From: Streptomyces sp. NBC_00287
Lineage (GTDB): Bacteria; Actinomycetota; Actinomycetes; Streptomycetales; Streptomycetaceae
NCBI RefSeq assembly: GCF_036173105.1
Contig: NZ_CP108053.1
Coordinates: 1,984,001-2,048,000, forward strand
Direction: 5' to 3'
Length of the DNA: 64,000 bases
This document shows, one piece after another, positions 1 through 64,000 of the stretch. A model generated the notes under the pieces. That model saw only the letters and a list, made by a program, of their open reading frames with translations, had not been told where the DNA came from and ran no database searches. Made by a program: the position numbers and the translations under genes. Within the stretch, counting starts at the first letter, position 1; every line of letters begins with the position of its first letter.

Positions 1-1
1 G

Positions 2-346
2 AGTCAGTCGTACGACGACTGCTGCGGCCGTTTCCACTCCGGTGCCACCGCCGCGCCTACGGCGGAGGCGTTGATGCGGTCCCGGTACAGCGCCTTCGTG
101 AAGGGGAACGTCCCCTATCTGCTGCGAACTTGGCATCCTCGGACCAGGCCCGCGCAGCTCGACCTCGACCCGTCGATGAAGTGGACCGGCCTGGAGATCC
201 TGTCGGCCACCGAGGGCTCGGCGTTCCACTCCACCGGAACCGTGACCTTCCGGGCATCCTTCCGGGGCGGTTCGCTGCATGAGCGGAGCCGGTTCGAGCG
301 GGTGGACGGGGCTTGGGTGTACGTGGAAGGGGAGTTCCTCGACTAG
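2..346 (+). CDS. YchJ/UPF0225-like protein, C-terminal part (5' end outside window)
   Basis: The frame is already open at the window edge and ends at a TAG at 344-346, so the start is missing. The visible 114 residues contain the YchJ-type run MRSRYSAFV, then SLHERSRF and a C-terminal WVYVEGEF. In full-length family members this NTF2-like region follows or lies between cysteine-rich SEC-C zinc motifs. A CCGRFHSG stretch near the left edge looks like the end of the N-terminal SEC-C motif. The biochemical role of the family is not established. The stop shares the sequence CTAG with the stop of the convergent methyltransferase gene. Confidence 0.75.
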   Translation, partial: SQSYDDCCGRFHSGATAAPTAEALMRSRYSAFVKGNVPYLLRTWHPRTRPAQLDLDPSMKWTGLEILSATEGSAFHSTGTVTFRASFRGGSLHERSRFERVDGAWVYVEGEFLD

Positions 347-1083
347 GAGAACGGCTTCTCCCAGACCGACACATGCCGGGTGCTCTCGCTGGTGAAGGGC
401 GCCCGGTTCCAGTCCTCCCAACGGTCGCGCAGCCGCAGTCCGGCGAGCCGCGCCATCAGGTCGAGCTCGGCCGGCCAGACGTACCGGAACGGCAGCGACC
501 AGTGCTCGGCACGTCCGTCGACGATGGTGACGTAGTTGGAGCTCATGGCCTGGGTGGCGGTGTCGTAGGTGTCGAACGCCCACTGGGTCGGGGTGATGCG
601 GAAGGGTACGGCGCTCTGACCGGGCGGGAGTCTGCGCAGCTCGGGTACGCCCACCTCGATGACGAAGCAGCCGCCGGGGGCCAGATGGGCGGCGGCGTTG
701 CGGAAGCAGTCGACCTGGGCGTCCTGGGTCGTGAGGTTGTTGATGGTGTTGAACACGAGGTAGGCGACGGTGAATTGACCCTCCACCGTCGTCGTCGCGA
801 AGTCGCCGATGGTCACGCCGATGCCGTCCCCGCCGGGCTTCTCCTTGAGTCGGGCGACCATGGCGCGGGACATGTCGATGCCGTGCACGGGCACACCGCG
901 GGCGGCCAGGGGCAGGGCGATACGGCCGGTGCCGATGCCGAATTCGAGGGCCCGGCCGGTACCGGCCAGGTCGGTCAGGACGTCAACTACCGGCCCTACG
1001 ACGTCCGTTCGGAACATCTCCGCCGAGTCGTCGTCGTAGCCGGACGCGATCTTCTCTCCGAAGTAGCCGTCTTCATCAAGCAC
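343..1083 (-). CDS. Class I SAM-dependent methyltransferase
   Basis: This is a cytosolic methyltransferase of about 246 residues. Motif I is ALEFGIGTGRIALPLA (around residues 45-60), followed by the acidic motif II (VHGIDMSRAM) and a post-II LAPGGCFVIEV strand. The C-terminal half is of the type seen in small-molecule methyltransferases of unknown substrate. I start at the GTG at 1083 (VLDEDGYFGEK). The longer reading runs back through the regulator gene and has low-complexity residues typical of a wrong frame. The Shine-Dalgarno site is weak. The gene is 43 bp downstream of the GntR-type gene on the same strand and may be cotranscribed. The substrate cannot be deduced. Confidence 0.8.
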   Translation of the reverse strand: MLDEDGYFGEKIASGYDDDSAEMFRTDVVGPVVDVLTDLAGTGRALEFGIGTGRIALPLAARGVPVHGIDMSRAMVARLKEKPGGDGIGVTIGDFATTTVEGQFTVAYLVFNTINNLTTQDAQVDCFRNAAAHLAPGGCFVIEVGVPELRRLPPGQSAVPFRITPTQWAFDTYDTATQAMSSNYVTIVDGRAEHWSLPFRYVWPAELDLMARLAGLRLRDRWEDWNRAPFTSESTRHVSVWEKPFS

Positions 1084-1126
1084 GCGGGGACCGTACCGCT
1101 CTCGGTCGCGTGGGCGCCCGTGATTT

Positions 1127-1828
1127 TCAGGGTGCCAGGATGTCCAGTTCCTGGAGGGCGCCGACCGTGATCTCGCGAACCAGATGCTCGGCGCGGGCCG
1201 CGTCGCGGGACCGGACCGCCTCCGCGACCTGGACGTGCAGGGTGACCGCGGCGGGGTCGGGGTCCTCGAACATGACCTCGTGATGGGTGCGGCCGGCGAG
1301 GACCTCGGCGACGACGTCACCGAGACGGGCGAACATCTCGTTGCCGGAGGCGTTCAGGATGACCCGGTGGAAGGCGATGTCGTGGAAGAGGTAACCCTCC
1401 AGCTGGTGGCCGCGGGAGTTGGCGACCATGCCGAGGGCGCACTCGGTGAGTTCGGCGCACTGCTCGGCGGTGGCATGCCTCGCGGCGAGGCCCGCGGCGA
1501 CCGGTTCGATCGCGGAGCGCAGGACGGTGAGGGAGCGCAGCTGGTGGGGCCGGTCGGCGCCGGCCAGGCGCCAGCGGATGACCTGGGGGTCGTAGACGTT
1601 CCACTCGGCCTTGGGGCGGACCGTCACACCCACCCGGCGGCGGGACTCGACCAGATACATGGACTCCAGCACACGCACCGCCTCGCGCATCACGGAGCGT
1701 GACACATCGAACTGCTGGGCGAGCTCATCCGTGCGCAGCACGCTGCCCGGCGGGTACTCGCCCGCGGTGATCGCGGGGCCGAGGGTTTCGAGTACATGTC
1801 CATGCAGCCCTCGGCCCGTTGTGCTCAT
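1127..1828 (-). CDS. gntR: GntR/FadR-family (FCD) regulator, likely gluconate repressor
   Basis: The product is about 233 residues. An N-terminal winged helix lies at about residues 8-72 (LRTDELAQQFDVSRSVMREAV, recognition helix SRSVMREAV), and an all-helical FCD effector domain follows (about 95-225) with the metal-binding histidines typical of this subfamily (FHDIAFHRVI and THHEV). It is divergent from gntK and gntP, which is the usual arrangement of a gluconate repressor, so 6-phosphogluconate or gluconate is the likely effector (inference from context). ATG codons occur at 1834 and 1828. I prefer 1828 (MSTTGRG). No clear Shine-Dalgarno site precedes either, so the mRNA may be leaderless. 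A palindrome at 1863-1873 is a candidate operator. Confidence 0.85.
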   Translation of the reverse strand: MSTTGRGLHGHVLETLGPAITAGEYPPGSVLRTDELAQQFDVSRSVMREAVRVLESMYLVESRRRVGVTVRPKAEWNVYDPQVIRWRLAGADRPHQLRSLTVLRSAIEPVAAGLAARHATAEQCAELTECALGMVANSRGHQLEGYLFHDIAFHRVILNASGNEMFARLGDVVAEVLAGRTHHEVMFEDPDPAAVTLHVQVAEAVRSRDAARAEHLVREITVGALQELDILAP

Positions 1829-1862
1829 GCACACAGCGTACGGGGGAGCTCACGGGAAGAAA

Positions 1863-1873
1863 AAGTCAGACTT
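1863..1873. promoter_or_regulatory. Candidate GntR operator in the gntR/gntK divergent promoter region
   Basis: AAGTCAGACTT is a palindrome of 5-bp arms around one central base, set in an A/T-rich stretch that stands out in this GC-rich DNA. It lies 35 bp upstream of the regulator start and about 100 bp upstream of gntK, so a bound repressor could control both directions. Related half-sites (TTGTCACAGACT) follow directly. This is a sequence observation plus inference; no consensus search was possible. Confidence 0.4.
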
Positions 1874-1971
1874 ATTTGTCACAGACTCTTGAATTCGTCG
1901 TACCTAATGAGTTTCAGTGTGGCCGACGTCAGAGGTCGACGTCGGATGTCGAGGAAGACAGCGAGGCAGTG

Positions 1972-2499
1972 ATGCGTACCCCCCACGTGGTCGTCGTGAT
2001 GGGCGTCGCCGGAACGGGCAAGACCACGATCGGTCCCCTGCTCGCGGCCCGGCTCGGCGTCCCGTACGCCGAGGGCGACGACTTCCACCCGCAGGCCAAC
2101 ATCGCCAAGATGTCGGCCGGCACCCCGCTCGACGACGAGGACAGGTGGCCCTGGCTCGATGCCATCGGCGCCTGGGCGGACGAGCGGACGGGTCTCGGTG
2201 GGGTGGTCAGCAGCTCCGCGCTGAAGCGGTCGTACCGCGACCGGCTCAGGGCCGCCGCTCCCGAGGTGGTCTTCGTGCATCTCGCGGGCGACCGCGAGCT
2301 GATCGAGAACCGGATGCGGCAGCGGCAGGGCCATTTCATGCCTACGGCCCTGCTGGACTCCCAGTTCGCCACGCTCCAGCCGCTCGAGGCGGACGAGACG
2401 GGCGTCGTGGTGGACGTCTCGGGCACGCCCGAGGAGATCACCGCACGCGCCACGGCCGCGCTGGACGCCCTCGACACACCGTCGGCCCCGACGCCGTAA
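1972..2499 (+). CDS. gntK: Gluconokinase
   Basis: This cytosolic kinase phosphorylates D-gluconate with ATP to 6-phosphogluconate, feeding the pentose phosphate pathway. The 175-residue length fits the GntK family. Walker A is GVAGTGKTT (residues 11-19). The substrate region EGDDFHP and the DRWPWL motif, characteristic of gluconokinases, follow, as does the lid region with NRMRQRQGHFMP. I start at ATG 1972 (MRTPHVVVV); the upstream extension adds non-homologous residues, and GAGG lies just before the chosen start. The permease gene follows 49 bp downstream, so the two form an operon driven from the region shared with gntR. Confidence 0.95.
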   Translation: MRTPHVVVVMGVAGTGKTTIGPLLAARLGVPYAEGDDFHPQANIAKMSAGTPLDDEDRWPWLDAIGAWADERTGLGGVVSSSALKRSYRDRLRAAAPEVVFVHLAGDRELIENRMRQRQGHFMPTALLDSQFATLQPLEADETGVVVDVSGTPEEITARATAALDALDTPSAPTP

Positions 2500-2548
2500 C
2501 CCCCCACGCCTCCCCCTCCCCACCCCCGTAACCGCAAGGGAAACCCCC

Positions 2549-3946
2549 GTGACCAGACTCAACGTTGAGCTGCTGGCAGCGGACACCGTCGAGCCCATCA
2601 CCTCGGCCGGTCATGCTCAGCTGGGCATCGCCGTGCTGGCGGGCATCGCCGTCATCGTCCTGCTCATCACCAAGTTCAAGCTCCACGCCTTTCTGTCGCT
2701 CACCATCGGTTCGCTGGCGCTGGGCGCATTCGCCGGGGCGCCGCTGGACAAGGTCATCGCCAGCTTCACCACCGGGCTCGGCACCACCGTCGCCGGCGTG
2801 GGCGTGCTGATCGCCCTCGGCGCGATCCTCGGCAAGATGCTCGCCGACTCCGGCGGCGCGGACGAGATCGTCGACACGATCCTCGCCAAGGCGGGCGGCC
2901 GTTCGATGCCGTGGGCGATGGTGCTGATCGCCTCGGTGATCGGTCTGCCGCTGTTCTTCGAGGTCGGCGTGGTGCTGCTGATCCCGGTCGTGCTGATGGT
3001 CGCCAAGCGCGGCAACTACTCGCTGATGCGGATCGGCATCCCGGCGCTCGCCGGTCTGTCCGTGATGCACGGTCTGGTCCCGCCGCACCCCGGTCCGCTG
3101 ATCGCGATCGACGCGGTGCAGGCCAACCTGGGTGTCACGCTGGCGCTCGGTGTCCTGGTCGCGATCCCGACGGTGATCATCGCCGGTCCGGTGTTCTCGC
3201 GCTTCGCCGCCCGCTGGGTGGATGTCCCGGCCCCCGAAAAGATGATCCCGCAGCGTGCCTCGGAGGAGCTGGAGAGGCGGCCGGGCTTCGGTGCGACTCT
3301 GACCACCATCCTGCTGCCGGTCGTCCTGATGCTCTCCAAGGCGCTCGTCGACATCATCATCGACGACCCCGAGAACGCCACGCAGCGTGTCTTCGACGTC
3401 ATCGGCTCCCCGCTGATCGCGCTGCTCGCGTCCGTGCTGCTCGGCATCTTCACGCTGCTGCGCCCCGCCGGCTTCGCCAAGGAGCGGGTCTCCGGGCTGG
3501 TCGAGAAGGGCCTCGCGCCCATCGCCGGCATCCTGCTGATCGTCGGCGCGGGCGGCGGCTTCAAGCAGACGCTGATCGACTCCGGGGTCGGTCAGATGAT
3601 CCTGGAGATCTCCGAGGACTGGTCGATCCCGGCGCTGCTGCTGGCCTGGCTGATCGCGGTGGCGATCCGGCTCGCGACCGGTTCGGCGACGGTCGCGACG
3701 GTCTCGGCGGCCGGACTGGTCGCCCCGCTCGCGGCGGGCATGTCCACCACGGAGACGGCCCTGCTGGTCCTCGCCATCGGCGCCGGCTCGCTCTTCTTCA
3801 GCCATGTCAACGACGCCGGTTTCTGGCTGGTGAAGGAGTACTTCGGCCTGAACGTCGGGCAGACCATCAAGACCTGGTCGGTGATGGAAACGATCATCTC
3901 GGTGGTCGCGGGCGGCATCGTGCTGCTGTTGTCCTTGGTGATATAG
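2549..3946 (+). CDS. gntP: GntP-family gluconate:H+ symporter
   Basis: This is a 465-residue, very hydrophobic membrane protein with about 12 transmembrane segments. Family signatures include the conserved GLPLFFEVGVVLL segment, SVMHGLVPPHPGPLIA, LATGSATVATVSA, and HVNDAGFWLVKEYF near the C-terminus, all of which belong to the gluconate permease family (GntP/DsdX/GntT). Start GTG 2549 is preceded by AAGGGAAA. Linkage to gntK and the GntR-type repressor supports gluconate as substrate, although some family members carry serine or other sugar acids. A strong hairpin terminator follows at 3965-4004. Confidence 0.95.
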   Translation: MTRLNVELLAADTVEPITSAGHAQLGIAVLAGIAVIVLLITKFKLHAFLSLTIGSLALGAFAGAPLDKVIASFTTGLGTTVAGVGVLIALGAILGKMLADSGGADEIVDTILAKAGGRSMPWAMVLIASVIGLPLFFEVGVVLLIPVVLMVAKRGNYSLMRIGIPALAGLSVMHGLVPPHPGPLIAIDAVQANLGVTLALGVLVAIPTVIIAGPVFSRFAARWVDVPAPEKMIPQRASEELERRPGFGATLTTILLPVVLMLSKALVDIIIDDPENATQRVFDVIGSPLIALLASVLLGIFTLLRPAGFAKERVSGLVEKGLAPIAGILLIVGAGGGFKQTLIDSGVGQMILEISEDWSIPALLLAWLIAVAIRLATGSATVATVSAAGLVAPLAAGMSTTETALLVLAIGAGSLFFSHVNDAGFWLVKEYFGLNVGQTIKTWSVMETIISVVAGGIVLLLSLVI

Positions 3947-3964
3947 CGGCCGTACGACACTGCT

Positions 3965-4004
3965 GGGCCCGTCCTGTCCTCGACACCGAGGAGAGGGCGG
4001 GCCC
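3965..4004 (+). terminator. Intrinsic-type terminator after gntP
   Basis: Two 18-nt arms (3965-3982 and 3987-4004) pair with only one mismatch and one G-T pair around an ACAC tetraloop. No T-run follows, which is common for Streptomyces terminators. It closes the gntK-gntP transcript ahead of the lipoprotein gene. Confidence 0.8.
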
Positions 4005-4094
4005 AAGTGGGTTCCCCGGCAGGGGCCTTGGGCCCATCATGGGGAGACTTCCCGGGGGCCGGGCCCTCTTGGGAGCGATGACATCGGGGGAGTC

Positions 4095-5192
4095 ATGGCG
4101 ATCTCACTCAGGGTGCGTTTATCGGGGTTGCTCGTCGCGGGGGCGCTGGCTGTGGGGACGGCGGCGGCTTGCGGTGGGGGCGGCGGGGACGAGGAGCGGT
4201 CGGGGGGCTCCGGGGGCATGAGTGTCTCCGGGGGCACCTCGGGCGGCGGGACCGGCGGGCCGGAGGAGTCGGGCGGGGACATGCCGACCTGGCAGCCGGA
4301 CGAGGACGGTGACGGCGGGTCCGGGAGTTCGACCAGCTCGGGTGGTTCCGGTGGTTCTGGTGGTTCCGGTGGTTCGGGCGGAAACGTTTCTGGAGGCTCC
4401 GGCGGCTCGAACGGGTCCGGCGGAAACGATTCTGGAGGCACGGGCCCGGGTCCCGTGGACCCAGTGGACCCACCCTCCTGGCTCCGGCCGGGACCGAAGT
4501 CGCCCAACCTGGAGAACTCGCCCGACCCGGAGAGCGTCTACGACGAGCTCGGGGAGAATCCCGGCAACTGCTCGAAGGTCTTGGGGACCATCGCCGCGGA
4601 GCCGGACAGCGGCAAACCCCAGTGGCAGGTACTCCGTGGCCTGGCCCACGCCTGCCTCGCCCTTCAGGGGCAGAGCGGCGGCAACTGGGACACCGCGGCC
4701 CAGGACTTCGCCGCGGCGGAAGGCCAACTCGGCACCTGCAAGGGCCTCGCAGCGCATAGGGTCCTGGGTGACGTCCTGCGCTTCCACGAGCAGCACCCGT
4801 CCGCCACAGTGCGGTTGAGGAGCTCGAAGGGCAGCGGCGGCGCGGACGTCTGCGCCTTCCGTATCGCCGAGGTGACCGCCGGCGGGCCCGGCGAGCGGAT
4901 CACCATCTCGGTCAGCGGCGCCCACTTCAGCTCCGAGGACCTGCAGTCCACCCGTGTCTTCATCGACAAGAAGCAGTCGAACGGCGGACTCACCCTCGTC
5001 TCCGAGTCGGGCGACGGGTTCTCCTTCACCGCCGAGGTGCCGCCGCTGGACATCTACCCGAAGACCGTCGACGTCACCATCGATTACAGAGGCGAGACCA
5101 CCAAAAAGGACGCCGTCACCATCGAGGATCCCAACCCCACCGGCTCCTCCCCCGAAGTCTCCCCGTCACCCGTCATCTCGCCCTCCCTGTGA
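4095..5192 (+). CDS. Putative lipoprotein with Gly/Ser-rich linker; TTA-containing
   Basis: I do not recognise this 365-residue protein as a named family. It has an N-terminal signal with a lipobox-like end (GTAAAC, Cys26), then about 95 residues of Gly/Ser-rich repeats, then a helical region (about 140-225) rich in alanine and paired cysteines that resembles TPR-type repeats, then a beta-rich C-terminal domain (about 240-345) that reads like an IPT/Ig-like fold. Start ATG 4095 has a GGGGGAG site. Codon 9 (4119-4121) is TTA, so translation may depend on the bldA tRNA. It overlaps the next membrane-protein gene by 4 bp (GTGA), so the pair is probably translationally coupled and may form one surface complex. 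Confidence 0.75.
   Translation: MAISLRVRLSGLLVAGALAVGTAAACGGGGGDEERSGGSGGMSVSGGTSGGGTGGPEESGGDMPTWQPDEDGDGGSGSSTSSGGSGGSGGSGGSGGNVSGGSGGSNGSGGNDSGGTGPGPVDPVDPPSWLRPGPKSPNLENSPDPESVYDELGENPGNCSKVLGTIAAEPDSGKPQWQVLRGLAHACLALQGQSGGNWDTAAQDFAAAEGQLGTCKGLAAHRVLGDVLRFHEQHPSATVRLRSSKGSGGADVCAFRIAEVTAGGPGERITISVSGAHFSSEDLQSTRVFIDKKQSNGGLTLVSESGDGFSFTAEVPPLDIYPKTVDVTIDYRGETTKKDAVTIEDPNPTGSSPEVSPSPVISPSL
4341..4377 (+). repeat. In-frame 9-bp tandem repeat coding GGS units
   Basis: About four copies of the 9-bp unit GGTGGTTCC (with single-base variation) encode Gly-Gly-Ser repeats in the linker of the lipoprotein. More degenerate copies continue to about 4440. Such repeats can change in number by slippage in whole codons, lengthening or shortening the linker without breaking the frame. 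Confidence 0.8.
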
Positions 5193-6142
5193 CCACGGCA
5201 CCTGCGGACCCGGAGCCCCCGGAGCCGCCACCACCCGACCCCGAACCCCCCGAACCCCCAGAGCCCGAGCCCGCTCCCCCTCCCCCGCCCCCACCCCGCA
5301 ACTGGTTCGAGCTCATCGGCACCGCCGGCTCCCTGCTCTCCCTCTTCACCGCCGTCCTCTTCTACTTCGGCTGGGCCAGTACCGACGCCGAGACCCGGGC
5401 ACTCGGTCTGCGGGACACCCTGTTCCGGCTGTCCACCGCCGACTATCTGCTGCGCAGCGTGGACGCGCTGTACTTCCCCGTGCTCGCCCTCGCCGCCGCC
5501 GCGATGGTCGGGGCCGTCTTGCACCGCAAGGTCGAGAGTGATCCCGCCCGTGCGGAGCCGGTGCTGAAGGTGCTGCGGCATGCCTGGGTGCCCGCGCCGC
5601 TGCTCGTGCCGCTCTTCTATCTGTCGCCGGGACCCCTCTTCGATCTGCTCATCCCCCTCGCGGCGATCGTCGGCGTGCTGGTCAGCGCGTACGCCCGTAC
5701 TGGTCCGCACCCGGACGGCACCGCACCCGAACCGCATCGGCCCGCACGGATCTGGGCCCCCGCCCTCCTCGTCGCCGTCGTCTCGCTGTTCTGGGCGGTG
5801 TACGCCTACGCGGGGATCATCGGCCGCGGCCGAGCGGCCGAGACGACCGCTACGGTGACCGACGAGTTCCCGGCCGTGGTCGTGTTCAGCGAGGAGGACC
5901 TGCTCATTCGCGGGGGCGGCAGCTGTGTCGCGGCCGTCGACACCGAGAACAGTCCCTATCGCTTCCGGTACGCCGGGCTGCGGCTCTTCCATGTCGCGGG
6001 TGATCGGCTCTATCTCGTACCCCGGTACTGGGCGCCTTGGGACGGAAAGCTCTACATACTCCACGAAGGAGATCCCGGGCTGCGCGTGGAATACGTCAGC
6101 GGTGCGGCCCACCGGGCGAGCGAGTGCCCGATGCCCCGCTGA
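5189..6142 (+). CDS. Membrane protein with proline/glutamate-rich N-terminus
   Basis: This is a 317-residue integral membrane protein of unknown function. The first about 35 residues are almost pure Pro/Glu (PEPPEPPPPDPEPP). About five hydrophobic segments then follow between residues about 40 and 210 (for example LLSLFTAVLFYFGWAS, ALYFPVLALAAAAMVGAV and APALLVAVVSLFWAVYAY), and a soluble C-terminal domain of about 100 residues ends the protein. Start GTG 5189 overlaps the stop of the lipoprotein gene (GTGA), which implies coupled translation and a shared role. No enzymatic motif is visible. The convergent cytochrome gene ends 3 bp beyond its stop. Confidence 0.75.
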   Translation: MTTAPADPEPPEPPPPDPEPPEPPEPEPAPPPPPPPRNWFELIGTAGSLLSLFTAVLFYFGWASTDAETRALGLRDTLFRLSTADYLLRSVDALYFPVLALAAAAMVGAVLHRKVESDPARAEPVLKVLRHAWVPAPLLVPLFYLSPGPLFDLLIPLAAIVGVLVSAYARTGPHPDGTAPEPHRPARIWAPALLVAVVSLFWAVYAYAGIIGRGRAAETTATVTDEFPAVVVFSEEDLLIRGGGSCVAAVDTENSPYRFRYAGLRLFHVAGDRLYLVPRYWAPWDGKLYILHEGDPGLRVEYVSGAAHRASECPMPR

Positions 6143-6145
6143 CCC

Positions 6146-6766
6146 TCACGGCCGCCACAGCGGATGCTCCCGCTCCGCCCACTCCCGGCTCACCGACCCC
6201 GTGCGCATCCCCCGCCGTGCCTCCGGGTCCGCCAGGGCCATGCCGATGTGGCCTGCCAGGACGATGCCGATCGTCAGGGCCAGCCAGTCGTGGACGAAGG
6301 TGGCGCTGGTGCGCCACATCAGGGGGGTGAGGTGGGTGAACCACATCATCAGGCCCGTGGCGAGCATGACCAGAGTCGCGCCGGCGATCCAGGACGCGTA
6401 GATCTTCTGGCCCGCGTTGAACTTCGCCGACGGCCGGGAGCCCGGGCGCCGGTCGCGGTGCAGGGCCGCGTGGAGCCAGCGGCGGTCGTGGGGGCCGAAG
6501 CGGTTCAGGTGGCCCAGGTCGGCTCGTAGGGCTCGGGAGGCCAGGCCCGCCAGGAGCGGGACCGGGAGGGCCAGGCCCGCCCACTCGTGGATACGGACCA
6601 CCAGCTCGCGTCTGCCGACCAACTCCGCGAGCTGGGGGACGTACAGGCAGGCCGCCGTCACCACGCAGGTGAGCATCAGTGCGGCGGTCGTGCGGTGGAC
6701 CCACCTGGTCGCCCGGCCGAAGCGGCCGAGGGTCGTGGCGGGCGGGGCCTCAGCTCGTAGGCTCAT
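6146..6766 (-). CDS. Cytochrome b-type membrane subunit of molybdoenzyme
   Basis: The 206-residue protein has four to five transmembrane helices with candidate haem-ligand histidines in conserved positions: RWVHR in helix 1, RIHEWAG in helix 2, and FVHDW followed by AGHIG in the last two. This is the pattern of the cytochrome b561/Ni-Fe-hydrogenase b-subunit group. It starts at ATG 6766, overlapping the end of the molybdopterin oxidoreductase gene by 17 bp, so the two are coupled. By analogy with MsrPQ and related pairs it should pass quinol-derived electrons to the exported molybdoenzyme (inference). Confidence 0.88.
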   Translation of the reverse strand: MSLRAEAPPATTLGRFGRATRWVHRTTAALMLTCVVTAACLYVPQLAELVGRRELVVRIHEWAGLALPVPLLAGLASRALRADLGHLNRFGPHDRRWLHAALHRDRRPGSRPSAKFNAGQKIYASWIAGATLVMLATGLMMWFTHLTPLMWRTSATFVHDWLALTIGIVLAGHIGMALADPEARRGMRTGSVSREWAEREHPLWRP

Positions 6767-7484
6767 CGTCGCGTCCGTTCGAGCGGCCCACCCAGGCGTC
6801 GACGTCGTAGCCGCGCTCCTCCCAGTAGCCCGGGCGCACGTCCTCGGTGACGGTGATGCCCGAGAGCCACTTGGCGGATTTGTAGAAGTACATGGGGGCC
6901 ACATAGAGGCGGACCGGGCCGCCGTGGCTGTGGCCGAGGTCCTTGTCCTGCATGCGCAGGGCGACCAGGACGTCGGAGCGGCGGGCCTGGTCGAGCGTGA
7001 GGCTCTCGGTGTAGACGCCGTCGAAGCAGGTGAAGCGCACCGCCCCGGCCGAGGGGCGCACTCCCGCAGCGTCCAGGAGCCGGGACAGGCGCACCCCTTC
7101 GAAGGGTGTGTCGGGAACCCGCCAGCCGGTGACGCACTGGACGTCGCGGACCATGCGGGTCTGCGGCAGCGCGCGCAGCTCGGCCAGGGTGTACGACATC
7201 GGGCGGTCGACCAGGCCGTCGATGGTGAGGCGGTAGTTCCCGGCGTTCTTGTGCGGCACGGAGGAGGCGACCGAGTAGTAGCGGAAGCCGCCGCCGTTCG
7301 GGAGCAGACCGGTCAGGCCCGTGGGGTCCTTTTCGGCGGCGCCGGCCAGGAAGGACTCCATGCCGCGTTGCAGGACGGGCGCGGTAACCACGCCCAGGGC
7401 GCCCAGGCCCAGGGTGCCGAGGAGGACGCGGCGGCCGATCGGCTTCCCGCGTTCCTCGGGCTGTACGGGGTCTTCGGGGTTCAC
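6750..7484 (-). CDS. Molybdopterin-dependent oxidoreductase (sulfite oxidase fold, MsrP-like)
   Basis: The about 244-residue protein has a twin-arginine/hydrophobic N-terminus (GRRVLLGTLGLGALG), suggesting Tat export or membrane anchoring. The SUOX-fold molybdopterin domain follows. VQCVTGWRVP holds the conserved molybdenum-ligand cysteine (Cys117 counted from the GTG at 7484), followed by FEGVRLSRLLDAAGV and the substrate-side GGPVRLYVAPMYFYKSAKW segment. The true substrate is unknown; family members act on sulfite, oxidised methionine or other sulfoxides. GTG 7484 and GTG 7511 are both possible starts. I prefer 7484. The downstream cytochrome b overlaps this gene. Confidence 0.87.
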   Translation of the reverse strand: MNPEDPVQPEERGKPIGRRVLLGTLGLGALGVVTAPVLQRGMESFLAGAAEKDPTGLTGLLPNGGGFRYYSVASSVPHKNAGNYRLTIDGLVDRPMSYTLAELRALPQTRMVRDVQCVTGWRVPDTPFEGVRLSRLLDAAGVRPSAGAVRFTCFDGVYTESLTLDQARRSDVLVALRMQDKDLGHSHGGPVRLYVAPMYFYKSAKWLSGITVTEDVRPGYWEERGYDVDAWVGRSNGRDDEPTS

Positions 7485-7553
7485 ATGTTCATTCGAGCAC
7501 CCACGACCCACTGCCGACCAGGGGCCGCGGGTGCCCGTCAGAGTTCCGTAATC

Positions 7554-9098
7554 TCAGTGCGAGGTCTCCGCCGCCTTCTCCAGCTGGAACGCCTCGTTGC
7601 CCAGACCGATGCCGGCGTGCGCCTCGGGGTTGCGGGCGCGCAGGACGAGGCCCTGGGCCAGGCCGATGACCAGAGCGAGGGCGATGATGCCGGGCAGGAT
7701 CCAGTTCAGGGACGAGCCCGGGCCCGAGCCGACGAGGACGTCGAAGTCCTTGACGGTGTAGACGACGATGAACAGCAGCGCGACCGTGGCGAGCCCGGCG
7801 GCGGTGAGCCGCCAGAACTGGCTGCCCGCGGCCCCGCGGCGGACGAAGAAGACCACGACGGACACCGAGGCGATCGCCATCAGGAGCGTCACGCCGAGCG
7901 CACCGACGTTGCCCATCCAGGTGAACAGGTGCAGCACCGGCGCGGTCGGGTCGCCGGTCGGCTTGTCGTCGGCGAGCGCGAAGGCGGCCACGACCACCAG
8001 GGCGATCACCGTCTGGAGCAGGGAACCGGTGCCGGGAGCGCCGCTCGCGCTGCTGGTGCGGCCGAAGGCGCTGGGCAGCAGGCCCTCGCGGCCCATGGCG
8101 AAGGCGTAGCGGGCGACGACGTTGTGGAAGCTGACCATCGCGGCGAACATGCCGGTCACGAAGAGCACGTGCAGGACGTCGGTGAAGGTCTCCCCGACCA
8201 GGCCCTCGGTGAGGAAGAACAGCATTCCGGCGCTCTGTTCCTGCGCGGTGCCGACGACGGCGTCGGGGCCGGTGGCGACGGTGATCGCCCAGCAGGTGAG
8301 GGTGTAGAAGACGGCGATGCCGCCGATGGCCAGGAACATCACACGCGGCACGAGGACATGCGGGCGGCTGGTCTCCTCGGCGTACACGGGGGCCTGCTCG
8401 AAGCCGAGGAAGGCCGCGACGCAGAAGCACAGGGCGGTGCCGATGCCGGCGCCGCTGAGCGTGTCCGGGTTGAAGGCGTGCAGCGAGAGGCCCTCGGGGC
8501 CGGGGTCGCCGAGGGCGGCCACGTCGAAGATCACGACGAGGGCCACCTCGATGAGGAGCAGAACGCCGAGCACGCGCGCGTTGAGGTCGATCTTCAGCCA
8601 GCCGAGCGCGCCGACGAAGAGCACGGCCAGCAGCGCCGGGATCCACCAGGCGAGCTCGATCTCGAGGTAGGTGGCGAACAGGCCGGAGACCTCGAAGCCG
8701 AAGATGCCGTAGATGCCGACCTGGAGGGCGTTGTAGGCGACGAGCGCGACCATGGCGGAGGCCGCGCCGGCGGTGCCGCCGAGGCCGCGGGAGATATAGG
8801 CGTAGAAGGCGCCGGCGTTGTGCACGTGCCGGCTCATCTCGGCGTACCCGACGCTGAAGAGGGCGAGCACCACGCCGAGGATCACGAAGAGGAGCGGCTG
8901 CCCGACGATGCCCATCACCCCGAAGGTCGTGGGCATGACACCCGCGACCACCATGAGGGGTGCCGTCGCGGCGAGCACGGACAGCAGCAGACCTGCCGTG
9001 CCGAGCCGATCGGCGCGCAGGGCCCGGTCCTGGCCCTTGAACGTACTGATGCCGCCGGGGGCGGGGGGACTGCTCGTTCTCGAACTGCCCGTGGTCAT
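7554..9098 (-). CDS. APC-superfamily amino-acid permease
   Basis: This 514-residue integral membrane transporter has 12 predicted helices and APC-family features. There is an unwound first helix region (ATAPLMVVAGVMPTTF), the FCVAAFLGFEQAPVYAEET motif of helix 6 typical of amino-acid/polyamine antiporters, and SFHNVVARYAFAMGREGLLP in the following loop. It starts at ATG 9098 with AAAGGAC upstream. Longer in-frame readings upstream run through another gene and are artefactual. The solute cannot be named from sequence. It lies 41 bp downstream of the TPR-like gene on the same strand and may be cotranscribed. Confidence 0.9.
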   Translation of the reverse strand: MTTGSSRTSSPPAPGGISTFKGQDRALRADRLGTAGLLLSVLAATAPLMVVAGVMPTTFGVMGIVGQPLLFVILGVVLALFSVGYAEMSRHVHNAGAFYAYISRGLGGTAGAASAMVALVAYNALQVGIYGIFGFEVSGLFATYLEIELAWWIPALLAVLFVGALGWLKIDLNARVLGVLLLIEVALVVIFDVAALGDPGPEGLSLHAFNPDTLSGAGIGTALCFCVAAFLGFEQAPVYAEETSRPHVLVPRVMFLAIGGIAVFYTLTCWAITVATGPDAVVGTAQEQSAGMLFFLTEGLVGETFTDVLHVLFVTGMFAAMVSFHNVVARYAFAMGREGLLPSAFGRTSSASGAPGTGSLLQTVIALVVVAAFALADDKPTGDPTAPVLHLFTWMGNVGALGVTLLMAIASVSVVVFFVRRGAAGSQFWRLTAAGLATVALLFIVVYTVKDFDVLVGSGPGSSLNWILPGIIALALVIGLAQGLVLRARNPEAHAGIGLGNEAFQLEKAAETSH

Positions 9099-9139
9099 CG
9101 CGGAGTTGTCCTTTCGGGGGTGGCGGGGGTCGACGTGCT

Positions 9140-10090
9140 TCACACCGTGCCGAGCGCGTTGTCGCGGGCGGTACGGAAGGCGGGGTACGGATCGCGGTCC
9201 GGGTAGGACCAGGGCGCCGGGGTGGCGTGTTCGCCGATGCGGTGGAAGAGGGCGGCGGCCTCGGCGCCCCGGCCCTCGCAGTACTTGGCGTGGGCGAGGA
9301 AGTTCAGATCGACCAGGCGGCGCGGATGACCCTCGTGCTCCCACTCCAGCCACCAGTCGAAGGCGGCCTTCATCACCTGGCGGGCCCGGCGGCCGGCCCA
9401 GTGCCCGGAGGCGGCCGGATCGGCGGGCTCGTGCCCGGCGGCGGCCAGTACGCGGTAGCGCTCGGCGTGCGCGATGACCGGCAGGATCGCGAGCGGGGAG
9501 TCGGCGGGGGCGCGCTCGGCGGCGCCGTTGGCGAAGTCGTACACCTCGTGCAGCGGGTCCGGGCCTACGGCCGGGTGGCGCTCGGCGAGCCGGGCGACCA
9601 TCAGATGGTGGGCGTGGTGGTGGTCCGCGTGCCGGCGGCGGACCTCCTCGAAGAGCTTCAGCGCCTCCTCCTCGGTGCCCGTGCCCCGGGTGAGCATGAG
9701 CAGGCCGAGCCATGGGGTGGGGTCGGCCGGGGCGTGCGCGGCCGCGGTATGGCAGGCCTCGCGGGCGCGGTCCGGCTTCTCCTTGCCGCGCAGGGCGCGC
9801 CGGACCTGGGCGAGGGCGAGCAGGACGCGGGCGTCGGCGGACTCGGGCTCGGCGAGCAGCCACTCCCGGGCCCAGGGGGCGCTGTAGGGCTCCTGGGCGA
9901 GGACACTGACGCGGTGGCCACGGCGGTCCCAGTCGTCGGCGGTGTGGGCGAGCAGCGTGCGTGCGGTCTGCCACCGGCCCTGCGCCAATGCCGCCCGCGC
10001 GGCGGCGAGCTCGAGGTCGTCGAGAGCGCCGTCCAGGGTCTGGGCCGCGCGTTTACGGCCGCGGCCGAGGGGTGGCGGGGGTGGAGACAC
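9140..10090 (-). CDS. Tetratricopeptide-like soluble protein of unknown function
   Basis: This is a 316-residue cytosolic, alanine- and arginine-rich helical protein. Repeated helix pairs such as LAAARAALAQGRWQTARTLL and ARVLLALAQVRRALRGKEKP resemble tetratricopeptide repeats, and there is a histidine cluster (HADHHHAHHL) in the middle. Streptomyces genomes commonly carry relatives annotated only as hypothetical. The start is GTG 10090, chosen because GAGGA lies about 9 nt upstream. It precedes the amino-acid permease and could form a small operon with it. No catalytic motif is visible. Confidence 0.75.
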   Translation of the reverse strand: MSPPPPPLGRGRKRAAQTLDGALDDLELAAARAALAQGRWQTARTLLAHTADDWDRRGHRVSVLAQEPYSAPWAREWLLAEPESADARVLLALAQVRRALRGKEKPDRAREACHTAAAHAPADPTPWLGLLMLTRGTGTEEEALKLFEEVRRRHADHHHAHHLMVARLAERHPAVGPDPLHEVYDFANGAAERAPADSPLAILPVIAHAERYRVLAAAGHEPADPAASGHWAGRRARQVMKAAFDWWLEWEHEGHPRRLVDLNFLAHAKYCEGRGAEAAALFHRIGEHATPAPWSYPDRDPYPAFRTARDNALGTV

Positions 10091-10430
10091 CGCGGGAACA
10101 TCCTCACGCGACGCGGGTCGTCGTCTGGTTTCGGTTTGCCATCGAGCGATCACGCACAGCCAACCCCCAGCCAAGGCTTCACGTCAAGAGTCGCCTGGGT
10201 GTTACACGCGTCAACTCGTGTGACTGATGGGGCACTTGTGAACATCTACGGCGTCCAGATACCGGGATTGGACCGTACCTGTGGCGTACGCCATGGCTTT
10301 TCCGGCCCCGAACACGGACCATGGCGGGAAGTCCATTCGCTCCCTGGGGCGCGCCGGGTCCCGGGACGCTACAGTCGGCCCTTACGCAGTACGCCCCCCG
10401 AGCCCCGGCCGAACGATCGAGGAACGTCGC
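10091..10430. other. 340-bp intergenic region between divergent genes
   Basis: This spacer holds the outward promoters of the TPR-like gene and the DMT transporter. I see no coding potential supported by a ribosome site. The only notable structure is an inverted repeat CGCCATGG (10289-10296) with CCATGGCG (10319-10326) separated by 22 bp. GAGGA at 10419-10423 is the ribosome site of the transporter gene. Confidence 0.6.
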
Positions 10431-11327
10431 GTGTCGCTTCAGGTACTGATTCTCGCCGTGAGCGCCGCCTGCTGCCTGGGCTTCGGATTCGTCCTGCAGC
10501 AGAACGCCGCCCAGAAGGCGCCCCTCAGCGACTTCCTCTCCCTCCGGATCCTGCTCGACCTGGTGAAGGTGCCGCGCTGGCTCGGCGGTATCGGGCTGAT
10601 GGTGGTCGGCATGGCGCTCGGCGCCGTCGCCCTCGGCCAGGGCCAGCTGTCCCTGGTGGAGCCGCTGCTCGCGACCAACCTCCTCTTCGCGATGGCCCTG
10701 TCCCGACGCCAGACCAAGCAGTCCCTGGGCCGCCAGGGCTGGCTCGGTCTGCTGCTGCTCGCGGGCGGGGTGACCGCGTTCATCGTGGCCGGCGAACCGA
10801 CCGGCGGCACCGCGCTGACGGACCCATTCCGGCAGTGGCTGATCATCGGCGTCATGGTCGGGACGGCCCTGCTGCTCACGGCGTACGCCAAGCGCTCACG
10901 GCTCAGCTCGGGCCCTGTTCTGCTCGCCACGGCCGCCGGTCTCCTCTACGGCGTCCAGGACGCCCTCACCCGGGTGACCGGCCAGCGCTACAGCGAGGGC
11001 GGCCTCGCCGAGGTGCTGACCAGCTGGCAGCCGTACGCCGTGCTGGCGCTCGGTGTCACCGGTCTGGTGCTGGTGCAGAGCGCCTTCGAGACCGCGTCGC
11101 TGCGCAAGTCGCTGCCCGCCCTGACCGCCGCCCAGCCGCTGGCCGGGATCGCCTGCGGGGTCGGCTTCCTCGGCGACCGGCTGCGCACCGACGTCGGCGC
11201 CCTGGCCTGGGAGTCCGCCGGGCTCGCCGCGATCGTCGTGGGTATCGTCCTGCTCGGACTGCACCCGGCGATGCCGTCCGGAGCGACGGTCCGGGAACCG
11301 GCGCGGAAGCTCCAGCCGGCCGGCTGA
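10431..11327 (+). CDS. DMT-superfamily transporter (EamA-like)
   Basis: This is a 298-residue membrane protein with about nine to ten hydrophobic helices. It starts VLILAVSAACCLGFGFVLQQ and contains SLVEPLLATNLLFAM and the repeat-half equivalent QPLAGIACGVGFLGD. This duplicated layout is typical of the drug/metabolite transporter superfamily and of Streptomyces members annotated DMT family transporter. It starts at GTG 10431, with GAGGA 7 nt upstream. Upstream in-frame codons lack family similarity. The substrate is unknown. Confidence 0.85.
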   Translation: MSLQVLILAVSAACCLGFGFVLQQNAAQKAPLSDFLSLRILLDLVKVPRWLGGIGLMVVGMALGAVALGQGQLSLVEPLLATNLLFAMALSRRQTKQSLGRQGWLGLLLLAGGVTAFIVAGEPTGGTALTDPFRQWLIIGVMVGTALLLTAYAKRSRLSSGPVLLATAAGLLYGVQDALTRVTGQRYSEGGLAEVLTSWQPYAVLALGVTGLVLVQSAFETASLRKSLPALTAAQPLAGIACGVGFLGDRLRTDVGALAWESAGLAAIVVGIVLLGLHPAMPSGATVREPARKLQPAG

Positions 11328-11355
11328 CCTCTCGGCCCCTGCTTGGATGGGCCCC

Positions 11356-11880
11356 ATGAGCGCAGCTGACGAGATCCTCGACGTCGTCGACGAGAACGAC
11401 CACGTCATCGGTGAGGCCCCGCGCGGCCGGGTCTACGCCGAGGGCCTGCGACACCGATGTGTGTTCATCCAGGCCAGGGACGCCGACGGCCGCCTCTTCG
11501 TCCACCGCCGCACCTCGACGAAGCTGGTCTTCCCCTCCATGTACGACATGTTCGTCGGCGGAGTCGTCGGCGCGGGCGAGTCCTATGAGGATGCGGCCCT
11601 GCGGGAGGCCGAGGAGGAGCTGGGGGTGTCCGGGCTGCCGGAGCCGGAGTTCCTCTTCAAGTTCCTCTACGAGGACGGCGCCGGGCACAGCTGGTGGTCG
11701 GCCGTGTACGAGGTGCGCTGCGAGCTGCCGGTGAGCCCTCAGGTGGAGGAGGTGGCCTGGCACGCTTTCCTGCCGGAGTCGGAGGTGCAGGCGCGCCTCG
11801 CCGACTGGGAGTGGGTGCCGGACGGGCTCGCCGCGTACGAGCGGCTGCGGGCACACCGGGCGGCTCAGGGCTCCCGGTAG
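11356..11880 (+). CDS. NUDIX hydrolase
   Basis: This 174-residue cytosolic hydrolase carries a complete NUDIX box, with the GGVVGAGE segment followed by the metal-binding REAEEELGV helix (about residues 71-94). The upstream strand RCVFIQARDADGRLFVHRRT and the downstream WWSAVYEVRCE resemble the YfcD/IDI-like subgroup that cleaves nucleoside diphosphate-linked substrates or isomerises isoprenoid diphosphates. The exact substrate is not predictable. ATG 11356 (MSAADEILDVV) is preferred over ATG 11347. It is 28 bp after the DMT transporter and 10 bp before yidH. Confidence 0.92.
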   Translation: MSAADEILDVVDENDHVIGEAPRGRVYAEGLRHRCVFIQARDADGRLFVHRRTSTKLVFPSMYDMFVGGVVGAGESYEDAALREAEEELGVSGLPEPEFLFKFLYEDGAGHSWWSAVYEVRCELPVSPQVEEVAWHAFLPESEVQARLADWEWVPDGLAAYERLRAHRAAQGSR

Positions 11881-11890
11881 GGTCCGGGGC

Positions 11891-12283
11891 GTGATCGAAT
11901 TCGTACGGAACGTCCGGCTGTGGTTCGCGCCCCAGGAGATCCGGCGGGAAGGCGCCACACCGGACTACCGGTTCTCGCTGGCCAACGAGCGCACCTTCCT
12001 GGCCTGGCTGCGCACCGCGCTGGCGCTGATCGGCGGCGGTTTCGCCGTGGACCAGTTCCTGCCGGACCTGCGCTGGGGCTGGCGGGTCGGACTCGCCCTC
12101 GCGCTGCTCGCGGCGGGCGTGCTGTGCTCCTTGCGCGCGGTCAATCACTGGGTGGCATGCGAGCGGGCGATGCGCCGGGGGGAGGATCTGCCGGTCTCGC
12201 GGTTCCCGGCGGTGCTGAGCACGGTGGTCGCGGTCGTGGCGCTCGCCATGGTCGTGGTGGTGCTCGTCGGGTGGGAGGGGTGA
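11891..12283 (+). CDS. YidH/DUF202 family membrane protein
   Basis: The 130-residue inner-membrane protein begins with a basic cytoplasmic segment containing the DUF202 signature (DYRFSLANERTFLAWLRTALAL), followed by three hydrophobic helices ending near residue 125. The biochemical function is unknown in the family. Its stop overlaps the GTG start of a second DUF202 gene by 4 bp, so the two products probably assemble as a hetero-oligomer (inference from the paired occurrence). Confidence 0.92.
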   Translation: MIEFVRNVRLWFAPQEIRREGATPDYRFSLANERTFLAWLRTALALIGGGFAVDQFLPDLRWGWRVGLALALLAAGVLCSLRAVNHWVACERAMRRGEDLPVSRFPAVLSTVVAVVALAMVVVVLVGWEG

Positions 12284-12606
12284 CCTCGCCGTCCGCGCAG
12301 CCGACGCGGGACCCGGGGCTCCAGCCCGAGCGGACCCGGCTCGCCTGGCGCCGTACGACCTTGGCGGGCACCGTCGCCGCGGTGCTGGCCGGGAGGGCCG
12401 CACTGCACGGCGGGGTCTCGGCGCCGCGGATCCTCGGCTGCGCCCTGTGCTGCCTGCTGTGGCTGGGCTTCCTCATGGTCGCCAACCGCCGTATCCAGAC
12501 CCTCGCCACGAGCCCGCGCCCGAGGCCCCTCGCACCCCGGCACGCCACCGTGGCGGCGCTGTGCACGGTGGGTCTTGCGGTGTGCGGGGCGGTGCTGATC
12601 CTCTAA
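12280..12606 (+). CDS. Second DUF202 family membrane protein
   Basis: The 108-residue membrane protein contains the shorter DUF202 signature LQPERTRLAWRRTTLAGTVA and three hydrophobic segments. It begins at GTG 12280 within GTGA, overlapping the yidH-like stop, with GGGAGGGG as ribosome site. This tandem arrangement of two small DUF202 genes is frequent in actinobacteria, and the function is unknown. Its stop overlaps the stop of the convergent oxidoreductase gene (12603-12606). Confidence 0.9.
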   Translation: MTSPSAQPTRDPGLQPERTRLAWRRTTLAGTVAAVLAGRAALHGGVSAPRILGCALCCLLWLGFLMVANRRIQTLATSPRPRPLAPRHATVAALCTVGLAVCGAVLIL

Positions 12607-13550
12607 CCCGTCTCTTCCTTCTCCCAGTCCACCGTCACCACGATCTTGCCCCTGGTCCGCCCCTCCTCGTTGAGCCGGTAGGCGTCCGCCGCCCGCTCCA
12701 GCGGGAACGTCTCCGAGACGTGCACGGAGACCACGCCCTGTTCGGCCAGTTCGGTCAGCCGCAGGAGGTCCTCGGCGTCGGGCCGTACGAAGTAGTAGCG
12801 GCCGCCGTAGTCGAAGACCTCCGGGTCGGCGATGGACACCAGTCGCCCTTCCGGGCTCAGCACGTTCGCCGACGCCTTCAGCGCCTCGCCGCCGACGGTG
12901 TCGAGGACGGCGTCCACGCCCTCGGGGGCCAGGCCCCGTACCCGCTCGGCCAGACCCTCGCCGTACTCGACGGGCTCGCCGCCGAGGCCGCGTACGAAGT
13001 CGTGGTTGTGCGCGCTCGCCGTACCGATGACCCGGGCGCCCACATGACGGGCGAGCTGGACGGCGATGGAGCCGACCCCGCCGGCCGCCGCGTGCACCAG
13101 AACGGTCTCGCCGCGCTTCACCTGGAGCACCTTGATCAGCACCTGGTAGGCGGTGAGGCCGACGAGCGGCAGCCCGGCGGCCTCCTCGAAGGAGAGGTTG
13201 CGGGGCTTGCGGGCCAGGGTGCGCACCGGCGCGGCGGCGTACTCGGCGAAGGTGCCGCGGCACAGCAGGTCCTCGCGTACGTATCCGATGACCTCGTCGC
13301 CGACGGCGAACTCCGTGACGGAGACGCCCGGTTGGACGACGACACCCGAGACGTCCCAGCCCGGTACCACCGGGAACACGGCCTGCAGTGCGCCGTCGAG
13401 ATAGCCCTCGCGGCACTTCCAGTCGACGGGATTCACGGCCGCCGCGCGCACCTTGACCAGCACCGAGTCGGGACCGACCTTGGGATCGGCCACCTCACCG
13501 TGGACGAGCACATCGGGGCCGCCGTAGCGTGAATAGCTGATGGCCTTCAT
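12603..13550 (-). CDS. NADP-dependent quinone oxidoreductase (zinc-free MDR family)
   Basis: This 315-residue cytosolic medium-chain dehydrogenase begins MKAISYSRYGGPDVL and contains the GroES-like fold with NPVDWKCREG and PVVPGWDVSGVV. The nucleotide-binding motif is HAAAGGVGSIAVQLARHVGA (about residues 150-170). The zinc-binding cysteines of alcohol dehydrogenases are absent, which places it with quinone oxidoreductases that use NADPH on quinones or enones. ATG 13550 has a strong GGAGGG site. It is divergent from the histidine-rich protein gene. Confidence 0.92.
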   Translation of the reverse strand: MKAISYSRYGGPDVLVHGEVADPKVGPDSVLVKVRAAAVNPVDWKCREGYLDGALQAVFPVVPGWDVSGVVVQPGVSVTEFAVGDEVIGYVREDLLCRGTFAEYAAAPVRTLARKPRNLSFEEAAGLPLVGLTAYQVLIKVLQVKRGETVLVHAAAGGVGSIAVQLARHVGARVIGTASAHNHDFVRGLGGEPVEYGEGLAERVRGLAPEGVDAVLDTVGGEALKASANVLSPEGRLVSIADPEVFDYGGRYYFVRPDAEDLLRLTELAEQGVVSVHVSETFPLERAADAYRLNEEGRTRGKIVVTVDWEKEETG

Positions 13551-13666
13551 GGCTCCGACCCTCCGGGGCACGCGGACGCCACGCAAGCCGAATGACCGGA
13601 TATGGGCCGTTTGCGTGGCAGCCTGTCGGTCGTTCGTCATCCCCCGCACCTCCGAAGGTGAGCACC

Positions 13667-13963
13667 ATGACCACCCTCCACCAGGAACACGCCGCCCACG
13701 CCCACGACCACGGACCCGGCTGCGGACACACCGAAGTGCCGCACGGCGACCATGTCGACTACGCGCACGGCGGGCATATGCACCGTCTGCACAGCGGACA
13801 CTGGGACGAGTGCGAGCCGAGCGGGCACGCCACGCACGAGGGCCATGAGCACGAGCACGGAGAGGGTTGCGGGCACGAGAGCGTCCTGCACGGCGACCAT
13901 GTCGACTACGTCCACAACGGCCACCGGCACGCGGCGCACGAGGGTCACTGGGACGACCACTGA
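13667..13963 (+). CDS. Histidine-rich metal-binding protein with internal duplication
   Basis: The 98-residue soluble protein is about one quarter histidine. Two related units of about 24 residues occur, each starting HGDHVDY and continuing GH.H..H.GHWD. Between them lies an HEGHEHEHGEGCGH segment, and two further CGH motifs supply cysteines. The composition points to storage or buffering of zinc, nickel or copper in the cytosol (inference). The start ATG 13667 (MTTLHQEH) follows GAAGGTGAG. No Zur- or Nur-type operator is obvious in the 116-bp upstream region. Confidence 0.85.
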   Translation: MTTLHQEHAAHAHDHGPGCGHTEVPHGDHVDYAHGGHMHRLHSGHWDECEPSGHATHEGHEHEHGEGCGHESVLHGDHVDYVHNGHRHAAHEGHWDDH

Positions 13964-14057
13964 CCGAAAAAGGTCCGGCCGACGGCTCTCCGTCTCCTCC
14001 GGCGGGGAGCTGTCGGCCTATCGTGGCTCCGATCACGTTGGGCTCGCGCACTGGACG

Positions 14058-14077
14058 ACATACCGACCGGTCGGCAT
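14058..14077. promoter_or_regulatory. TetR-type operator upstream of kinase-like/acyl-CoA dehydrogenase operon
   Basis: The stretch contains the perfect 12-bp palindrome CCGACCGGTCGG (14063-14074) inside ACATACCGACCGGTCGGCAT, ending 39 bp before the start of the phosphotransferase gene. The left half CATACCGACCGGT recurs at 46868-46887 and, with one change, on the minus strand at 19447-19464. The TetR gene at 16360-16953 is the nearest candidate binder. Confidence 0.6.
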
Positions 14078-14116
14078 CATTGGTCGGGTCTCGTTCACCT
14101 GCCCGTAGGAGCATCG

Positions 14117-15139
14117 ATGAGCCCCGACCACCCGCCCGGACTGGATCTCGACCGGCTGCGCGCCCTGCTGGAGCGCGAGCGCCCCGGCCTGGTGCACGGT
14201 CCGCTGACCGGACGGCTGATCGAGGGTGGACGGTCGAACCTCACCTACGTCGTCTCGGACGGCACCGGCCGGTGGGTCGTACGCCGGCCTCCGCTCGGCC
14301 ATGTCCTCGCCACCGCGCACGACATGAAGCGCGAGCACCGGGTGATCAGCGCGCTGCACCCGACTAACGTGCCGGTGCCGCGGCCCGTGCTGCTGTGCGA
14401 GGACGAGGAGGTCCTCGGGTCGCCGTTCTACGTCATGGAGTTCGTCGAGGGCACCCCGTACCGCACCGCCGACCAGCTGGTCCCGCTGGGTGCGGAGCGC
14501 ACGCGTCAGGCGGTGCTCTCGCTCGTGGACACCCTGGTGGATCTGCACGCGGTGGACCCCGCCGAGGTGGGCCTCGCGGACTTCGGCCGCCCGGAGGGCT
14601 TCCTGGACCGCCAACTGCGCCGCTGGGGCAAGCAGTTGGTCGCCTCCCGCAACCGTGAGCTGGCCGGCATCGACGAGCTGCACGCCACCCTCGGAGGTCA
14701 ACTGCCCGTCTCCCCCACGCCGACGGTGATCCACGGCGACTACCGGCTGGACAACGTCCTGATCGGGAGCGACGACGAGATCAAGGCCATCCTCGACTGG
14801 GAGATGTCCACGCTCGGCGATCCGCTCACGGACCTCGGCCTGCTGGTGATGTACAGCCTGCCGCTGGGCATGCCCGACTCCCCCGTCTCCACCACGGCCG
14901 AAGCGCCGGGACACCCGGATCCGGCCGAGCTGATCGAGCGGTACGCGGCGCGCTCGGGGCGCGACGTCTCCGCGGTCTCCTGGTACACGGCGTTCGCCTG
15001 GTTCAAGCTCGCCGTGATCCTGGAGGGCATCCACTACCGCTACACGCTGGGCCAGACGGTCGGACGCGGCTTCGACCGCATCGGCGATCTGGTCCCGGTC
15101 TTCATCGAGCACGGTCTGACCACTCTTCAGGAAGGCTGA
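14117..15139 (+). CDS. APH-family phosphotransferase (acyl-CoA dehydrogenase-associated kinase)
   Basis: This is a 340-residue aminoglycoside-phosphotransferase-fold protein of the ACAD10/ACAD11 N-terminal type. Nucleotide-binding residues include GRSNLTYVV and VVRRPP. The catalytic loop is HGDYRLDNVL (Asp of the Brenner motif) and the metal-binding motif is ILDWEMSTLGDPL. ACAD11-type kinases phosphorylate 4-hydroxyacyl-CoA before removal of the phosphate by the partner dehydrogenase domain. Here the dehydrogenase is the separate next gene, 6 bp downstream, so a 4-hydroxy-fatty-acid or related degradative role is a reasonable inference. It is controlled by the palindrome just upstream. Confidence 0.9.
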   Translation: MSPDHPPGLDLDRLRALLERERPGLVHGPLTGRLIEGGRSNLTYVVSDGTGRWVVRRPPLGHVLATAHDMKREHRVISALHPTNVPVPRPVLLCEDEEVLGSPFYVMEFVEGTPYRTADQLVPLGAERTRQAVLSLVDTLVDLHAVDPAEVGLADFGRPEGFLDRQLRRWGKQLVASRNRELAGIDELHATLGGQLPVSPTPTVIHGDYRLDNVLIGSDDEIKAILDWEMSTLGDPLTDLGLLVMYSLPLGMPDSPVSTTAEAPGHPDPAELIERYAARSGRDVSAVSWYTAFAWFKLAVILEGIHYRYTLGQTVGRGFDRIGDLVPVFIEHGLTTLQEG

Positions 15140-15145
15140 CGGGAC

Positions 15146-16363
15146 ATGGACTTCGCGTTCGACGCGCGCACGGAGGAACTGCGCGCCAAGCTGCTCGCCT
15201 TCATGGACGAGTACGTCTATCCGGCCGAGCCGGTGGCCGAGGAGCAGCGGGCCGCGCTGGCGTCGCCCTGGGACACCCCGGCCGTGGTCGAGGAGTTGAA
15301 GGCCGAGGCGCGCAGGCAGGGCCTGTGGAACCTCTTCCTTCCGGACACCGAGTACGGCGCGGGCCTCACCAACCTCCAGTACGCACCGCTGGCCGAAATC
15401 ACCGGCCGCTCCCCCCACTTGGCGCCCACGGCGACGAACTGCGCGGCGCCGGACACCGGGAACATGGAGGTGCTGACCCAGTTCGGCGACGAGCAGCAGA
15501 AGAAGCAGTGGCTGGAGCCGCTGCTGGCGGGGGAGATCCGCTCGGCGTTCGCGATGACCGAGCCCGAGGTGGCCTCTTCCGACGCCACCAACATCACCAC
15601 GCACATCGAGCGGGATGGCGACGAGTACGTCATCACCGGCCGCAAGTGGTACATCTCCGGGGCGATGAACCCGGACTGCAAGATCTTCATCGTGATGGGC
15701 AAGACCGACCCGGACGGCGAGGACATCCGCCGTCAGCAGTCGATGATCCTGGTCCCGCGCGACACCCCGGGCGTCACCGTCACGCGCGCGATGCAGGTCT
15801 TCGGGTACGAGGACCACTCCCACGGCGGCCATGCCGAGATGATCTTCGACCACGCGCGCGTGCCGGTCGCCAACCTGATCGGCGAGGAGGGCGGCGGCTT
15901 CGCCGTCGCGCAGGCCCGCCTCGGTCCGGGCCGTATCCACCACTGCATGCGGCTGATCGGCATGGCCGAGCGGGCGATCGAGCTGATGTGCCGCAGGGCT
16001 GTGTCCCGTCAGGCGTTCGGCAAGGCGCTGGCCCAGCAGGGCGTGGTGCACAACTGGATCGCGGACGCGCGGGTGACCGTGGAGCAGCTCCGGCTGCTGG
16101 TCCTCAAGACGGCCTGGCTGATGGACACCGTCGGCAACAAGGGCGCCCACACCGAGATCCAGGCCATCAAGATCGCCACCCCGCGCGCCGTGGTGGACAT
16201 CCTCGACCGGGCGATCCAGCTGCACGGCGCGGGCGGGGTGAGCCAGGACTTCCCGCTGGCCGAGCTGTACGCGAGCGCCCGCACGCTGATGATCGCGGAC
16301 GGCCCGGACGAGGTGCACCAGCGGTCGCTCGCGCGACGCGAGCTGAAGAAGTACCTGCCTTAG
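15146..16363 (+). CDS. Acyl-CoA dehydrogenase (ACAD10/11-like)
   Basis: This 405-residue FAD enzyme has the family motifs FAMTEPEVASSDATNI (FAD/substrate loop), ITGRKWYISGAMNPDCK, LGPGRIHHCMRLIGMAERA and a C-terminal ADGPDEVHQRSLARREL. It belongs to the ACAD10/11-like branch, whose members usually act on hydroxylated or phosphorylated acyl-CoAs. Together with the preceding kinase it recreates the fused eukaryotic ACAD11 in two polypeptides. The start is ATG 15146, 6 bp after the kinase stop. It ends tail-to-tail with the TetR gene, the stops overlapping in TTAG. Confidence 0.95.
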   Translation: MDFAFDARTEELRAKLLAFMDEYVYPAEPVAEEQRAALASPWDTPAVVEELKAEARRQGLWNLFLPDTEYGAGLTNLQYAPLAEITGRSPHLAPTATNCAAPDTGNMEVLTQFGDEQQKKQWLEPLLAGEIRSAFAMTEPEVASSDATNITTHIERDGDEYVITGRKWYISGAMNPDCKIFIVMGKTDPDGEDIRRQQSMILVPRDTPGVTVTRAMQVFGYEDHSHGGHAEMIFDHARVPVANLIGEEGGGFAVAQARLGPGRIHHCMRLIGMAERAIELMCRRAVSRQAFGKALAQQGVVHNWIADARVTVEQLRLLVLKTAWLMDTVGNKGAHTEIQAIKIATPRAVVDILDRAIQLHGAGGVSQDFPLAELYASARTLMIADGPDEVHQRSLARRELKKYLP

Positions 16364-16953
16364 GGACGCAACGCCCTCAGGAGGAGGTCGGCCAGCTGGT
16401 CGGCGACCTCCTGGGGGCTCATCGGCCCGTCGGGCCGGTACCAGGTCGACAGGTGGTGGACGGAACCGAAGTGGTAGTCCACCACCAGGTCGGCCGGGGT
16501 CGCCTTGGAGAAGACCCCCGCCTCCTGGCCTTCCTCGATGAGCGCACGGAAGCGCTCGTGGTAGCGCCGGCGCTCGGCGCGCACCTGCTTGTTCTTCTCG
16601 GGGCTCAGATGGTGCATCGAGCGGAAGAAGATCGACGCGTCGTCGAGGTTCTCGATGGTGGTGACGACGACATCGGCCGCTGCGGCGCGCAGCCGCTTCT
16701 CCACCGGCTCGTCGGCGCCCGCGAAGGCGTCCAGGCGCTCCTGCTGGACGCGCAGCACGCGCGCGTACACCTCGTGCAGCAGGTCGTCCTTGGAGCCGAA
16801 GTAGTGGTACAGCGCCCCCTTGGTGACGCCGGCCGCCTCCACGATCTCCTGTACCGAGGTCCGGTCGTAGCCCTGCTCGGCGAAGAGCCGGGTGGCGGCG
16901 GCCAGCAGCCGCTGCGGGACGGGGGTGCCGTCTCCGTCCGTCGTCCTGGGCAC
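16360..16953 (-). CDS. TetR-family regulator of the acyl-CoA locus
   Basis: The 197-residue repressor has an N-terminal helix-turn-helix (TSVQEIVEAAGVTKGALYHYFGSKDDLL, given here as residues about 32-60) and an all-helical ligand domain. It is the last gene of the SDR-ligase-TetR cluster (26 bp after the ligase), and start GTG 16953 has an AGGTGG site. The shared operator motif upstream of this operon and of the opposing kinase/dehydrogenase pair suggests autoregulation and control by an acyl-CoA (inference). Confidence 0.9.
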   Translation of the reverse strand: MPRTTDGDGTPVPQRLLAAATRLFAEQGYDRTSVQEIVEAAGVTKGALYHYFGSKDDLLHEVYARVLRVQQERLDAFAGADEPVEKRLRAAAADVVVTTIENLDDASIFFRSMHHLSPEKNKQVRAERRRYHERFRALIEEGQEAGVFSKATPADLVVDYHFGSVHHLSTWYRPDGPMSPQEVADQLADLLLRALRP

Positions 16954-16979
16954 TGTGCCGCCACCTGCCTTTCGAGTTC

Positions 16980-18647
16980 TTAATTGCTGTCGTGCGCGCG
17001 GGAACGGAGTTCCCGCCGGAGGATCTTCCCACTCGCCGTCTTCGGCAAGTCGGGCAGTATCTCCACCTGGCGCGGGTATTTGTAAGCGGCCAGTCTCTCC
17101 TTGCAGTACACCGCGAGTTCATCCGGGTCGGTTTCGACGCCCGGACGCAGGCTGATGTACGCCTTCACGGTCTCCCCGCGGTACCCGTCGGGCACCCCGA
17201 CGACGGCCGCCTCACGCACCGCCGGATGGGTGTACAGCACGTCCTCGACCTCACGCGGCCACACCTTGAACCCGGACGCGTTGATCATGTCCTTCTTGCG
17301 GTCGACGACATACAGCCAGCCCTCGGGATCCATGAACCCGATGTCACCGGTACGCAGCTCACCGCCCGGGAAGGTCTGAGCGGTGGCGTCGGGCCGCCGC
17401 CAGTACCCGGGCACGACCTGCGGCCCGCTCACAACGATCTCGCCCTGCTCCCCGAAGGGCACCTCCGCGCCCTCCTCGTCGACGATCCGCACGACCGTGT
17501 CGGGACCGGGCACCCCCACGGCTAGCGTCCCGGAGGCCGCATCCACGGGCGCCTCCCGGCCCGGCGGTACGGCGGCGCAGGGCGCGGTGCACTCGGTGAG
17601 CCCGTAGCCGTTGCGGATGTACGGCCCGAAGCCGGCCCGGAACTTCTCCACCAGCGCGGGCGGCAGCGGGGCGCCGCCGGAGGAGATGATCCGGAAGGAG
17701 GCGAAGTGCTCGCGGGTCACGGACGAATGGGCGGCCAGCGCCATGAAGGCGGTCGACGGACCGACGGTGTAGTGCGGGTGGTGCTCGGCGAACGCGTCCA
17801 GCACGACACCGGCCTCGAAGCGGTACGCCAGCACCAGGGTGCCCGCACTGTTCAGACAGGCGCCGAACTGGCAGACCATGCCGGTGATGTGGAACAGCGG
17901 GGCCATGGCGAAGTACACCGGCGCCTCGGGCAGCGGCAGCCCGGTCCGCTGCCGCTCGGCGTTGTGCATGATGTTGCCGTGCGTGTTGGTGGCGCCCTTG
18001 GGGGTGCCGCTGGTGCCGGAGGTGTAGCTGATCAGCGCGACGTCGGAGGGCTGCGGGTCGCGTCCCTCGGGTGCCTGGTGACCGGCACGCGCCACAGCCG
18101 CCAGATCGTCGGCGTCGGCGGCCTGCGGCAGCCGCTCGAAGTTCAGCACACGCGCGTCGCCCCGAGTCTGGAAGTCCAACTCACAGCCCGTGAGCACGAT
18201 CCGCACCGGCGAGTCGGCGGCGGTCTCGCGCAGATACGACTCCCAGGCGCGATCCGAGCAGATCAGCGCCGTCACGTCCCCGTCCCGCAGGACGTGCGCC
18301 ATCTCCCCCGACTTGTACATCGGGTTGACCGGCACCACGGTCGCGCCCGCCTTCCAGGCGCCGAGCACGGCGACCACGAAGAGCGGGGAGTTCTGGAGCA
18401 GCACGGCCACCCGGTCACCGCGCTCAAGACCCCGCGCGGCCAGATGCCCGGCGACGGAGTCGCTCAGCTCGTCGACCTCGCGGTAGGAGAGACGGCCGTC
18501 GAAGTAGGCGAGGAAGGCACGGTCCGGGTGCTCGGCGGCGGCCCGGCGCAGGGCGTGCACCAGGGAGTCGGCGGGGTCGATCGGGGCGCGCTGGGCGTCG
18601 TCGAGGAGGGCGAGCCAGGGCTTGGCGGCATACCGGGAGTCGCTCAC
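16980..18647 (-). CDS. Acyl-CoA synthetase (AMP-forming, long-chain type)
   Basis: This 555-residue ANL-superfamily ligase activates a carboxylic acid through an acyl-adenylate to acyl-CoA. Motifs in order are the P-loop SYTSGTSGTPKGATNTHG, the A5 motif NGYGLTEC, the hinge region ELRTGDIGFMD, DRKKDMINASGFKVWPREVE, and the catalytic lysine in LPKTASGKILRREL near the C-terminus. GTG 18647 overlaps the SDR stop (GTGA). An alternative start at 18662 would lengthen it by five codons. Chain length is not predictable from sequence, and the neighbours suggest fatty acids or related acids. Confidence 0.94.
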   Translation of the reverse strand: MSDSRYAAKPWLALLDDAQRAPIDPADSLVHALRRAAAEHPDRAFLAYFDGRLSYREVDELSDSVAGHLAARGLERGDRVAVLLQNSPLFVVAVLGAWKAGATVVPVNPMYKSGEMAHVLRDGDVTALICSDRAWESYLRETAADSPVRIVLTGCELDFQTRGDARVLNFERLPQAADADDLAAVARAGHQAPEGRDPQPSDVALISYTSGTSGTPKGATNTHGNIMHNAERQRTGLPLPEAPVYFAMAPLFHITGMVCQFGACLNSAGTLVLAYRFEAGVVLDAFAEHHPHYTVGPSTAFMALAAHSSVTREHFASFRIISSGGAPLPPALVEKFRAGFGPYIRNGYGLTECTAPCAAVPPGREAPVDAASGTLAVGVPGPDTVVRIVDEEGAEVPFGEQGEIVVSGPQVVPGYWRRPDATAQTFPGGELRTGDIGFMDPEGWLYVVDRKKDMINASGFKVWPREVEDVLYTHPAVREAAVVGVPDGYRGETVKAYISLRPGVETDPDELAVYCKERLAAYKYPRQVEILPDLPKTASGKILRRELRSRAHDSN

Positions 18648-19408
18648 CGACCGGCCTCCCACTTCTGCTGGATGTGGTTCATGGTGCTCAGCCAGCGGTC
18701 CGGATCACCCGCCCGGGCCTGATAGAACCCGGCGACCTCGGGATGCGGAAGGATCAGGAACCGATCGTCTTCCATACCCTTGAACAGCGCGTCGGCCACG
18801 TCGTCCGGCTCGATGGCGGTCGGCTGAAGCACCAGGTCGCCCGCGGTCCCGGTGGCGGCGAGCATGTCGGTCCGCACCCCCTGCGGGCAGATGGCGTGCA
18901 CCTTGATCCCCCGGTGCCGATAGGTCAGCGACAGCCACTCGGCGAAGGCGTACGCCCCGTGTTTGGTGACGCTGTAGGGCGCGGCCCCGATCATGGTGAG
19001 CAGCCCGGCGGCGGACACGGTGGAAACGAACCGCCCCTGCCCACGCTCCAGCCACCCCGGGATCAACTCCTGCGCGGCCCGCACGTGGGCCATGACGTTC
19101 ACGTCCCAGGCGAGCGCCCAGACGTCCTCCCCCGCGGCCTCGGACCCACCGGAACCGACGCCGGCGTTGGCGCAGTAGACGTCGATGTCGCCACCGAGAG
19201 CGTCACGGGCGGCACCGACGACGGCAGAGGCGTCACCGGGCACGGCAATCCCCCCGATCTCACCGGCGACGGCTTCGGCCTTGGCAGCATCCAGATCGTT
19301 CACGACGACCCGGGCCCCGGCCCCGGCAAACCGCCGGGCGAGAGCGGCCCCGATCCCTCCACCGGCTCCGGTGACAACGACTCCGGCGTCCTCCAGGGCT
19401 TCCACCAT
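18644..19408 (-). CDS. Short-chain dehydrogenase/reductase
   Basis: This classical SDR of 254 residues has the cofactor motif TGAGGGIG (residues 13-20), the structural NAG motif (81-83), and the catalytic triad Ser132, Tyr145 and Lys149 (YSVTK). An acidic residue in NDLDAAKA after the second strand favours NAD. It is first in the SDR-ligase-TetR operon. A hydroxyacyl or alcohol substrate linked to beta-oxidation is likely from context but not shown. The promoter carries a CATACCGACTGGT operator 39 bp upstream. Confidence 0.94.
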   Translation of the reverse strand: MVEALEDAGVVVTGAGGGIGAALARRFAGAGARVVVNDLDAAKAEAVAGEIGGIAVPGDASAVVGAARDALGGDIDVYCANAGVGSGGSEAAGEDVWALAWDVNVMAHVRAAQELIPGWLERGQGRFVSTVSAAGLLTMIGAAPYSVTKHGAYAFAEWLSLTYRHRGIKVHAICPQGVRTDMLAATGTAGDLVLQPTAIEPDDVADALFKGMEDDRFLILPHPEVAGFYQARAGDPDRWLSTMNHIQQKWEAGR

Positions 19409-19446
19409 CGTTCTCCTTCGACATGCGGCTCGATCGACACGGACAG

Positions 19447-19464
19447 ACTAACCAGTCGGTATGT
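19447..19464. promoter_or_regulatory. TetR-type operator upstream of SDR-ligase-TetR operon
   Basis: On the minus strand this reads ACATACCGACTGGTTAGT, matching the left 14 bases of the site at 14058 with one change. The right half has diverged towards TTAGT. It starts 39 bp upstream of the SDR start codon, a distance at which a bound repressor would cover the promoter. Confidence 0.55.
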
Positions 19465-19490
19465 AACAAAGGAAGGGCGCGGGAGACATG

Positions 19491-19530
19491 CCCAGGGGCG
19501 CGGGGAACTGCGCGACAAGCCACAGACGAC
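19491..19530 (+). repeat. Dispersed intergenic repeat, short variant
   Basis: The stretch around AGGGGCGCGGGGAACTGCGC followed by GACAAGCCACAG shares the AGGGGCGCGGGG and GCGACNAGCCAC blocks with the other copies at 25902, 31917, 32758 and 39317. It lies just upstream of the NamZ-like gene. No coding potential is visible. Confidence 0.5.
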
Positions 19531-19573
19531 CGACAGCTTACGAACAACCGCACCACCCCTTACCGTGCCCTCC

Positions 19574-20800
19574 ATGCGCTTTACGAGACGAACTCTCCTA
19601 GTCGCAACCCCAGCCCTCGCGGCCACCACAACCCCCGCAGCCGCCGCAGGCCGACGGCTGCAAACGGGCTTCGAACGCCTGGTCTCCGACGAATACTCTC
19701 CCCTCAACGGCCAGCGCGTCGGCATCGTCACCAACCCCACCGGCATCACTCGAGAAGCCCGCCACATCGTCGACGTCATGCACGAAGACGACAGGGTGGA
19801 TCTCAGGGCCGTCTTCGGGCCAGAACACGGCTTCCGAGGCACCGCCCAGGCAGGCGGCTCCGAGGGCCGCTACGACGACCCCGCCACCGGCCTCCCCGTG
19901 TACGACACGTACCTCAAGAGCGGCCGGCCCCTCGCCGACATCTTCACCACGTCCGGCGTCGACACGATCGTCTTCGACATCCAGGACGTAGGCGCCCGCT
20001 TCTACACCTACATCTGGACGCTCTACGACTGCATGGAGGCAGCCCAGCTCGCAGGCAAGCGCTTCGTCGTGCTGGACCGCCCCAACCCGGTGACCGGCCG
20101 CGCAGCGAACGGCCCCATCCTGCACAAGGAGTTCGCCACCTTCGTAGGCAGGCAACCCATCTCGCAGGCGCACGGAATGACGGTCGCCGAGCTGGCCCTG
20201 CTGTTCAACGGGGAGTTCCTGACAACCCCCGTCCCCCTGGAAACCGTCACGATGACGGGCTGGCGGCGCTCTGAGTTCTACGACGCCTCGCATCTGCCCT
20301 GGGTCCCGCCGAGCCCGAACATGCCGACTCCGGACACGGCCCTGGTGTACTCGGGGACCTGTCTCTTCGAGGGCACGAACCTCTCCGAGGGCCGAGGCAC
20401 CACCCGCCCCTTCGAACTCCTCGGCGCGGAGGGCATCGACGGCCGCTGGGCCGCCGAGGTCAATCGACTCGGCCTGCCGGGCGTGCACTTCAGGGAGGCG
20501 TACTTCACGCCCACCTTCTCCAAGTTCCAGGGCAAGACCGTCGGCGGCGTCCAGATCCACGTCCACGACCGGGCCGCCTACGACCCCGTCCGCACCGGAA
20601 TCGCCCTCCTCGTCACCGCCAAGAAGACGTTCCCCGGCTTCACTTGGCGCTCCGACAACTGGATCGACAAGCTCACCGGCTCCACTCAGGTCCGCACGGC
20701 AATCGACGCGGGCGCGAGCACGGACGAGGTGGTGGACGGCTGGCAGGAGGAACTGGCCGCGTTCCGGAGGATTCGAAAGGAATACCTCCTCTACAGATGA
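19574..20800 (+). CDS. namZ: NamZ-like exo-beta-N-acetylmuramidase (DUF1343)
   Basis: This is a 408-residue exported protein. The signal has a twin-arginine-like start (MRFTRRTLLVATPALA) and an AAAAG cleavage region. The DUF1343 domain follows with GIVTNPTGITREARHIVDV, FGPEHGFRGTAQAGG, VFDIQDVGARFYTYIWTL and LDRPNPVTGR. Characterised NamZ proteins release terminal N-acetylmuramic acid from peptidoglycan fragments, so a role in wall recycling or turnover is likely. The start ATG 19574 was chosen because residues before it do not match. A possible GTG at 19565 lies just upstream. Confidence 0.88.
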   Translation: MRFTRRTLLVATPALAATTTPAAAAGRRLQTGFERLVSDEYSPLNGQRVGIVTNPTGITREARHIVDVMHEDDRVDLRAVFGPEHGFRGTAQAGGSEGRYDDPATGLPVYDTYLKSGRPLADIFTTSGVDTIVFDIQDVGARFYTYIWTLYDCMEAAQLAGKRFVVLDRPNPVTGRAANGPILHKEFATFVGRQPISQAHGMTVAELALLFNGEFLTTPVPLETVTMTGWRRSEFYDASHLPWVPPSPNMPTPDTALVYSGTCLFEGTNLSEGRGTTRPFELLGAEGIDGRWAAEVNRLGLPGVHFREAYFTPTFSKFQGKTVGGVQIHVHDRAAYDPVRTGIALLVTAKKTFPGFTWRSDNWIDKLTGSTQVRTAIDAGASTDEVVDGWQEELAAFRRIRKEYLLYR

Positions 20801-20881
20801 CCCGCGCCGTATGGCCAACTCTGCCCCGTGGCGGGACGATACGCCCACATCGCACCGCTACGGGGGACGGAGGGGCCCGTC

Positions 20882-22207
20882 ATGGCACGACCGGCAATGA
20901 GCGTGTCTCCTTATTGGGAGCTCACCTTCGACGCGGACGGAGATCCCGACGCCCGGGCCCGGGACCGGCTGCTCGCCGGGGTGGCCCAGCACGGCGTGCA
21001 TGATCTGCTCGTCTTCGCGCACGGCTGGAACAACGACCGATCCGGGGCGACACGGCTCTACGACAGCTTCTTCGCGCCGATCCCGGAGCTGGCGCCGAAG
21101 GCGAAGGTCGGGTACGTGGGCGTCGTATGGCCGTCGATGCGGTTCTCGGACGAGCCGATCCCCGACTTCCCGCGCGCCGTGGCGGCCGAGCTGCCGCCGC
21201 GGCCGGTGCTCGACAAGGACACCCGGCACGCACTGCTGGAGACGTTCCCCGGGCGGGCGACCGTGATCGACCAGCTCGCCCGGCTGCTGGAGCAGCAGTC
21301 GCGCGAGGAGGCCGAGCTGGAGGAGTTCGGGCGTCTTGTGCGGCTGTTGGTGGATCTGGTGCCGCCGGGCCCGCAGGCGCTGTTCGCGGCGGACACGCTC
21401 GCGGAGGGCGTGCCGCAGGACGAGCCGGCGATGTTCCACGGGACCGCGGCCGAGAGATGCGAGGAGTTCGCTCGGGCGCTCGCACAGCTGGAGTCGCCTG
21501 ATGAGACGGCTCCGGACGCCTCCTTCGCGCTGCCGAACCCCTGGGAGGGGGCGCACGAACTGCTGCGGCAGGCGACGTACTACGCGATGAAGCGGCGTGC
21601 GGGCACGGTGGGTGAGCGGGGACTCGGGCGGGTGATCGGGCAGCTCGCGGCGCGGTCGCCCGGGGTGCGGGTGCATCTGGTCGGGCACAGTTTCGGCGGG
21701 CGGCTGGTGTCGTTCGCGCTGCGCGGGCTGCCCAAGGGGGTGCGTACGGTGAAGTCCGTGACGCTGCTCCAAGGGGCCTTCTCGCACTACGCGTTCTCGG
21801 CCCGGCTGCCGCACGACCCGCGCGCGGGAGGGGTGCTCCAGGGGCAGCACAACCGTATCGACGGACCGTTGGTGTGCTGTTTCTCGCGGCACGACGACGC
21901 CCTGGGCACGATGTACCCGCTGGCTTCCCGAATGGCGGGCCACGACCGGGAGTTCCACGGTTTCGACATCGGGCGGGCGCTGGGCGCCAAGTGGGGAGCG
22001 ATGGGCTTCGACGGGGTGCAGTCGGTGCCCGGCACCAAGAATCTCAAGCTCGCCGACGCGCTGCGCGGGCCGTTGCCCGCGGCGGGGTGTGTGAACGTCG
22101 ACGCGGCGGCGGTGGTCCGGCGCGGTGGTCCGCCGGTCGGGGCGCACAGCGACATCGTGCACCGGGAGCTGGCCCGGCTGGTGCTGGCGGCGGGCCGCGT
22201 GCGCTGA
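20882..22207 (+). CDS. Alpha/beta-hydrolase fold protein, large
   Basis: The 441-residue cytosolic protein has an N-terminal HDLLVFAHGWNND strand (oxyanion region) and the nucleophile elbow VHLVGHSFGGRLVSFAL, typical of alpha/beta hydrolases acting as esterases or lipases. An acidic residue in CCFSRHDDAL and the C-terminal histidine (HSDIVHRE) complete a plausible triad. A long helical insertion separates the first strand from the elbow. It starts at ATG 20882 after GGAGGGG; GTG 20828 is a weaker option. Relatives in Streptomyces are annotated only as hypothetical or serine peptidase-like, and the substrate is unknown. Confidence 0.8.
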   Translation: MARPAMSVSPYWELTFDADGDPDARARDRLLAGVAQHGVHDLLVFAHGWNNDRSGATRLYDSFFAPIPELAPKAKVGYVGVVWPSMRFSDEPIPDFPRAVAAELPPRPVLDKDTRHALLETFPGRATVIDQLARLLEQQSREEAELEEFGRLVRLLVDLVPPGPQALFAADTLAEGVPQDEPAMFHGTAAERCEEFARALAQLESPDETAPDASFALPNPWEGAHELLRQATYYAMKRRAGTVGERGLGRVIGQLAARSPGVRVHLVGHSFGGRLVSFALRGLPKGVRTVKSVTLLQGAFSHYAFSARLPHDPRAGGVLQGQHNRIDGPLVCCFSRHDDALGTMYPLASRMAGHDREFHGFDIGRALGAKWGAMGFDGVQSVPGTKNLKLADALRGPLPAAGCVNVDAAAVVRRGGPPVGAHSDIVHRELARLVLAAGRVR

Positions 22208-22226
22208 CCCGCCGCCTGCTCCCGTG

Positions 22227-25022
22227 TCACCGGTGCGAGGTGAACTCCACGACCTGCTGGTAGGTCGGACGGTTCTGCCAGCTGATCCTGGCGTGGTTGA
22301 TGCCGCCGAGCGGGCGCTGCACGATCGAGTCGGCACACCACTGGTCGCCCGCCGAGCAGCCGTCGTCGCCGGGATAGACCTGGGCGGCGGTCTTACCGGC
22401 CGCCGTCTTCAGGGTGCCGATGAGGCTGTCCCGGCAGGCGGTCAGGCTGCCGCCGCCGCAGTACTCACGGGCCAGCGGCCCCTCGACCGACTCACCGAGC
22501 ACCGACCGCAGATCCTTGTCGACATAGCTCCACCAGCCGTACTGGAAGGAGCTGCCGGCATGGGCGCCGGTCGGGCCGTGGGCGGCCGAAGGGGCTTCGT
22601 CGACCGGCAGGTTGGCGGTGAAGGCGGTGAACAGCTCGCTGCCGAGGCCCGGTTCGAACTCGGCCTTCACCAGCAGCGGCCACCAGGCGTCCAGGACGCG
22701 GATCGCGTCGGCATGGGCGTACGTCTTCGAGCCCGCCGAGGTCTCCGTGCGCCGGGCGCCCGCCGTGACCCACGCGGACAGCTTGTCGACGGCCGCCTTC
22801 GCCGCCGTATCGGTCACCGGGGAGCTGTTCACGACCTTCAGCAGGTCCGGCAGAACGTCCTCGGCGCGCAGATCGGCGAGCCCTGCCTCGGCCATCGCCT
22901 TCACCAGCGCGGCTCGGGTGACCCCGCCCTGGGCGATCAGCTTCTTCACCCGGTCGTCGAGGAGGTTGCCGCGGTGGACCGAGCCGTCGCCCCAGGGGGC
23001 GGTGGTGTAGTCGGCGGCCTGCTTGTTGTTCCAGGAGATGTAGTAGTCCTGGTCGATGGAGTTGGGGTGGGCGGAGGGCGGGGTGTAGTCGGCGGTGTTG
23101 GTCGTCGGGTTCCAGTTGCGCCACTCGTACGACGGCTGCGCCCACACCGGGAACTCGGCGTCGACGCCGGTCGCCCGTACCGGGTTGTCGCCGCTGTTGT
23201 AGTAGGCGGTGTGCTCGGAGTCGGCGTAGAACCAGTTGAAGGTGAAGTTGATGTGCTGCACCGCCGTCTGGAAGGTCTCGGGGCTCTTGAGGTAGTCGGG
23301 GTCGTTCAGCATCTGGAAGCCGATGATCGAGTCGGCCTCGTGGAAGAAGGACGAGCGCAGGGTGGTGTAGGCGACGCGCTTGCCGTCGACGGTCGCGCGG
23401 TGCGAGACGGGTCCGTATTTCGTGCGCCAGACCCTGAGGGTGTACGAGCCCGCGGGGGTGTCGTCGGCGGTGGTCGGCTTCCAGGCGTTCTTCCGCTCGA
23501 TCTTCTCCATCGCGGTGCAGGTGCCGCGGTAGAGGTAGTGGTAGTCGTCCTGGCACAGTTCGACGGCGTAGGTGTCGATGATGTCCTGGCCGGAAGTGGT
23601 CGCGCTCCATGAGTAGTCCTGGCCGCGGCCGAGTTCGACGTACATGCTCAGACCCGCGAAGGAGGCGCCGCGGGCGCTGATGCCCGGGCCCTGGATCTCC
23701 TGGAGGAGCAGGAGCTGGGGTGCGAAGTAGCCGGTCTGGGGGCCGAAGACGGCGACGGGGTGGCCGCTTGCGGTGTGCTCGCCGCTCACGACGAGGGCGT
23801 TGGACATACCGCGGCGGGCCGAGCTCATGGCCGTCTTCGTCGCCGTGGCCGAGGTGTCGGCGGCGGTGGCGGTGGCCGCGCTGCCCGTACGGTCGTACAC
23901 CAGGGGCTCCGCGGTCACCGAACCGGCGGCCGGTAGCGCCGTGCCCTGCGGGTTCGCGGGCTTCTCGGCGTACGGGAAGCTCTTGTCGTGGACGGTGACG
24001 ACCGCCTCGGGGTCGTTGCGCTCGCGGAAGGACTCCCAGACCTCGGTGCCCTCGGCGACGCCGTATCTCTCCTGGGCGGCCAGCAGGGACATCGCGTTGT
24101 TCACCTCGCCGCCGCCTCCGGAGCCGAACAGCGCGCCGATGACGGAGGCGAGGGCGACCAGGTCGGTGGCCTTGAAGTGCTCGATCGTGCCGGCGTTGGT
24201 GACGGAGTCCTTGTGGCCGGTCAGGACGTACTCGCCGGGGAAGTAGCGGCCGCTGTCGGAGGCGTCGATGTAGGCGTTGATGCCGGCGACATAGGCGTTG
24301 ACGTCGGCGAGGGCCTGCTGTCCGCGTGCGCCGTTGTCGGCGACGGCGTTGTCGATCTGGGCCTGGAGGTCGGCCTCGGTGTAGGGCGCGTGGCGCCAGA
24401 ACTCCTGCTCAAGGCCCTGGTTGGCGGGGTCGCCACCGGCGAAGGAGGTCAGCTGTCCTCGTCCGACGTGCCGGAAGACGTCCATGAGCCACAGCCGGTC
24501 CTCGGCCGCCGCATAGCCGGCGCCGAACTCCGTGCCGTATCTGGTGGTACCGGTGATGTGCGGCACACCGGTCTTCTTGTCGCGGACGATCGTCACATCA
24601 CTGCGACCGGCCGGCCTGACGGTGGAGGCGACTTGATCGGCGGGGACCCCGAAGGAGGCGTCATTGAAGAAGTTGGTGATCGTGGAGTTGGTGAGGCCGG
24701 GGTAGCCGGTGGCGAGGTTGTTGTAGGGACCGAGCTGGTCGGAGGCGTGCGCGGGCATGGTGCCGAAGGCCTGGTTGAGCAGAATCTGGGCCAGGGTGGC
24801 ATTGCCGTTCTCGCCGGGCGGCAGGATGTCGGAGCACTGGTTGCCGCAGTGGTCGGTCACCGCCGTTGCCCCCGCGTCCGCGTCCTCAGCGGCGACCGCC
24901 TGGGAAAGCGGGGACAAAAGACCGGCAATGAGCACGCATACGGATGCCGTCTTCAGGAACCCGGGGAATCTGCCGGGAGTTCTCTGTCTGTCGAGCGCGG
25001 TGCGGGGGATGCGCCGTGGCAT
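22227..25022 (-). CDS. Penicillin acylase family protein (Ntn hydrolase), secreted
   Basis: The 931-residue precursor has a signal peptide (VCVLIAGLLSPLSQAVA) and a secreted Ntn-hydrolase architecture: an alpha chain, a spacer and a beta chain. Autocleavage is expected before Ser407 in RRGMSNALVVSG, the N-terminal nucleophile. Other family motifs are FGAGYAAAEDRLWLMD and FRHVGRG in the alpha chain, and VFGPQTGYFAPQLL, SWSATTSGQD and ISWNNKQA in the beta chain. The family hydrolyses amides such as penicillins, acyl-homoserine lactones or lipopeptide side chains. The actual substrate is unknown. ATG 25022 is followed by a basic N-region and preceded by GGAGCTGCC. Confidence 0.92.
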   Translation of the reverse strand: MPRRIPRTALDRQRTPGRFPGFLKTASVCVLIAGLLSPLSQAVAAEDADAGATAVTDHCGNQCSDILPPGENGNATLAQILLNQAFGTMPAHASDQLGPYNNLATGYPGLTNSTITNFFNDASFGVPADQVASTVRPAGRSDVTIVRDKKTGVPHITGTTRYGTEFGAGYAAAEDRLWLMDVFRHVGRGQLTSFAGGDPANQGLEQEFWRHAPYTEADLQAQIDNAVADNGARGQQALADVNAYVAGINAYIDASDSGRYFPGEYVLTGHKDSVTNAGTIEHFKATDLVALASVIGALFGSGGGGEVNNAMSLLAAQERYGVAEGTEVWESFRERNDPEAVVTVHDKSFPYAEKPANPQGTALPAAGSVTAEPLVYDRTGSAATATAADTSATATKTAMSSARRGMSNALVVSGEHTASGHPVAVFGPQTGYFAPQLLLLQEIQGPGISARGASFAGLSMYVELGRGQDYSWSATTSGQDIIDTYAVELCQDDYHYLYRGTCTAMEKIERKNAWKPTTADDTPAGSYTLRVWRTKYGPVSHRATVDGKRVAYTTLRSSFFHEADSIIGFQMLNDPDYLKSPETFQTAVQHINFTFNWFYADSEHTAYYNSGDNPVRATGVDAEFPVWAQPSYEWRNWNPTTNTADYTPPSAHPNSIDQDYYISWNNKQAADYTTAPWGDGSVHRGNLLDDRVKKLIAQGGVTRAALVKAMAEAGLADLRAEDVLPDLLKVVNSSPVTDTAAKAAVDKLSAWVTAGARRTETSAGSKTYAHADAIRVLDAWWPLLVKAEFEPGLGSELFTAFTANLPVDEAPSAAHGPTGAHAGSSFQYGWWSYVDKDLRSVLGESVEGPLAREYCGGGSLTACRDSLIGTLKTAAGKTAAQVYPGDDGCSAGDQWCADSIVQRPLGGINHARISWQNRPTYQQVVEFTSHR

Positions 25023-25191
25023 GGCAGCTCCTACCGACGGGGGTGGGCCGGACGTTACCGCCGGTATCCCCGGGATTGAAGGTGAACATGCGTCACTTTC
25101 CGGTGCGTTGGGGGACGCGCGCGGCCCGGCTGATGGGGGCCATCGGAAATCGGATGGAGCCGAATCGCGTGTCGATACGTCTATTCGTCAA

Positions 25192-25214
25192 CGTCGTACG
25201 AAGTCCGTACGACG
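25192..25214. promoter_or_regulatory. 8-bp inverted repeat upstream of the zinc-ribbon gene
   Basis: CGTCGTAC (25192-25199) and GTACGACG (25207-25214) are perfectly complementary arms around a 7-bp spacer, 53 bp before the zinc-ribbon protein start. The size fits a dimeric repressor site. No regulator gene is adjacent, so the binder is unknown. Confidence 0.45.
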
Positions 25215-25266
25215 CGACGCCGAAGTGACCGAAGTACAGGTGCAGGTGTGACGGAGGTGCAGGGCG

Positions 25267-25872
25267 ATGGCCGGTTTCCGGAGTCTGGCGAGACAGGTAC
25301 GAGACCCGCGCTGTGATCTGGCGCTGCGACGCTATTCGCTGCGCAAGTGCCTTGAGCGGTTCGCCCCTTACGGGCACAGGGCGACCTGGGACCACTTGTG
25401 CTCCCGGGCCGGGATCGGTCCGGAGGACCGGTCCCCCGATCCAGCGCGGCTCGTGGCCGCGTTGGACGAGTTGGAGGAAGCGCGTTCGGTGTGGCTCGCC
25501 TACGAGGTCGAGTTCGCCCACCGGCGCAAGAAGGAGAAGCACGACGGACTGCGCAGGCCGGGGAGTGTCGACGACTGGCACCGGCTGACCTGGGGCGGTT
25601 TCGGAGTTGCGTGGTGCGACGACCCGCGGGTCCACCCCCGTGAGCCGCTGGCCGAGGTGCTGCGCCGGCTGATCTCCGCCCTGGAGCGCGACCCGGGTGC
25701 CGAATGCCCGGTGTGCGGCGGGGAGCGGCTGACCTGGAAGTACGACCTGGCCCATGAACCCTCCTCGGGCCCGGTCTGCACCCACTGCGGGATCGTGGTC
25801 CCACGTCCCGTACTGACGCCGGAGGCCCTGGCGGCCGCACGGCGGGAGCGGCGGCTGCTGGTCTCTGCGTAA
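25267..25872 (+). CDS. Zinc-ribbon protein of unknown function
   Basis: The 201-residue basic protein is not one I recognise. The N-terminal two thirds are helical and rich in arginine and glutamate, including EFAHRRKKEKHDGLRRPG. A C-terminal CPVCGG...CTHCG pair (about residues 154-180) forms a likely zinc ribbon, suggesting nucleic acid or protein binding. It starts at ATG 25267, with GGAGGTGCAGG upstream. It is monocistronic, flanked by a palindromic promoter element and followed by a dispersed repeat whose hairpin could terminate it. Confidence 0.75.
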   Translation: MAGFRSLARQVRDPRCDLALRRYSLRKCLERFAPYGHRATWDHLCSRAGIGPEDRSPDPARLVAALDELEEARSVWLAYEVEFAHRRKKEKHDGLRRPGSVDDWHRLTWGGFGVAWCDDPRVHPREPLAEVLRRLISALERDPGAECPVCGGERLTWKYDLAHEPSSGPVCTHCGIVVPRPVLTPEALAAARRERRLLVSA

Positions 25873-25901
25873 AGGCTCCGCTGGAAGCCCGGTGATGAAT
25901 C

Positions 25902-25980
25902 CGCGGGCCGGTGGGGGCTGGTCGCGCCCACGCGGCGGTAGCCGCAGATTCAACACAGCCCCGCGCCCCTTGCGGGGCGC
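25902..25980 (+). repeat. Dispersed intergenic repeat copy, with terminal hairpin
   Basis: The copy starts GCGGGCCGGTGGGGGCTGGT, continues through CGCGCCCACGCGGCGG and ends in a GCGCCCC-TTGC-GGGGCGC hairpin (25963-25980). It matches the element at 31917-31988 over most of its length. The hairpin could act as a terminator for the zinc-ribbon gene. Confidence 0.7.
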
Positions 25981-26072
25981 GACAGCGCGCCGGACTTCAT
26001 CGGGGGCCGCTTGGTACGACCGGGGGTGCGCCGGGGATGCCGCACCCCCACATGCCGAGGGACCATCGGGGC

Positions 26073-26810
26073 ATGGTGCAGGTCTGTTTGAACGGGCCCC
26101 GCGGGGCGGCCGACGGTGCGTCGGTGCCGCTCACGCCGGAGGCGATGGCCGAGTCCGCGGCCGGTGCGGTGGCAGCCGGTGCCACAGATGTGCATGTTCA
26201 TCCCAAGACACCCTGCGGACAGGACAGCCTGTCCCCACGCGTCGTGGCGGCGACGCTGGAGACGATACGGGCGCGGGTGTCCGTGCCGGTCGGGGTGACG
26301 ACGGGCGCGTGGGCCGAGCCGTCTCCCACGGCGCGAGTGGCTCGCATAAGGTCCTGGACGTCGCTCCCCGACCACGCCTCGGTCAACTGGCACGAGCCCG
26401 GGGCGGAGGAGGTGGCCGCCGCGCTGATCGACCTGGGAGTCGGGGTGGAGGCCGGGATCTGGTCAGGGACGGACGGGGCCGCGCGATTCGCTCGCTCACC
26501 CCTGGGGCCGCAGGTGCTGCGGGTGCTGGCGGAAGTGACGGACACATCGCCGGACACGGCCGAGGACAGTGCGCGGGGCCTGCTGGCCGAGCTGGGATCC
26601 GCCTTTGGCCGGCCCGTGCTGCTGCACGGCGAGGACGACGGGGCGTGGCCGGTACTGCGGCTGGCGGGACGGCTGGGGCTGGCGACGCGGGTTGGGCTCG
26701 AGGACATGCTGCTGCTGCCGACCGGCGAACGGGCGGCGTCCAACGCACAGTTGGTAACAGCGGGGCTGATCCAGTACGGAACGGCGGGCCGGGACGCTAG
26801 CAGGCCCTAA
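26073..26810 (+). CDS. 3-keto-5-aminohexanoate cleavage enzyme-like protein (BKACE family)
   Basis: This is a 245-residue beta-keto acid cleavage enzyme of the DUF849 family. Such enzymes condense a beta-keto acid with acetyl-CoA to give an acyl-CoA and acetoacetate. Visible features are the N-terminal MVQVCLNGPRG, the zinc-binding HVHPK, SVNWHEPGAEEVA, and the glutamate-rich GLEDMLLLP near the C-terminus. It is shorter than the about 280-residue lysine-fermentation enzyme, as is usual for the short Streptomyces form. Start ATG 26073 was preferred because family members begin close to this point. Substrate is not predictable. Confidence 0.85.
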   Translation: MVQVCLNGPRGAADGASVPLTPEAMAESAAGAVAAGATDVHVHPKTPCGQDSLSPRVVAATLETIRARVSVPVGVTTGAWAEPSPTARVARIRSWTSLPDHASVNWHEPGAEEVAAALIDLGVGVEAGIWSGTDGAARFARSPLGPQVLRVLAEVTDTSPDTAEDSARGLLAELGSAFGRPVLLHGEDDGAWPVLRLAGRLGLATRVGLEDMLLLPTGERAASNAQLVTAGLIQYGTAGRDASRP

Positions 26811-26889
26811 TTGACTCGCTCCACCCCTTTCCCGTCCGGACAGTTGGAGGCGATGAAACACAGCTGACGAAAGAACCCAGGAGTCACCG

Positions 26890-27957
26890 ATGTCGACGCT
26901 GCGCGTCACCGCCGAAGTGCTGACCGTCCATGAGCATCCCAACGCCGACTCCCTCGAACTGGCCCAGGTGGGCCTGTACCGGGCGGTCGTGGCGAAGGGC
27001 GCGTACCGCACGGGCGAGGTCGCCGTGTACATCCCCGAGCAGTCCGTCCTGCCGACCGCGCTGGTCGAGGAGCTGGGGCTGACCGGGCGGCTGGCGGGGA
27101 GCAACTCGGACCGGGTGAAGGCGGTTCGACTGCGCGGGGAGCTGTCGCAGGGGATCGTGTGCCGGCCGTCGGCGCTGGCGGGCGTGGACCTGGCGCAGGC
27201 GGCGTCGGACGGCACGGACTTCGCGGAGCGACTCGGGATCACCAAGTGGGTGCCGCCGATACCGCCGACGATGTCCGGGGACGTGGAGTCGGCGCCGGAT
27301 CTGTTGCCGTGGGTGGACATCGAGAACATCCAGCGGTATCCGGGGATCTTCACGCCGGGCGAGCCGGTGGTCCTGACGGAGAAGCTGCACGGCTCGGCAT
27401 GCCTGGTGACCTATGTGGCGGACGAGTCGCGGATGTACGTCTCCTCCAAGGGCTTCGGCGCGAAGTCGCTGGCGCTGAAGGAGGATCCACGGAATCTGTA
27501 CTGGCGTGCCGTGCACGGGCATGGGGTCGCGGAGGTGGCAGCCCGCCTCGCGAAGCGGCTGGGGGCTCGGCGGGTCGGGATCTTCGGTGAGGTGTACGGG
27601 GCGGGGGTCCAGGACCTGACGTACGGAGCGGACGGGCGACGCGAGTCCTTGGGGTACGCGGTGTTCGACGTTTCGGCGGAGATCGACGGTTCGGTGCGGT
27701 GGCTGAACGCTGCTGAAGTGCTCGGCGATGCGCTGCCGTTGGTGCCTGAGCTGTATGCGGGCCCGTACGACAGTGAGCGGGTGCTGGAGATCGCGAGCGG
27801 ACGGGAGACCGTGTCCGGGCGGGGGCTGCATCTGCGGGAGGGTGTGGTGATACGGCCGGTGGTGGAGCGGTACAGCGCGGTGACCGGGGGCCGAGCCATC
27901 GCGAAGGCGGTCAGCCCGGCGTATCTGACACGGAAGGGCGGAACGGAGTACGAGTGA
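26890..27957 (+). CDS. RNA ligase, DraRnl (DRB0094)-like
   Basis: This 355-residue nucleotidyltransferase has an N-terminal OB-like domain (about residues 1-110) and an adenylyltransferase domain. Motif I is EKLHGS with the AMP-accepting Lys165, motif III is GIFGEVYG, motif IV is EGVVIRP and motif V is AIAKAVSPAYL. This arrangement is that of the Deinococcus RNA ligase that seals nicks with a 3'-OH RNA terminus on duplexes. It likely repairs RNA or RNA-containing breaks in the cytosol. Start ATG 26890 has an AGGAG site. A GC hairpin with a T-run follows the gene at 27969-27990. Confidence 0.9.
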   Translation: MSTLRVTAEVLTVHEHPNADSLELAQVGLYRAVVAKGAYRTGEVAVYIPEQSVLPTALVEELGLTGRLAGSNSDRVKAVRLRGELSQGIVCRPSALAGVDLAQAASDGTDFAERLGITKWVPPIPPTMSGDVESAPDLLPWVDIENIQRYPGIFTPGEPVVLTEKLHGSACLVTYVADESRMYVSSKGFGAKSLALKEDPRNLYWRAVHGHGVAEVAARLAKRLGARRVGIFGEVYGAGVQDLTYGADGRRESLGYAVFDVSAEIDGSVRWLNAAEVLGDALPLVPELYAGPYDSERVLEIASGRETVSGRGLHLREGVVIRPVVERYSAVTGGRAIAKAVSPAYLTRKGGTEYE

Positions 27958-27968
27958 GCGGTCCGCTG

Positions 27969-27990
27969 CCCGCGGCTACGCGGGTTTCTT
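27969..27990 (+). terminator. Hairpin plus T-run after the RNA ligase gene
   Basis: CCCGCG-GCTA-CGCGGG followed by TTTCTT has the classic intrinsic terminator form on the plus strand. It overlaps the last codons and stop of the convergent soxR gene. Confidence 0.7.
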
Positions 27991-28476
27991 CGTGGTCGTC
28001 CGCCCGCGTTCCACCATCAGCCTCGAACCCGCGCGGCGTTCGCCGAAGGCGTCGTCCGGGTTCGACAGAACGCATGTGTCCAGGGACAGGCAGCCGCAGC
28101 CGATGCAGTCCGTCAAGTGGTCCCGGAGGCGGTTCAGTTGGGTGATGCGTTCGTCCAGTTCCGCTCGCCAGGCCGCCGAGAGGCGGGCCCAGTCCTCATG
28201 GGTGGGGGTTCGCTCCTCGGGGAGTTCGGCCAGGGCCTCTCGGATGGTCGCCAGGGGGATGCCCACACGCTGCGCCGCCCTGATGAAGGCCACCCGGCGC
28301 AGCGTGTCCCTGCCGTAGCGGCGCTGGTTGCCCGCTGTGCGGCGGCTGGCGATCAGGCCCTTGGCCTCGTAGAAGTGCAGGGCGGAGACCGCGGCGCCGC
28401 TGCGCGCGGCGAGCTGGCCGACCGTGAGCTCGTGGATCTTCTCGGAAATCTTGGGCACCCCTCGAAGACTACCCAT
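27976..28476 (-). CDS. soxR: Redox-sensitive transcriptional activator SoxR
   Basis: This 166-residue MerR-family regulator has an N-terminal DNA-binding winged helix (LTVGQLAARSGAAVSALHFY) and a dimerisation helix. Its 2Fe-2S cluster ligands are Cys124, Cys127, Cys129 and Cys135 in CIGCGCLSLDTC, which is diagnostic of SoxR. In streptomycetes SoxR responds to redox-active compounds such as their own antibiotics rather than only to superoxide. The ATG at 28476 and the GTG at 28458 (VPKISEKIHELT) are both possible. Family alignment favours the shorter form, but its ribosome site is too close. No palindromic SoxR box is obvious in the 83-bp region shared with the MaoC gene. Confidence 0.93.
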   Translation of the reverse strand: MGSLRGVPKISEKIHELTVGQLAARSGAAVSALHFYEAKGLIASRRTAGNQRRYGRDTLRRVAFIRAAQRVGIPLATIREALAELPEERTPTHEDWARLSAAWRAELDERITQLNRLRDHLTDCIGCGCLSLDTCVLSNPDDAFGERRAGSRLMVERGRTTTKKPA

Positions 28477-28523
28477 CCCGGCAGACGGCAGGTCCGTTGA
28501 CAGGGAGCCTCCACCCGAGCATG

Positions 28524-28539
28524 CTAAGCAGTCGCTTAG
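28524..28539. promoter_or_regulatory. TetR-type operator upstream of the MaoC gene
   Basis: CTAAGC-AGTC-GCTTAG is a perfect 6-bp inverted repeat 20 bp before the MaoC start codon. A related sequence, CTAAGC-GCCC-GCTCA on the minus strand, occurs at 29711-29725 upstream of the TetR gene 29038-29661, pointing to that protein as the binder. Confidence 0.6.
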
Positions 28540-28559
28540 ACTTTTGGGAGGCCAGGGAC

Positions 28560-29021
28560 ATGGCAGAACCGAGGAGCTTCACCTCCGTCGACGACCTGAA
28601 GGCCGCGGTCGGCGAGCAGCTGGGGTACACCGACTGGCTGGAGATCGACCAGAAGCGGATCGATCTGTTCGCGGAGGCGACCGGGGATCATCAGTGGATC
28701 CACATCGATCCCGAGAAGGCCGCCACCGGCCCGTTCGGGACGACCATCGCCCACGGATACCTCACCCTGTCGCTGCTGCCCCTGTTCGGCCCGCAGCTGA
28801 TCAAGGTCGAGGGCGTGAAGATGGGCGTCAACTACGGCACGAACAAGGTCCGTTTCCCGGCCCCCGTGCCGGTCGGTTCGCGCGTGCGCGCCACCGCGAC
28901 GATCACCGGCGTCGACGACGTCACCGGCGGCGTCCAGGTGACGGTCGCGTTCTCCGTGGAGCGCGAGGGCGGTGACAAGCCGGTGTGCGTCGCCGAGTCC
29001 GTCTCGCGCTACTACCTGTAG
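28560..29021 (+). CDS. MaoC-like enoyl-CoA hydratase/dehydratase
   Basis: This 153-residue hot-dog fold protein has the hydratase-2 motif DLFAEATGDHQWIHIDPEKA (about residues 38-57) with the catalytic aspartate and histidine. PFGTTIAHGYLTLSLLPLF follows. It should hydrate trans-2-enoyl-CoA to (R)-3-hydroxyacyl-CoA in the cytosol, in fatty-acid or related metabolism. ATG 28560 is preceded by GGGAGGCCAGGGAC. It faces the TetR gene tail-to-tail with a 16-bp gap and is probably repressed by it through the site at 28524. Confidence 0.92.
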   Translation: MAEPRSFTSVDDLKAAVGEQLGYTDWLEIDQKRIDLFAEATGDHQWIHIDPEKAATGPFGTTIAHGYLTLSLLPLFGPQLIKVEGVKMGVNYGTNKVRFPAPVPVGSRVRATATITGVDDVTGGVQVTVAFSVEREGGDKPVCVAESVSRYYL

Positions 29022-29037
29022 GCCACGAAAGCGGGGC

Positions 29038-29661
29038 CTACTTCGCCCCCACCATCCGCAGCACGAGGTCGGCGTACAGCTCGCCGACCTCGTCGGGCGT
29101 CCGGGGTCCGTCCACGTTGAACCAGCGCGCCACGTCGATGCAGAGCGACAGCACGGCAAGGGTGGTGCCCTTGACGTCCGGCACCTCGAACTCGCCGGAC
29201 GCGACCCCGTCCTCGATGATCCCGCGCACCTCGGCATCGACCTGCCGACGCAGCCCGAGGATCTCCGCCCGGGCCTCGGGGCCGAGCGAGTCCAGCTCGT
29301 ACTGCACCACGCGGGCGGTGGTACGGCCGCCCGCGTGCCAGCGCACGAAGGAGCTCACCGCGTCGGCGAGCCGCTCGGTCGCGGTGCCCTCGCGCGAGGA
29401 AGCCGTACGCAGGATCTCCAGCGCCTTCTCGTGCCCGATCCGGCTGATCCGGTGGAGCAGCTCTTCCTTGGTCTTGTAGTGGATGTAGAGCGCCGCCGGG
29501 CTCATCCCGGCGCGGCCCGCGATGTCACGGGTCGTCGTGGCGTGATAGCCACGCTCGGCGAAGGCCTCCACCGCGGCGATCAGCAACCGCCGGGCCGCGT
29601 CGGGCGTGACCTCGCCCCACGCCGACCCCTCGCCGCCGGCCGTCTCCTCCGCCGTACTCAT
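29038..29661 (-). CDS. TetR-family regulator next to MaoC gene
   Basis: This 207-residue repressor has an N-terminal helix-turn-helix (TTTRDIAGRAGMSPAALYIH, about residues 42-61) and a helical ligand domain with RWHAGGRTTARVVQYELDSL, similar to fatty-acid responsive TetR proteins of actinobacteria. It has its own likely operator at 29711-29725, about 50 bp upstream, and a stronger version ahead of the convergent MaoC gene. Acyl-CoA is a plausible inducer (inference). Confidence 0.9.
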   Translation of the reverse strand: MSTAEETAGGEGSAWGEVTPDAARRLLIAAVEAFAERGYHATTTRDIAGRAGMSPAALYIHYKTKEELLHRISRIGHEKALEILRTASSREGTATERLADAVSSFVRWHAGGRTTARVVQYELDSLGPEARAEILGLRRQVDAEVRGIIEDGVASGEFEVPDVKGTTLAVLSLCIDVARWFNVDGPRTPDEVGELYADLVLRMVGAK

Positions 29662-29710
29662 CGCTCGTTCGCCCCTCTCGATGACAGAGTCACCACCATA
29701 CCGCCGACGG

Positions 29711-29725
29711 TGAGCGGGCGCTTAG
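29711..29725. promoter_or_regulatory. Candidate autoregulatory operator of the TetR gene 29038-29661
   Basis: The minus strand reads CTAAGCGCCCGCTCA, which matches the arms of the MaoC operator at all but one position of the right arm. It lies 50 bp upstream of the TetR start and 10 bp before the end of the yiaA-like gene. Confidence 0.45.
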
Positions 29726-29734
29726 TGCAGCCGC

Positions 29735-29983
29735 TCAGAGCTTTTCGAACGGGCCGTACGGCCGGCCCGTCGTCGCGTCCTGGCGGTCGCGGATGACCTT
29801 GGCGAGGGTGAAGGCGGAGGTGACCAGGTACAGGACGGCCACGCCGAGGAAGGCGCGGACCCAGGGGTCGGCCTCCAGCTGGTAGATGCCGATGGCGGTC
29901 GCCGCCATGGCGACGGCGAAGGAGGCGACGGACTGGCCGTAGAAGGCGGCCGTGTTCTGCTGCTTGACCGATGTGTCACTCAT
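29735..29983 (-). CDS. YiaA/YiaB-family inner-membrane protein
   Basis: The 82-residue protein has two hydrophobic helices, SVASFAVAMAATAIGIYQLE and WVRAFLGVAVLYLVTSAFTLAK, separated by a short loop, then a basic cytoplasmic tail (RDRQDATTGRPYG). This is the YiaAB two-helix family, whose role is not established. It starts at ATG 29983. An in-frame longer start at 30016 adds residues without family similarity. It sits downstream of the acyl-CoA dehydrogenase gene on the same strand but has a 60-bp gap of its own. Confidence 0.88.
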   Translation of the reverse strand: MSDTSVKQQNTAAFYGQSVASFAVAMAATAIGIYQLEADPWVRAFLGVAVLYLVTSAFTLAKVIRDRQDATTGRPYGPFEKL

Positions 29984-30043
29984 GGGACAAGCATCGGCGG
30001 ACGTGGGCCGCGCCACATCCGCCGAAGTACTCAGGAGAGGTAC

Positions 30044-31195
30044 TCAGAAGGCCGAGACGCCGGTCAGCGCGCGGCCTATCACCAGCTTCTGGATCTGGCT
30101 CGTGCCCTCGTAGAGGGTCATCACCCGGGCGTCCCGCAGCAGCTTGCCCGCCGGGTACTCGTCGATGTAGCCGTAGCCGCCGAAGACCTGCAGGGCGTTG
30201 TTGGCGGCGCGGACCGCGGCCTCCGAGGCGAACAGCTTGGCCTTGGAGGACTCGGTGGCGAAGGGCAGCCCGCGGTCGATGAGGTCGGCGACCCGCCAGG
30301 TCAGCAGCCGGGCGGCGTCGACGTCCACGGCGATGTCGCTGATCAGCTCCTGTACGAGCTGATGGTGGGCGATGGTCTTGCCGAACTGCTCCCGCTCCCC
30401 CGCGTACTTCACAGCCACGTCCAGGGCCGCCTGGGCGAGGCCCACACACCCCGCCGCCACCGACATCCGCCCCTTGGCCAGCGCCGACATGGCGACCGAG
30501 AAGCCCTTGCCCTCCTCGCCGAGCAGCGCGGAGGCGGGCACGCGCACGTCCTCCAGGACCAGTTCGGCGGTGGCCTGTCCGCGCAGGCCGAGCTTGCCGT
30601 GGATCGTACGGCGGGACAGGCCGGGGGTGTCCGTGGGGACCAGGAAGGCGGAGACGCCCTTGTGGCCGGGGGCGTCCGTGGAGCGGGCGAAGAGCAGCAC
30701 CACATCGGCCCAGGTGCCGTTGGTGATGAACATCTTGGTGCCGTTGATGACGTAGTCGTCGCCGTCGCGGACCGCGCGGGTGGCGAGGTTGCCCGCGTCG
30801 GAGCCGGTGCCCGGCTCGGTGAGGCCGAAGCAGCCGACGTAGTCACCGGCGGTCAGGCCCGGCAGCCACCGCCGCTTCTGCTCCTCGCTCCCCCGGGACG
30901 CGATCGTCTTGGCGACGAGACCGAGGGAGACCGAGACGATGCCGCGCACCGAGGAGTCACCGCGGCCGAGCTCCTCCGTGACCAGGCAGTACGCGAGATG
31001 GTCACCGCCGGAACCGCCGTACTCCTCGTCGACCGTCAGCCCCAGGAAGCCGACCTCGCCGAGCTTCTTCACGATGCCCCGGTCGACCTCCTCGGCGCGG
31101 TCCCAGGCGACGACGTGCGGGGCGATCTCGCGGGCCACGAAGTCCCGGGCGAGCTGCCGTACGGCGGTCTGCTCCTCGCTGAGCTCCAGGTTCAT
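30044..31195 (-). CDS. Acyl-CoA dehydrogenase
   Basis: This 383-residue FAD-dependent dehydrogenase introduces the 2,3-double bond in acyl-CoA. Signatures are GLTEPGTGSDAGN (FAD/substrate loop), ITNGTWADVV, GERQFGKTIAHHQ (here REQFGKTI) and the catalytic-glutamate segment TLYEGTSQIQKLVIGRAL at the C-terminus, as in short/medium-chain acyl-CoA dehydrogenases. It starts at ATG 31195 and is transcribed divergently from a TetR gene, with the palindrome at 31228-31246 between them, so repression by that TetR is likely. It may feed electrons to ETF. Confidence 0.95.
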   Translation of the reverse strand: MNLELSEEQTAVRQLARDFVAREIAPHVVAWDRAEEVDRGIVKKLGEVGFLGLTVDEEYGGSGGDHLAYCLVTEELGRGDSSVRGIVSVSLGLVAKTIASRGSEEQKRRWLPGLTAGDYVGCFGLTEPGTGSDAGNLATRAVRDGDDYVINGTKMFITNGTWADVVLLFARSTDAPGHKGVSAFLVPTDTPGLSRRTIHGKLGLRGQATAELVLEDVRVPASALLGEEGKGFSVAMSALAKGRMSVAAGCVGLAQAALDVAVKYAGEREQFGKTIAHHQLVQELISDIAVDVDAARLLTWRVADLIDRGLPFATESSKAKLFASEAAVRAANNALQVFGGYGYIDEYPAGKLLRDARVMTLYEGTSQIQKLVIGRALTGVSAF

Positions 31196-31227
31196 ACCGA
31201 GTCACCCCAATTGAATGCCGTACATTT

Positions 31228-31246
31228 AAATTAGCACTGCTAGTTT
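31228..31246. promoter_or_regulatory. TetR operator between acyl-CoA dehydrogenase and TetR gene
   Basis: AAATTAGCACTGCTAGTTT is a 19-bp near-palindrome. It matches AAACTAGCGCCGTTAGTTT at 36354-36372 at 15 of 19 positions. It lies 32 bp upstream of the dehydrogenase start and 28 bp before the TetR start, in the divergent promoter, and its A/T richness contrasts with the surrounding DNA. Confidence 0.65.
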
Positions 31247-31273
31247 CCAGTTCGCAGCCCTACTATGTGCGCC

Positions 31274-31915
31274 ATGGCCCGACCGCGCAAGCCCCTGCTC
31301 AGCACCGACCGGATCGTCGAGACGGCGCGGGTGCTCGTGGACACGGAGGGCCTCGCGGCCGTCTCCACTCGGCGGCTCGCCGCGGAGTTGGGGGTGAGCG
31401 GGCCGTCCCTCTACAACCACTTCCGCACCAAGGACCAGATCCTGGAGGCGGTCGCGGACTCGGTGAGCGCGCAGGTCGACCTGTCGATGTTCGAGGACGG
31501 ACGGGACTGGCGGACGGCGTTGCACGACTGGGCGGTGTCCTATCGGGCGGCCCTGCGGGACCATCCGAACATCGTGCCTGTGCTCGCGCGCGGGCCGGGG
31601 CGACGGCCGGCCGCGCTGCGGCTCGCGGACGCGGTGTACGGGGCGATGGTGGAGGCGGGGTGGCCACCGGCGCAGGCCACGTCGATCGGGGCGCTGATGC
31701 GGTACTTCATCATGGGGTCCGCGTTGGGGTCGTTCGCGGGGGGATTTGTCGACGACGTCAGTGCGTATGACCCTGCGGACTATCCGCATTTGGGGCAGGC
31801 GCATCTTCTTGCCGAGCGGCAGGAGAAGATTGATGAGCGGGCCTTTGAGACGGGGCTTGCTGCGCTGCTCGATGGGTTGGAGCGGCAGTACGAAGGGGTT
31901 GCGCGGTCGTTGTGA
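31274..31915 (+). CDS. TetR-family regulator, divergent from acyl-CoA dehydrogenase
   Basis: This 213-residue repressor has an N-terminal helix-turn-helix (STRRLAAELGVSGPSLYNHF, about residues 34-53) and a TetR-type C-terminal domain that includes FIMGSALGSFAGGFVDDV. I start at ATG 31274 (MARPRKPLLS); an upstream ATG at 31265 is possible. The operators at 31228-31246 and 36354-36372 suggest it controls itself, the acyl-CoA dehydrogenase and the aldehyde/alcohol dehydrogenase operon. The ligand is unknown. Confidence 0.9.
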   Translation: MARPRKPLLSTDRIVETARVLVDTEGLAAVSTRRLAAELGVSGPSLYNHFRTKDQILEAVADSVSAQVDLSMFEDGRDWRTALHDWAVSYRAALRDHPNIVPVLARGPGRRPAALRLADAVYGAMVEAGWPPAQATSIGALMRYFIMGSALGSFAGGFVDDVSAYDPADYPHLGQAHLLAERQEKIDERAFETGLAALLDGLERQYEGVARSL

Positions 31916-31916
31916 T

Positions 31917-31988
31917 CTGCGGGCCGGTGGGGGTTGGTCGCGCCCACGCGGCGGAGCCGCATATCGATACAGCCCCGCGCCCCTAGGG
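31917..31988 (+). repeat. Dispersed intergenic repeat copy
   Basis: The copy contains GCGGGCCGGTGGGGGTTGGT, CGCGCCCACGCGGCGGAGCC, GCATATCGATACAGCCCCGC and ends GCGCCCCTAGGG. It is nearly identical to the copy at 25902-25980 and in reverse orientation to the copy at 39317-39384. It lies in the gap between the TetR gene and the ArsR gene. Confidence 0.75.
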
Positions 31989-32002
31989 AAGATTTCGTTC
32001 AC

Positions 32003-32017
32003 GACAGTTCGGCTGTC
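32003..32017. promoter_or_regulatory. Inverted repeat upstream of ArsR gene
   Basis: GACAG-TTCGG-CTGTC is a 5-bp inverted repeat flanked by TTCAC and ACCGAA, about 30 bp before the ArsR start. A regulator of this type commonly binds such a site to autoregulate. The pattern is seen; the binding is inferred. Confidence 0.4.
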
Positions 32018-32048
32018 ACCGAAGTATCCAGGCCCCATGCTGGATCCC

Positions 32049-32759
32049 ATGACCGAACGCGACCCCCGCGCAGCCCACCTCGCTCAGCTCGCCTCCCTCC
32101 TCGCCGATGAGACCCGGGCCGCCTGCCTGCTCGCGCTTCTCGACGGGCGGGCCTGGACCGCTGGGGAGTTGGCTCGGCATGCGGGGGTTGCGGCGTCCAC
32201 GGTCAGTGAGCATTTGGGCAAGCTTGTGGCCGGTGGGCTTCTGGTCGAGGAGCGGCAGGGGCGGCATCGATATGTGCGGTTCGCCGATGCCCGGGCCGCA
32301 CAGCTCGTGGAGGATCTCGCCGCGCAGGTGGCGCCCCAGGCCGTCGTACGGCCCCGGAGTCTGCGTCAGTCCAGTGCCGGGTCGGCGATGGCGCGTGGGC
32401 GGACCTGTTACGACCATCTGGCCGGGCGGCTCGGGATCGCGGTGACCGATGCGTTCACCGCGCGGGGGCTGCTGCGGCAGGACACCGGGTTTGCGCTCAC
32501 GGATGCGGGGGTGGCGTGGTTCGACTCCGCCGGGATCCGGCTGGATCGGGCGAGCCGACGGCCGTTGGCCCGGGCCTGCCTCGACTGGACCGAGCGGCGT
32601 CCGCATCTGGCGGGGGTCGCGGGGGCGGCGGTGTGCCGGCATGCGCTGGATGCGGGTTGGTGCGTGCGGATCGGGTCCGAGCGGGCGGTGAAGGTGACGG
32701 CGGCAGGTGAACAGGCGCTGGCCGAACTGCTGGGGATTGAAGTAACGACGTTGCACTAA
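32049..32759 (+). CDS. ArsR-family regulator with extended C-terminal domain
   Basis: The 236-residue protein has an N-terminal winged helix (ADETRAACLLALLDGRAWTAG, then ARHAGVAASTVSEHLGKLVA) like ArsR/SmtB proteins. A much longer C-terminal region (about residues 110-236) lacks the classic metal-binding cysteines, so it is unlikely to be a metal sensor. It precedes the EamA exporter gene by about 110 bp, and such regulator-exporter pairs are common in Streptomyces. ATG 32037 (four codons earlier) is an alternative start. Neither start has a clear ribosome site, so leaderless translation is possible. Confidence 0.8.
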   Translation: MTERDPRAAHLAQLASLLADETRAACLLALLDGRAWTAGELARHAGVAASTVSEHLGKLVAGGLLVEERQGRHRYVRFADARAAQLVEDLAAQVAPQAVVRPRSLRQSSAGSAMARGRTCYDHLAGRLGIAVTDAFTARGLLRQDTGFALTDAGVAWFDSAGIRLDRASRRPLARACLDWTERRPHLAGVAGAAVCRHALDAGWCVRIGSERAVKVTAAGEQALAELLGIEVTTLH

Positions 32760-32810
32760 GCGCCCCTTAAGGGGCGTGGGCGCGACCAGCCACTACGCAC
32801 CCGCAGCTAC
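32758..32810 (-). repeat. Dispersed intergenic repeat, truncated copy
   Basis: In reverse orientation, this stretch holds TGGGCGCGACCAGCCACTAC and the terminal CGCCCCTTAAGGGGCG palindrome of the family found at 25902, 31917 and 39317. It lacks the central block with ATATCGATA. Confidence 0.55.
32761..32776. terminator. Perfect 16-bp palindrome after ArsR gene
   Basis: CGCCCCTTAAGGGGCG forms a fully paired stem directly behind the ArsR stop. It is part of a dispersed repeat copy and could act as a terminator in either direction. There is no T-run. Confidence 0.4.
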
Positions 32811-32867
32811 AAGCCGTCCGAAACCCGCATGCTTTCAAACCGCCACTTTCCTAGCCTCAGGAGCATG

Positions 32868-33839
32868 ATGAACGCCGCGTCCACCCGCCGTACGGAACTG
32901 CTCGCCACCGCCGCCGCCACAGTCACCGTCGTGCTCTGGGCCTCCGCCTTCGTCTCCATCCGCAGCGCAGGCTCCGCCTACTCGCCGGGCGCGCTCGCGC
33001 TGGGGCGGCTGCTGGCCGGGGCGCTGGTGCTCGGGACCATCTGTGTCGTACGAAGAGAAGGGTGGCCGCCGCGGTCGACGTGGCGTGGGATCGGGATATC
33101 CGGGCTGCTGTGGTTCGGGTTCTACATGGTCGCCCTGAACTGGGGCGAGCAGCAGGTGGACGCCGGTACGGCGGCACTCGTGGTGAACATCGGGCCGATC
33201 CTCGTCGCGCTGCTGGGCGCTCGGCTGCTCGGTGACGCCATGCCGCCGCGGCTGCTGGCGGGTATGGCGGTGTCGTTCGCGGGTGCGGTGACCGTGGGGC
33301 TTTCGATGTCCAGCGGGGGCGGGTCCTCGCTGCTCGGTGTGGTGCTGTGCATGCTGGCGGCGGTGGGGTACGCCGGAGGCGTCGTCGCGCAGAAGCCGGC
33401 GCTGGCACGGGCGAGTGCGTTGCAGGTGACGACGTTCGGGTGTCTGGTGGGCGCGGTGGCGTGTCTGCCGTTCGCCGGGCAGCTGGTTGCGGAGGCGGCC
33501 GAGGCGCCGGTGTCGGCCACGCTCAACATGGTCTACCTCGGCGTCTTTCCGACCGCGCTCGCCTTTACGACGTGGGCGTACGCGTTGGCCCGTACGACCG
33601 CCAGCCGGATGGGCGCGACGACGTACGCCGTGCCCGCGCTGGTCGTGCTGATGTCGTGGCTGGCGCTGGGTGAGGTGCCGGGGGTGCTGACGCTGGCGGG
33701 CGGGGCGCTGTGTCTGGCGGGGGTGGCCGTCTCGCGGTCCCGTTCGTCGGCCGGGGCGGGTGGTGCCGGGGACAGTGCCCCCAGCACCGCGATCGGGCCC
33801 GAACCGGCCTCGTCCTCCAACGCCGGACGGGTCGACTAG
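32868..33839 (+). CDS. EamA-family (DMT) exporter
   Basis: This 323-residue membrane protein has ten predicted helices in two homologous halves, as in RhaT/EamA transporters: VVLWASAFVSIRSAG in helix 1, AALVVNIGPILVALLGA in the first half, and the matching GVVLCMLAAVGYAGGVVAQ in the second. It likely exports a metabolite or drug from the cytosol. The ATG at 32868 follows AGGAG at a 4-nt spacing. The ATG at 32865 lies only 1 nt away, so I use 32868. The linked ArsR protein may regulate it. It ends tail-to-tail with the alcohol dehydrogenase gene in CTAG. Confidence 0.88.
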   Translation: MNAASTRRTELLATAAATVTVVLWASAFVSIRSAGSAYSPGALALGRLLAGALVLGTICVVRREGWPPRSTWRGIGISGLLWFGFYMVALNWGEQQVDAGTAALVVNIGPILVALLGARLLGDAMPPRLLAGMAVSFAGAVTVGLSMSSGGGSSLLGVVLCMLAAVGYAGGVVAQKPALARASALQVTTFGCLVGAVACLPFAGQLVAEAAEAPVSATLNMVYLGVFPTALAFTTWAYALARTTASRMGATTYAVPALVVLMSWLALGEVPGVLTLAGGALCLAGVAVSRSRSSAGAGGAGDSAPSTAIGPEPASSSNAGRVD

Positions 33840-34918
33840 AACACCACCAGCGCCCGGCCACCCTTCCCCGCCAGCATGTTCTCGAAGGCCGCCGGAATCC
33901 CCTCAAGACCGATCCGTTCCGTCACCAGCATCCCCAGGTCCAGGCGGCCCTCGCGGACGTGTTCCGCCAGGATCGGGACGTCCCGGGACGGGTCCGTGTT
34001 GCCGTAGACGCAGCCGGAGAGCGTGCGGCCCCAGTGGAAGATCTCCAGGGCGTTGAAGGTGACCTCCTGGTCCTTGCCGCCGATGCCGACGACCGTCGTA
34101 CGGCCGCCGCGGCGGGTGGAGTCCCAGGCGGTGCGGATGGTGGACGCGCGGCCCACGCACTCGATCGCCACGTCCACGCCCTGCTTGCCGGTGAGGGCGC
34201 GGATCTCGCGGGCCGTGTTCTCCGAGGCGATCACGAACTCCGTGGCGCCGGCCGCGCGGGCCAGTTCCTCCTTCGCCGGGGACACGTCCACCGCGACGAT
34301 CTTCGAGGCTCCGGCGATACGGGCCGACTGGAGCGCGGCGAGGCCGACTCCGCCGACGCCGTACACGGCCACCGTCTCCCCGGAGCGCACGCGCGCCGAG
34401 TGGTGGACGGCGCCGTAGCCCGTGAGGACCGCGCAGCCCAGCAGGGCCGCCTCGGTGAGCCGGACGCCGTCGGGGGCGGGCAGGACGCAGGACGCCGAGA
34501 CCACCGTCTCCTCGGCGAACGCGGCGACGTTCAGGCCGGGATGCAGGTCGGTGCCGTCGGAGGCGCGGTGGGCGTAGACATCGGCGGCGCCGTTCAGGGC
34601 GTTGGCGCACAGCCAGACCTCGCCCAGCGTGCAGGCATGGCAACTTCCGCAGGACGGGGCCCAGTTGAGGACGACCCCGGCACCCGGGGCCACGTGCGTG
34701 ACGCCCTCGCCGACCGCGACCACCGTGCCCGCGCCCTCGTGGCCGAGGACGGCCGGGACCGGCACGCGCATCGTGCCGTTGGACAGGGACAGGTCGGAGT
34801 GGCAGACGCCCGCGGCGGCGAGCCGGACCCGGACCTGGCCGGGGCCCGGGTCCGGGAGGTCGATCTCGGCGATCTCCAGCGGAGCGCCCACGGCGGGCAG
34901 GACAGCGGCGCGAACCAT
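33836..34918 (-). CDS. Zinc-dependent alcohol dehydrogenase
   Basis: The 360-residue medium-chain dehydrogenase has catalytic-zinc ligands in GVCHSDLS and GHEGAGTV, the structural-zinc cysteines in CGSCHACTLGEVWLC, and the NAD(P) motif VAVYGVGGVGLAALQ (about residues 190-204). It is like Streptomyces adhB/NDMA-type dehydrogenases and should interconvert alcohols and aldehydes. Start ATG 34918 has GAGGAG. It lies 14 bp after the aldehyde dehydrogenase gene, so the operon converts alcohol to aldehyde to acid, or works in the reverse order. Confidence 0.94.
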   Translation of the reverse strand: MVRAAVLPAVGAPLEIAEIDLPDPGPGQVRVRLAAAGVCHSDLSLSNGTMRVPVPAVLGHEGAGTVVAVGEGVTHVAPGAGVVLNWAPSCGSCHACTLGEVWLCANALNGAADVYAHRASDGTDLHPGLNVAAFAEETVVSASCVLPAPDGVRLTEAALLGCAVLTGYGAVHHSARVRSGETVAVYGVGGVGLAALQSARIAGASKIVAVDVSPAKEELARAAGATEFVIASENTAREIRALTGKQGVDVAIECVGRASTIRTAWDSTRRGGRTTVVGIGGKDQEVTFNALEIFHWGRTLSGCVYGNTDPSRDVPILAEHVREGRLDLGMLVTERIGLEGIPAAFENMLAGKGGRALVVF

Positions 34919-34932
34919 GGGTGTGAACTCCT

Positions 34933-36318
34933 CTAGAACTGGAGGGACTTGGTCTGGACATACTCGGCGAGGCCATGCGTGCCGAGCTCCCGGCCGACGC
35001 CGGACTGCTTGTAACCGCCGAAGGGGGCAAGGGGGTTGAAGCGACCGCCGTTGATGTCGACCTGGCCGGTCTCCATCCGGCGCGCGAAGGCGACGGCCTC
35101 CGACTGCTCGCCCCACACCGCCCCCGCAAGGCCGTAGACCGTGCCGTTGGCGATGCGCAGGGCGTCGTCCTCGTCCTCGTACCGGAGGATCGACAGGACC
35201 GGGCCGAAGATCTCCTCCTGCGCGATGGTCATCTCGGGGGTGACGTCGGCGAAGACCGTCGGGCTGACGAAGTAGCCCTGTTCGCGCGGGGATTCGGTGC
35301 CGCCCGCGACCAGGCGGGCGCCCTCGGCGACGCCCTGGTCGATATAGCCGCGCACCCGCTCCCGCTGCCGTGCGTTCACCACCGGGCCGATGCGCTCGCC
35401 GTACTTCGCGGCGGCCGCGGTGGCGAGGGCGACGGCTTCGTCGTACTGCGAGGTGTGCACGAGCATCCGGGTCCAGGCGCTGCATGTCTGGCCGGAGTTG
35501 GACATGACGTTCGCGACGCCGACGTTCACCGCCTTGGCGAGGTCGGCGCTCGGCAGGATGACGTTGGCGGACTTGCCGCCGAGTTCGAGGGCGACCTTTT
35601 TGATCGCGGCGGCGGCCGTCGCGGCGATCTGCCTGCCTACGGCCGTGGAGCCGGTGAAGGAGACCAGGTCCACGCCCGGATGCTCGACGAGGGCCTGGCC
35701 CGCGACCGGACCGAGACCGGTGACCAGGTTGAAGACGCCCGCGGGGAGGCCGGCCTCATGGGCCGCCTCGGCGAAGAGCTGGGCGGTGAGGGGGGTGTCC
35801 TCGGCGGGCTTGAGGACGACGGTGCAGCCTGCGGCGAGGGCGGGGCCGACCTTGGCGACGATCTGGTGGAGCGGGTAGTTCCAGGGGGTGATCGCGCCGA
35901 CCACGCCGATGGGCTCGTGGAACACGGTGGAGTTGCCGACCTTCTCTTCGAAGGCGTACGTGGCGGCCAGCTCGGCGTACGAGGTCGCTACCGCGATCGG
36001 TACGGAGGCGTGGACTGCCTGGGAGAAGGCGAGGGGGGAGCCGAGTTCTGCGGTTACTGTCTCGGCGATCTCGTCCTTGCGGGTGGTGAGGATGTCTCGG
36101 AGGGCGGTGAGGCGTTCTGCGCGTTCGGCGGGTGGGGTTGCGGACCAGTCCGCGAGTGCGGTGCGTGCGGCGCGTACGGCGGTGTCTACGTCCTCTGCGT
36201 TTCCCGCGGGGACCTGGCCGATGAGCTGCTCGTCGGCCGGGTTCACGACGTCGATCGTGTCCCGGCCGACTGCGGGGTGCCAGGCTCCGTCGATGTAGAA
36301 GCCGTCGTGTGCCTTCAT
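34933..36318 (-). CDS. Aldehyde dehydrogenase family protein
   Basis: This 461-residue NAD(P)-dependent dehydrogenase has the cofactor-binding GAITPWNYPLHQI and SFTGSTAVGRQIA segments, the catalytic glutamate in LELGGKSANVIL and the catalytic cysteine in NSGQTCSAWTRM, then EIFGPVLSILRYEDED. It oxidises aldehydes to acids. The start is ATG 36318. Upstream, the palindrome at 36354-36372 matches the site of the TetR gene at 31274, so this operon probably belongs to that regulon. Confidence 0.95.
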   Translation of the reverse strand: MKAHDGFYIDGAWHPAVGRDTIDVVNPADEQLIGQVPAGNAEDVDTAVRAARTALADWSATPPAERAERLTALRDILTTRKDEIAETVTAELGSPLAFSQAVHASVPIAVATSYAELAATYAFEEKVGNSTVFHEPIGVVGAITPWNYPLHQIVAKVGPALAAGCTVVLKPAEDTPLTAQLFAEAAHEAGLPAGVFNLVTGLGPVAGQALVEHPGVDLVSFTGSTAVGRQIAATAAAAIKKVALELGGKSANVILPSADLAKAVNVGVANVMSNSGQTCSAWTRMLVHTSQYDEAVALATAAAAKYGERIGPVVNARQRERVRGYIDQGVAEGARLVAGGTESPREQGYFVSPTVFADVTPEMTIAQEEIFGPVLSILRYEDEDDALRIANGTVYGLAGAVWGEQSEAVAFARRMETGQVDINGGRFNPLAPFGGYKQSGVGRELGTHGLAEYVQTKSLQF

Positions 36319-36353
36319 CGGGTTCCTTCCGGGGTGCTTGCGGACCGCCCCTT

Positions 36354-36372
36354 AAACTAGCGCCGTTAGTTT
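36354..36372. promoter_or_regulatory. TetR operator upstream of ALDH/ADH operon
   Basis: AAACTAGCGCCGTTAGTTT is a 19-bp near-palindrome 35 bp upstream of the aldehyde dehydrogenase start codon. It matches the site at 31228-31246 at 15 of 19 positions, with symmetric arms. This links the operon to the TetR protein encoded at 31274. Confidence 0.65.
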
Positions 36373-36424
36373 TTTGGCACCAGGTACCGCCCGCATGGCA
36401 CAGGTCACCCTGCCCGGAAGGGGC

Positions 36425-36892
36425 TCAGAAGTCGACCCTGGCCCGGTCGTCCACCCTCCCCACCGACTCCTGGGCGAACTCCTTCTCGTAGGCCCGGCGG
36501 ATCTCCTCGATCTTCTGGTCGCTCGTCTTCGCCGCCGCGACCGGGTACAGCAGGATCAACTCGTACGACCGTTCCTTCTCGATCGTGCCGCTCGCGTCCC
36601 GCCACTGGCCGCGGCCGGTCTGGACGGTGAGGCCGTCGGGGAAGTCCGGGGTGACCTCCTCGTCGATGAAGTTCATGAACTGTTCGTCGGTGACAGCCGG
36701 TCCGCCGTCGGGGCGTTCGGTGCCGAAGAAGAGCTGGGTCTCGACATAGGGCTCGCCGCGCTGCGGGACGGTGGCGGCCTCGCCGTCGTCGAGGGTGGCG
36801 TATGCGGTGGGGGCGGCCACGGCGAGCAGGAGGCCTGCGGTCACCAGGACGGCGCGGCTGCGGGTCAGGCTCGGTGTCATGAGGTGGTTCAT
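36425..36892 (-). CDS. Secreted DUF3574 protein
   Basis: The 155-residue exported protein has a signal peptide (VLVTAGLLLAVAAPTAYA) and a single small domain: GEPYVETQLFFGTERPDGG, EEVTPDFPDGLTVQTGRG and SYELILLYP are DUF3574 features. The function is unknown. The chosen start ATG 36892 has AAGGGATGGGG upstream, and the ATG at 36880 is an alternative. It is 19 bp after the ABC ATPase gene and may be cotranscribed. Confidence 0.85.
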   Translation of the reverse strand: MNHLMTPSLTRSRAVLVTAGLLLAVAAPTAYATLDDGEAATVPQRGEPYVETQLFFGTERPDGGPAVTDEQFMNFIDEEVTPDFPDGLTVQTGRGQWRDASGTIEKERSYELILLYPVAAAKTSDQKIEEIRRAYEKEFAQESVGRVDDRARVDF

Positions 36893-36911
36893 GCCCCATC
36901 CCTTACGGGGC

Positions 36912-38249
36912 CTATTCCTCCAGATCGGGCAGCCGCGCCGGGGCCGGGCAGATCCGTTCGCCGTGCTGGTCGAAGACGAACAGATGGGCGATGTCGACGA
37001 GCAGCGGCACCTGCATCCCGTGCCGGAGGTCGATGTCGGGGGTGGTCCGGACGATGAGGTCGCCGGGGAGCCGCCCCTCGGGCGGGCCGGGGTCGGTGTC
37101 CGGGGCGGGGTGGTCCTCCAGCACCACCACGGGCCCCGCCCGCAGCGCGCCCGCCCGCTCCCGGAGCCGGTCCAGGACCGTGCCGCCCTCCCGCCTGCGC
37201 CGCCGCACCCGGCGCAGCGGGCGCGGGGCCTCCAGTTCGGGTACGACGGCCGGGCGGGAGCCGGTGTTGAAGTGGACGAGCACCTCGTGACCCTGGAACT
37301 CGAGGTGCTCCACCAGACCGGTGATCAGCACCTCCCCGGGCCGGGCGGCGGCCGGCTTGGCGATCCGTACGGACTCCGAACGCAGGCCCACGATGACCTC
37401 GCGCCCCTGCTGGACCCGGAGCAACTGGTGGTCCTGGGAGAGGGGTTCGGGCAGCCGCAGATACTGCTTGCCGAGGCTGATGGTCATCGCTCCGTCGAGC
37501 GGGGCGCGGACGAGGCCGCGCAGCAGGTTGATGCGCGGGGTGCCGATGAAGGCGGCTACGAAGACATTGCGGGGCAGGGCGTAGACCTCGCGCGGGGTGC
37601 CGATCTGCTGGAGGACGCCGCCGCGCAGGACGGCGACCCGGTCGCCGAGCGACATCGCCTCGGCCTGGTCATGGGTGACGTAGACCGTGGTGACGCCCAA
37701 CTCGCGGGTGAGCTTGGTGATTTCGGCGCGCAGGTGGTTGCGGAGCTTGGCGTCGAGGTTGGACAGGGGCTCGTCCATCAGGAAGGCGGAGGGATGGCGG
37801 GCGATGGCCCGGCCCATGGCGACGCGCTGGCGTTCGCCGCCGGAGAGCTGGGCGGGCAGCCGGTCGAGGAGGTCCTCGATGCCGAGCATGCGGGCGGTGG
37901 CGTCCACGCGGGGGCGGGGGTCCTCGCCGGGTGTCTCGATGCGCAGCGGGAAGCCGATGTTGTCGCGGCTGGTCATGCTCGGGTAGAGGGCGAAGTTCTG
38001 GAAGACCATCGCCATGTCCCGGCCGGACGGCGGCAGATCGTTGGCCCATTCGCCGTCGAGCCGCAGCTCGCCCTCGTCGATCTCCTCGAGTCCGGCGATC
38101 ATTCTCAGCACCGTCGACTTGCCGCAGCCCGAGGGGCCGAGCAGGACGAGGAATTCGCCGGGCTCGATGTCCAACGTGAGCCGGTCCACCACGCGAACGC
38201 CCTTGGCGTAGCTCTTGCTCACGTCATGCAGAGAGATGGCGCGTGTCAT
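36912..38249 (-). CDS. Sugar-type ABC transporter ATPase (MsiK/UgpC-like)
   Basis: The 445-residue cytosolic ATPase has Walker A GPSGCGKST (about residues 39-47), a Q-loop in MVFQNFALYP, the signature LSGGERQRVAMGRA, Walker B FLMDEPLSNLDA and the switch VTHDQAEA, followed by TOBE/MOP-type C-terminal segments. This is the MsiK/MalK class, which in Streptomyces can energise several sugar importers. Its C-terminus is longer than usual and arginine-rich (RRVRRRRREGG). No permease genes are adjacent, so it may serve distant importers. The start ATG 38249 lies in a region with no strong operator. Confidence 0.9.
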   Translation of the reverse strand: MTRAISLHDVSKSYAKGVRVVDRLTLDIEPGEFLVLLGPSGCGKSTVLRMIAGLEEIDEGELRLDGEWANDLPPSGRDMAMVFQNFALYPSMTSRDNIGFPLRIETPGEDPRPRVDATARMLGIEDLLDRLPAQLSGGERQRVAMGRAIARHPSAFLMDEPLSNLDAKLRNHLRAEITKLTRELGVTTVYVTHDQAEAMSLGDRVAVLRGGVLQQIGTPREVYALPRNVFVAAFIGTPRINLLRGLVRAPLDGAMTISLGKQYLRLPEPLSQDHQLLRVQQGREVIVGLRSESVRIAKPAAARPGEVLITGLVEHLEFQGHEVLVHFNTGSRPAVVPELEAPRPLRRVRRRRREGGTVLDRLRERAGALRAGPVVVLEDHPAPDTDPGPPEGRLPGDLIVRTTPDIDLRHGMQVPLLVDIAHLFVFDQHGERICPAPARLPDLEE

Positions 38250-38424
38250 GAGGGGTGCCCCCGGGGGCTACGTCGGCGGCCCTGGTGCTCCGCGGCTTGA
38301 TACCCCGTCCGGGTCGTACGGGGCCTGTGGGTCACGGAAGTTAACGGAATGTGTGCGGCCGGGGGAAGGGAATGGGCGGGATCCGGGGCTGGCGTCCAGC
38401 AGGTGAGAAAGCGGACGGCCGAAT

Positions 38425-39297
38425 TCAGCGCCGAGCGGGGGCGGTCGGGGCCTCACGGATCTTCACGAGATGGGCGAAGACCACGACATTGCCCGAATAG
38501 CCGGTCCTACGGTCGTAGTCACCGCCGCAGGTGATCAGCCGCAGTTCGGGGCGGCCCCGGGCGCCGTACACCTCGTCGTTGGGGAAGCGGTCCTTCTCGT
38601 ACGACTTGACCGCGTCGACGGCGTATACCGCGGTCCGCCCGTCGGCGCGCCGGATCTCGACCAGCCGCCCGCGCCGCAGTTCCGTGAGCCCGGCGAAGAC
38701 GGCGGGGCCGGAGTCTGTGTCGAGATGCCCCACGGCCACGGCGGTTCCCTGCTCCCCGGGCGACGGCCCGTCGGCGTACCAGCCGACCAGGTTCGGATCG
38801 TCGTCGGGGGGTGCGGGCAGCCGACGTTCGCGGTCGAGGCGGAGGTCCATGACCGGGGCGTCGAGGTCGAGGTAGCCGATGGAGAGACGGGTGGCACGGG
38901 AGCGCGGGAGGGGGGCGGTGGGCCTTCTGGTGGGTTTGGGGGGCGCGGCCTTTCCCGTGCGTTCGGAGCCGGGCCGCGCACTGGGCCTCCGGGTGCCGTT
39001 GGGGGTGGCCTTCGGCGGCGGTCGCTTCGGCGTGGCCCTCGGCCGGTCGACGGTCACGGGAAGTACCGGCCGGCCCCTGAGCCCGTGCGGATCCGTCCCA
39101 CGGGGACCACCGGACGTCGCCCCGGCGGCCGCCGGGGCGTCCGGCAGGGCGGCCTCGACCACCCCGCCGGACTCCTCGTCCTGGCCCCACCAGAGACTGC
39201 CGCTCACCAGTGCCACGATCGCCAGCACGGTCCTGGTCAGCCGATAAGCTCGCGTCCGATACCACGGCCTGCGCCGACGCCGACCTGTCGAAGCCAA
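38425..39297 (-). CDS. Class F-like sortase, TTG start
   Basis: This 290-residue membrane-anchored cysteine transpeptidase has an N-terminal hydrophobic segment (VLAIVALVSGSLWWG), a long proline/arginine-rich linker and the sortase barrel. The catalytic residues appear as His191 (AVGHLDTDS), Cys257 (LRLITCGGD) and Arg264 (YDRRTGYSGN). Sortases cut LPXTG-like sorting signals and link proteins to peptidoglycan. I chose TTG 39297 because GGAG lies 8 nt upstream and no ATG or GTG fits the frame. The neighbouring secreted gene could be its substrate, although no LPXTG is visible there. Confidence 0.82.
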   Translation of the reverse strand: MASTGRRRRRPWYRTRAYRLTRTVLAIVALVSGSLWWGQDEESGGVVEAALPDAPAAAGATSGGPRGTDPHGLRGRPVLPVTVDRPRATPKRPPPKATPNGTRRPSARPGSERTGKAAPPKPTRRPTAPLPRSRATRLSIGYLDLDAPVMDLRLDRERRLPAPPDDDPNLVGWYADGPSPGEQGTAVAVGHLDTDSGPAVFAGLTELRRGRLVEIRRADGRTAVYAVDAVKSYEKDRFPNDEVYGARGRPELRLITCGGDYDRRTGYSGNVVVFAHLVKIREAPTAPARR

Positions 39298-39316
39298 CTG
39301 CGGTTCTCCAACTCCC

Positions 39317-39384
39317 TCAGGGGCGCAGGGCTGAGTCGATATGCGGCTCCGCCGCGGGGCGCGACCAGCCACAGCGTCGCCGCA
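39317..39384 (-). repeat. Dispersed intergenic repeat copy, inverted orientation
   Basis: Blocks GAGTCGATATGCGGCTCCGC and GCGCGACCAGCCACAG form the reverse of the copies at 25902 and 31917. It lies between the sortase start and the secreted-protein gene and contains no gene. Confidence 0.65.
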
Positions 39385-39423
39385 GACGACCGACCACCCT
39401 GCTCGGCTCTGCAATAGGACCGC

Positions 39424-40032
39424 TTACACGCCATGCGGCCGCCGACGAACCCGGAACCACACCACCCCGGTCACGGCCGCGAGGCCCACCGCGGCGGCGC
39501 CGGCGACCGGGGCGAAGGCGTCATCGCGCGCGAGACCGCCACCACCGGCGGGCGGACCGCCGTTGGGTCCGGGCGGCGCCGTGGGCTTGGACACGGGGCA
39601 GTCGACCTTGAACGTCTTGTGCTTGCCCGCGCCGTGACCGAGGTTGGTACGCCAGGTGAGCCTGTACTGCCCGTCGGGCAGGCCGAGCGGGAGGGTGTGC
39701 GCCGTGCCGTCCGACTCGATGGTGACGGTGTTGTCGGGGTAGCTGGAGTTGGGCAGTTGGGGGCCGCCCGCGACCGGCGGATGGGTCTTGATGGTCCAGG
39801 TGACCCTCTCGCCGCGGTCGAAGTTGAAGGCGGCGAGGTAGAAGTCGCAGACCTTGGGCTCGTTGCTCTGGTCGTCGAAGGGCGTCCCCACCGCGTGGAT
39901 CTTGACGTCCCCGTTGTCACCGGACGGCTGGGCGAGGGCGGCGGGCGCCCCGGCGGCCGTACCGGCGAGAGTCAGGGCCGCGAGGGCGGCGGTGCGCGCT
40001 CCGGCGCGGCGTGGCAGAGACGTGGTGGGCAT
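39424..40032 (-). CDS. Secreted, C-terminally anchored protein next to sortase
   Basis: The 202-residue protein has a signal peptide (TAALAALTLAGTAAGAPAALA). A beta-rich domain follows (about residues 40-150), with AAFNFDRGERVTWTIK and GQYRLTWRTNLGHG segments that resemble SipW-like or Ig-type folds. A Gly/Pro-rich stalk comes next, then a hydrophobic helix and the tail FRVRRRPHGV. This architecture resembles a sortase substrate, but there is no LPXTG before the helix, so the link to the next sortase gene is inference. Start ATG 40032 follows a GGAGG site. The function is unknown. Confidence 0.8.
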   Translation of the reverse strand: MPTTSLPRRAGARTAALAALTLAGTAAGAPAALAQPSGDNGDVKIHAVGTPFDDQSNEPKVCDFYLAAFNFDRGERVTWTIKTHPPVAGGPQLPNSSYPDNTVTIESDGTAHTLPLGLPDGQYRLTWRTNLGHGAGKHKTFKVDCPVSKPTAPPGPNGGPPAGGGGLARDDAFAPVAGAAAVGLAAVTGVVWFRVRRRPHGV

Positions 40033-40132
40033 GCGAGGCCTCCGAGTCAGATGATTGTCGTACAAATCGCACTGCATCTGACTCTTTGTCACATGTCCGT
40101 GGTGAAGCCCCGAAGCCGCGCCCTACGACCCG

Positions 40133-41374
40133 TCAGTCGTCGCTCTTACGGCTCACAGCGGCGCGGGACCGACGGGGTGCTGTGGCCTCGCGGTCGTCGC
40201 CCTTCGCCGGGCCCGGCGACCGCACGGCGACGCCCGCGGATGCCAGCAGCAGCGCCCCGAGCATCACGAACGGCGCCGCCACTCCCGCGACGCCCGCGAC
40301 CAGTCCTGCCGTGGCGGGTGCGGCGACCTGGCCCAGGCGGTTGCCGGTCAGCCGCAGGGCGAGGGCGGTGGAACGGGCGCCGTCGGGAGCGCCCTGGACG
40401 ACCGTCGTCATGGACAGCGGCTGGCCGACACCGAGGCAGAAGCCCAGCGCGGCAAGGATCAGGGCCAGCCCCCACACCGGCACCGGCAGCGCGACACCGG
40501 CACACAGCAGTGCCGCCAGCAGACAGGTGACCGTCAGCAGGGCGGAGCGGCTGAGCAGTCGCAGCAGCGGGGTCAGCACCAGGCGGCAGGCGATGGTGGC
40601 CGCCGCGCGCAGGCTGAGCAGCAGGCCGATCACCGAGGGCGCGATACCCCGGTGCTCACCGACCACCGGCAGATACGCGGTGAGGACGTCGGTGGCGGAC
40701 AGCACGGAGAGGCTGATCAGGATGCCCGCGGGTACGCCCCGGGTGCGCAGGATGCGGTGGACGGGGACGCGGTCGCCCTGTCCGGTACGGGACTTGGGCG
40801 TCGTACGACGATCCTCAATGCGCCACAGCGAACTGAGCGCGACCGCCGCACCCGCCCCCGCGACCAGCAGGGCGAGCGCGCTGGTGCCCGCCATGTCGTG
40901 GCCGCCGATCAACGCGCCCGCCGCGATGGGGCCGATGAGCTGGCCGAGCGAGGCGCCGATGGTGAAGTGGCCGAAGTTGCGGTCCTGTTCGTGCGGGGCG
41001 GACTGGCGGGCGACCAGCGACTGGGCGCCGATGACGAAGGAGAGATGGCCGAGGCCCATCACGCCGCTCCACAGGGCCATCGCCCCCAGGGAGTTCGCAA
41101 GTCCGCTCAGCGCGCAGCCGCCGGAGATCAGGACCACGCCGACCGGCAGCAGGGGCGCGCAGCGGCCGTGGTCGGTACGGCGGCCGAGGGGCACGGCGGC
41201 GAACAGCGGGAGCAGCGCGTACACCCCGGCGATGACGCCGATCGCCCGTTCGTCGGCGCCCAGCGCGAGGGCCCGGTAGGAGACGGCGGGCCGGGCCATC
41301 GACACCGCCCCCTGCGCGAAGCTGAAGGCGATGACGAGGCGGAGCAGCCAGCCGCGGTTCCCACCGGGCGCCAT
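40133..41374 (-). CDS. Major facilitator superfamily transporter
   Basis: This 413-residue protein has 12 hydrophobic helices and MFS features: LFAAVPLGRRTDHGR resembles the loop 2-3 motif (GxxxDRxGRR type, with differences), and SVLSATDVLTAYL and FCLGVGQPLSM follow in the second half. It probably exports or imports a small molecule. Start ATG 41374 has AGGAGG. It is 24 bp after the CitMHS gene on the same strand, so the two may be a transport operon. The substrate is unknown. Confidence 0.88.
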   Translation of the reverse strand: MAPGGNRGWLLRLVIAFSFAQGAVSMARPAVSYRALALGADERAIGVIAGVYALLPLFAAVPLGRRTDHGRCAPLLPVGVVLISGGCALSGLANSLGAMALWSGVMGLGHLSFVIGAQSLVARQSAPHEQDRNFGHFTIGASLGQLIGPIAAGALIGGHDMAGTSALALLVAGAGAAVALSSLWRIEDRRTTPKSRTGQGDRVPVHRILRTRGVPAGILISLSVLSATDVLTAYLPVVGEHRGIAPSVIGLLLSLRAAATIACRLVLTPLLRLLSRSALLTVTCLLAALLCAGVALPVPVWGLALILAALGFCLGVGQPLSMTTVVQGAPDGARSTALALRLTGNRLGQVAAPATAGLVAGVAGVAAPFVMLGALLLASAGVAVRSPGPAKGDDREATAPRRSRAAVSRKSDD

Positions 41375-41398
41375 GGTTCAAGTCCTCCTGGTTGTCGG

Positions 41399-42799
41399 TC
41401 AGATGATGCCGAAGAGGATGCCCGCCGCGAGGATGATGAGGCAGGTCGCCGCCGCCCACTTCACCACGAACTTGGTGTGGTCGCCGAACTCGACCTTGGC
41501 CATGCCGACCAGGACGTACACGGCCGGGACGAGCGGGCTCGACATGTGCAGCGGCTGGCCGACCAGCGAGGCGCGGGCCATCTCCAGCGGCGAGACCCCG
41601 TGGGCGGCACCGGCCTCGGCGAGGACCGGCAGGACGCCGAAGTAGAAGCCGTCGTTCGACATGAAGTAGGTGAGCGGGAGGCTCAGCAGTCCGGTGACCA
41701 GGGCCATGTGCGGGCCCATGCCCTCGGGGATGACGTCCACCATCCACTTGGCCATGCTGTCGACCATGCCGGTGCCCTGGAGGACGCCGGTGAAGACGGC
41801 GGCGGCGAAGACCATGCCGGAGACGTTGAGGACGTTGTCGGCGTGGGCCGCGAGCCGGGCCCGCTGGTCGGGGATGCGCGGGAAGTTGACGGTGAGGGCG
41901 AGCGCGGCGCCGAGCAGGAAGAGCACCGGGATCGGCAGCCACTCCATGATCATGGCGGTCAGCAGGGAGACCGTGAGCAGCGCGTTGAACCAGTAGAGCT
42001 TGGGGCGCAGGGTGGCCCGGTTGGGGTCGAGGCCCTGGAAATCGTCGTCGTCCTGGTCGTCCGCGTCGGTGCCGGCGCCGCCCGTGGCGGGCACGGGGGT
42101 CTTGCCGTTGCCGTCGCCCGTGCCGCCGGCGCCCACCAGGACCGTCTCTGCCTCCTGGGGCTCCAGCGCCTCGTCCAGCGTCAGCACGCCGAGCCGCTTG
42201 CGCTCGCGCAGACCGAGCACGTACGAGAGGACGAAGACGAAGAGCAGGCCGACCAGGAGCGCCGGGATCATCGGCACGAAGATGTCGCTGGCGTCGAGCT
42301 TCAGCGCGGTGGCGGCACGGGCGGTGGGGCCGCCCCAGGGCAGGGTGTTCATCACGCCGTTGGCCATGGCGGCGACACCGGTCATCACGACCAGGCTCAT
42401 CTTCAGGCGCTTGTACAGGGGGTACATCGCCGAGACCGTGATCATGAAGGTGGTCGAGCCGTCGCCGTCGAGGGAGACGATCGCCGCGAGGACGGCCGTA
42501 CCGACGACGATCCGCATCGGGTCGGCCTTCGCGAACTTCAGGATCCCGCGCACGATCGGGTCGAAGAGGCCGACATCGATCATCACACCGAAGTAGACGA
42601 TCGCGAACATGAGCATCGCCGCCGTGGGGGCGAGGCTGGTGACGCCGTCGATGACGTAGTCACCGAGGTGGGCGCCCTTCCCGACGAAGACGCAGAACAG
42701 TGCCGGGATCAACACGAGCGCCGCGATCGGCGACATCTTCTTCATCATGATCAGGACCAGGAAGGTCGCGATCATGGCGAAGCCGAGGATGGTCAGCAT
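41399..42799 (-). CDS. CitMHS-family citrate-metal:proton symporter
   Basis: The 466-residue membrane protein has about 11-12 helices with CitMHS motifs: LDGDGSTTFMITVSAMYPLY near helix 5, GVMNTLPWGGPTARAATAL, and FMSNDGFYFGVLPVLAEAG. Members import citrate complexed with Mg2+, Ca2+ or Fe3+, coupled to protons. The region around residues 212-245 is a polar, Gly/Asp-rich linker. It starts at ATG 42799. A 9-bp inverted repeat with a 37-bp spacer (42808-42862) lies just upstream, suggesting control by a response regulator or other dimer. Confidence 0.93.
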   Translation of the reverse strand: MLTILGFAMIATFLVLIMMKKMSPIAALVLIPALFCVFVGKGAHLGDYVIDGVTSLAPTAAMLMFAIVYFGVMIDVGLFDPIVRGILKFAKADPMRIVVGTAVLAAIVSLDGDGSTTFMITVSAMYPLYKRLKMSLVVMTGVAAMANGVMNTLPWGGPTARAATALKLDASDIFVPMIPALLVGLLFVFVLSYVLGLRERKRLGVLTLDEALEPQEAETVLVGAGGTGDGNGKTPVPATGGAGTDADDQDDDDFQGLDPNRATLRPKLYWFNALLTVSLLTAMIMEWLPIPVLFLLGAALALTVNFPRIPDQRARLAAHADNVLNVSGMVFAAAVFTGVLQGTGMVDSMAKWMVDVIPEGMGPHMALVTGLLSLPLTYFMSNDGFYFGVLPVLAEAGAAHGVSPLEMARASLVGQPLHMSSPLVPAVYVLVGMAKVEFGDHTKFVVKWAAATCLIILAAGILFGII

Positions 42800-42807
42800 G
42801 AGTGGAT

Positions 42808-42862
42808 ACCTAACGTTCGCCCTTGAACTCCCACCAGGGCCGGCGGTGCGATGACGTTAGGT
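42808..42862. promoter_or_regulatory. Paired 9-bp inverted repeat upstream of CitMHS gene
   Basis: ACCTAACGT (42808-42816) and ACGTTAGGT (42854-42862) are perfect complements, 37 bp apart, directly ahead of the CitMHS start. Two inverted 9-bp arms at this spacing would suit two regulator molecules or a looped or wrapped site. Confidence 0.5.
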
Positions 42863-42944
42863 CTCTTCAAGCCGCGTTAACAAGACGTTGACGTGCGAGC
42901 AATAAGCGCAAAACTCCAGGTCAGAGCTTTGCTCAGGTCAGCGA

Positions 42945-43200
42945 TCCAGCGCACCTTCGGTGCGCGCCGGGGGCGTGGTAAATGCCGTTGCGTGCGCCGA
43001 GGTGCTTCTTGTGTGCCCTGACGTGGGCTGATGTCTGTCCGGGACGCTGGTGGGGTTCGTTCCGGCCGAAGCCGATTGCTCTGTGATGCCGGTGAGCTCG
43101 CAGGTCAGCGTGGCGCTGAGGGCCGTCCACGGGAACCGTGGAGTGTTGCTGTGAGCACGGGCGTCAGAATTCCTGTTCCACCCTGGCCCTCCCGGAACGG
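42945..43200 (+). ncRNA. Candidate IS110 bridge RNA in the left end
   Basis: Hairpins GCGCACC-TTC-GGTGCGC (42949-42965), GCCC-TGACGT-GGGC (43015-43028), CAGCG-TGG-CGCTG (43106-43118) and CCACGG-GAA-CCGTGG (43127-43141) occur within 200 bp. GCAGGTCAG (43100-43108) is the exact complement of CTGACCTGC at the right end (44551-44559), as expected for a donor-guide segment. In the IS110 group the bridge RNA precedes the transposase. The limits given are approximate and transcription is unproven. Confidence 0.4.
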
Positions 43201-43239
43201 CGTACTGCTTGGCCATTCGGTGAGGGAGGGAGTGGGGCC

Positions 43240-44484
43240 GTGGACGTGCTGCACGAACGCTGCGCCGGTGTGGACATCAGCAAGAAGGACGCCAAGGCGT
43301 GCGTCCGCAGCCCAAGTACGAAACGGCGTGGCTCGTTCACCAACGAGACCACGACCTGGGGCTCGACCACGAACGCCGTGCTCGCCCTGCGGGATCACCT
43401 GCTCGCTGCCGAGGTCACACTCGTCGTGATCGAGGCGACCTCGGACTACTGGAAACCGTTCTACTACCTGCTTGCCGAGGACCTGAACGTGATCCTGGTC
43501 AACGCCCGGCAGGTCAAGAACCTGCCCGGCCGCAAGACCGACGTCTCCGACGCCGCCTGGCTGGCCCAGCTCGGCGCCCACGGCCTGGTCCGCCCCTCGT
43601 TCGTGCCACCCGCACCGGTGCGCGAACTGCGGGATCTGACCCGGGCCCGCACCCAGATGACCCGCGAGCGCGGGCAGATCGTGCAGCGACTGGAGAAGCT
43701 GCTGGAGGACACCGGGATCAAGCTGGCCGCGGTCGCCTCCGACATCATGGGCGTCTCGGGCCGGGCCATGCTGGAGGCCCTCATCGCCGGCGAACGCGAC
43801 CCGCAGACGCTCGCGGACCTGGCCAAACGCAAGCTCCGCAACAAGATCCCCGAACTCACCGAGGCCCTGACCGGCCGCTTCCTCCACCACCACGCCTTCC
43901 TCACCCGGCTGCACCTGGACCACTACGACCAGCTCACCGACGCCATCGGACAGCTGGATACGCGGATCGAGGAGGCGATGGCCCCCTTTCGGCCCGCCCT
44001 GGACCTGCTCGACACCATCCCCGGCATCAACCAGGCCGTCGCCGAAGTGATCATCGCGGAGACCGGCGGCGACATGGCCCGGTTCACCACCGCCAAACAC
44101 CTCGCGTCCTGGGCCGGGGTCTGCCCCGGCCACCAGGAGTCCGCCGGCCGCATCAAGAACACCAAGGTCCGCCCCGGCAACCCGTATCTCAAAGGAGCCC
44201 TCGGCCTCGCGGCGTTCGGAGCGGTGAGAACCAACAACACCTACCTGCAAGCCCGTTACAAGCGACTGACCGCCCGGCGCGGCCCGCTCAGGGCCCTGGT
44301 CGCCGTCGAGCACTCGATCATCACCGCGATCTGGCACATGCTCACCGACAACGTCCCCTACCACGAGCTCGGCGGCACCTACTTCGCCCGGCGCGACCCC
44401 GAACGAGCCACCCGCCGCGCGATCACCGCACTCAACCAGCTCGGCTACACCGTCACCCTCAACCCGATCGAGGGCGCAGCCTGA
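43240..44484 (+). CDS. IS110-family transposase
   Basis: The 414-residue enzyme has an N-terminal RuvC-like DEDD domain with Asp12 (GVDISKKDA), Glu65 (VVIEATSDYW), Asp101 and Asp104 (KTDVSDAAWLA), and a C-terminal domain with the serine nucleophile candidate Ser301 in CPGHQESAGRIKN. These are hallmarks of IS110 recombinases, which use a bridge RNA for donor and target choice. Start GTG 43240 follows GAGGGAGGGAG. The frame is intact, so the element may be active. GC content is close to the host, so transfer from a related actinomycete is likely. Confidence 0.95.
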   Translation: MDVLHERCAGVDISKKDAKACVRSPSTKRRGSFTNETTTWGSTTNAVLALRDHLLAAEVTLVVIEATSDYWKPFYYLLAEDLNVILVNARQVKNLPGRKTDVSDAAWLAQLGAHGLVRPSFVPPAPVRELRDLTRARTQMTRERGQIVQRLEKLLEDTGIKLAAVASDIMGVSGRAMLEALIAGERDPQTLADLAKRKLRNKIPELTEALTGRFLHHHAFLTRLHLDHYDQLTDAIGQLDTRIEEAMAPFRPALDLLDTIPGINQAVAEVIIAETGGDMARFTTAKHLASWAGVCPGHQESAGRIKNTKVRPGNPYLKGALGLAAFGAVRTNNTYLQARYKRLTARRGPLRALVAVEHSIITAIWHMLTDNVPYHELGGTYFARRDPERATRRAITALNQLGYTVTLNPIEGAA

Positions 44485-44561
44485 CACCCAGAACCCGGAC
44501 ACCCGGCGACCATCACGGCCACCGGGCACCCACACCTGCCTACCCCCACCCTGACCTGCAC

Positions 44562-46820
44562 CTATTTACGCGTCAGAGCGCTGAGCTTTTCGGCCACGGG
44601 GGCGACCTCGACGGGCACTCCGTTGAGGACCGCGTTGCCCGACAGGGGGTCCAGGAGGCTGCCGTCGAGGAGCTGGTTGACGTTGACTCCGGGGTTCTTC
44701 AGGGCGTGGCTCATCCGGGTGCCGGGCCGGTCGTGCCCCCAGCCGTGCGGCAGGCTGACGACGCCGGGACGCACGGCGTCGGTGACCTCCGCGAGCGCGG
44801 TGACCTCTCCCCCGGCCCCCTTCAGGCGTACGTCCGCCCCGTCCCGCACTCCGAGCCGCTCGGCGTCGTCGGGGTGGATGTGCAGGGTGCAGCGGTTGGT
44901 GCCGCCAGTGAGGGCGGGCACGTTGTGCATCCAGCTGTTGTTGGACCGCAGATGCCGGCGGCCGACGAGGACGAGCCCGTCCGGGCGGTGCCGCAGGGCC
45001 TCCCTGAGCCGCGGCAGATCGCCTGCGATCGGCTCGGGCAGCAGCTCGACCTTCCCGCTCCTGGTCTTGAGGGGCTGGGGCAGCCGGGGCTTGAGCGGCC
45101 CGAGATCGATGCCGTGCGGATGCGCGAGCAACTTGTCGAGGGTCAGCCCGTCGAGTCGTACGCCGAAACCGTCGCCGTAGGGGCCGAGGCGCAGCATCAT
45201 GTCGAGCCGTCGCTCGGGGCCGGTGTCGCCGCCGAGCTGCGCCGCGAGTTCGCGCGGATCACGGCCATGGACCGGGGAGTGCGGCTCCTTCACCGCCTTG
45301 CCCAGGGTCTGGTCGACGACCATCTGATCGACCGCCGAGGGGTCCGCGCCGTGCATTCCGCTCGCGGCGAGGACGAGGCGGGCCATGATCTCCGTCTCCG
45401 CCATCCGCCCGGGCTCCAACGGGACGGCGGCGCGGGTGTAGCGGACCTGGTTGCGTACGGCGAGGGTGTTGAAGGCGAAGTCGTGGTGCGGGCTCTGGGA
45501 GGGCGGGGGCGGCGGCAGCACGACAGTGGCGTGGCGCGAGGTCTCGTTGAGATACGGGTCGACGCTGACCATGAAGTCCAGGGAGTCCAGCGCCTTGTCG
45601 AGCCGGTCGCCGTCGGGAGCGGAGAGCACGGGGTTGGCGCCGACCGCGATGAGCGCCCGGATCGGCTCCGCTCGGTCGGTGGCGGTGTCGATCTCCTCGG
45701 CGAGCGAGGAGAGGGGCAACTCCCCCTTGGCCTCCGGGTGCCCGCTCACCCGGGAGTGCCAGCGGCCGAGCTGGAAGCCGTGGCCGGGTCCGGCGGGCCG
45801 GGGCGTCTTGTCGGTGGCCGCCTGCGGGAAGAGGGCACCGCCGGGCCGGTCGAGATTGCCGGTGAGGATGTTGAGCACGTCCACGAGCCAACTGGCCAGG
45901 GTGCCATGGGCGACGGTACAGCTGCCGATACGGCCGTATACGGCGGCGGTGGGGGCGGCGGCGAGCTCGCGGGCGAGTTCTCGGATGACACCGGCGTCCA
46001 CGTCACAGGCTTCCGCGGCTTCTTCCGGCGTGAAGTCCTTTACCGCGTCGCGGAGTTCATCGATCCCGAGGAGATGGGGAGCCAGCTCCCCGGTGTCCAC
46101 GAGACCTTCCTCGAAAAGTACGGACGCCATGGCGGCGAGGAGCAGCGCGTCGGTGCCGGGCCGGATGGGGATGTGCCGGTCGGCGAGCTTGGCGGTGCGG
46201 GTGCGACGCGGGTCGATGACGGTGAGGGTGCCGCCGCGGGCCTTGAGGGCTTTGAGCCGGCCGGGGAAGTCGGGGGCGGTGCACAGACTCCCGTTGGACT
46301 CAAGGGGGTTGGCGCCGATGAGGAGCAGATGGTCGGTGCGGTCGAGATCGGGCACGGGGATGGCGTTGGCGTCGCCGTACAGCAGCCCGCTCGATACATG
46401 CTTGGGCATCTGGTCGACGGTGGACGCGGTGAAGAGGCTGTGGGTGCCGAGGGCGGCGATCAGGACGGGCGGATAGAGCGCACCGGCCATGGTGTGGACG
46501 TTGGGATTCCCGAGGACGATCCCGACGGCATGCGGCCCGTACCGCTCGACGACGGGCCGAATCCCTTCGGCAACGGCGTCGAAGGCCTCCGCCCAGGTGG
46601 CATCGCGGAGGACGCCGTCCTTACGGACGAGGGGGCCACGCAGCCGGTCCGGGTCACCGTCGACGGCACCGAAGGAGGCCCCCTTGGGACAGATGAACCC
46701 CTTGCTGAACACATCGTCGCGATCACCTCGGGCGCCGGTGACACGGGTGCCCTCGATGGTGAGCGTCAGCCCGCAGGTGGCCTCGCACAGGGGACAGATT
46801 CGCAGGGCGGTGCGGGACAC
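44562..46820 (-). CDS. Molybdopterin oxidoreductase with 4Fe-4S cluster
   Basis: This 752-residue cytosolic protein of the formate dehydrogenase/nitrate reductase superfamily has an N-terminal iron-sulfur motif CPLCEATCG with the fourth cysteine in FICPKG, molybdopterin-binding segments such as LLLIGANPLESNG and TGGTNRCTLHIHPDDA, and a C-terminal MopB-type barrel. No Tat signal or partner subunit is visible. GTG 46820 was chosen for its GGGAGGACCC ribosome site; longer readings start within an operator. The CATACCGACCGGTATG palindrome 48 bp upstream ties it to the fatty-acid TetR locus. The physiological substrate is unknown. Confidence 0.9.
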   Translation of the reverse strand: MSRTALRICPLCEATCGLTLTIEGTRVTGARGDRDDVFSKGFICPKGASFGAVDGDPDRLRGPLVRKDGVLRDATWAEAFDAVAEGIRPVVERYGPHAVGIVLGNPNVHTMAGALYPPVLIAALGTHSLFTASTVDQMPKHVSSGLLYGDANAIPVPDLDRTDHLLLIGANPLESNGSLCTAPDFPGRLKALKARGGTLTVIDPRRTRTAKLADRHIPIRPGTDALLLAAMASVLFEEGLVDTGELAPHLLGIDELRDAVKDFTPEEAAEACDVDAGVIRELARELAAAPTAAVYGRIGSCTVAHGTLASWLVDVLNILTGNLDRPGGALFPQAATDKTPRPAGPGHGFQLGRWHSRVSGHPEAKGELPLSSLAEEIDTATDRAEPIRALIAVGANPVLSAPDGDRLDKALDSLDFMVSVDPYLNETSRHATVVLPPPPPSQSPHHDFAFNTLAVRNQVRYTRAAVPLEPGRMAETEIMARLVLAASGMHGADPSAVDQMVVDQTLGKAVKEPHSPVHGRDPRELAAQLGGDTGPERRLDMMLRLGPYGDGFGVRLDGLTLDKLLAHPHGIDLGPLKPRLPQPLKTRSGKVELLPEPIAGDLPRLREALRHRPDGLVLVGRRHLRSNNSWMHNVPALTGGTNRCTLHIHPDDAERLGVRDGADVRLKGAGGEVTALAEVTDAVRPGVVSLPHGWGHDRPGTRMSHALKNPGVNVNQLLDGSLLDPLSGNAVLNGVPVEVAPVAEKLSALTRK

Positions 46821-46867
46821 GGGTCCTCCCGGGGGCGGCGACTTCGGTGACGCGCGGACGAGAGCGA

Positions 46868-46887
46868 GCATACCGACCGGTATGGAT
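46868..46887. promoter_or_regulatory. TetR-type operator upstream of molybdopterin oxidoreductase
   Basis: GCATACCGACCGGTATGGAT contains the near-palindrome CATACCGACCGGTATG and shares CATACCGACCGGT with the site at 14058-14077. It lies 48 bp before the start of the oxidoreductase gene, at the same distance as the other sites are from their genes. Confidence 0.55.
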
Positions 46888-46943
46888 GGAGGGGAGGGGG
46901 TGGCGCGGCCAATCCACGGCCAATCCACTGCCAATCCTCGATG

Positions 46944-49900
46944 TCAGTCGAAGAGGATCGGGCCGTTGCGGGTGCCGACGATCAGTTCGCCGGCGGGGCC
47001 GGTGGTGAGGGCGGTGCAGAGGGAGGGGAGGTCGATGGTGCGGTGCATCGTGTCGTCGCGGGTGCCGAGGACGCAGAGCGTGGTGTCGCCCGCCGCCGCG
47101 TAGGTCTCGCCACCGGGGAGCAGAGCGGCGTACTCGACGCGCAGCGGCATACCGTGCTCGTGCGTGACCGGCGGTTCCGGGGCAGGACCCCGGCGCGGCA
47201 GCCATCGACGCTTGCGGAGCCGGTGGGCGGGCGGCCGTTCGCCGTCCTCGGTGAAACGCCTGCGCAAGGCGTTCCACGGCACGATCTTGGATTGCCGTAC
47301 GCCGACCAGCAACAGCTCGTCGCCGCCCGGTGCGTCGAGGGCGAACACCCGGACCAGGCTGTCGTCGCGGAACCATACGGCGGCCCAGCGCCGACTGGTG
47401 GTGTCCAGGACGCGAATCACGTCGTCGGAGAGCTGGGTGAGGACCAGGAGACGACCGCCGCAGCGGACCGCGTGCAGCTCGGCCTTCTCGGTGCCCCCGT
47501 CGCCGGGCGCCGAGCACGGCTGGTCGGGCAGCGGCCCCCGGGCGATGTCGTGGATGCAGACCCGACCGTCTCCGTCCGGGTACAGGAACCGAGGGAGGTC
47601 CGAGTCCCACACCGCGACGGACAGCAGCGACTGCGCGCCGGTGTCGTCCGGCACGGCGGCCAGTTGGGCCCCGGGGTGATGGTGGGGCACGGGAGTGACC
47701 AGTGGCCGTCCCGCTGAGGCGACCGTGCCGTCGGTGCCGAAGTCCCAGTACTCCAGCAGGCCGTTCTCGCCGCGGGCGAAGAGCCGGGGCCGGACGTCCC
47801 GGCCGGGCGGGCGCCAGGCCACCGCAGCCAGCTGTCCCACCGCTCTGTCACCGACCGGGCGCAGCCGTCGGACCAGCTCGCCGCGCTCGCCGTCGCGCAC
47901 CTGGAGCGATCCGTCGGCCGAGCCGACGACGACGGAGAGACCGCCGTCGTGCTCCACGGCCGCGACGGCGGACACGGGCCGCACCTCGTCCAACGCCTCC
48001 ACCACGCGCCGGCCCTCGGGCGTGTCCCGCAGCCACCAGACCTGTCCGCCCTCGTCCCCGCAGAGCAGTCCGTCGTCGGTCGCGTGCAGGGAGGCCGCGG
48101 TCCTGGGCATGGGGCGCTCCCAGCCGTCGCGGTACGAGACCAGGCGGGCGTCGGCGCCGTAGCCGACGAGCCCTGTCGCGGTGTAGGCCAGCGCGCACAC
48201 GTCACCCACGTGTGCGGGGCGGGGCGGGTTGCCCAGTGGTCTGCACGTCGGCAGCGTCCACTCGCGCACGGTCCCGTCGGATCCGCCGACAGCCAGCCGC
48301 CCCGAGCCGTCGGGGTGCAGGGCAAGGGCGGTGGTCCACCGCGGTGACTCGGGGAGCGGACCGTAGACGAACATCCGGCCCGCGCCGACGTCCCAGCAGA
48401 CGATCCGGCCCGAGTCGGTGCCGACGACCAGCACGTCCCGGCCCCGGACGCGCCCGGTGGACAGTGCCGTGACGATGTCGGGGACGGTGAACTCCTGCTC
48501 GGCGACCGGCATTCCGCCGCGCAGGAGGAGGATCCTGACGCGTCCGCCGTGCTCGCCGGTGACAACGAAGTCCCGGCCGTCGGCCGTGCGTCCGGTGGTC
48601 GCGCAGCTGATCAGCGACACCTCCCAGGGGCCGGGGTCGAGCACCCTGCGCCGCCACAGCTCGTTGTGCCGCGTCAGGTCCCAGCAGCGGATCTGGCTGT
48701 CCTCGCCGACGCTGACGAGGACGGGGACGCCCCGCGGGCCGTGGATCTCGCCCAGGGCGAGGATGCGGCCCTCGTGCGCCGTGACCCGGACCGAGTCGGC
48801 GGCATGGGCGGTCGGCCAGAACCGCACGATCCCGTCCGAGCCGCCCACACAGACCGTGCCGCCCGCCCGGCACACGGCCGTTGCTGAATGCCGGAGCACC
48901 TGCCCGCCGAGGCGGTCCCCGGTCACCAGGTCGTACAGCTGGAGTCCGCGTGCGTTGCCCTGGACGGAGACGCAGGCGTTCGCACCCAGGTCGAAGACGG
49001 CCAGCCGGACCGAGGAGCCCGCGTCGACGCGCTGCGGCAGCCCGATCGGGCGCCCGCTGTCCAGGTCGATGCGGTGCAACTGTCCGTCGGCCGTAACCAC
49101 GGCGACGATCCACTGCCGGCCGACTCGGCGCACGCCGAGCGAGGAGACGGAGAAGCCGCTGGTCAGGAGGGTGCGGACGGGAGCGCCCGTCGTGAAGGAG
49201 GACAGCCGGACGGTGTGGTCCGCGCCGGCGGTGACGAGTAGGTTGCCCTGCGGGTGGCCGGTCGCCAGGTCGATGTGGGTGACGGGGCCTTCGTGGCCTG
49301 TCACCACCGGATCCGGTAAGCCCCGGCCGAGGATCGAGAACGCCTCGACCCGGCCGTCGGCGTAGCCCATCAGCAGCGTCATGAGGGGCAGTCCAGCGGG
49401 ACCGGCGCAAGCGGTGATGCGGTCTCCGGGGCCCTGTGGGGTGAGAGCGACCGGGTCCTCGGCCGTCAGTCTGTCGGCCCGCTCCTTCCACGCCTCGATC
49501 TCCCAGCTGTACAGCCGTCGGCGTTGCCGACGGCTGGGCGGAGGGTAATGGAAGGACCTGCCGAGCCGGTGGACGAGGACGTGTCCGCCGCGGAACCGCA
49601 AGGCCACCGCGCCGGGTTGGCCATCGGGGTCGGCGAGCACCACCAACTGGGCCGCCGGGTCCGGCATGCGCCGCTCGGGTTCGTAGTCCAGGGCGGAGCT
49701 CGGCGGCAGCACCCAGACCCAATTCCGGTCGGCATGCCAGACGTGGAGCAGGCGCGTGTAGTTCTTCGTCCGTATGCTGCCCCGCTCCAGGGCGACGTGC
49801 CCATCAGCCCACAAACCCGCCGCAAGGCCGGGAAGTTGGGGAGGTGCGGTCAGGGTCGAGCTGAACCAGTCGGTCGTCTTCTGCCGACGGGCGCGGCGGA

Positions 49901-52361
49901 CGTCCCCGTCGTCCAGGTCGAACCAGGTCGCCCCTCGCGGCGAGATCAGATCGGCGTAGTGCGCACCGGTTCCGGCGGTGGGGACCACGATTCCCCCGCC
50001 GACCCCGATCGACATCCCCGGATACCGCCGCGCCCCCTCGTCCGGATTCCACGCCGCCCACCGCGCCCGCCAGGGCAACGGCTCCTCCCCCACATCACAC
50101 GAGTCGGCCAGCCCCTGCGCCTTCCGGCACACCGCATGCAGCCGCAACTGGGCCCGCAGCTCGGGATTCTCTCCCCGCCCCTCCCACCACCGCAGCGACT
50201 CCTCCAGATCCCGCACCGCCTGCCCCGCCCGACGCCCCTCCGCGGTACGCAATCCGGGCAGCGCGGCGAAGAGTTGGCCGGGCTCGGCGGTCAGGACGAA
50301 CCGCGCCTCCTGCACCAGCGGATCGAGTACCCCGCCCTCCCCCGCGTGCAGCGCCAAGTACCGCCGCACATAGGGATGTTCGACGTCCCGCAATACCTCC
50401 GTCACGGTCCGCTGGATGCGCTCCGCGTCCCGTCCCTCCCGCAGGTACTCGATCAGCGCCCGGTGATACACCCGGTACACCGAGCCCCCGTCCTCCACGC
50501 TCTCGACGACATACGAGCCCGCCGCCTGCCGCAACCACACGATGTCTTCGTCGCGGTAGGAGCGGCCGGTGATCGTCGAGGCCAGGCGGGGCCAGACACC
50601 CGCCCAGGGCAGGCCCGCGCCCTGGGCGTAGGCGAGCGGGAGGAGGAGGTCGTGGGCGCGGGCCGCCTCCGGTCCCAGGCGCTGGGTGAGGTCTCGTTCC
50701 ATGGCCTCGCCCGGCAGCCGTGGGAGTTCGTCACGCCACTTCCGGTCGTGCGGATCGGGCGGGCACGGTTCGCGGGCGATCGTGCGGGCGGTGATGCGGG
50801 CCACCAGGAAGGAGCGGCCCGCGGCCTCGGCGACGGCTTCGGCGATGCCGTCCACCAGCCCGGGTGCGGCGGCGGAGAGGACGGAGTCCGGCGTGCACAG
50901 CAGCTTGCGGGCGTAGGCGCGGACGGCGTCGGGGTCGCCGTAGCACTCGGAGTCGAGGTCGATGCGCTGGGCGGTGGCGGGGAGCCGGTTCGCGATGTGC
51001 GGGCGGGCGCCCACCAACAGCCGTATGGGCAGGCGGCGTTCGGGGTCGGCAAGCGGGGTGAGGAGCTCGTCGACGGCCTCGTGCGGGGCGAGGGCCTCGT
51101 CCAGGGAGTCGATGAGGACGACGAGCGGGGCGGCCCGTGTCTGGAGGTGGGCGGTGAGCGCCCCGAGCGACTCGGCGGCGCAGCCCGCTGCCGCGGACAG
51201 AGCGTCGAGGAGCTGCCGGGTGGAGAGGTGACTGGCGTTGATCCGCTCGTCGACGGACCCGGGGGCGGGCAGCGCGGTCGGCAGTCCGGAGCGGGGCACG
51301 GACGCCGCGCGGGCCGGGTCGGTGAGGACCGCGAACAGCCCGAGCAGAGACGATTTCCCGGAGCCGGGGTCGCCGGTCACCACACACAGCCGCTCGTCCG
51401 CGCGCCCCGGCGACAGCCACTCCCTGACGTCCCCGATCGCCGCATGCCGCCCGGTGAAGTTCCACACGTCCTCGGTCGGTACGTCCGTCCCCCGCGCCCG
51501 GGGCAGGAAGAAGGCGCGCATGTCCTGTTCGCGGGCGCCGCGTTCGCGTGCTCCGAGTGCGACGATCCGGTCGATCTCCTCCAGTCGCAGTCCGTCCGCG
51601 TCGGGGATGTGGCGTGGGTTGGGGAGGAAGGCCGGGATGTCGCCGGTGGCGTGGGTCAGGGACCACACCGGGCGTTGGGCGCGCGGGACTTCGGGGTCGC
51701 TGCGGATGGCCGCCATGACGTGTTCGAGGCTGATGTGGGCGGGGGCATGGCCGGCGGTGGCCTGGCGGCGTACCGCGCGGTCGAAGGCTGCGGAGAGGGC
51801 GCCGGTGTACGCCTCCTCCTTGCGGCGGGAGGACGCGACGAGGACCAGTCCGGTGCTGCCGTGCTCGGTGACCGGCTCCCGGAAGCGGCGGGCCTCCAGC
51901 GCCCCGCGCAGGGCCGTGTCGGCGCCTTCCTCCGCGTAACAGGCGTCGATCAGCACCAGCAGCCGCTCGATCGCCGTGTCCTCCCACAGGTGGGCGACCA
52001 GATCCTCGGTGGGCAGGGCGGTGCCGCGCAGGTCGCGGGCGTCGCTGTCGTGCAGCAACAGGTAGTGGCTGCCGCTGTGTTCGGCCGTCACGCCGTGCGT
52101 GGCGAGGTACAGGACCACGTAGTCGTCCGGGTGGCGGTCGGGAGCTTTGGCGAACTGCCTCAGGGACTCCATGAGTTGGCTCCGTGTCGGGTCCAACCCC
52201 ACCCGCGCGCCCCTGACGTAACCCAGCTCCCCGAGGAACAGCTCCTCCACCCGCTGTACGTCATCAGCCAGTTCGGGTCTCTCCGCCTCCGGATGCGCCG
52301 CTACGTCCGTGACGGCGGCGGCGATCAGGAAACGGCGCGCCTCAGTCGAGACCGCATCCAT
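46944..52361 (-). CDS. Caspase-STAND NTPase-WD40 protein (1805 residues)
   Basis: Order of parts: a caspase-like peptidase (residues about 8-235) with His89 (YLATHGV) and Cys141 (LIDACYAEE) as catalytic dyad; a STAND/NACHT-type NTPase with Walker A GDPGSGKSS (330-338) and Walker B VVLIDSLDE (414-422); a helical region; and about 1000 residues of beta-propeller with repeats such as GADHTVRL, GGSDGIVRFW, GEDSQIRCWD and GGSDGTVREWT. STAND proteins with protease effectors act as sensors that oligomerise on ligand binding, so a cell-death or phage-defence role is likely (inference). The start ATG 52361 overlaps the hydrolase gene by 20 bp, so the two are coupled. Confidence 0.88.
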   Translation of the reverse strand: MDAVSTEARRFLIAAAVTDVAAHPEAERPELADDVQRVEELFLGELGYVRGARVGLDPTRSQLMESLRQFAKAPDRHPDDYVVLYLATHGVTAEHSGSHYLLLHDSDARDLRGTALPTEDLVAHLWEDTAIERLLVLIDACYAEEGADTALRGALEARRFREPVTEHGSTGLVLVASSRRKEEAYTGALSAAFDRAVRRQATAGHAPAHISLEHVMAAIRSDPEVPRAQRPVWSLTHATGDIPAFLPNPRHIPDADGLRLEEIDRIVALGARERGAREQDMRAFFLPRARGTDVPTEDVWNFTGRHAAIGDVREWLSPGRADERLCVVTGDPGSGKSSLLGLFAVLTDPARAASVPRSGLPTALPAPGSVDERINASHLSTRQLLDALSAAAGCAAESLGALTAHLQTRAAPLVVLIDSLDEALAPHEAVDELLTPLADPERRLPIRLLVGARPHIANRLPATAQRIDLDSECYGDPDAVRAYARKLLCTPDSVLSAAAPGLVDGIAEAVAEAAGRSFLVARITARTIAREPCPPDPHDRKWRDELPRLPGEAMERDLTQRLGPEAARAHDLLLPLAYAQGAGLPWAGVWPRLASTITGRSYRDEDIVWLRQAAGSYVVESVEDGGSVYRVYHRALIEYLREGRDAERIQRTVTEVLRDVEHPYVRRYLALHAGEGGVLDPLVQEARFVLTAEPGQLFAALPGLRTAEGRRAGQAVRDLEESLRWWEGRGENPELRAQLRLHAVCRKAQGLADSCDVGEEPLPWRARWAAWNPDEGARRYPGMSIGVGGGIVVPTAGTGAHYADLISPRGATWFDLDDGDVRRARRQKTTDWFSSTLTAPPQLPGLAAGLWADGHVALERGSIRTKNYTRLLHVWHADRNWVWVLPPSSALDYEPERRMPDPAAQLVVLADPDGQPGAVALRFRGGHVLVHRLGRSFHYPPPSRRQRRRLYSWEIEAWKERADRLTAEDPVALTPQGPGDRITACAGPAGLPLMTLLMGYADGRVEAFSILGRGLPDPVVTGHEGPVTHIDLATGHPQGNLLVTAGADHTVRLSSFTTGAPVRTLLTSGFSVSSLGVRRVGRQWIVAVVTADGQLHRIDLDSGRPIGLPQRVDAGSSVRLAVFDLGANACVSVQGNARGLQLYDLVTGDRLGGQVLRHSATAVCRAGGTVCVGGSDGIVRFWPTAHAADSVRVTAHEGRILALGEIHGPRGVPVLVSVGEDSQIRCWDLTRHNELWRRRVLDPGPWEVSLISCATTGRTADGRDFVVTGEHGGRVRILLLRGGMPVAEQEFTVPDIVTALSTGRVRGRDVLVVGTDSGRIVCWDVGAGRMFVYGPLPESPRWTTALALHPDGSGRLAVGGSDGTVREWTLPTCRPLGNPPRPAHVGDVCALAYTATGLVGYGADARLVSYRDGWERPMPRTAASLHATDDGLLCGDEGGQVWWLRDTPEGRRVVEALDEVRPVSAVAAVEHDGGLSVVVGSADGSLQVRDGERGELVRRLRPVGDRAVGQLAAVAWRPPGRDVRPRLFARGENGLLEYWDFGTDGTVASAGRPLVTPVPHHHPGAQLAAVPDDTGAQSLLSVAVWDSDLPRFLYPDGDGRVCIHDIARGPLPDQPCSAPGDGGTEKAELHAVRCGGRLLVLTQLSDDVIRVLDTTSRRWAAVWFRDDSLVRVFALDAPGGDELLLVGVRQSKIVPWNALRRRFTEDGERPPAHRLRKRRWLPRRGPAPEPPVTHEHGMPLRVEYAALLPGGETYAAAGDTTLCVLGTRDDTMHRTIDLPSLCTALTTGPAGELIVGTRNGPILFD

Positions 52362-53187
52362 CGGTCACCGCCCGGCCGACCTGCGGGGTATTGAGGTAGC
52401 GGGTGGCATCGTGGGCCCGGCTGCCGTTGTGGACGAGGTGACAGTCGACCCGGTCACCGAAGAGCGGACGTAAGTCCTTCACCAGGGCCACGACATCGCC
52501 CTCGTCCGCGATGTTGGTCCAGGTGCCGACACCGCCGGGCCAGGCGCCCGGCTTGCGCAGCCGGTCGTAGACGAGGTTGCGGATGCCGAGCGGCGAGCCC
52601 AGCGTCAGCAGCCCGCGCACCGGCCACTCGGGGTGGGCGCACAGCGCCTCGTAGGCGACGACACTGCCGAGGGAGTGCCCGACCACGACCCGGGTGCGGT
52701 CGGTGACGGCGGCGGCGACCCTCTCCTGTACGGCCGTCTGCACAGCGGGATCGCAGAGGTACGCGCGGACTTGCTTGAGGTCGAGGACCAGGCCGCGCAG
52801 GGCGACGCCGGCGAAGAACCGGGAGCGGCTGAGGGCATTGAGCGCGCGCTGGACCGTCTGCGGGGTGCGGGCCAGGGTCCGGGCGTCGGGTGGCAGGACG
52901 GCCTCGTCGGTGCGAGCGGCCTCGGCCCAGATCGACAGGAGGAGTTCGGTCTCGAAGCCCTCGTCGACGTCAGAGGCGTCCAGGGGCGGGTCCTGGACGG
53001 CGAGGGTGCGGCCGGGCGGGCGGAACAGATCGCCGTAGAAGACACAGCGCACCTCGTCCGCGTCGAGGGCGGACACGGTCCCGGCGCGCAGCAGGCCGTC
53101 GGCGAGCGCGGGGTGCCAGGCGGTGTGCAACTGCCGTTCCCCGGCGTACTGCTGACCGATCCCGTGGATGCAGACCACCCGAGCCAT
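52342..53187 (-). CDS. Alpha/beta-hydrolase upstream of the caspase-STAND gene
   Basis: This 281-residue protein opens MARVVCIHGIGQQYAGERQL, with HGIG as a likely oxyanion-hole strand. It carries the nucleophile elbow VVGHSLGSVVAYEA (Ser172) and a late histidine in LVHNGSRAHDATRYL. This fold covers lipases and esterases, and a membrane-damaging role is conceivable. Start ATG 53187 follows a GGGGGGACGCC site. Its 3' end overlaps the start of the caspase-STAND-WD40 gene. Codon 239 (52471-52473) is a TTA, so translation may need the bldA tRNA, delaying the pair to late growth. Confidence 0.82.
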   Translation of the reverse strand: MARVVCIHGIGQQYAGERQLHTAWHPALADGLLRAGTVSALDADEVRCVFYGDLFRPPGRTLAVQDPPLDASDVDEGFETELLLSIWAEAARTDEAVLPPDARTLARTPQTVQRALNALSRSRFFAGVALRGLVLDLKQVRAYLCDPAVQTAVQERVAAAVTDRTRVVVGHSLGSVVAYEALCAHPEWPVRGLLTLGSPLGIRNLVYDRLRKPGAWPGGVGTWTNIADEGDVVALVKDLRPLFGDRVDCHLVHNGSRAHDATRYLNTPQVGRAVTDGCGLD

Positions 53188-53253
53188 GGCGTCCCCCCAT
53201 AAGCGCCCCAAGGGTCTGATCACCTTAGCAACGGGAGGCCTCCTGGGCCCCGT

Positions 53254-53874
53254 TCAGTCCAGGACCCGTGCCAGATACGCCCGCAGCAGCTCCCGGGCCT
53301 CCGCGATGATGCGTTCGTCGCCCTCCGGGGAGACCCGGAAGGCGAGATGGACCAGGGTGTCGGCGGTTTCCACGGCGACGAGGAAGACGCGGCGCAGGTC
53401 CTCGTCGGGGGTTCGGTCGAGGTAGCCGGAGAGGAGGTCGGTGAGGCGGTCGGCCACGCGGTGGTTCGGCTCGGCCGGGCGGACGCCGACCGGTATCTGG
53501 TTGCCGAAGTCGACCAGGGAGAAGCCGGGGGCGGTCCGCTTCATCACCAGGTACTCGTCAAGTACGGCGTCCATGGCCGCCCGCCAGCCACCGCCACCGC
53601 CGACGCCCGCCAGGCGCTCGGTGACGCGCTCGGCGTAGCGGTCGAGGTTGCGCTGGGCCAGGGCGTCGGCCATCTGGCGTTTGTTGCCGAAGAAGCGGTA
53701 GACCGAGCCGATGGGGACGCCGGCGCGCTGGGCGACCGCGCGGGTGCTCAGGGCGTCGTAGCCGACCTCGTCGAGGAGGTCGGCGCAGGCGTCGAGGATC
53801 CTGGTCAGCCGTTCGGCACTGCGCCGCTGTACGGGCGCGCGGCGGAGCGAGGTCGCGTGGGGCACGGGCTTCAT
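53254..53874 (-). CDS. TetR-family regulator coupled to a lipoprotein gene
   Basis: This 206-residue repressor has a basic N-terminus, then a helix-turn-helix (STRAVAQRAGVPIGSVYRFF, about residues 44-63) and a helical ligand domain. It starts at ATG 53874 within an ATGA overlap with the lipoprotein gene stop, with GGAAAGG as ribosome site, so translation is coupled. The regulatory target is not obvious. The lipoprotein is the natural candidate. I saw no clear palindrome upstream of the pair. Confidence 0.88.
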   Translation of the reverse strand: MKPVPHATSLRRAPVQRRSAERLTRILDACADLLDEVGYDALSTRAVAQRAGVPIGSVYRFFGNKRQMADALAQRNLDRYAERVTERLAGVGGGGGWRAAMDAVLDEYLVMKRTAPGFSLVDFGNQIPVGVRPAEPNHRVADRLTDLLSGYLDRTPDEDLRRVFLVAVETADTLVHLAFRVSPEGDERIIAEARELLRAYLARVLD

Positions 53875-54482
53875 GATGCCTTTCCGGCGCGGTCCGGTGA
53901 ACCTTGCCCTCCAGTACGGACTCCGGTGGCCCCTGCACTCACCGAGGCCGTCCGGCTCGGGCTCGCCCCCGGCGCCGCCGAACCCGCCTCCGACGCCGTG
54001 ATGTCCGCCGTACTCTCGATCGGCTCCCCGTCCACCGCCCACACCGTGCCGTCGTCGGCGTACAGCCGGGCCGTGACGTGATGCGTGCCCCGGGGGACGA
54101 GCTCGGCCGGGAGCCGGTGCTCGGGGGCGCGCAGCCGGGCGATCAGGCGGCCGTCGAGATAGAGGTGCGCCAGGCCCTGTCCGGCCACCGGCATCTCCTT
54201 CGTACCGGCGGGCGAGAAGCGGAAGCCGCGGACGGTCAGGCGGACGTCCCAGCTGTCGTCGGAGTTGGGCTGCACCTCGATGCCGACCTCGGGCGCCTCG
54301 TCCTTGTCCACCTCGCGGTAGAGCCGGCCCTCCTCGTCGGCGTCGTCGAGCAGCTCACCGACCGGCGAGACCGACTCGCCGTTCCTCTGTTCCTGTGTGC
54401 CGCCCGAGCCGCAGCCCACGGATCCGGTCAGCAGCAGGACACAGACCGCGAGCGCGGCGAGCAGCGCCCGCGTCCACGACAT
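53871..54482 (-). CDS. Putative lipoprotein
   Basis: The 203-residue protein has a lipoprotein signal ([18 protein letters not shown], with Cys24 as lipid attachment). It continues with an acidic stretch and a beta-rich domain (about residues 75-150) with [18 protein letters not shown] and [12 protein letters not shown], which resemble a copper-chaperone or YHYH-like beta sandwich but are not diagnostic. The Ser/Pro-rich C-terminus looks unstructured. It shares an ATGA overlap with the TetR gene that follows. The start ATG 54482 is the only one that gives a normal signal peptide. Confidence 0.75.
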
Positions 54483-54599
54483 GCCCGGGAGCGTAGAACA
54501 CCGGTCCGACACTCGGATCCCCCTGAGGTCTGGTTCTGGTCGTCCGCAGTGAGGAGAAACCCGGTACGACGCGTGCACCTCTTGCGCCCATCGGGCCAC

Positions 54600-54623
54600 A
54601 ATCCTACGGTGATGCATAGGATT
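54600..54623. promoter_or_regulatory. Inverted repeat upstream of hmgA
   Basis: AATCCTA (54600-54606) and TAGGATT (54617-54623) are perfect 7-bp complements separated by 10 bp, 22 bp before the hmgA start. The GntR-type regulator encoded just downstream of hmgA is the natural candidate binder. Binding is inferred. Confidence 0.5.
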
Positions 54624-54644
54624 ACGGATGGCGAGGGAGCGATC

Positions 54645-55961
54645 ATGAGCGGGGACGCGCGGAAGACCGCGGAGGGCCTGTCGTATCTCCAGGGGTTCGG
54701 CAATGAGCACAGCTCCGAGGCGGTGCCCGGCGCCCTTCCCGAGGGCCGCAACTCACCGCAGCGCGCACCGCTCGGGCTGTACGCGGAGCAGCTCAGCGGT
54801 TCGGCGTTCACCGAGCCGCGGGCACACAACCGCCGCTCCTGGCTGTACCGGATCCGCCCCTCGGCGGCCCACCCGGCGTTCACGCGCGTGGACAACGGCC
54901 CGATCCGCACCGCGCCCTTCACGGAGTCGGTGCCCGACCCCAACCGGCTGCGTTGGAACCCGTTGCCCGAGCCCGCGCCCGGCACCGACTTCCTGGCCGG
55001 CCTGTGGACGCTCGGCGGCAACGGCGACGCGACCCAGCGCACCGGCATGGCCGTACACCTCTACAACGCCAACGCCGCCATGGACCGCGTCTTCAGCGAC
55101 GCCGACGGCGAGCTGCTGATCGTCCCGGAGCGCGGCGGGCTGCTGCTGCGCACCGAGTTCGGGCTGCTGCACGCGGAGCCCGGGCATGTGGCGCTGATCC
55201 CGCGCGGGGTGCGCTTCCGGGTGGAGCTGCTGGACGCGACGGCCCGTGGTTACGTCTGCGAGAACTACGGCGCCCCCTTCCAGCTCCCCGACCTCGGCCC
55301 GATCGGCGCCAACGGCCTCGCCAACGCGCGGGACTTCAGGGCACCCGTCGCCGCCTACGAGGACATCGAGGGCCCGGTGGAGGTGGTCAACAAGTTCTGC
55401 GGCAACCTCTGGCGGGCGACGTACGACCACTCCCCGCTCGACGTGGTCGCCTGGCACGGCAACCATGTGCCGTACGTGTACGACCTGCGCCGCTTCAATG
55501 TCATCGGGACGATCTCGTACGACCACCCCGACCCGTCGATCTTCACGGTGCTGACCTCGCCGAGTGACACCCCCGGCCTCGCGGGCGTCGACTTCGTCGT
55601 GTTCGCGCCGCGCTGGCTGGTGGGCGAGGACACCTTCCGGCCGCCCTACTTCCACCGGAACGTGATGAGCGAGTACATGGGCCTGATCGAGGGCGCCTAC
55701 GACGCCAAGGCGGAGGGCTTCGTGCCGGGCGGGGGCTCGCTGCACAACATGATGTCGGCGCACGGCCCGGACCGGGAGACCTTCGACCGTGCGAGCGCCG
55801 CGGAGCTGAAGCCGCAGAAGATCGACGACGGGCTGGCGTTCATGTTCGAGACACGGTGGCCGGTGACGCTGACGGGGCACGCGGCCGAGGCGGAGCAGCT
55901 GCAACAGCGTTACGACGATGTGTGGCAGGGCCTGGAGCGTCACTTCCGCCCCTTGCAGTAA
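54645..55961 (+). CDS. hmgA: Homogentisate 1,2-dioxygenase
   Basis: This 438-residue cytosolic iron(II) enzyme opens the ring of homogentisate to maleylacetoacetate in phenylalanine/tyrosine breakdown. Typical segments are [13 protein letters not shown] at the N-terminus, [10 protein letters not shown], and the metal-binding [16 protein letters not shown] (His and Glu ligands) with MMSAHGPD supplying the last histidine. Length is normal for the family. Start ATG 54645 (MSGDARKT) has GAGGGAG; an upstream ATG at 54612 lies inside the inverted repeat. A GntR gene follows 27 bp downstream, the usual regulator position. Confidence 0.97.
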
Positions 55962-55988
55962 AGATCCCCTACCGGTACGGATGGCCCC

Positions 55989-56738
55989 GTGACCTCCTTC
56001 GCCCCGGACTCCATCGTCCTCAACCGCAAGCTGCCGCTCTGGTACCAGGTGTCGCAGTCGCTGCGCGCCTCGATACTCGGCCGCCGGCCCCAGGACCCAC
56101 TGCGCCTGCCCACGGAGGAGCAGTTGGCCGGGCACTACGGCGTGAGCGTGCTGACCATGCGGCAGGCACTGAAGGAGTTGGAGGACGAGGGGCTGATCAC
56201 CCGGCACCGGCGGCGGGGCACGTTCATCGAGCCGCATGTGCAGCGGGGCGCGCCGGTGCGGCTGCTGGGCTCGGTGGACGCGATCGTGGCGCAGCAGTCG
56301 GGGATGACGACCCGGATGCTGGACCACGGGAAGGGTCCGGTCCCCGCCGAACTGGTCGAGTACTTCCCGGATCTGGGCGAGGTGGGGACGTATCACCGCC
56401 TGCGCAGCGACGAGAAGACGGGCGAGCCGACGAACCACGCCCGCAACTACGTCCGTCCCGAGCTCGCCACCCGGATCGATCTGGCGGACTTGGCGCGCTG
56501 GCCGATGACGAAGGTGCTGCGCGATGTCGTCGGCGCGGACATCAGCCGCATCACGGACACAGTGGAGGCGCGGCTGGCGGACCCGGAGACGGCTCGGCTG
56601 CTGGAAGTGCCGTTACTGAGCCCGATCTTGCACTACACGGGCATTACATACGATTCGGGCGGGCGTGTTCTGGATGTGGCGGTCATCAACTACAGGGGTG
56701 ACCGTTTCTCCTTCACGGTGACCCTCGACGCGACGTAG
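55989..56738 (+). CDS. GntR-family regulator (UTRA type) next to hmgA, with TTA codon
   Basis: This 249-residue protein has an N-terminal winged helix (LPTEEQLAGHYGVSVLTMRQAL, with recognition residues SVLTMRQAL) and a UTRA-type effector domain (about residues 90-245) with EPTNHARNYVRPELA. It is cotranscribed or adjacent to hmgA, so control of tyrosine degradation with homogentisate or maleylacetoacetate as effector is a reasonable inference. Codon 209 (56613-56615) is TTA, which makes its translation potentially bldA-dependent. GTG 55989 is the only supported start. Confidence 0.87.
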   Translation: MTSFAPDSIVLNRKLPLWYQVSQSLRASILGRRPQDPLRLPTEEQLAGHYGVSVLTMRQALKELEDEGLITRHRRRGTFIEPHVQRGAPVRLLGSVDAIVAQQSGMTTRMLDHGKGPVPAELVEYFPDLGEVGTYHRLRSDEKTGEPTNHARNYVRPELATRIDLADLARWPMTKVLRDVVGADISRITDTVEARLADPETARLLEVPLLSPILHYTGITYDSGGRVLDVAVINYRGDRFSFTVTLDAT

Positions 56739-56754
56739 ACGGCCACGTCGTACC

Positions 56755-57897
56755 ATGCCCACCGTGACGCACGACGACGCTCCGCTGCTGGCGGACCTCA
56801 TGCCGTGGTCCGTCGCACCGCTTCGGCTGGGCCGGGGGTGGCCGACGGGCCCCGACGCGGCCTGTCTGAAGGCCCGCTGGGACGCCTTCGTCAAGGCGGA
56901 GGGCCCGGACCGGGAAGTGCTGCTGGAGCCGACGCGCTCACGCACCCTGCACTCGGCCGTGGGTCAACTACCGGGCCACCCGGGGGGTACGGAGAAGCTG
57001 GTCCGCGCCTCGGGCCCGTGCCCGGAACCGGTGCGCGTGCTGCACGCCCCCTTCGACGAGCAGTGGCTGATCCCCGACCACCGCCTGATCGACGCGGCCC
57101 GCCCGGAGCTGTGGCGGGTGGCGGACGAGCACCAGACGTTCCTGGTCGAGACCCCCGACCAGCTCCTCGCCACCTCCCTCCTCCCCCTCCTCCGCCCCGG
57201 CCGCATCCGCCCCCTCTTCCGCCGCCCGGGCGGCACGGAACCGAACCTGGCACCGGGCCTGTTGGAGCACCTGGCGACTCGACTGGGCCTGACCCCCGGT
57301 CCGGCGGACGTCCTTGCCTGGGCGCTGGCGACGGCCCGCCCCGACCTCACCGTCCCCCTCACCGCGGACCCCGAACTCTGGGCGAGGGGCGTGGAGTTGG
57401 GCCATCGCACCCTCTGGCTGATGCGCCGCGACGGCGACCGCCCCAAGCTCCCCGGCGGCCGCCGCCCGTACGTACGCGCACCGCTCCCCTCCCGCCCCCT
57501 GACCCTCCACTACGACCGCGAGGACGAGGCCCTGCATCTGGACGAGGGCCGAATCTCCCCGGTACCGCCTCAGGCCTGGGACTTCGAGGTGGGCGGCGTC
57601 CGGGTCCTGGAGCAGTGGTTCACGGCACGCACCGCGGATGCAGCGGAACCGGGCACGCTGGCGGCGATCCGCCCGACGACGTGGCCGCAGACGTGGACGT
57701 CGGAACTGCTGGAGCTGATCACCGTGCTCGCGCTGCTGGCGGAACTCCAGCCGTTCCAGGAGGAGTTGACGGCCCGGATCACGGCGAGCGAGCTGCGGAA
57801 GGCGGGCGTGTTCCCGGTGCCGGAGTCGGCGCGCCGGCCGGCCTCGGTACTCGACGGCCATGAAGAGGGCCCCGAGGGGCAACTCGCGCTTCTCTAG
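56755..57897 (+). CDS. Stand-alone type ISP restriction-modification C-terminal-like protein
   Basis: This 380-residue cytosolic protein resembles the C-terminal specificity region of type ISP restriction-modification enzymes: PFDEQWLIPDHRLIDAARPELW, then NLAPGLLEHLATRLGL and LAWALATARP. No methylase, helicase or nuclease motif is present, and no such partner gene is adjacent, so it is an orphan target-recognition-like protein. Many streptomycetes carry such genes, and their role is untested. Start ATG 56755 was taken, with GTG 56764 as alternative. It lies 16 bp after the GntR gene and ends tail-to-tail with a TetR gene in CTAG. Confidence 0.7.
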   Translation: MPTVTHDDAPLLADLMPWSVAPLRLGRGWPTGPDAACLKARWDAFVKAEGPDREVLLEPTRSRTLHSAVGQLPGHPGGTEKLVRASGPCPEPVRVLHAPFDEQWLIPDHRLIDAARPELWRVADEHQTFLVETPDQLLATSLLPLLRPGRIRPLFRRPGGTEPNLAPGLLEHLATRLGLTPGPADVLAWALATARPDLTVPLTADPELWARGVELGHRTLWLMRRDGDRPKLPGGRRPYVRAPLPSRPLTLHYDREDEALHLDEGRISPVPPQAWDFEVGGVRVLEQWFTARTADAAEPGTLAAIRPTTWPQTWTSELLELITVLALLAELQPFQEELTARITASELRKAGVFPVPESARRPASVLDGHEEGPEGQLALL

Positions 57898-58610
57898 CGC
57901 AGATCGGGATCGAAGGCATCCAGGACACGTTCCAGCGCCCGGCTGAACACCGCCTCCAGATCGATCGGCCCGCTGTCCTCCATGAAGGCGGCGGCCAGTC
58001 GCGGATACGCGCCGGTGGCGACCTGGCTACCGAGGTAGGCGATGCGGACCGCGTTCTCCTCCTCCTCGGACCAAGGCATCGAGCGGGTCCGCTCGGCGGT
58101 GGCGATCTCGTTCGCGGTGTACGTCGTCACGACGCCGTTGAGCAGCGCGACGAGCTCCATCTTCACGCTGTACGGGACGTCGAGCGGTTCGAGACAGGCC
58201 AGGCAGTGCTCCAGGTAGCGCAGGGTGTGGGGACTGAAGCCGTACACCCCTGACATCAGCCGCGGCACCCAGGTGTGGCGGCGCATGATGGCGCGGGTCT
58301 CCTGCGCGTTGCGGATCATGTCGGCGCGCCAGTCGCCCGAGGGCTCCTGGATCTCGTGCTCGGCGCCCACCGCGTCGATCATCAGCTCGTGCAGGTCCTC
58401 CTTGCGGGGGACGTAGTTGTACAGCGACATGGTGCCGCAGCCCAGCTCGGCCGCCACGTGCCGCATGGACACGGCATCCAGCCCGCCGGCGTCGGCGATC
58501 CGCACTGCGGCTGCCGCGATGTCCGCACGCGTGAACGCGGGCCTGGGCCCTCGCCCGGTCCGCTCGGGTCGCGCCCAGATCACCCCGGGTTCGGCCGCCT
58601 TGCCCGCCAT
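57894..58610 (-). CDS. TetR-family regulator of the DrrAB-like exporter
   Basis: The 238-residue repressor has a helix-turn-helix (SMRHVAAELGCGTMSLYNYV, about residues 48-67) and a TetR_C-type ligand domain. It is transcribed divergently from the ABC exporter genes with a 63-bp spacer that contains the 7-bp inverted repeat TACGTAC-AGC-GTACGTA. An antibiotic or its precursor transported by the exporter may be the ligand (inference). Its stop overlaps the end of the type ISP-like gene. Confidence 0.9.
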   Translation of the reverse strand: MAGKAAEPGVIWARPERTGRGPRPAFTRADIAAAAVRIADAGGLDAVSMRHVAAELGCGTMSLYNYVPRKEDLHELMIDAVGAEHEIQEPSGDWRADMIRNAQETRAIMRRHTWVPRLMSGVYGFSPHTLRYLEHCLACLEPLDVPYSVKMELVALLNGVVTTYTANEIATAERTRSMPWSEEEENAVRIAYLGSQVATGAYPRLAAAFMEDSGPIDLEAVFSRALERVLDAFDPDLR

Positions 58611-58638
58611 CGATCATCACCTCGGCCACCATCCTAGT

Positions 58639-58655
58639 TACGTACAGCGTACGTA
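58639..58655. promoter_or_regulatory. TetR operator between TetR gene and ABC exporter
   Basis: TACGTAC-AGC-GTACGTA is a perfect 7-bp inverted repeat around 3 bases, in the divergent promoter. A second, inverted copy (TACGTAC-GCT-GCACTTA) occurs at 58682-58698 inside the start of the ATPase gene and matches 15 of 17 positions in reverse orientation. Confidence 0.65.
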
Positions 58656-58673
58656 GTGCGCTATGGTCCACCC

Positions 58674-59618
58674 ATGACTTCTACGTACGCTGCACTTAGT
58701 GAAGGTCTGGAGAAGCGGTTCGGAGAGGTCCACGCGCTGCGCGGCCTTGATCTGGCCGTCGCGCAGGGGACCGTCTGCGGGCTTCTGGGGCCCAACGGGG
58801 CGGGCAAGACCACGGCGATACGGCTGCTCACCACGCTGCTGCGCCCGGACTCCGGCTCGGCCCGCGTCGCCGGGCACGACCTGCTGCGGGACCCGGGGGC
58901 GGTCCGGCGCAGCATCGGCGTCACCGGTCAGTACGCCTCGGTCGACGGCGACCTCACCGGCCGCCAGAACCTGCGTCTCTTCGCCCGGCTGCACCGGGTG
59001 CGCGGCCCGGCCGAGCGCGCCGCCGAACTCCTGGACCGGTTCGGGCTGACCGAGGCGGCAGACCGGCCGGCGGCCACGTACTCGGGCGGGATGCGCCGTC
59101 GTCTGGACCTCGCGGCGAGCCTCGTGCGCCGCCCCGAGGTGCTGTTCCTGGACGAGCCCACGACGGGCCTCGACCCCGCGAGCCGCAACCGCATCTGGGA
59201 GGCGGTACGGGAGCTGACCGAGGACGGCACGACCGTGTTGCTGACCACGCAGTACCTGGATGAGGCCGACCAACTCGCCGACGACATCGCCCTGGTGGAC
59301 CGGGGGCGGGTCGCGCAATCGGGCTCGCCGGCCCAGTTCAAGGCGACCATCGGCGCACATGTCGAGGTCGTCGTCGCCGATCCGGACGTCATGGCGAAGG
59401 CGGCGGCCGTACTGGACCAACTGACCGGTACCGAGCCGTCGTTCGACCACGAGCGAGGCGCCGTCGGCGCGGTCGCCCGGGACGCCACGCTCACGCTCCC
59501 CCGCTTGGTGCGCGAACTCGACGCGGCAGGCGTGCCGTTGCTGGACGCGAGCCTCAAACCGCCGACTCTCGACGACGTGTTCCTGCGACTCACCCAGGAA
59601 GAGGAGCGTGCGGCATGA
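58674..59618 (+). CDS. ABC transporter ATPase (DrrA-like)
   Basis: This 314-residue ATPase belongs to the drug-resistance/ABC-2 exporter class. Walker A is GPNGAGKTT (about residues 39-47), the signature is YSGGMRRRLDLAA, Walker B is VLFLDEPTTGLDP, and a DrrA-type C-terminal domain follows with DVFLRLTQEEE. It energises export of a drug or metabolite with the permease gene that overlaps its stop by 4 bp. Start ATG 58674 is taken; GTG 58656 is less likely. The gene belongs to a TetR-controlled two-gene operon. Confidence 0.92.
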   Translation: MTSTYAALSEGLEKRFGEVHALRGLDLAVAQGTVCGLLGPNGAGKTTAIRLLTTLLRPDSGSARVAGHDLLRDPGAVRRSIGVTGQYASVDGDLTGRQNLRLFARLHRVRGPAERAAELLDRFGLTEAADRPAATYSGGMRRRLDLAASLVRRPEVLFLDEPTTGLDPASRNRIWEAVRELTEDGTTVLLTTQYLDEADQLADDIALVDRGRVAQSGSPAQFKATIGAHVEVVVADPDVMAKAAAVLDQLTGTEPSFDHERGAVGAVARDATLTLPRLVRELDAAGVPLLDASLKPPTLDDVFLRLTQEEERAA

Positions 59619-60397
59619 GCACTCTCGCCTACGACGGCGGCGCGATGCTGGGCCGCCAGCTGCGGCGGCTGCGCAACAACCCGGGGCTGCTGATCCTGAC
59701 CCAGACCATGCCGATCACCATGCTGCTGTTCTTCGGCTACGTCTTCGGCAGCGCGCTCGCGATGCCGGGCGCGGAGTACCGGTCCTTCCTGGTGCCGGGG
59801 CTGCTGGTGGCGACCGCCGCGAACGGCATCATGACCGGGATGTTCCAGACCGCCCAGGACACCCACCGCGGCGTGATGGACCGCTTCCGTACGCTGCCGA
59901 TGAGCCGGGCCGCCGTGCCGCTCGGGCAGGCGGGCGCTGATCTGGTCGTGACGGCGGTGGGCACGGTGCCGTTCCTGCTGGTCGGCCTCGCGGTGGGCTG
60001 GCGGATCGAGGGGTCCGCACTCGAAGCGGTGGGCGCCGTGGGGCTGTTGCTGCTGTTCCGGTTCGCTACGACGTGGGTCGGGATCTTCCTCGGGCTGCTC
60101 ACCCGGAACGAGGAGGCCGCCGGTCAGCTGGGCGGGGCGACCTTCATCCTGCCGCTGCTGTCCAACGCGTACATTCCGACCGACGGTCTGCCGGGCTGGC
60201 TGCGCACCCTCGCCGAGTGGAACCCGATCAGCGCGGTCACCACGGCCCTGCGGGACCTCTTCGGCAACGCCCCCGTGCCGCACGACGCCGCCTGGCCGGT
60301 GGCCCACCCGATCGCCGGGTCACTGGCCTGGAGCGCGGTACTGATCGCCGTGGCCGCGCCGCTCGCCGTGCGCCGGTACACCCGTGGCGAAGGCTGA
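59615..60397 (+). CDS. ABC-2 type permease (DrrB-like)
   Basis: The 260-residue membrane protein has six hydrophobic segments, among them LLILTQTMPITMLLFFGYVF and FVLVPGLLVATAANGIM (here SFLVPGLLVATA), and the typical ABC-2 permease loop with AQDTHRGVMDRFRTLPMSRAAV. With the ATPase it forms an exporter of unknown substrate, likely hydrophobic. ATG 59615 overlaps the ATPase stop in ATGA, so synthesis is coupled. A CoA-transferase gene follows after 24 bp. Confidence 0.92.
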   Translation: MSTLAYDGGAMLGRQLRRLRNNPGLLILTQTMPITMLLFFGYVFGSALAMPGAEYRSFLVPGLLVATAANGIMTGMFQTAQDTHRGVMDRFRTLPMSRAAVPLGQAGADLVVTAVGTVPFLLVGLAVGWRIEGSALEAVGAVGLLLLFRFATTWVGIFLGLLTRNEEAAGQLGGATFILPLLSNAYIPTDGLPGWLRTLAEWNPISAVTTALRDLFGNAPVPHDAAWPVAHPIAGSLAWSAVLIAVAAPLAVRRYTRGEG

Positions 60398-60421
60398 CGC
60401 CCACAGGGCATGATCGCCCGC

Positions 60422-61618
60422 ATGGAATCGCAGCCGCTGCCCCTGACCGGCATCACCGTCGTCGCGGTCGAACAGGCCGTCGCGGCCCCCTTCGCCACCC
60501 GGCAGCTCGCCGATCTCGGCGCCCGGGTGATCAAGGTCGAGCGGATCGACGGCGGCGACTTCGCGCGCGGTTACGACACCGCCGCGCGCGGACTCGCCTC
60601 GCACTTCGTGTGGTGCAACCGCGGCAAGGAGTCCATCGCCCTGGACCTGAAGGACCCGCGCGGCCTGGAGGTCGTACGGCGGCTCGTGCGCGACGCGGAC
60701 GTCTTCGTGCAGAACCTCGCCCAGGGCGCCGCCGCCCGGCTCGGCCTCGACGCGGCCACGCTGTGCGCCGCGCACCCGCGGCTGATCGCCGTGGACATCT
60801 CGGGGTACGGCGCCGGTGGCCCGTACGCGGACAAGCGGGCGTACGACATGCTCGTGCAGTGCGAGGCGGGCCTGGTGTCCGTGACCGGGACGCCGGAGCA
60901 GCCGGTGAAGGCGGGGATCCCGGCGGCCGACATCGCGGCGGCCATGTACGCCTTCTCCGGGGTGCTGGCGGCGCTGGTGCGCCGGGGCACGACCGGGCGG
61001 GGCGGGCCGGTGGAGGTGTCGATGCTGGAGTCGCTGGCGGAGTGGATGGGGCATCCGCTGCACCATGCGATGCACGGCGGCACGGCACCGGCGCGCACGG
61101 GTCTTGCGCACGCCGTCATCGCGCCGTACGACGCCTATCCGACGGCGGACGGCGGGCGGGTGCTGCTGTCGGTGCAGAACGACCGGGAGTGGCGGCGGCT
61201 GGCCGAACAGGTGCTGGAGCGGCCGGAGTTGGGGACCGCACCGGCCTACGCGACGAACGCGGCGCGGGTGGTGAACCGGGAGCGCACGGACGAGTTGGTC
61301 GCGAAGGCGCTGGGCGCGCTCGGCACCGACGAGGCGCTGGCGCGGCTGGAGGGCGCGGGTCTGGCGTGCGCACGCCTGAGGGATCTGCACGAGGTGGCGG
61401 AGCATCCGCAGCTGGCGGCCCGGGAGCGGTGGCGGGAGGTGGGGTCGCCGGTGGGGCCGCTCAGGGCGCTGCTGCCGCCGATCACGCTGCCGGGAGCGGA
61501 CGCGGCCCGTATGGGGGATGTGCCCGCGCTCGGGGAACACACCGAGGCGCTGCTGCGAGCCGTGGGGATGACGGACGGCGAGATCGCAGCGCTGCGCCGG
61601 GACGGCGTGGCCGCCTGA
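60422..61618 (+). CDS. CaiB/BaiF-family CoA-transferase
   Basis: The 398-residue class III CoA-transferase has ARVIKVERIDGGDFARG, FVWCNRGKESIALDLKDPRG and the catalytic aspartate in RAYDMLVQ (Asp142). It moves CoA between carboxylic acids in the cytosol through an aspartyl-CoA thioester. The acids involved are not predictable. ATG 60422 (MESQPLPLTG) is preferred, with ATG 60410 as alternative. It sits 24 bp after the permease and may be transcribed with it, though a functional link is not evident. Confidence 0.92.
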   Translation: MESQPLPLTGITVVAVEQAVAAPFATRQLADLGARVIKVERIDGGDFARGYDTAARGLASHFVWCNRGKESIALDLKDPRGLEVVRRLVRDADVFVQNLAQGAAARLGLDAATLCAAHPRLIAVDISGYGAGGPYADKRAYDMLVQCEAGLVSVTGTPEQPVKAGIPAADIAAAMYAFSGVLAALVRRGTTGRGGPVEVSMLESLAEWMGHPLHHAMHGGTAPARTGLAHAVIAPYDAYPTADGGRVLLSVQNDREWRRLAEQVLERPELGTAPAYATNAARVVNRERTDELVAKALGALGTDEALARLEGAGLACARLRDLHEVAEHPQLAARERWREVGSPVGPLRALLPPITLPGADAARMGDVPALGEHTEALLRAVGMTDGEIAALRRDGVAA

Positions 61619-61634
61619 GCGCGGGCAAAGCGGC

Positions 61635-61904
61635 TCAGCGGCCGCCGAACAGCGAACGGCGCAGTCGGCGCAGGGGCGCGAAGAGCGAGACGCGACGGAC
61701 TCGCGCACCCCGGTCGCTGTGCTGACGCACGGGCTCACGGGCGGTCAGCTCACGCATCAGTGAGGTCGCCTCGGCCGTCTTCTGCTGCGGCACGGCGGGA
61801 CCCGCCAGCACCGAGAGATGGCGGTCGAGGCGCGAACTGGTCGCGCTGCTCCCGCAGGTGATCGCAGGGACCCTGGCCCTGCTGCGCACTGTTATCTGTT
61901 CCAT
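61635..61904 (-). CDS. Small basic protein of unknown function
   Basis: The 89-residue protein is Arg- and Ser-rich (18 Arg), lacks recognisable domains and ends in a strongly basic tail (LFAPLRRLRRSLFGGR). A good ribosome site (GGGGAG) 5 nt before ATG 61904 and its own space support a real gene. It is convergent with the CoA-transferase gene. It could bind nucleic acids or a membrane surface, but nothing proves that. I do not recognise a family. Confidence 0.6.
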   Translation of the reverse strand: MEQITVRSRARVPAITCGSSATSSRLDRHLSVLAGPAVPQQKTAEATSLMRELTAREPVRQHSDRGARVRRVSLFAPLRRLRRSLFGGR

Positions 61905-62030
61905 GTCACTCCCCACCCGTACGAGTCCACCCGGCCCGGGCAGGGTAACCCTATCGCCCCCTTGGGGCACTCGTGTATTGCGGTCACAGGATTCACCTTC
62001 CCTGTAAGGGTGTTGACGATTCACCCTTGA

Positions 62031-62819
62031 TTACTCTCCGAATCCAACCGATTTCAGGGCGAGTTGGACCACCGGCTGAGTAGTGGGCTGCGGCGAGCCA
62101 CCGTCCGGCTCGACGGTCACAGCCAGTGACGTTGCGGAGGTGTCCAGGCCGGACGCGACCAAGGGCGTGTCGCCGTCGAAGAGCCCGAGGGAGCGCGGTT
62201 GCGCGTCGGGGCGCATGACCCACAGTTGGTGCACGCGGTCGCCCGGAAGGTCGTCGTATCTGCCGAGGGTGACGACCGCGCTCCCCTCCGATGCGGAAGC
62301 GATCACTCCGATACTCCGGCCCTCGGCGTCCTGCCCGGTGCTCGCGCGCGCGTCGGGAGCAGCGAGAACGTGGGCGATCTCACGCGCCTGCGCCCGCTCG
62401 GCATCCAGCTGCTCCTGCGTCTGATTCGCCTGCACGGCGAACAGCGAGGCAACCACGAGCGCAGCGGCGGCCGTGGCGGTCGCGAACGGCACGAACAGAG
62501 GCCGCCGCTCCCGCACCCGGGCCGGCGGCGCCTGCATCCCCCACACATGCGGCGGCAACTGCGGCTCCCGCGCCCGCACGGGCTCCTGAGCAGTCGTCCG
62601 TACGGCGGCCAGGACCCGTTCGCGCAGCGCGGCCGGCGGCGGGGCGGACGTGGACCAGGCCAGCCGTACCGCGTCCTCGGACAGGGTCCGTACCTCGGCG
62701 GCGCAGCGGTCGCACTTCTTCAGATGTTTCTCGAAGCGCACGCGCTCCCCCGGTTCCAGAGCGTCGAGGGCGTAGGGAGCGGCGAGGGAGTGGAGATCGC
62801 CGCGGCGGAAGAGGCTCAT
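62031..62819 (-). CDS. rskA: Anti-sigma factor RskA-like (zinc-associated)
   Basis: This 262-residue transmembrane anti-sigma factor has an N-terminal ASD helix bundle with the HXXXCXXC-type metal site (FEKHLKKCDRCAAE, about residues 36-48), one transmembrane helix (FVPFATATAAAALVVASLFAV) and an extracytoplasmic RskA-type C-terminal domain (ending HQLWVMRPDAQPRSLGLFD). It should sequester SigK until proteolysed. Start ATG 62819 overlaps the sigma gene stop in ATGA, so both proteins are made in equal measure. Confidence 0.93.
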   Translation of the reverse strand: MSLFRRGDLHSLAAPYALDALEPGERVRFEKHLKKCDRCAAEVRTLSEDAVRLAWSTSAPPPAALRERVLAAVRTTAQEPVRAREPQLPPHVWGMQAPPARVRERRPLFVPFATATAAAALVVASLFAVQANQTQEQLDAERAQAREIAHVLAAPDARASTGQDAEGRSIGVIASASEGSAVVTLGRYDDLPGDRVHQLWVMRPDAQPRSLGLFDGDTPLVASGLDTSATSLAVTVEPDGGSPQPTTQPVVQLALKSVGFGE

Positions 62820-63418
62820 ACGGCACCTCCCAGGCATTCGCGCAGCCGGGTCAGCCCGTCCCGCATCCGCGTCTTGACCGTGCCCAGCGGCAGGGAGAGC
62901 CGCTCGGCGACCTCACGGTAGGTGTAGCCGTCGTAGTAGGCGAGGGTGACGGACTGCCGTTGCAGGGCGGTGAGCCGGTCGAGACAGCGGCGCACCCACT
63001 CGCGCTCCAGGCCCGCCTCGACCTCCTCGGACACCTGGTCGAAGGCGGGGTGATGGGCCTTGCGTGCCTCGCGCTGCTCGCGTTCGCCGGCCGCGCGGGC
63101 GCTGCGCACCCGGTCCACGGCCCGGCGATGGGCGAGGGTGAGGATCCACGACAGGGCGCTGCCCCGGCCGGGGTCGAACCGCCCCGCTGACCGCCACATT
63201 TCCAGCAGCACCTCCTGCGCCACCTCCTCCGACTGGGCCGGGTCCCGCACGACCCGCCGCACAAGGCCGAACACCGGGCCCGACACGATCCCGTACAACT
63301 CCTCGAATGCCTTCTGGTCCCCACCCGCCACGAGCACCAGAAGCTCGTCCGCCTCCAACTCGTCTCCCCCTCCCGCGAGACCGCATCTGGGCCGTCCCGC
63401 CCCACGAGGTATTCGCAA
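62816..63418 (-). CDS. sigK: ECF sigma factor SigK-like
   Basis: This 200-residue ECF RNA polymerase sigma factor has sigma-2 with DPAQSEEVAQEVLLEMWRSA, then LSWILTLAHRRAVDRVRS, and sigma-4 with LALQRQSVTLAYYDGYTYRE (here TALQRQSVTLAYYDG) and the recognition helix LSLPLGTVKTRMRDGLTRL. It partners the RskA-like protein that follows. I chose TTG 63418 because GGAGGT lies 7 nt upstream; GTG 63427 lies too close to it. A putative SigK-type promoter is found upstream of the divergent DUF4331 gene. Confidence 0.9.
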   Translation of the reverse strand: MRIPRGAGRPRCGLAGGGDELEADELLVLVAGGDQKAFEELYGIVSGPVFGLVRRVVRDPAQSEEVAQEVLLEMWRSAGRFDPGRGSALSWILTLAHRRAVDRVRSARAAGEREQREARKAHHPAFDQVSEEVEAGLEREWVRRCLDRLTALQRQSVTLAYYDGYTYREVAERLSLPLGTVKTRMRDGLTRLRECLGGAV

Positions 63419-63499
63419 CGCACCCACCTCCGGATGGGGTTACGGATCAGAAGGTCGAAAACGCGGGTCGGCGGGCCGCCAAATCAGTTTCGGGTCGGA

Positions 63500-63527
63500 C
63501 CAATCCGCCCCGCACCCCGCTCCGAAT
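63500..63527 (+). promoter_or_regulatory. Putative SigK promoter of the DUF4331 gene
   Basis: CCAATCC (63500-63506) and CCGAAT (63522-63527) are separated by 15 bp and end 38 bp before the ATG at 63566. This resembles the CCATCC...CCGAAT pattern reported for mycobacterial SigK promoters. The match is by eye only. Confidence 0.5.
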
Positions 63528-63565
63528 CCCGGTGCGTCAGGCAAGTTGAACCGAGGACGGACGGC

Positions 63566-64000
63566 ATGACACCTATCTCCAGGAGCGGCGCGGGACGCAC
63601 GAGTGTCGCGACCCTCATCTGTGGTGCGCTGGCCGCCGGGGGGCTCGCAGCCGCCGGCGTGACCGCGCTGGAACCGGGGGCGGCCTCCGCCTCCAGCCAC
63701 CGGGAGGCCCCGCTGATCTCGGGGACTCCGCAGTACGACAACACGGACGTGTACGCGTTCGTCAGCCCCGACAAGCCGGACACGACGACGATCGTCGCGA
63801 ACTGGATCCCCTTCGAGGAGCCGGCCGGCGGACCGAACTTCTTCACGTTCGCCGAGGACGCGCAGTACGACATCCACATCGACAACAACGGTGACGCGCA
63901 GGGTGAGCTGCTGTACCGGTTCACGTTCAAGACGCACACCAAGAACAAGAAGACGTTCCTGTACAACACCGGGCCCGTCGAGAGCCTCGACGATCCCGAC
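63566..64000 (+). CDS. DUF4331 family secreted protein, N-terminal part
   Basis: Only the first 145 codons are inside the window; the frame is open to the right edge. A signal peptide (VATLICGALAAGGLAAAGV) is followed by SSHREAPLIS, the hallmark of DUF4331, and by PQYDNTDVYAFVSPDKPDTT and ANWIPFEEPAGGPNFFTF. The family is extracellular and of unknown function. In several actinomycetes it lies next to a SigK/RskA pair, as here, and is a likely SigK target. Start ATG 63566 (MTPISRSGAG) has GGACGG upstream. Confidence 0.9.
   Translation, partial: MTPISRSGAGRTSVATLICGALAAGGLAAAGVTALEPGAASASSHREAPLISGTPQYDNTDVYAFVSPDKPDTTTIVANWIPFEEPAGGPNFFTFAEDAQYDIHIDNNGDAQGELLYRFTFKTHTKNKKTFLYNTGPVESLDDPD

Follow-up and report, generated by a model that had tools for sequence, protein, structure and literature searches.

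A caspase-STAND-WD40 protein and its alpha/beta-hydrolase partner, a candidate immune or cell-death module of Streptomyces

The window analyzed here is a 64,000 nt stretch of the Streptomyces sp. NBC_00287 genome (one contig, 9.64 Mb), and two neighboring genes on its minus strand form the locus under study. The gene for P0002 comes first and is followed by that for P0001. The two frames overlap by 20 nt (P0001 at 46944-52361, P0002 ending at 52342), in agreement with the initial annotation of this DNA. The features of P0001 are as follows.

46944..52361, minus strand: P0001, caspase-STAND-WD40 protein, 1805 aa (one open frame and Pfam domains)
51609..52349, minus strand: caspase domain of P0001 (about residues 5-251), with His89, Asp139 and Cys141
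51939..51941, minus strand: catalytic Cys141 codon of P0001 (Asp139 and Cys141 kept in 51/51 aligned sequences)
50220..51506, minus strand: STAND NTPase region of P0001 (about residues 286-714), with Walker A G330-S337 and Walker B D418-E422 (Pfam, alignment of relatives, Foldseek)
46947..50084, minus strand: C-terminal region of P0001 (residues 760-1805) with WD40 repeats, predicted sensor (Pfam; lower similarity among homologues)

P0001 follows the tripartite plan of STAND/NLR proteins, in which an N-terminal effector, a central STAND NTPase with Walker A and B motifs and C-terminal repeats are arranged on one chain. The protein fits the caspase family C14, as Peptidase_C14 scored above its Pfam cut-off (42.5 vs 21.4 bits) and the His-Cys dyad is present. 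nSTAND1 (31.5 vs 27.1 bits) and WD40 (48.6 vs 27 bits; top repeat at 1020-1053) were also recognized by Pfam. When P0001 was aligned with 50 relatives, His89, Asp139, Cys141, the Walker A residues G333-S334-G335-K336, D418 and D421-E422 were invariant, which rules out a degenerate NTPase or caspase. The intact dyad in the 1805-residue chain and the STAND NTPase with both Walker motifs, as first annotated, are thus borne out, His89 and Cys141 being kept in 51/51 sequences; degeneracy of the NTPase, which had been named as an argument against a paired system, was seen neither in the alignment nor in the structural model, whose NTPase has Apaf-1 as its top Foldseek match in the PDB (1z6t_A, E 1.2e-9). 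Asp139, which lies two residues N-terminal of the catalytic cysteine and is likewise kept in 51/51 sequences, is a mark of the metacaspase/paracaspase type and is predicted to lie within the S1 pocket. The dyad is intact in 36/37 caspase domains compared among P0001 relatives. In the single exception, L060, the residues appear to have been misaligned next to an SHG motif.

The propeller described initially as very long is recognizable in its central part, where propeller models found their best stretches at about 1018-1394, while the divergent stretches 760-990 and 1400-1805 are weakly recognized as propeller by sequence. The C-terminal repeats were less similar than the caspase and the NTPase in 15/15 homologues compared with P0001. 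The PADLOC 2023 models matched P0001 with HEAT-ARM_XIII only (35 bits, on the repeats), and none of them matched P0002. The features of P0002 are as follows.

52342..53187, minus strand: P0002, alpha/beta hydrolase, 281 aa from ATG 53187 (GHSLG elbow, homologues, AlphaFold2 model with mean pLDDT 89.1)
52672..52674, minus strand: Ser172 codon of P0002, predicted nucleophile, the GHSLG serine (76/76; Ser in 113/114 partnered homologues)
52495..52497, minus strand: Asp231 codon of P0002, predicted triad acid (114/114 partnered homologues; invariant in a 15-sequence diverse alignment)
52411..52413, minus strand: His259 codon of P0002, predicted triad base (113/114 partnered homologues)
52858..52908, minus strand: residues 94-110 of P0002, including PDARTLARTP, a low-confidence loop with Arg103 and Arg107, candidate caspase site

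A longer reading of P0002 from a GTG start at 53223 is possible; we prefer the start at ATG 53187, which gives 281 aa, because the identical database entry P0003 has this length. The GHSLG elbow noticed at first holds across the family, with Ser172 kept in 113/114 partnered homologues. The P0002 model resembles lipases and phospholipases, its fold matches being at superfamily level, and Foldseek returned nothing at E 0.001 or better. PF02450 (LCAT) was not among the 6 Pfam families matched by P0002 at E up to 1, and the likeness of P0002 to LCAT is a similarity of fold alone, tied with other lipases. The closest named homologues of both P0001 and P0002 are from Streptomyces.

The loop of P0002 is a candidate cleavage site because it is modeled with low pLDDT (63 in block 101-110) and because Arg103 and Arg107 are largely kept (68/76 and 71/76 homologues, respectively). 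Lys or Arg is present in this loop in 105/114 partnered hydrolases, and the density of these residues in the loop versus the whole protein was 0.101/0.100 in close, 0.143/0.103 in middle and 0.072/0.105 in distant homologues. Cleavage in the loop stays a proposal because basic residues are not enriched in the close set and are absent from 6/21 distant family members. Among the 114 partnered hydrolases we found no enriched or universally conserved basic cleavage site, nor do these proteins share an additional pro-domain or an evident gating insert.

The two genes are missing from the corresponding site of relatives, which delimits the following segment.

46898..53250, no strand: inserted segment missing from relatives, two genes and almost nothing more (8 empty sites aligned)

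When the 8 empty sites were aligned to the window, flank similarity ended at 46836-46897 and restarted at 53232-53258. The window's flank genes lie within 700 bp of one another on the same contig in 12/30 relatives; two further relatives have them on a single contig at distances of 2.3 and 10.8 kb, and none of the P0002 matches of the 30 relatives is at the window's insertion site. P0001 and P0002 were inserted together as one clean unit. A comparison of exact words between 46701-46950 and 53151-53300 for target-site duplications or terminal repeats turned up nothing beyond direct matches of 8 bp and inverted matches of 10 bp, and a search of a phage collection for phage-borne copies gave zero matches. 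Six further genes of the window were scanned, encoding a transposase, a molybdopterin oxidoreductase, a TetR regulator, a homogentisate dioxygenase, a sortase-like protein and an anti-sigma factor; no defence gene was found among them.

To count how often the two genes occur together, we used an even sample of 199 genus genomes taken from a larger group. P0002 had matches in at least 39/199 genomes (E 1e-20; 12 best candidates scored per genome), and the caspase-NTPase part of P0001 had matches in at least 56/199 (5 best candidates scored per genome). Neighborhoods were fetched for all 73 matches besides the window's own, and after automatic merging of two repeats and manual removal of one G121 fragment, part of a gene already counted, 70 proteins were left. 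Domains and neighbors were called by profiles iterated on the P0001/P0002 family, and a hydrolase was counted if it lay within 5.5 kb of the matched stretch. An N-terminal caspase domain is present in 58 of the 70 relatives, and 50 of these 58 have a hydrolase neighbor, which is of the P0002 type in 33 and of an LCAT type in 17, never both. None of the 12 NTPase relatives devoid of a caspase has a neighbor of either type (Fisher p 1.2e-8, or 1.1e-7 with the G121 fragment included). The initial annotation had made its idea depend on a hydrolase beside most homologues of the large protein, and this is what we observed for the caspase-STAND relatives. The pair is not obligatory, because 8/58 relatives lack both hydrolase types in their neighborhood. 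An earlier count by pairwise threshold had found a P0002-type neighbor in 27/71 cases, window included; the profiles divided the remaining 44 into 7 with the P0002 type, 17 with the LCAT type, 8 with a caspase and no hydrolase and 12 without a caspase. The LCAT type was assigned by Pfam at L044 and L074 (PF02450, 48.5 and 53.9 bits vs 21) and by profile at the other 15 loci. LCAT-type genes match in 42/199 genus genomes, where some adjoin proteins other than such caspases.

The pairing was also approached from the hydrolase side. When an alignment of the hydrolase was run against named genomes, at least 527 candidates encoding a relative were obtained, the best 80 of which were examined. In 76 of these 80 actinobacterial loci, which come from genera including Streptomyces, Kitasatospora, Saccharothrix, Amycolatopsis, Nocardia, Asanoa, Actinomadura, Micromonospora, Kutzneria and Nonomuraea, a caspase gene adjoins that of the hydrolase. 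The hydrolase gene comes first in 56 of the 76 and the caspase gene in 18, and the two are on opposite strands in 2. The four exceptions are L172, which is at a contig edge, L194, where the hydrolase adjoins a STAND protein without a caspase, and L198 and L208, where no caspase is nearby.

In a single quick tree of 69 caspase-NTPase regions, with several long branches flagged and some loci picked via their hydrolase, gene order or orientation changed at least 5 times inside the P0002-type set and the hydrolase type changed at least 2 times; loci without a hydrolase are scattered in this tree, and 6 changes are needed to explain them. Chance neighborhood is ruled out by 50/58 versus 0/12, by the scan of the best 80 and by the fact that the pair has stayed together while gene order changed. 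Caspase and hydrolase distances are correlated (r 0.81, 42 pairs; 0/2000 permutations as high), and the correlation is higher between NTPase and hydrolase (r 0.87). These comparisons of sequence show common descent and do not single out the caspase. A tie of the hydrolase to the NTPase or WD40 part instead of the caspase is unsupported, given 0/12 for caspase-less relatives and the pairs with other sensors. On the other side, tree distances fail to separate the NTPase from the caspase, and L194 is a counter-example to a caspase-specific tie. We also considered a split pair in genome G196, with the hydrolase in L045 and the caspase in L069, and rejected it, as the lone hydrolase is kin to that of L125 and not to those of the L069 sisters.

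In the Streptomyces sp. NBC_00287 genome itself, the search with the caspase-NTPase part found four caspase-STAND proteins, each with a hydrolase neighbor, which is of the P0002 type in the window and of the LCAT type at L042, L043 and L044. At L041, a VMAP-C protein (PF20028, 124.9 bits) carrying a caspase domain by profile, for which Pfam's own model falls short of E 0.01, adjoins a P0002-family hydrolase and an AAA ATPase; no vWA domain was recognized in the three L041 proteins scanned. At L040, a trypsin-like domain is fused to a P0002-family hydrolase. Five other caspase-domain genes are present, four of which sit behind an EACC1 gene (PF19953, 50 to 102.7 bits vs 23.6); the fifth, L238, was missed by our caspase profile. 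None of the five adjoins a P0002- or LCAT-type hydrolase, which rules out such a partner as a rule for all caspases. A weak LCAT-profile match was seen at L239, 2 kb off with other genes between. The caspases of this genome therefore have two classes of partner, EACC1 or a hydrolase, with P0001 falling in the hydrolase class.

Beyond actinobacteria, 48 plasmid records were matched, and 10 neighborhoods, picked for organism variety, were read; a caspase family protein was already named under the match in 8 of the 48, including H37 and H61 of the 10. A caspase-fold peptidase adjoins the hydrolase in 10/10 neighborhoods, nine being of caspase type by profile or annotation (L225 with a weak profile match, E 0.0035, and annotated as caspase family) and one a CHAT domain (Sinorhizobium fredii, L228). 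Caspase proteins from rhizobia and Hymenobacter measure only 593-655 aa and gave no STAND or WD40 match. The pairs on rhizobial plasmids are smaller than that of the window, and in Leptolyngbya a caspase-TPR-PIN protein of 2216 aa has a hydrolase neighbor. Recombinases and helicases were found near the plasmid-borne pairs. Caspase-hydrolase pairs are thus present in three further phyla. What seems to stay constant is the combination of protease and hydrolase, and what seems to vary is the sensor.

Anatomy and analogy to known systems support a conflict or cell-death role for P0001 and P0002; in this respect the first proposal stands, with the role itself still a predicted one. We propose with moderate confidence that P0001 and P0002 make up a single immune or cell-death module that can be transferred as a unit, with sensing and NTPase assembly enabling the caspase to activate a lipase-like hydrolase, cleavage being the likeliest means. 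In this scheme, patterned on NLRs and Apaf-1, binding of a trigger by the WD40 region, be it an intruder or damage, would be followed by oligomerization of the Apaf-1-like NTPase, and the clustered caspase domains would become active. The active caspase would then switch on the predicted lipase-like P0002, most likely by cleavage and perhaps in the Arg103/Arg107 loop, and P0002 may attack membrane lipids, leading to cell death or arrest. The caspase probably prefers Arg or Lys, judging from Asp139 at the position of MALT1 Asp462, which lies two residues ahead of the MALT1 cysteine, like Asp139 relative to Cys141 in P0001. According to the excerpts of PMC4357240 used here, MALT1 Asp462 contributes to the S1 pocket, to which the selection of Arg is attributed, and Arg or Lys is recognized by metacaspases and paracaspases.

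The two proteins might instead act jointly without cleavage, either as two effectors of one sensor or with the STAND protein under the control of a lipid or acyl signal made or removed by the hydrolase. We regard this as possible yet rather unlikely: it would account for the lack of a conserved cleavage loop over the whole hydrolase family and for the varying order and distance of the genes, and the fusion at L040 indicates that the hydrolase can be tethered to a protease, whereas the canu caspase activates a separately encoded partner (PMC12799240, in excerpt) and the tie to caspase-bearing rather than caspase-less STAND relatives fits a relation of protease and partner. It is improbable that the module serves developmental or stress-related death, in which hyphae would be killed or remodeled on an internal signal. 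Many of the actinobacteria carrying relatives of P0001 and P0002 are filamentous, and related systems have been linked to multicellular habit in the excerpted text of Kaur et al. 2020 (PMC7159879); a conflict system fits better than a core pathway, however, with the patchy presence of the hydrolase, the clean insertion and the empty sites, plasmid carriage near recombinases and helicases, and repeats that are the least conserved part. That the caspase acts on general cellular proteins, with the hydrolase an accessory, a self-protecting factor or an unimportant neighbor, would suit the 8 relatives standing alone and is very improbable in view of the 50/58 versus 0/12 contrast, the 76 of the best 80 hydrolase loci, the survival of the pair through rearrangements and its recurrence in other phyla.

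If P0001 and P0002 do form a caspase-switched module, the parts of the animal apoptosome, namely caspase, Apaf-1-like NTPase and WD40, would be found on one chain, and a dedicated downstream enzyme would accompany that chain. Apaf-1 differs from P0001 in that its caspase is recruited in trans. The natural swap of hydrolase families offers a built-in comparison of substrate and specificity. More tentatively, and with somewhat less than even confidence, we suggest that caspase and lipase-like hydrolase may constitute a general mobile executioner cassette of bacterial immunity, a protease-activated lipase attacking the cell's own membrane, in which caspase proteins of five or more kinds (STAND-WD40, STAND-TPR, VMAP, TPR-PIN and small plasmid forms) are combined with two hydrolase families in one slot. 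Such a cassette would be the lipid-attacking counterpart of canu, and the sensor in the window would be an all-in-one bacterial apoptosome. Lipid hydrolysis would then be added to the known outputs of bacterial caspase homologues, whose settings in the excerpts of PMC12799240 are the canu nuclease, CRISPR, gasdermin/CARD, NLR and Thoeris.

The strongest precedent for a caspase-activated partner is canu, a phage defence system in which a caspase complex turns a separately encoded pro-nuclease active (PMC12799240; this and the following points from excerpts). Both systems couple a caspase-family protease with a separately encoded enzyme, and the canu-related trypsin-type pairs, whose protease forms the N-terminal part of a fusion with a defence-associated enzyme, usually have the partner gene upstream, which is also the position of the P0002 gene. 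They differ in that the canu partner is an MBL-fold nuclease with gating inserts and P0002 a GHSLG Ser-Asp-His alpha/beta hydrolase, and activation by the caspase is demonstrated in canu and predicted for P0002. A lipase-like partner would move the target from DNA to membrane lipid.

The initial annotation could not name the pairing. In the excerpts of Kaur et al. 2020 (PMC7159879), the caspase domains of the ternary VMAP (vWA-MoxR) systems always occur with a neighboring alpha/beta-hydrolase gene, so that the pairing of neighbors itself is known, and P0001/P0002 resemble these systems in having a caspase domain and an adjacent hydrolase gene. Unlike VMAP systems as excerpted, P0001/P0002 have no VMAP-C, MoxR or vWA component, carry sensor, NTPase and caspase on one NLR-like chain, and have kin in which an LCAT-like family replaces the hydrolase. 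PF20028 (VMAP-C) was not among the 25 shown of 26 families for P0001 at E up to 1, and no MoxR or vWA gene stands beside the pair, whose direct flanks are the TetR and molybdopterin oxidoreductase genes. The L041 locus of the same genome is a pairing of the VMAP type, and its caspase and hydrolase match the P0001/P0002 family profiles. EACC1-caspase systems, as excerpted from Kaur et al. 2020, likewise comprise two genes, with an N-terminal caspase on a large variable protein for which STAND NTPases are possible. The 5′ gene of the window pair, however, encodes a hydrolase; PF19953 (EACC1) was not among the Pfam families of P0002, and the caspase_w_EACC1 model reached 57.6 bits on P0001 against a cut-off of 140. 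Metacaspase-NACHT-WD40 architectures are known as well (Asplund-Samuelsson et al. 2012, PMC3501461, in excerpt); these proteins and Apaf-1 have a STAND NTPase and WD40 repeats as P0001 does, and P0001 and the metacaspases have the caspase fold in common, whereas the excerpts describe no alpha/beta-hydrolase partner for them. Caspase-NACHT-WD40 architectures, VMAP hydrolase-caspase pairs and protease-activated effectors are therefore already known. In the literature searched, we did not find a description of the hydrolase-caspase couple in NLR-like proteins, of the LCAT-like replacement or of the small plasmid pairs. What is new here is the NLR-like setting of the hydrolase-caspase couple and the swap of hydrolase families within it.

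The pair formed by the caspase-STAND-WD40 protein P0001 and the alpha/beta hydrolase P0002 occupies an inserted segment (46898..53250), the left edge of which carries three copies of 5′-CCAATCC-3′ at 11-bp spacing (window 46909-46937). Immediately left of the insertion and ahead of the molybdopterin oxidoreductase gene lies a perfect 16-bp palindrome, CATACCGACCGGTATG (window 46869-46884), which resembles an operator and may be one for the TetR protein encoded beside the insertion. An IS110-family transposase (Pfam PF01548 and PF02371) is encoded about 2.4 kb from the insertion, at window 43240-44484, but nothing suggests that the pair was mobilized by this element.

In the diverged caspase-STAND-hydrolase loci L047, L049, L050, L051, L053, L054, L057 and L058, a large additional gene encoding 981-1734 aa adjoins the pair. 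Five of its products were scanned against Pfam (L047, L049, L050, L053 and L058) and were weakly AAA/STAND-like, NACHT-HEAT or without a match. This gene is a possible third component, which is absent in the window.

Hydrolases of the P0002 family also occur with other partners. In the genome of the window, a single 541-aa protein (L040:8581-10206) combines a trypsin-like domain with a hydrolase domain of the P0002 family, which ties this family to a protease other than caspase. On a Sinorhizobium fredii plasmid, the P0002-family hydrolase is followed by a protein with a CHAT domain, not a caspase (L228:5998-8003). The second partner family, the LCAT-type hydrolases, has a caspase-STAND neighbor in L134 and L136. 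Our profiles detected no caspase domain beside the LCAT-type hydrolase in L127-L133, L135 or L137-L139; in L138, the adjacent protein gave an NTPase profile match.

The genome encoding the pair also harbors other caspase-type loci. In its VMAP-type locus, a 1339-aa protein (L041:2530-6549) contains, by profile, a second caspase-like domain near the C-terminus, followed by a cold-shock domain. Five more caspase-domain genes were found in this genome (L238-L242), four of which belong to EACC1-caspase two-gene systems; with these five added, its caspase-type conflict loci total about ten.
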